10,122 nucleotides of DNA from an uncultured Lachnospiraceae bacterium (GTDB taxonomy: Bacteria > Bacillota > Clostridia > Lachnospirales > Lachnospiraceae). A program made the translations under genes and the position numbers. The DNA lies in contig CAUCOL010000035.1 of assembly GCA_958444395.1 (NCBI GenBank), forward strand, positions 1 through 10,122, given 5' to 3'. The number at the start of each line of letters is the position of its first letter. Position 1 is the stretch's first letter. Positions 1 through 10,122 of the stretch are shown piece after piece. The notes below the pieces were generated by a model. The model ran no database searches, had not been told where the DNA came from, and saw nothing but the letters and a program-made list of their open reading frames with translations.

Positions 1-237
1 GTTCGTTGCTCCCGGTCCGCTCGTTACCAGACATACGCCAACCTTTCCTGTGCTGCGTGCATATCCGTCCGCCGCATGGATCAGCGCCTGCTCATGACGT
101 GGAAGCACTACCTCGATATCATCCTGGTCATACAATGCATCGAAAATATCAATAGCCTGCCCTCCCGGATAACCAAATAAAATATCTACGCCTTCTTCTT
201 TTAAGGCTTTTACCAAAAGTTCTGTTCCTTTAATCAT
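1..237 (-). CDS. ilvB: Acetolactate synthase large subunit, N-terminal part (runs off left edge)
   Basis: This is the first 79 codons of a thiamine-diphosphate enzyme that condenses two pyruvates (or pyruvate plus 2-oxobutyrate) in the first common step of valine, leucine and isoleucine synthesis, in the cytoplasm. The visible protein begins [20 protein letters not shown] and carries the family's FGYPGGQAI stretch (residues 21-29), LPRHEQAL (45-52) with the conserved ThDP-activating glutamate at E49, the [15 protein letters not shown] block and SGPGATN at 73-79. The ATG at 237 is well supported, because GGAGG lies on the minus strand just upstream (about 247-251). A T-box leader with its own terminator precedes it, so expression should respond to uncharged tRNA of a branched-chain amino acid. 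Other ThDP enzymes share this fold, but the N-terminus together with the T-box makes the biosynthetic synthase by far the best call. Confidence 0.93.
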
Positions 238-332
238 ACATCTGTTCCTCCATTATTTCTATTTTCTGATGTTATCGAAGCGGAGCGTTTTTGATCTATC
301 CGGAATGACGAGTTTCCTTCTGCTTATAAATC

Positions 333-363
333 AAAAAAGCCCTAAGCTGATACAGCTTAGGGC
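333..363 (-). terminator. T-box attenuator (intrinsic terminator)
   Basis: On the minus strand GCCCTAAGCTG, a short TAT loop, and CAGCTTAGGGC form an 11-bp perfect stem (363-339), followed directly by six Ts (338-333). It lies between the T-box core and the ilvB ribosome binding site, so it is the terminator that uncharged tRNA would disrupt. Confidence 0.92.
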
Positions 364-618
364 GAATCTACGATCCGTGTTACCACCTAAATTCAAAGAA
401 GATCTCTTTGCACTCATCCGATACGCCGACATCTCTGTCATCAATATCGTTCCTCCTGTAACGGTGAGGCTCCGTTGAAGTCTACTAAAGATTCTCTCTC
501 GTTCGGTCCACTGCTCGAAGGCTACTTCCATACCACCGGAATAAAGACTCGCACCATCCGTCTTCTCTCTCCTAATCCAGAGGGCATGTACTCCTCCTCG
601 TCAAAGCATTTTAATATT
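333..618 (-). promoter_or_regulatory. T-box riboswitch leader upstream of ilvB
   Basis: On the minus strand the leader contains the T-box core AGGTGGTAACACGG (388-375), which forms the antiterminator bulge that binds the tRNA acceptor end. Upstream are the elements expected of stem I: AGTA in a GGAGGAGTAC context, AGAGAG, and GGTGCGA in the distal part. Next comes a stem III-like hairpin AACGG-AGCCTCA-CCGTT (about 459-475). It ends in an intrinsic terminator that shares sequence downstream of the T-box core, which is the standard transcription-attenuation layout. The specifier codon could not be assigned with confidence by eye. An ATC (Ile) triplet sits on the 3' side of stem I at 492-490, but the pairing there is not convincing. 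From the downstream gene an Ile, Val or Leu specifier is expected. The 5' limit is inferred from the promoter. Confidence 0.9.
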
Positions 619-624
619 GCAAAT

Positions 625-653
625 ATGTTACTCTTTTTTTACACATCTGTCAA
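625..653 (-). promoter_or_regulatory. Sigma-A-type promoter of the T-box/ilvB transcript
   Basis: On the minus strand a perfect TTGACA -35 (653-648) is followed by a 17-base spacer and TAACAT as -10 (630-625, 4 of 6 consensus positions). It starts right after the stop codon of the upstream dehydrogenase and points at the T-box leader, so the predicted start is near 618. Confidence 0.75.
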
Positions 654-658
654 GAAGC

Positions 659-1423
659 TCAGCGAATAAATTTCATCAGAAAACTGTGTGGAAGTATCTT
701 GCACAGCATCCGAAATCCCTGCATCAGACCTCCATACACCGACACGCTTTTCTGGTGCTTGGCATCCAGCAGTGCCTGTCTGACGACACGATCTGCCTTT
801 GCCATTGTCAGCTTTTTATATATTTTTACCGCTTCGTAGGTCTCTGCAATGTCGAAAAACTCTGTCTTCACTGGTCCCGGACACACTGCCGTCACTGTGA
901 TCCCGCGTGGACGCAGCTCCTGGGATAAAGCTCTGGAAAAACTGAGCACATAGGATTTGCTGGCTGCATATACTGCGAATTTTGGCTGTGGCATAAATGC
1001 TGCAGAAGATGCCATCTGCAGGATATTACTGCCTTCCGCCATATACGGCAATGCCATACAGGTGATCGCCGTCAATGCACGGCAGTTCAGATCCACCATC
1101 CCGATACTGTCCTGTCTGTCCATCGTCTCAACCTTGCCGATCATACCATAGCCCGCCGCATTTACCAGCACACGGATTCTCGGCTTTTCCTGCTCCAGTG
1201 CCTCCTGCAGCGCATCCAGTCCTTCCTGTTTCGTAAGATCCAATGTCAGTATCTTTACTCTGCGTCCCAGCAACTGCTCTTTCAGTTCCAGCAGACGTTC
1301 CTCTCTGCGGGCGATCAGCCAGATCTCTTCCACGCTGCGGTATCCCTGTGCAATCTGTCGGGCAAATTCTCTTCCCATGCCGGAAGATGCCCCTGTTATA
1401 ACTGCTACATTTCCTCTTTTCAT
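659..1423 (-). CDS. Short-chain dehydrogenase/reductase (SDR), classical type
   Basis: A cytoplasmic NAD(P)-dependent oxidoreductase of 254 residues from this start, the usual size of a classical SDR. The cofactor-binding TGASSGMG is at residues 10-17. A LDLT stretch follows the second strand pair, NAAGYG matches the family NNAG motif, a Ser-Ser pair (QMASSA) supplies the catalytic serine, YAASK gives the catalytic Tyr and Lys, and PGPVKTEF follows. The open frame continues upstream to an ATG at 1492, but those 23 residues are charged, lie before the Rossmann strand and have no clear ribosome binding site. The ATG at 1423 gives a protein that starts MKRGNVAVITG as in homologues, with a purine-rich tract just upstream. 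It lies 93 bases after the sulfatase stop with no clear terminator between, so co-transcription is likely. The substrate cannot be told. The motif set resembles the SDR subgroup (YqjQ/DltE-like) often annotated only as 'oxidoreductase'. Confidence 0.88.
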   Translation of the reverse strand: MKRGNVAVITGASSGMGREFARQIAQGYRSVEEIWLIARREERLLELKEQLLGRRVKILTLDLTKQEGLDALQEALEQEKPRIRVLVNAAGYGMIGKVETMDRQDSIGMVDLNCRALTAITCMALPYMAEGSNILQMASSAAFMPQPKFAVYAASKSYVLSFSRALSQELRPRGITVTAVCPGPVKTEFFDIAETYEAVKIYKKLTMAKADRVVRQALLDAKHQKSVSVYGGLMQGFRMLCKILPHSFLMKFIR

Positions 1424-1516
1424 CTGATTACCTGTCCCTTTCCTGTTCCTTCTTTTTCCATCTGATGCAATTTCCGCTGCTCCTTTTTCCATCCGGTTTC
1501 GATCCGAATGAATATA

Positions 1517-3361
1517 TCAATGCCCCAATTGATAATGTGCATCCTTTCTGTTTTCCTTATCGAAAAGATAATTATACTGCACGATTTCATATTCGTCCAT
1601 TAATTTGCTGGCTTCATTGCCCATCTCACTCCATTTATGCAGCCTGCCCTGGTTATCATAATAACCATTTGCGCTGACGGATGGCACCTTCTGATACAGA
1701 TCCAGCAGAAACTTCTGATAATCGGTCAGTTCGATCCCTGCCGTCTGCATCGCCAGAACGGACAGATAATTGATCGATGTTCTCTCAATCTGTTCCTCCG
1801 GAATATCATAATTGGCCCAGATCACAAACGGCACCAGATACCGCTTCATATTCTCCTCATCGGTCAGTTCATCCGGCTCATGCCCCATTACCAGTTTATA
1901 AAAATTATCCGGCAGATGCGGCTGATGATCGCCAAACATCACGATCAATGTCGGTTCATCCACCTTCTGAAAATATTCTGTCAGATCCTTCCAGGCATCA
2001 TCCGTCTTCTTAATCAACGACAGATACTGATTTGCCTGGAACTGATATTTCCCATCGGTCATCTCGACCGGCTCTGCGAAGGTATATCCCGTCTCGTCAT
2101 ACGGACTGTGGTTCTGCATCGTTACATTAAACAGGCAGAGTGAGGTTTCTTTTTCTTTCTGCTCATACAACTGCTTGATCTTGTCAAAATCTGCCGCATC
2201 ACTAATATATTTTCGTACTTTTTCCGGCTTTTTAAACGCATCCATACTGAGAAATTCATCAAAATGAAGCAGCGGATACACTCGATTCCGATTATACCCG
2301 GATGGATTGTAAGGATGCATTGCCAGTGCCTGTTTGTATGCTTTTTGGGTCTTCAGGTTACTGATGATCGTAGGTAGGTAATCATCGATATACTGCAGGT
2401 AGGGATTTCCCGGCAGAAATGCCTTGCTACAGCCGGTCAGAAACTCAAACTCCGAATTTGCCGTATACCCGCCATACACTGAGGACTCTGCATAGCCCCG
2501 AATCGTGTTTTCCTGCATGCTGTTAAAATAACTTAAATACGGACGGTTCGTCTCAAAATCTCCCAGTACACTGAGGTCTGAAAATGATTCATTCATGATC
2601 ATGATCAGATTGGGATTCTCCACATTGCCGGAATGATCTGCCAGCACACTGTTGACCTGATCTGCATCCCGGTAACGGTTCAATATCTCATCCGCTTTCT
2701 CCGGAGAATAGCCCTCCGGCTCGCTGACCGTGGATTCCCCTGCGTTTGCTGTGACATACAGAAGATAACCATACTCCGCCATGCCGATATTATGATCCCA
2801 GGTCAGATTACTGATCCCGGTCCAAAAATCCGGCGACAGACTGATCCATGCGAAGAATACAGCGGCTGCCGCCATTTGACCCATCCGCAGTAATATATTC
2901 TTCCAGGAGATCCTTTTCCCCGGTTCTTTTTTCTTCCTGCCGGCCGGCACCAGAAAACATCCCAGAATACCGATCACGCTCCATATACAGCCCGCCAGAA
3001 AGGGCAGTCCGATATGATAGCTGTATTCTCCTGCTACATTGGCAGCTGTCTTTACGGCAAACAGATCCATGTAGACCAGACCATAGCCACGGAAAGAATC
3101 CACAAAATAGTTGATCATTCCAAATAAAAAAACGACGGTTTCAGAAACCAGAAAAGCCGGACGAAGCCTGCCTGCCAATGCGGTCAGTGCAAGATTCACT
3201 CCAGCTAAGATTGCTATATTCTTAATCCCATATTCCAAGCCAATCTCCGGAATGTTTCCATCGAGAAAACACTCCAGGATCACATACTCGATCCCGGTCA
3301 GCAGTAAAAAAGCAAATACCCGGAATACAATGCTTTGACGTATCCGCTCTATCTTTTCCAT
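1517..3361 (-). CDS. LTA synthase-like membrane phosphoglycerol transferase / sulfatase-family protein
   Basis: A 614-residue polytopic protein with an extracellular alkaline-phosphatase/sulfatase fold domain. Hydrophobic segments fall at about residues 13-30, 47-65, 69-88, 118-138 and 157-175, giving five membrane helices as in lipoteichoic acid synthases. The catalytic domain starts near NPNLIMIMNESF (249-260). The metal ligand glutamate is E258, the nucleophile threonine is T300 in YGGYTANSEFEF, and further metal or active-site residues are H418 in MQNHSPYD and D478-H479 in FGDHQPHLP. The substrate-site WNR of LtaS appears as YNR at 356-358. These positions match the LtaS active site closely from memory. 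The likely job is transfer of phosphoglycerol (or a similar group) from a lipid to an envelope polymer outside the cell. The start has AGAGGGG about 8 bases upstream. It follows htrA on the same strand. Whether it makes LTA or decorates another glycan is not shown. Confidence 0.87.
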   Translation of the reverse strand: MEKIERIRQSIVFRVFAFLLLTGIEYVILECFLDGNIPEIGLEYGIKNIAILAGVNLALTALAGRLRPAFLVSETVVFLFGMINYFVDSFRGYGLVYMDLFAVKTAANVAGEYSYHIGLPFLAGCIWSVIGILGCFLVPAGRKKKEPGKRISWKNILLRMGQMAAAAVFFAWISLSPDFWTGISNLTWDHNIGMAEYGYLLYVTANAGESTVSEPEGYSPEKADEILNRYRDADQVNSVLADHSGNVENPNLIMIMNESFSDLSVLGDFETNRPYLSYFNSMQENTIRGYAESSVYGGYTANSEFEFLTGCSKAFLPGNPYLQYIDDYLPTIISNLKTQKAYKQALAMHPYNPSGYNRNRVYPLLHFDEFLSMDAFKKPEKVRKYISDAADFDKIKQLYEQKEKETSLCLFNVTMQNHSPYDETGYTFAEPVEMTDGKYQFQANQYLSLIKKTDDAWKDLTEYFQKVDEPTLIVMFGDHQPHLPDNFYKLVMGHEPDELTDEENMKRYLVPFVIWANYDIPEEQIERTSINYLSVLAMQTAGIELTDYQKFLLDLYQKVPSVSANGYYDNQGRLHKWSEMGNEASKLMDEYEIVQYNYLFDKENRKDAHYQLGH

Positions 3362-3387
3362 CCTTTCGTCCCCTCTGAACCACAGAA

Positions 3388-3438
3388 ATAAGAGAATCCG
3401 ACCGGTACATATGCGTATACCCGATCATCTTCTCTTAT
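3388..3438 (-). repeat. Inverted repeat / long stem-loop between htrA and the sulfatase gene
   Basis: ATAAGAGAA (3388-3396) and TTCTCTTAT (3430-3438) are perfect 9-bp arms. Inside them the minus-strand RNA can add a second helix, GATCGGGTA with TACCGGTC, which includes one G-U pair and a bulged G. The stem is followed on the minus strand by TTCTG rather than a clean T-run, so termination would be weak. It sits in the 120-base gap about 26 bases upstream of the sulfatase start. It could be a partial terminator after htrA, an RNA stability or processing element, or a leader structure. Confidence 0.55.
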
Positions 3439-3481
3439 CTCGAATGGATTCTATCTTTTCCTAATGCTGTGCAGCCGGCTC

Positions 3482-5449
3482 TTAATTTCCAAAGTTAAAC
3501 GGGAAGGATCCAAAGCCATCATAAGAATCACTGTTTCCGTCGTTCTGTCCGTCCTGTGAATCCCCATTGTTCTGTGAATCTCCATTGTTCTGTGAATCTC
3601 CATTGTCCCGTCCATTTCCGCCCTGACTGTTCTGCGTCGGTGCCGGTGATGCACTGCTGCCATCACTCAGGCTGTTCAGTGAAGAGGCTCCCTGTAATGT
3701 CACATCAACCTTCTGCTCTTTATATTCACCATCGGAATTTCGCTTCAATGTGATCGTTACCTTCGTGCCTTTTCGATAGCTGTTGGCTTTCTCCTTCAGA
3801 CTTTCGATCGTTGTAACCTGAATGCCATTGATCGCCGTAATGATATCGCCCTGTTTAATCCCTGCCTTGCCGGCAGCACCATCCTTTGCGACTTCTGCGA
3901 CATATACGCCGGTCGGCATATTAAAGGAAGCAGCTTCTTCTGTAACAGACTTTCCTGTAATGCCAAGATAGCCCTTCTCGTTGTCTTTCAAAACCTCTTT
4001 ATTCATCAGCTCATCAATGATCGGTGTTGCTTCCGAGATCGGGATTGCATACCCGACACCCTCAACAGAAGAAGCAGCGATTTTGGCAGAGTTGATACCA
4101 ATTACTTCGCCCTGCATATTCAAAAGTGCTCCACCACTGTTACCGGGGTTGATCGCTGCATCGGTCTGCAGCACCTTCATCTTCTGACCATTGCCTGTGT
4201 CCTGACCGGACTCTGAACTCTCTGTGATCTCGCGATCCTTAGCACTGATATAACCGACGGTTACAGACTGACCATAACCCAGTGCATTTCCGATAGCGAC
4301 TACCATCTCACCGACCTTTGCCTCTGAGGAATCTCCGAGTGCTGCGATACGGATCGACTTTAAGGTAGACTCCTTGATCGAGGTCAGTTTTACGGCAACA
4401 ACCGCAAGGTCTGCAGATGCATCTGTTCCTTTCTGCTCTGCCTCATATACCTCATTATCATAAAATTGCACCGAAATCGTCTTGGCACCCTCGATCACAT
4501 GATTATTTGTTGCGATCAACAGCTCTGTATCATTCTTGCCCACGATAAATCCGGAACCTGCACTACTGGTGTCGTCTCCCTGATAATACTGACCGAAAAG
4601 ATCATAATAATCCTGACCCTGCTGCGTACAGGTGATCGCTACGATCGACGGCATCGTGTTCCGCGCAATAGCAGATACATCCGCTGTTCCAATCGCACTT
4701 TCCGATGCCGGCAGTGTATATTTGACATTATCTGTCGTACCGGCAATATGTGTATTTGCCGCTGTCAGATTGACCCCCAGCACATGACTGGAAAACAGGC
4801 ACACCCCCTGAAAGCATACGGCTGCAACAACGCCAAACACGACTGCACACAAAGCGCAGATGCCGACCTTCTTCCAGGTCATTTTCCCCATTGGCTTATG
4901 CTGTCTGCCCGATCCCTGCGGTCCGGCACCATTTGCAGTACCACCATAGTTTCCATTTCCTCCGTTGCCGCCATTTCCACTCTGGTAACTGTAAAAAGGA
5001 TCCGACTGACTATTTGCTGACCCCTGACTTCCGCTCTGCGCCTGCTGCCAGCTGTTATTCTGCTCCTGATAAGACTGACCGGATGCCTGCCATCCGGCCT
5101 CCGTTCCACCACTCTGTGCATTGGAACCATTTGCCTGCTCTGTATCATTCCCATTTGCAGAAGACTGATATTTTGCGTTGTCATTTGCATAATAATCTCC
5201 GGAACGTGTTGCTGACTCCGGATGATCTTTATAAGAAAAGCTGTATACGGAGCTGACCGGTTCATCCTCTGTTTCTACGAAATTCCCGTATTCCCCTGTA
5301 TAATGCTTCTTTGCTGCTGTCTCTTCAGACGCCGTCTTCTCTGCAGTGTCTCCCTGTGCAGTCCCGCTTTGTCCCTCGCCTGCCTGCACTGCCTCATCTA
5401 CGTCTTTTTCATCGACTTCATTTGTAGCTTTCTTTTCCTTTTCGTCCAT
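3482..5449 (-). CDS. htrA: HtrA/DegP-like membrane-anchored serine protease with PDZ domain
   Basis: An envelope quality-control protease of about 655 residues. Numbered from this start, residues 1-190 form an acidic then Gln/Ser/Asn/Gly-rich, low-complexity cytoplasmic arm. Residues 194-219 are one membrane helix, containing several cysteines. The trypsin-like domain spans about 260-475 with the triad H317 (NNHVIEGA), D347 (ADLAV) and S438 (NPGNSGGAL). One PDZ domain follows at about 493-587 (GYLGITG to VDVTLQG), then a Ser/Asn/Gly/Asp-rich tail with a threefold DSQNNG-type hexapeptide repeat. The frame also has an ATG at 5467, but GGAGG stands five bases before the 5449 ATG while the upstream one has no good site. 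The protease acts on misfolded exported proteins outside the membrane. A promoter with an extended -10 and TTTCACA/TTTCATT boxes lies upstream. Such genes are commonly induced by envelope-stress two-component systems (CssRS in Bacillus). Confidence 0.93.
   Translation of the reverse strand: MDEKEKKATNEVDEKDVDEAVQAGEGQSGTAQGDTAEKTASEETAAKKHYTGEYGNFVETEDEPVSSVYSFSYKDHPESATRSGDYYANDNAKYQSSANGNDTEQANGSNAQSGGTEAGWQASGQSYQEQNNSWQQAQSGSQGSANSQSDPFYSYQSGNGGNGGNGNYGGTANGAGPQGSGRQHKPMGKMTWKKVGICALCAVVFGVVAAVCFQGVCLFSSHVLGVNLTAANTHIAGTTDNVKYTLPASESAIGTADVSAIARNTMPSIVAITCTQQGQDYYDLFGQYYQGDDTSSAGSGFIVGKNDTELLIATNNHVIEGAKTISVQFYDNEVYEAEQKGTDASADLAVVAVKLTSIKESTLKSIRIAALGDSSEAKVGEMVVAIGNALGYGQSVTVGYISAKDREITESSESGQDTGNGQKMKVLQTDAAINPGNSGGALLNMQGEVIGINSAKIAASSVEGVGYAIPISEATPIIDELMNKEVLKDNEKGYLGITGKSVTEEAASFNMPTGVYVAEVAKDGAAGKAGIKQGDIITAINGIQVTTIESLKEKANSYRKGTKVTITLKRNSDGEYKEQKVDVTLQGASSLNSLSDGSSASPAPTQNSQGGNGRDNGDSQNNGDSQNNGDSQDGQNDGNSDSYDGFGSFPFNFGN
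3554..3607 (-). repeat. Three tandem 18-bp repeats in the htrA 3' end
   Basis: Three consecutive units begin CTGTGAAT on the plus strand (3554, 3572 and 3590) and differ at single positions only. They encode the hexapeptide (D/N)NGDSQ three times in the low-complexity C-terminal tail of the protease. The near-identity at DNA level suggests recent slippage expansion and possible copy-number variation between strains. Confidence 0.85.
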
Positions 5450-5553
5450 ACTGGCCTCCGTTTCCATTCAGCTTTCACTGAATCCTTTTGTATCTGATGC
5501 ATCCTCTAAAACAAGCACCCAGTTCTAATACTCATTTTTGCATCGTACAGAAA

Positions 5554-5582
5554 AGTATACCACGTTTCCATACCACTGCATA
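5554..5582 (-). promoter_or_regulatory. Predicted htrA promoter (extended -10)
   Basis: On the minus strand TATACT (5559-5554) is a good -10, preceded by TGG, which makes an extended -10. The -35 position at 17 bases holds only TATGCA (3 of 6), which fits a promoter needing an activator. TTTCACA (5612-5606) and TTTCATT (5594-5588) lie just upstream. The predicted start near 5547 gives a leader of about 100 bases before the chosen ATG. Confidence 0.55.
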
Positions 5583-5758
5583 GTAACAATGAAATGTGTC
5601 GTACTTGTGAAATCCCTCTTAAATTTTTTTAAAAACTAAAATTTCCCACACCCTGATGAGCAGTTACGATCCCACCATGCGGCGAGCTCAATATTTTTCA
5701 TCCAGGTTTACGCAGACTTATAAGCAAAAATCAGAATATAATTTGCAGGGGAATAGCA

Positions 5759-5787
5759 TTGCGATTTTCGGGCGAAACCATTATAAT
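5759..5787 (+). promoter_or_regulatory. Predicted sigma-A promoter of the sugar transferase / two-component cluster
   Basis: TTGCGA (5759-5764, 4 of 6 to TTGACA) is followed by a 17-base spacer and a perfect TATAAT (5782-5787). The predicted start is near 5794, about 69 bases before the TTG codon proposed as the start of the sugar transferase. It lies inside the open frame that reaches back to the ATG at 5656, which argues against that ATG being used. Confidence 0.6.
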
Positions 5788-5798
5788 AGAATCTTAGT

Positions 5799-5831
5799 AA
5801 CTGTCAGGAACCGTGCGGATACCAGACAGTT
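5799..5831 (+). other. Stem-loop in the 5' leader of the sugar transferase
   Basis: AACTGTC (5799-5805) and GACAGTT (5825-5831) are perfect 7-bp arms around a 19-base loop, placed just after the predicted transcription start and about 20 bases before the GAGG ribosome binding site. It may be a simple leader hairpin or an mRNA-stabilising structure. No known riboswitch class was recognised. Confidence 0.35.
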
Positions 5832-5862
5832 GCGACAGTATTTTGAAAGTGAGGATGAACTT

Positions 5863-7290
5863 TTGATTAGAGAGAACCAAAAATTACTGAATTTATTTCA
5901 TGTGATCATTGATGCGATCATTATTGCCGCATCTTTTATCCTTTCATATATATTGCGTTTTGATGATATGGGATTTCTGGTGACGCACCACATCATACCG
6001 GCTTCGATCGGCTATGTGAAACCGCTGCGGGACTATGTGAATATGCTGGTTTTCCTGATCCCCTGTTATCTGATCATTTACAACCTGTGCGATCTGTATA
6101 ACCCAAAGCGTACCAGCGGACGCCGGGCAGAGTTGTTTGGACTGATCAAGGCAAATTTTCTCGGTATCATTTACTGCGTGGCAGTGCTGTTCTTTATTAA
6201 GCAGCAGAACTATGCCCGTCTCTTCCTGGTCATGTTTGCGGTAATGAATCTGATGATTGATTTCTTCTTCCGCATGTGTATCAATATGATCCTGCGCAAA
6301 ATGCGTAAAAACGGCAAGAACCTCAAGCACATTCTTCTGGTCGGCTACAGCCGGACGGCAGAAGGCTATATCGACCGTCTCCGGGTACATCCGGACTGGG
6401 GATATTATGTACACGGGATCCTGGATGATACCAAGAAAACAGGAACTACCTATAAGAATATCTCGATCATCGGAAATACCAATATGCTGGAGGATCTGCT
6501 CAGCACCAATGCCTACGATGAGATTGTCATTACATTAAGCATTGATGAGTATTCCAAACTGGAACGCATCGTTTCTACCTGTGAAAAATGTGGTGTTCAT
6601 ACGAAATTTATTCCGGATTATAACCATGTGATCCCGACGAAGCCATATACAGAGGACCTCGATGGACTGCCTGTCATTCATATCCGTCATGTTCCATTGA
6701 GTTCGTCTCTGAACAATGCCGTAAAACGTCTGATCGATGTATTTGGTTCCCTGTTCGGACTGATCGTACTGGCGATCCCGATGGGTATCGTTGCCCTTCT
6801 GATCAAGATCACTTCGCCGGGACCATTGATCTTCAAGCAGACACGTATTGGTCTGCATAACAAGGAATTTCAGATGTATAAATTCCGTTCCATGCGTGTT
6901 CAGGAGGCATCCGAAGAGAAAAAAGCATGGACAACCGCCAATGATCCGCGTGTCACGCCGATCGGCCGTTTTATGCGTAAGACGAATATTGATGAACTGC
7001 CTCAGCTGGTCAATGTCCTGCTGGGAGATATGAGTCTGGTCGGTCCCCGTCCGGAACGTCCTTTCTTTGTCAATGAATTTAAAGAAAAGATCCCACGCTA
7101 TATGATCAAGCACCAGGTACGTCCCGGCATGACCGGCTGGGCGCAGGTAAATGGCTACCGCGGCGATACCTCAATCACCAAACGAATCGACTGTGACCTT
7201 TACTATGTAGAAAACTGGTCCCTGTGGCTGGATTTTAAGATTCTTTTCCTGACATTTTTTGGACGGAAAGTCAATGAAAATGCATATTAA
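5863..7290 (+). CDS. Polyprenyl-phosphate sugar phosphotransferase (exopolysaccharide/capsule initiation)
   Basis: This enzyme transfers a sugar-1-phosphate from a UDP-sugar to undecaprenyl phosphate in the membrane, the first step of a surface polysaccharide repeat unit. From this TTG start it has 475 residues, the usual length of WcaJ/CpsE-type transferases. Four N-terminal membrane helices fall at about 11-31, 59-76, 98-112 and 118-136. A Rossmann-like CoA-binding-type region follows at 156-231 (HILLVGYSRTAEGYI). The C-terminal bacterial sugar transferase domain spans 284-475 with KFRSMR, the catalytic DE motif in NIDELPQ (377-378), GDMSLVGPRPE and RPGMTGWAQVNG. The frame is open back to an ATG at 5656, which would add 69 residues. 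That extension has no ribosome binding site, uses rare Arg codons (AGG, AGA, CGA, CGG) unlike the rest, and contains a good promoter. GAGG lies eight bases before the TTG. The sugar is not identifiable; glucose or galactose phosphate is typical. Confidence 0.88.
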   Translation: MIRENQKLLNLFHVIIDAIIIAASFILSYILRFDDMGFLVTHHIIPASIGYVKPLRDYVNMLVFLIPCYLIIYNLCDLYNPKRTSGRRAELFGLIKANFLGIIYCVAVLFFIKQQNYARLFLVMFAVMNLMIDFFFRMCINMILRKMRKNGKNLKHILLVGYSRTAEGYIDRLRVHPDWGYYVHGILDDTKKTGTTYKNISIIGNTNMLEDLLSTNAYDEIVITLSIDEYSKLERIVSTCEKCGVHTKFIPDYNHVIPTKPYTEDLDGLPVIHIRHVPLSSSLNNAVKRLIDVFGSLFGLIVLAIPMGIVALLIKITSPGPLIFKQTRIGLHNKEFQMYKFRSMRVQEASEEKKAWTTANDPRVTPIGRFMRKTNIDELPQLVNVLLGDMSLVGPRPERPFFVNEFKEKIPRYMIKHQVRPGMTGWAQVNGYRGDTSITKRIDCDLYYVENWSLWLDFKILFLTFFGRKVNENAY

Positions 7291-7321
7291 CACACATTTA
7301 TGAAAGGTATGGTGGTTTCCT

Positions 7322-8872
7322 ATGAAAATACGTACCCGTTTAATCCTGTCCTTTCTGATCCTGATCTTTTTCCCATTTCTTACAATGGGTATCTGTGCCA
7401 ATATCATCCTTTCACAGCAAAGCACGATATTGGCAGATTCCTATCAGACAGATATCTCTGCTTCTTCCTTTTTATTTAATCCTTTACATGTCCTGTATAC
7501 AACAACCATGAAGGATTACAATGAACTGGTCGAGCTGGCAGATGAATCACCGGATGAATTTGCCGATAAGGAATTTCTGCGTCGATTAAATCAGATGCTG
7601 AATCAACGTTACTCCTTCCTGATCGTCCGGATCGCAAATGAAGATTATTTCATCGGAAATTCTGCGATCTACAAGAAAATGGATAAACTGCCGGACTTTG
7701 GTGACTATAATACCGGTTCTCGCAATACGATGATCATCGACCGTTCGATCCCCGGACTGATCAAATCAAAGGATTTCTATTTTACTGACCATAGTTGCGG
7801 CCAGTTCTATCTGATCACAGATCTGAACCATCTGCAGCCTACCTGGGAACATTCGATCAAAAAACTGATCGCCATGATGGCATGTATCATCGTGCTCACT
7901 GCACTCGGTCTGGTGATCTGGCTCTACCGCAGCATCGTCAAACCAATGAATGTACTGCGTATCGCTACGATGCAGATCGGTGCCGGCTACCTCGCTAATC
8001 CGGTTCCGGTTCCTTCGACTGATGAGATTGGAGAGCTGTGCCGTGACTTTGAAGAGATGCGGATCCGGTTAAAGGAAATGATCGACGAACGCATGCGCTA
8101 TGAGCAGGATACCCGCGAAATGATCAGCAGTATGGCACATGACCTGCAGACTCCGCTGACATCGATCAAAGGCTATGCTGAGGGCATTCTGGATGGTGTC
8201 GCCAATACGCCGGAAAAACAGCAGAAATATGTCCGTACGATCTACTCTAAGGCATCGGATATGAGTTATCTGGTAGATGAGCTCTCTATTTTTGCAAAGG
8301 TAGAACAAAATACACTTCCCTACCATTTCATTCCGCTCAATCTGCACAGCTATTTTCAGGACTGCATCACAGAATTTTCATTGGACATGGAGACAAAACA
8401 TGTTACAATGACATATGAAAATACATGTTCTGAGGACACTGTGGTGCTGGCAGATCCTGAGCAGCTGAAACGTGTCATTAACAATATTATCGGAAATGCA
8501 GAGAAATATATGGACAAAGATGCCGGTACGATCACTATCCGCATCCAGGATGTACCACTGCCGGCTCCGGTCACACCGCTCTACCGTCAGTTGAATGACG
8601 ATGGTACGGAAGTCGAAGATGCCATGCATCCTGATGAGTTTGTCCAGGTCGAGATCCGGGACAATGGTCCCGGCATTGAAGCCAAAGATCTCCCTTATAT
8701 CTTCCATCGGTTCTTCCGTGCGGATGCTTCCCGAAATTCTTCCAAACGGGGCAGTGGACTGGGACTGGCGATCGTCGCCCGCATTATCGAAGACCACGGT
8801 GGCAGAGTCTGGGCACAGAGTACCCTGGGAGAAGGCACCAGCATCTTTTTTACATTAAAAAAACAGGTATGA
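7322..8872 (+). CDS. Sensor histidine kinase, two-helix membrane type with HAMP
   Basis: A 516-residue two-component sensor. Membrane helices fall at about 8-30 and 181-201, so an extracytoplasmic sensing region of about 150 residues faces outside, with no recognised ligand motif. HAMP follows at 202-254. The HisKA helix carries the phospho-acceptor H273 in MAHDLQTPLTSIKGY. The HATPase domain has the N box NNIIGNAEKY (387-396), the G1 box RDNGPGI (446-452), the F box FHRFFRAD (461-468) and the G2 box GSGLGLAI (477-484). A loop of about 30 residues, Pro- and acid-rich (409-438), is inserted between ATPase strands. All catalytic motifs are intact. It starts 31 bases after the sugar transferase stop with GGTGG upstream, and the regulator follows 33 bases later, so the three are probably co-transcribed. 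Sensor-before-regulator order is the less common one. The signal is unknown; an envelope signal is inferred from the neighbours. Confidence 0.93.
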   Translation: MKIRTRLILSFLILIFFPFLTMGICANIILSQQSTILADSYQTDISASSFLFNPLHVLYTTTMKDYNELVELADESPDEFADKEFLRRLNQMLNQRYSFLIVRIANEDYFIGNSAIYKKMDKLPDFGDYNTGSRNTMIIDRSIPGLIKSKDFYFTDHSCGQFYLITDLNHLQPTWEHSIKKLIAMMACIIVLTALGLVIWLYRSIVKPMNVLRIATMQIGAGYLANPVPVPSTDEIGELCRDFEEMRIRLKEMIDERMRYEQDTREMISSMAHDLQTPLTSIKGYAEGILDGVANTPEKQQKYVRTIYSKASDMSYLVDELSIFAKVEQNTLPYHFIPLNLHSYFQDCITEFSLDMETKHVTMTYENTCSEDTVVLADPEQLKRVINNIIGNAEKYMDKDAGTITIRIQDVPLPAPVTPLYRQLNDDGTEVEDAMHPDEFVQVEIRDNGPGIEAKDLPYIFHRFFRADASRNSSKRGSGLGLAIVARIIEDHGGRVWAQSTLGEGTSIFFTLKKQV

Positions 8873-8905
8873 ATTTGCGCACCAAGAAAGGAATGACGGA
8901 TTACT

Positions 8906-9595
8906 ATGGCAAAAATATTGATTATTGAGGATGAAACAGCGATTGCTGAACTGGAAAAAGATTATCTCGAATTAAGTGATTTTGAAGTAACAATGGAAAA
9001 GGACGGAAGCAGCGGTGCTGCCAGAGCACTGGATGAGAATTTCGATCTGATCATTCTGGATCTGATGTTACCGGGTATGGACGGCTTCGAAATCTGTAAA
9101 CTGATCCGTGAAAAGAAAAATACACCGATCATCATGGTATCTGCCAAGCAGGATGACATTGATAAGATCCGTGGTCTGGGTCTGGGCGCTGATGATTATA
9201 TGACAAAGCCATTCAGTCCCAGTGAACTGGTAGCGCGTGTAAAGGCACATCTGGCGAGCTATCAGCGGCTGACCACCAGCCAGCAGCCGGAGAACGATAT
9301 CATCGAGATCCGTGGTCTGAAGATTGATAAGACTGCCCGCCGCGTCTATGTCGATGGTAACGAAAAAGCATTTACAACGAAGGAGTTTGACCTGCTGACC
9401 TTTCTTGCAGAGCATCCAAACCATGTGTATACGAAGGAAGAACTCTTTAAAGAGATCTGGGAAATGGAATCGATCGGAGACATTGCAACAGTAACCGTCC
9501 ATATCAAGAAGATCCGTGAAAAGATCGATGATTCTTCTTCCCAGCCAAAATACATCGAAACGATCTGGGGTGTGGGCTACCGTTTCAAACTATAG
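8906..9595 (+). CDS. OmpR/PhoB-family response regulator
   Basis: A 229-residue DNA-binding regulator, the standard length for the family. The receiver domain (1-115) has the acidic pair E8-D9, the phospho-acceptor D52 in LILDLMLPG (one residue type apart from consensus), S79 in MVSAK and K101 in MTKPFSPSEL. The linker is Gln/Ser-rich, and the winged-helix domain at about 130-229 shows TTKEFDLLTFLAEHPNHVYTKEELF, a TVTVHIKKIREKI recognition helix and the closing ETIWGVGYRFKL wing. It is the partner of the kinase immediately upstream. GACGGA five bases before the ATG serves as a modest ribosome binding site. OmpR-family regulators bind direct repeats about 10-11 bp apart. TGTGAA-type boxes of that kind occur 260 bases downstream and a single similar box occurs before htrA, but a link to this regulator is inference. 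It could be PhoP-, ResD- or CssR-like, and residues alone do not decide. Confidence 0.95.
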   Translation: MAKILIIEDETAIAELEKDYLELSDFEVTMEKDGSSGAARALDENFDLIILDLMLPGMDGFEICKLIREKKNTPIIMVSAKQDDIDKIRGLGLGADDYMTKPFSPSELVARVKAHLASYQRLTTSQQPENDIIEIRGLKIDKTARRVYVDGNEKAFTTKEFDLLTFLAEHPNHVYTKEELFKEIWEMESIGDIATVTVHIKKIREKIDDSSSQPKYIETIWGVGYRFKL

Positions 9596-9691
9596 GATGC
9601 GCAGAACATAAACTGCGAAATGGCAGAGAATGGATTGTGTACAAAGGCAAAATGGATAAAACAACAAGAATATAGAATCAAATCAGCAGAA

Positions 9692-9732
9692 GGCGGTGAG
9701 AATATCCTATTGTATTCTCACCGCCTCCTCTT
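9692..9732 (+). terminator. Terminator after the two-component genes
   Basis: GGCGGTGAGAATA (9692-9704) and TATTCTCACCGCC (9713-9725) form a perfect 13-bp stem around an 8-base loop, followed by TCCTCTTT. The stem is very stable though the T-tract is interrupted. It lies 97 bases after the regulator stop and has no T-run on the other strand, so it terminates plus-strand transcription. Confidence 0.85.
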
Positions 9733-9748
9733 TCCATATAAAATGCGC

Positions 9749-9779
9749 AAAAATAAAAGAGCTGCTCTCGCAGCCCTTT
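9749..9779 (-). terminator. Intrinsic terminator of the candidate sRNA (or of the downstream permease gene)
   Basis: On the minus strand AAAGGGCTGC (9779-9770), a GAGA tetraloop of the GNRA type, and GCAGCTCTTT (9765-9756) make a 10-bp stem with one G-U pair. TATTTTT extends the U-tail (9755-9749). The orientation is minus only, because the plus side lacks a T-run. It could also terminate read-through from the permease gene that ends at 9987. Confidence 0.8.
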
Positions 9780-9838
9780 AAAGGAGAAGGTATGAAAAAA
9801 AATTTTAAGCACTTATCAAATGTTTTGCTTCATTTGAT
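9749..9838 (-). ncRNA. Candidate small regulatory RNA, about 90 nt
   Basis: The minus strand shows a full transcription unit without a convincing ORF. A TTGGCA-16-TATAAT promoter places the start at A9838. The RNA would open exactly with a stem-loop (ATCAAATG, 8-base loop, CATTTGAT; 9838-9815). A U-rich single-stranded stretch with eight Ts follows, then CCTTCTCCTTT (about 9789-9779), complementary to a strong Shine-Dalgarno sequence, and finally an intrinsic terminator (9779-9749). Gram-positive trans-acting RNAs often use such C/U-rich anti-SD stretches on target mRNAs. Inference: an sRNA that represses translation, possibly controlled by an OmpR-family regulator through the upstream boxes. 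I did not recognise a named family. The competing reading is a 19-codon plus-strand ORF in the same DNA. Confidence 0.5.
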
Positions 9839-9851
9839 AAGTTCATTATAG
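9792..9851 (+). CDS. Possible 19-residue small protein (uncertain)
   Basis: The plus strand has AAAGGAGAAGGT directly before an ATG and a short frame MKKNFKHLSNVLLHLISSL ending in TAG. The product would have a basic N-terminus and an amphipathic or hydrophobic remainder, like many membrane-active small peptides. Against it: no plus-strand promoter is visible between the strong terminator ending at 9732 and this ATG, the frame is built largely from a 12-bp inverted repeat (9811-9842), and the same bases make up a good minus-strand RNA gene. No family was recognised. I rate it as less likely than the antisense RNA reading, but the two are not exclusive. Confidence 0.25.
   Translation: MKKNFKHLSNVLLHLISSL
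9811..9842. repeat. 12-bp perfect inverted repeat
   Basis: ACTTATCAAATG (9811-9822) and CATTTGATAAGT (9831-9842) flank an 8-base spacer. Eight of the pairs make the 5' stem-loop of the candidate minus-strand RNA. The outer pairs extend into the promoter's discriminator region. The AT-rich symmetry would also suit a dimeric repressor site. Confidence 0.8.
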
Positions 9852-9872
9852 GGATGATTTGTGAACTGCCAA
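9845..9872 (-). promoter_or_regulatory. Strong sigma-A-type promoter on the minus strand (candidate sRNA)
   Basis: TTGGCA (9872-9867, 5 of 6 to consensus), a 16-base spacer and a perfect TATAAT (9850-9845) predict a start near A9838. No protein-coding frame of note follows on this strand before the terminator at 9779-9749. Confidence 0.6.
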
Positions 9873-9902
9873 TGATGAACTTGTAAAGAATTTGTGAACA
9901 AT
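9857..9902. promoter_or_regulatory. Candidate OmpR-family operator: TGTGAA/TGTAAA boxes on an 11-bp lattice
   Basis: A 10-bp direct repeat ATTTGTGAAC occurs at 9857-9866 and 9890-9899. With TGTAAA at 9882-9887 the core hexamers start at 9860, 9882 and 9893, multiples of 11 bp apart (the 9871 slot is degenerate). On the minus strand these read TTCACA, TTTACA, TTCACA, which fits the TTNACA-type half-sites described for Bacillus PhoP. Two boxes lie 10-26 bp upstream of the -35 of the minus-strand promoter, where an activator of this family would bind, and the third lies in its spacer. Confidence 0.45.
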
Positions 9903-9986
9903 TAGAAACTTTTGTCTTTTTTCGTACATATTTATAGATTTTGCAGAAAATAGCAGTCCGCTACCTTTGTCTATCCTTCCGCATAA

Positions 9987-10122
9987 TCATTCCGACGATA
10001 ATGTGATCGTATAGAGTGTCTGGATCAGGATCACACCAAACGGTCCCAGAAAAATACCGCCGATACCAAACAGCAGGATCCCAATATAGATTGCTGCTGT
10101 CATAAAGAACGGAAGGAGCCCC
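9987..10122 (-). CDS. AI-2E/YtvI-type membrane permease, C-terminal end (runs off right edge)
   Basis: The minus-strand frame entering from the right edge gives 44 residues, LLPFFMTAAIYIGILLFGIGGIFLGPFGVILIQTLY and a short polar tail, then TGA. The pattern is hydrophobic, with an aliphatic helix containing YIG-LLFGI-G-FLGP. It matches the last helices of the AI-2E transporter superfamily (YtvI, PerM and relatives), whose C-terminus typically reads GLxGLxLGPxxxA. These are polytopic inner-membrane proteins, some acting in sodium/proton exchange, some tied to sporulation (YtvI). Too little is present to choose a subfamily. No T-run terminator lies immediately after the stop; the first minus-strand one is 208 bases on, at 9779-9749. 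Confidence 0.7.
   Translation of the reverse strand, partial: GLLPFFMTAAIYIGILLFGIGGIFLGPFGVILIQTLYTITLSSE

Follow-up and report, generated by a model that had tools for sequence, protein, structure and literature searches.

A conserved small RNA gene with its own phased operator beside a two-component system in Lachnospiraceae, predicted to block translation initiation

Background

Small RNAs (sRNAs) directed against translation initiation and controlled by two-component systems were known beforehand from streptococci (csRNAs) and from Listeria (LhrC). C-rich-seed sRNAs of Staphylococcus also pair with Shine-Dalgarno (SD) sequences through C-rich stretches; their seeds are located in loops, they depend on other regulators and they are not known to possess an anti-AUG extension.

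According to the sections of the papers cited here, the csRNAs are activated by CiaR via TTTAAG-N5-TTTAAG, with NTTAAG-N5-TTTAAG as promoter repeat (PMC3091779). They form two hairpins and leave an anti-SD/anti-AUG stretch open (PMC3091779, PMC8186281), measure 87-151 nt in S. pneumoniae and are reported to pair with comC and pilT mRNAs (PMC8186281). A nonamer, [A/C]UCCUAAA[A/C], follows the first hairpin in all but four csRNAs, while their anti-initiation regions are described as poorly conserved; the recognition helix of CiaR is given as VVEVYVSKVRKKL, and orthologues of CiaH are, in the same sections, reported only in streptococci (PMC3091779). The gene htrA belongs to the CiaRH regulon (PMC8317062). 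In Listeria, LisRK is needed for the five LhrC copies under cell-envelope stress, which induces them, and LhrC binds lapB mRNA and impedes its translation, as stated in the cited part of the respective study (PMC4132741).

The present analysis deals with 10,122 nucleotides of an uncultured Lachnospiraceae bacterium (contig CAUCOL010000035.1 of assembly GCA_958444395.1), the whole stretch being referred to as the window. From the letters alone, an original prediction had proposed an undescribed-looking sRNA gene with an anti-SD seed on the minus strand at 9745..9902. Among the literature titles and beginnings of abstracts listed, with subscription journals and preprints outside the search, no such sRNA was found described in Lachnospiraceae.

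Results and discussion

Gene and predicted fold of the sRNA

The features of the locus are compiled in Table 1. All elements originally claimed for 9745..9902 were recovered at their places, including the 10-bp terminator with 4-nt loop (9779..9756) and the 5' stem-loop, the latter folding with 9 bp instead of the proposed 8. The fold of the sRNA, in which an open middle separates the 9-bp 5' hairpin from the 10-bp terminator, has a free energy of -23.0 kcal/mol compared with a mean of -13.5 for shuffled sequences (z -3.5; equalled by 0 of 200 shuffles). The core CATACCTTCTCC matches exactly in 40 of the 42 family members described below. Two copies, at L147 6001-6115 (-) in genome G433 and at L150 6001-6090 (+) in G432, display by eye an apparent extra hairpin in the interval between core and terminator.

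Table 1 Features of the window at and around the predicted sRNA gene
Feature	Position	Strand	Basis and remarks
HtrA-like serine protease (Trypsin_2, PDZ), second proposed regulon member	3482..5467	-	Pfam
htrA-side direct repeat TTCACA-N5-GACACA, 11-bp phase, related to the sRNA operator	5595..5611	-	
Undecaprenyl-phosphate sugar phosphotransferase (WcaJ type), heading the presumed operon that includes kinase and regulator	5656..7290	+	
Sensor histidine kinase (HAMP, HisKA, HATPase_c)	7322..8872	+	Pfam
OmpR-family response regulator (Response_reg, Trans_reg_C), proposed activator whose gene converges on the sRNA	8906..9595	+	Pfam
sRNA, ~86 nt	9754..9839	-	Fold and covariance-model family; predicted ends 9838-9839 (5') and, within the U-tail, near 9754-9747 (3')
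Intrinsic terminator stem-loop with a downstream U-rich tail reaching ~9747	9756..9779	-	10 pairs, 4-nt loop
Anti-initiation core UUUUUUCAUACCUUCUCCUUU, predicted single-stranded	9780..9800	-	Anti-AUG CAU and anti-Shine-Dalgarno UCUCCUU
Linker GUGCUUAAA, U-rich, immediately 3' of the 5' hairpin	9804..9812	-	GCUUAA in 32/42 members
5' hairpin, 9 bp (9839-9831 with 9822-9814)	9814..9839	-	Fold and covariation
-10 box TATAAT	9845..9850	-	6/6 in 33/42 members, 5/6 in 9
Predicted operator	9860..9898	-	Half-sites TTCACA 9898-9893, TTTACA 9887-9882, degenerate 9876-9871, TTCACA 9865-9860
AI-2E-family-like permease, 3' end, partial	9987..10122	-	Assigned by eye; L001 has a full-length relative; adjoins the sRNA upstream and shares its strand

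Distribution and covariation of the family

In a scan with the response regulator, from which the best 80 of the loci listed were taken, the closest among the matches listed was L001 (84 % identity of the regulator), where the RNA immediately follows the regulator gene and shares its strand. An exact 16-mer of the core was found at 14 places in 13 of 397 genomes of the family Lachnospiraceae, the reversed pattern at 4. Five of these 14 places, two of them in one genome, represent sRNAs with hairpin, terminator and promoter; the other nine are without sRNA features, and several look by eye like the reverse complement of gene starts.

A covariance model, which contains no promoter, was built from the window and the five sRNAs of the exact-core search. 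Searching 99 relatives of one genome with it (E<=0.01) yielded 35 places in 24 genomes, 34 of these places belonging to a single genus, in which 23 of 28 genomes are represented. The sRNA was also detected in 3/3 and 4/4 genomes of two further genera, whereas a draw of 299 family genomes under stricter filters contained 6 with a match (close members in 4, distant ones in 2); the family is therefore common in a few genera and rare elsewhere. Together with the window, 42 close members in 31 genomes were collected. Two matches were left out of the counts, namely L173, which scored 34.9 bits and has no operator, and L249, which is matched in part at the end of a contig. Genomes carry up to four copies: among the 23 copy-bearing genomes of the genus, 2 to 4 were found in 7 and one in 16. 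Two of the four copies of G435 have an identical offset on two contigs and may be assembly doubles.

For the analysis of covariation, the 42 close members were aligned with the distant members L250 and L251, both of which have another core and are excluded from the 42. Within these 44 sequences, 98.7 % of cells are paired, as compared with 27-52 % in controls with slid partners, and 14 of 16 pairs show double changes, amounting to 88 double-change cells versus a shuffled mean of 19.7. Helix 1 (5' hairpin) has 98.5 % of cells paired and double changes in 6 of 8 modelled pairs, helix 2 (terminator) 98.8 % and 8 of 8; the sequence of the terminator stem varies freely with its pairing kept. The alignment was fitted to the model and thus leans towards it, and since the aligned sequences are related, the double changes do not count as independent events. 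The comparison with related genomes proposed along with the original prediction has thereby yielded 42 close members with covarying stems and a conserved promoter. Conservation, covariation and promoter together uphold the claim that the minus strand contains an independent sRNA gene with an anti-initiation core. At the level of sequence comparison, the locus is an RNA gene that is conserved and structured and has a conserved predicted operator and -10 box of its own; its expression is predicted.

Promoter and phased operator

The promoter TTGGCA-16-TATAAT of the original prediction is present (11/12 matches, joint best of 25 in a scan of the window), and its -10 box is conserved, whereas the -35 hexamer is weakly kept. 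Of six possible matches to the latter, the 42 members possess one in 7, two in 5, three in 16, four in 11 and five in 3 cases. A perfect -35 hexamer occurs in 0/42 and at most 3 matches in 28/42; the share with at least 4/6 is 14/42 (33 %) versus 17 % of shuffles. The -35 hexamer is slightly above chance and poor for a constitutive promoter.

The conserved promoter element, absent from the earlier reading as are the connection with the regulator and htrA and the resemblance to csRNA and LhrC, is composed of 11-bp-phased TTYACA-like half-sites. TTnAYA-N5-TTnAYA-N16-TTCAYA is present upstream of 42/42 members, two of which have TTCATA at the first half-site. The half-sites are positioned at 0, 11 and 33, and position 22 is occupied by a block of weaker conservation; this arrangement suggests that two tandem OmpR-type dimers would bind on one helix face. 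The -10 box, for which the best among ten offsets from the third half-site was taken, lies 9 nt behind this half-site in 36/42 members. Phased half-sites combined with a weak and variable -35 hexamer are the signature of a predicted activator-type operator.

In a strict form, the half-site pattern was detected at 35 places in the 28 genomes of the genus, comprising 32 of the 34 sRNA promoters and 3 places elsewhere (reversed-pattern control, 3). Among loci L001-L038, only L001 matched. A matrix built from 37 sites, the window's own included, scored 51.6 at the sRNA site of the window, the next best place reaching -1.8 and the 95th percentile of 100 mononucleotide shuffles -1.4. In 1.2 Mb of G433, the sRNA promoter of which is itself among those behind the matrix, the respective site scored 44.3 and the next place, within a gene, 15.5.

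A distant member at L250 1501-1598 (-), scoring 49 bits with the sRNA model, is preceded by three 11-bp-phased TTCACA half-sites. Across 707 kb (window, L002-L039, L081-L094, L250 and L251), at least three phased half-sites occur only at the window's sRNA and at L250, with 0.33 expected from shuffles, and L250 thus supports the predicted operator in a further lineage. Its core reads CATATTCATAACTCCCCC, so the core can change. An ORF beside the L250 sRNA, contained in L312, resembles by eye an AI-2E permease.

Adjacent regulator and gene neighbourhood

The end of the regulator gene is ~158 nt away from the sRNA in the window. Over the family, a regulator gene lies at most 350 nt from 16 of the 42 copies, in both orientations, this number being made up of 12 copies from a set of 38 matches, which contains the window and the excluded L173, and 4 of 5 further members; the fifth, L319, has its regulator ~3 kb from the sRNA. 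Among the 16 copies close to a regulator gene, the two genes converge in four (window, L170, L172 and L318) and run in the same direction in the remaining twelve. Orthologues of the regulator (>=80 % identity) were identified in 24 of the 28 genus genomes, one of them partial. Of these 24 genomes 21 possess the sRNA, as do 2 of the 4 without a regulator hit (G423 and G429); a regulator and no sRNA were found in G427, G442 and G444. Incomplete assemblies may account for the imperfect co-distribution. Loci L002-L033 and L038, which carry relatives of the regulator, contained no convincing sRNA; many relatives outside the genera considered above thus possess the regulator and, within the loci fetched, no member of the sRNA family.

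Regulation by the adjacent regulator best explains that the linkage survives changes of orientation and that the operator is kept at copies located elsewhere. There is thus strong reason to assume that the OmpR-type regulator activates the sRNA through putative binding to the phased half-sites. Among the best 25 matches listed for each of regulator and kinase, curated protein families provided no equivalog above cut-off; solved structures include relatives of the regulator such as RegX3 and MtrA, none of which settles its site.

The gene order sulfatase, htrA, sugar transferase, kinase, regulator, sRNA, permease is common to the window and L315, with sRNA and permease reversed in L315 relative to the window. 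Between regulator and sRNA, a palindrome GGCGGTGAGAAT...ATTCTCACCGCC at 9690-9725 of the window is, by eye, possibly the terminator hairpin of the operon. Two further RNA elements were encountered. A T-box leader (RF00230; 111.7 bits, above cut-off) at 355-613 (-) of the window precedes a partial ORF (237..1, -) resembling, by eye, acetolactate synthase, and a TD-2 RNA match at L081 2518-2613 (+) scored 43.7 bits, slightly under the cut-off of 48.7.

A related site upstream of htrA

In the window and relatives, the gene for an HtrA-like protease is divergent from the sugar transferase-kinase-regulator genes. TTCACA-N5-nnCACA, likewise phased at 11 bp, was found upstream of htrA in 7 of 9 divergent loci, as compared with 0.06 % of shuffled regions; the nine loci are related and do not represent nine independent tests. 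Of the two remaining loci, L171 has no htrA repeat, while L175, negative in the motif search, has one visible in the matrix scan. The best placements of the sRNA matrix overlapping the htrA repeat score -8.0 in the window and 7.6 in G433, in another register. The htrA repeat is a putative site related, not identical, to the sRNA operator and fits the sRNA matrix poorly.

Relationship to csRNAs and LhrC

As far as the cited sections describe the csRNAs, the present sRNA resembles them in having two stem-loops which flank an open anti-SD and anti-AUG stretch (according to fold and covariation), a short motif behind the first hairpin and, shortly before the -10 box, an 11-bp-phased direct repeat for an OmpR-family regulator, the assignment of the regulator being putative here. 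The csRNAs are present in several copies per genome; in the present family, 2 to 4 were found in 7 and one in 16 of the 23 copy-bearing genomes of the genus. As in the CiaRH system, htrA would belong to the regulon. The particulars differ, again relative to what these sections report: TTTAAG-N5-TTTAAG in csRNAs is opposed to TTnAYA-N5-TTnAYA with a third half-site 22 bp further, and the recognition helix of CiaR to TVTVHIKKIREKI (placed by eye) in the regulator of the window. The csRNA nonamer and GUGCUUAAA occupy the same place with different sequences. The core is exact in 40/42 members here and poorly conserved among csRNAs, and the hosts are Clostridia instead of Streptococcus.

The best Rfam match at the sRNA of the window is csRNA (RF02379), which aligns over the whole model length at 9838..9754 with 35.7 bits and so stays under the gathering cut-off (57 bits). 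A csRNA match at the sRNA was obtained for 13 of 20 homologous loci (31.1-49.5 bits, ten with at least 40, none over the cut-off). Searched genome-wide, 32 relatives gave a top csRNA score of 38.3. These values, the full-length alignment and the placement of the linker like the csRNA nonamer would fit a true, divergent csRNA that goes back to an ancestor shared by Bacilli and Clostridia and has since come under another regulator. Such an origin is nevertheless unlikely: no locus reaches 57 bits, 7 of the 20 are without csRNA match at E<=5, and sub-threshold matches are unspecific, occurring at E<=1 in 10 of 32 relatives and also in 4 of 14 control genomes, one of them an archaeon. G001, moreover, carries a true member of the present family and yet no such csRNA match, operator (TTYACA-like, not TTTAAG) and recognition helix are different, the sRNA is present in 6 of 299 family genomes drawn, and short C/U-rich two-hairpin RNAs may converge. 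Since four csRNA/CiaRH tests had a negative outcome (score, operator, nonamer and recognition helix), the sRNA was filed as a separate family. "Undescribed-looking" accordingly holds for the family, whereas the architecture is that of the Rfam csRNA.

As a search tool, the Rfam csRNA model returned 14 sub-threshold places in 10 of the 32 relatives and was dropped, these being mostly unconvincing by eye. Two csRNA-like candidates without firm support are L251 1501-1589 (-), with core CATAACAACTCCCCC, hairpins and no phased half-sites seen, and L082 1501-1611 (+), with 35.0 bits and AACACA-N5-AACACA upstream; the latter belongs to the genome of L032, the regulator orthologue of which has 76 % identity.

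LhrC1-5 are multicopy sRNAs that are likewise C/U-rich and two-component-dependent, the dependence being a predicted one for the present sRNA. According to the cited part of the Listeria study, LhrC has three redundant CU-rich sites, one of them in the terminator loop, and a length of 111-114 nt, unlike the ~86 nt found here; no LisR consensus was known at that paper's time, and no anti-AUG core was seen in LhrC as presented there (PMC4132741). LhrC was not among the 14 Rfam matches (E<=10) at 9600-10000, presence of its model in the library being unconfirmed. By analogy, the circuit would work like CiaR-csRNA and LisR-LhrC with a separate RNA family.

Proposed mode of action

The locus probably encodes a dedicated, two-component-controlled sRNA which would block translation initiation. 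The kinase would activate the adjacent response regulator, which in turn, as operator and linkage strongly suggest, would bind the phased TTYACA-like half-sites and bring in RNA polymerase at a promoter whose -10 box is good and whose -35 hexamer is weak. The gene specifies the RNA of ~86 nt delimited, as comparison shows, by 5' hairpin and intrinsic terminator. Its open CAU-ACCUU-CUCCUU core may pair with the Shine-Dalgarno sequence and start codon of several mRNAs and exclude ribosomes, i.e., the sRNA would act in trans as a translational repressor. The same regulator presumably drives htrA, so that one envelope signal, probably envelope stress, would raise a quality-control protease and lower the synthesis of a set of proteins.

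The target search with the seed that the original prediction had suggested yielded no excess of complements over the reversed-pattern control. In the 28 genus genomes, the 17-nt complement of the core with at most 1 mismatch was found at 37 places (32 sRNAs and 5 others), an exact 12-mer complement at 24 non-sRNA places versus 34 for the reversed pattern, and complements with at most 3 mismatches at 956 versus 1348. Duplexes of at least -14 kcal/mol strength were obtained in 1.2 Mb of one genome for 185 of 1022 start regions versus 27 of 938 gene interiors; shuffled cores gave a mean of 139 and a maximum of 213 start regions, close to the 185 of the real core. No target is named because this duplex ranking provided no list distinct from that of shuffled cores.

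The near-invariant core complements the idealised initiation region AAAGGAGAAGGUAUGAAAAAA with a Met-Lys-Lys start of the exported type. This leads to the tentative, rather doubtful extension that the sRNA could act as a general brake on the synthesis of secreted and membrane proteins under envelope stress, with HtrA raised simultaneously. Among 693 genes with ATG and Shine-Dalgarno sequence (1.2 Mb, one genome), the best-pairing 100 are 24 % signal- or membrane-like versus 15 % overall, and 30 shuffled cores gave a mean of 17 % and a maximum of 23 %; this enrichment, obtained from one genome with a crude classifier, lends weak support to a general brake.

The near-invariance of the core across paralogues and species, set against the missing excess of near-perfect complements, and the conservation of the linker in addition to the core would also suit an RNA acting mainly by another route, e.g., by titrating ribosomes or a protein via linker and core instead of pairing with specific mRNAs. 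That route appears quite improbable, as the core spells anti-SD and anti-AUG with natural spacing, as in the csRNAs which the cited part of the literature reports to pair with comC and pilT mRNAs (PMC8186281).

Its location in the window, with the regulator gene on one side and the permease gene on the other, and a permease adjoining in many loci could mark the element as a 3' UTR-derived or terminator element of either operon with no separate function. This is very improbable: operator and -10 box of its own are present in 42/42 members, orientation varies, and 20 of the 38 matches (L173 included) have none of seven query proteins, permease and regulator included, in the fetched stretch. The statement that the sRNA is more than the permease 3' UTR is consequently strengthened, many copies being located away from the permease gene and orientation varying. 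A plus-strand small-protein gene (AAAGGAGAAGGT-ATG-AAA-AAA, 19 codons), of whose ribosome-binding site the core would be the reverse complement, has in its favour a good ribosome-binding site and ORF in the window and the nine exact core matches resembling no sRNA, but is scarcely conceivable, since the peptide varies from 3 to 30 aa (at most 5 aa in 19/42), an A-run of 6 to 9 shifts the frame, the start codon is lost in one of 42, the arrangement of operator, -10 box, hairpin and terminator follows the minus strand, the stems covary, and the ORF, the codon conservation of which had been named beforehand as speaking against an RNA, is not conserved whereas stems and promoter are. On the sense strand, closed ORFs within the RNA comprise at most 20 codons.

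Conclusions

The preferred reading of the locus remains a two-component-controlled sRNA predicted to block translation initiation. The same shape of circuit, with htrA in the presumed regulon and with another operator and another RNA, suggests that such a circuit may be a recurrent solution to envelope stress and not a streptococcal peculiarity. For gut Lachnospiraceae, a defined RNA, a predicted operator and a proposed regulator are now available for study.
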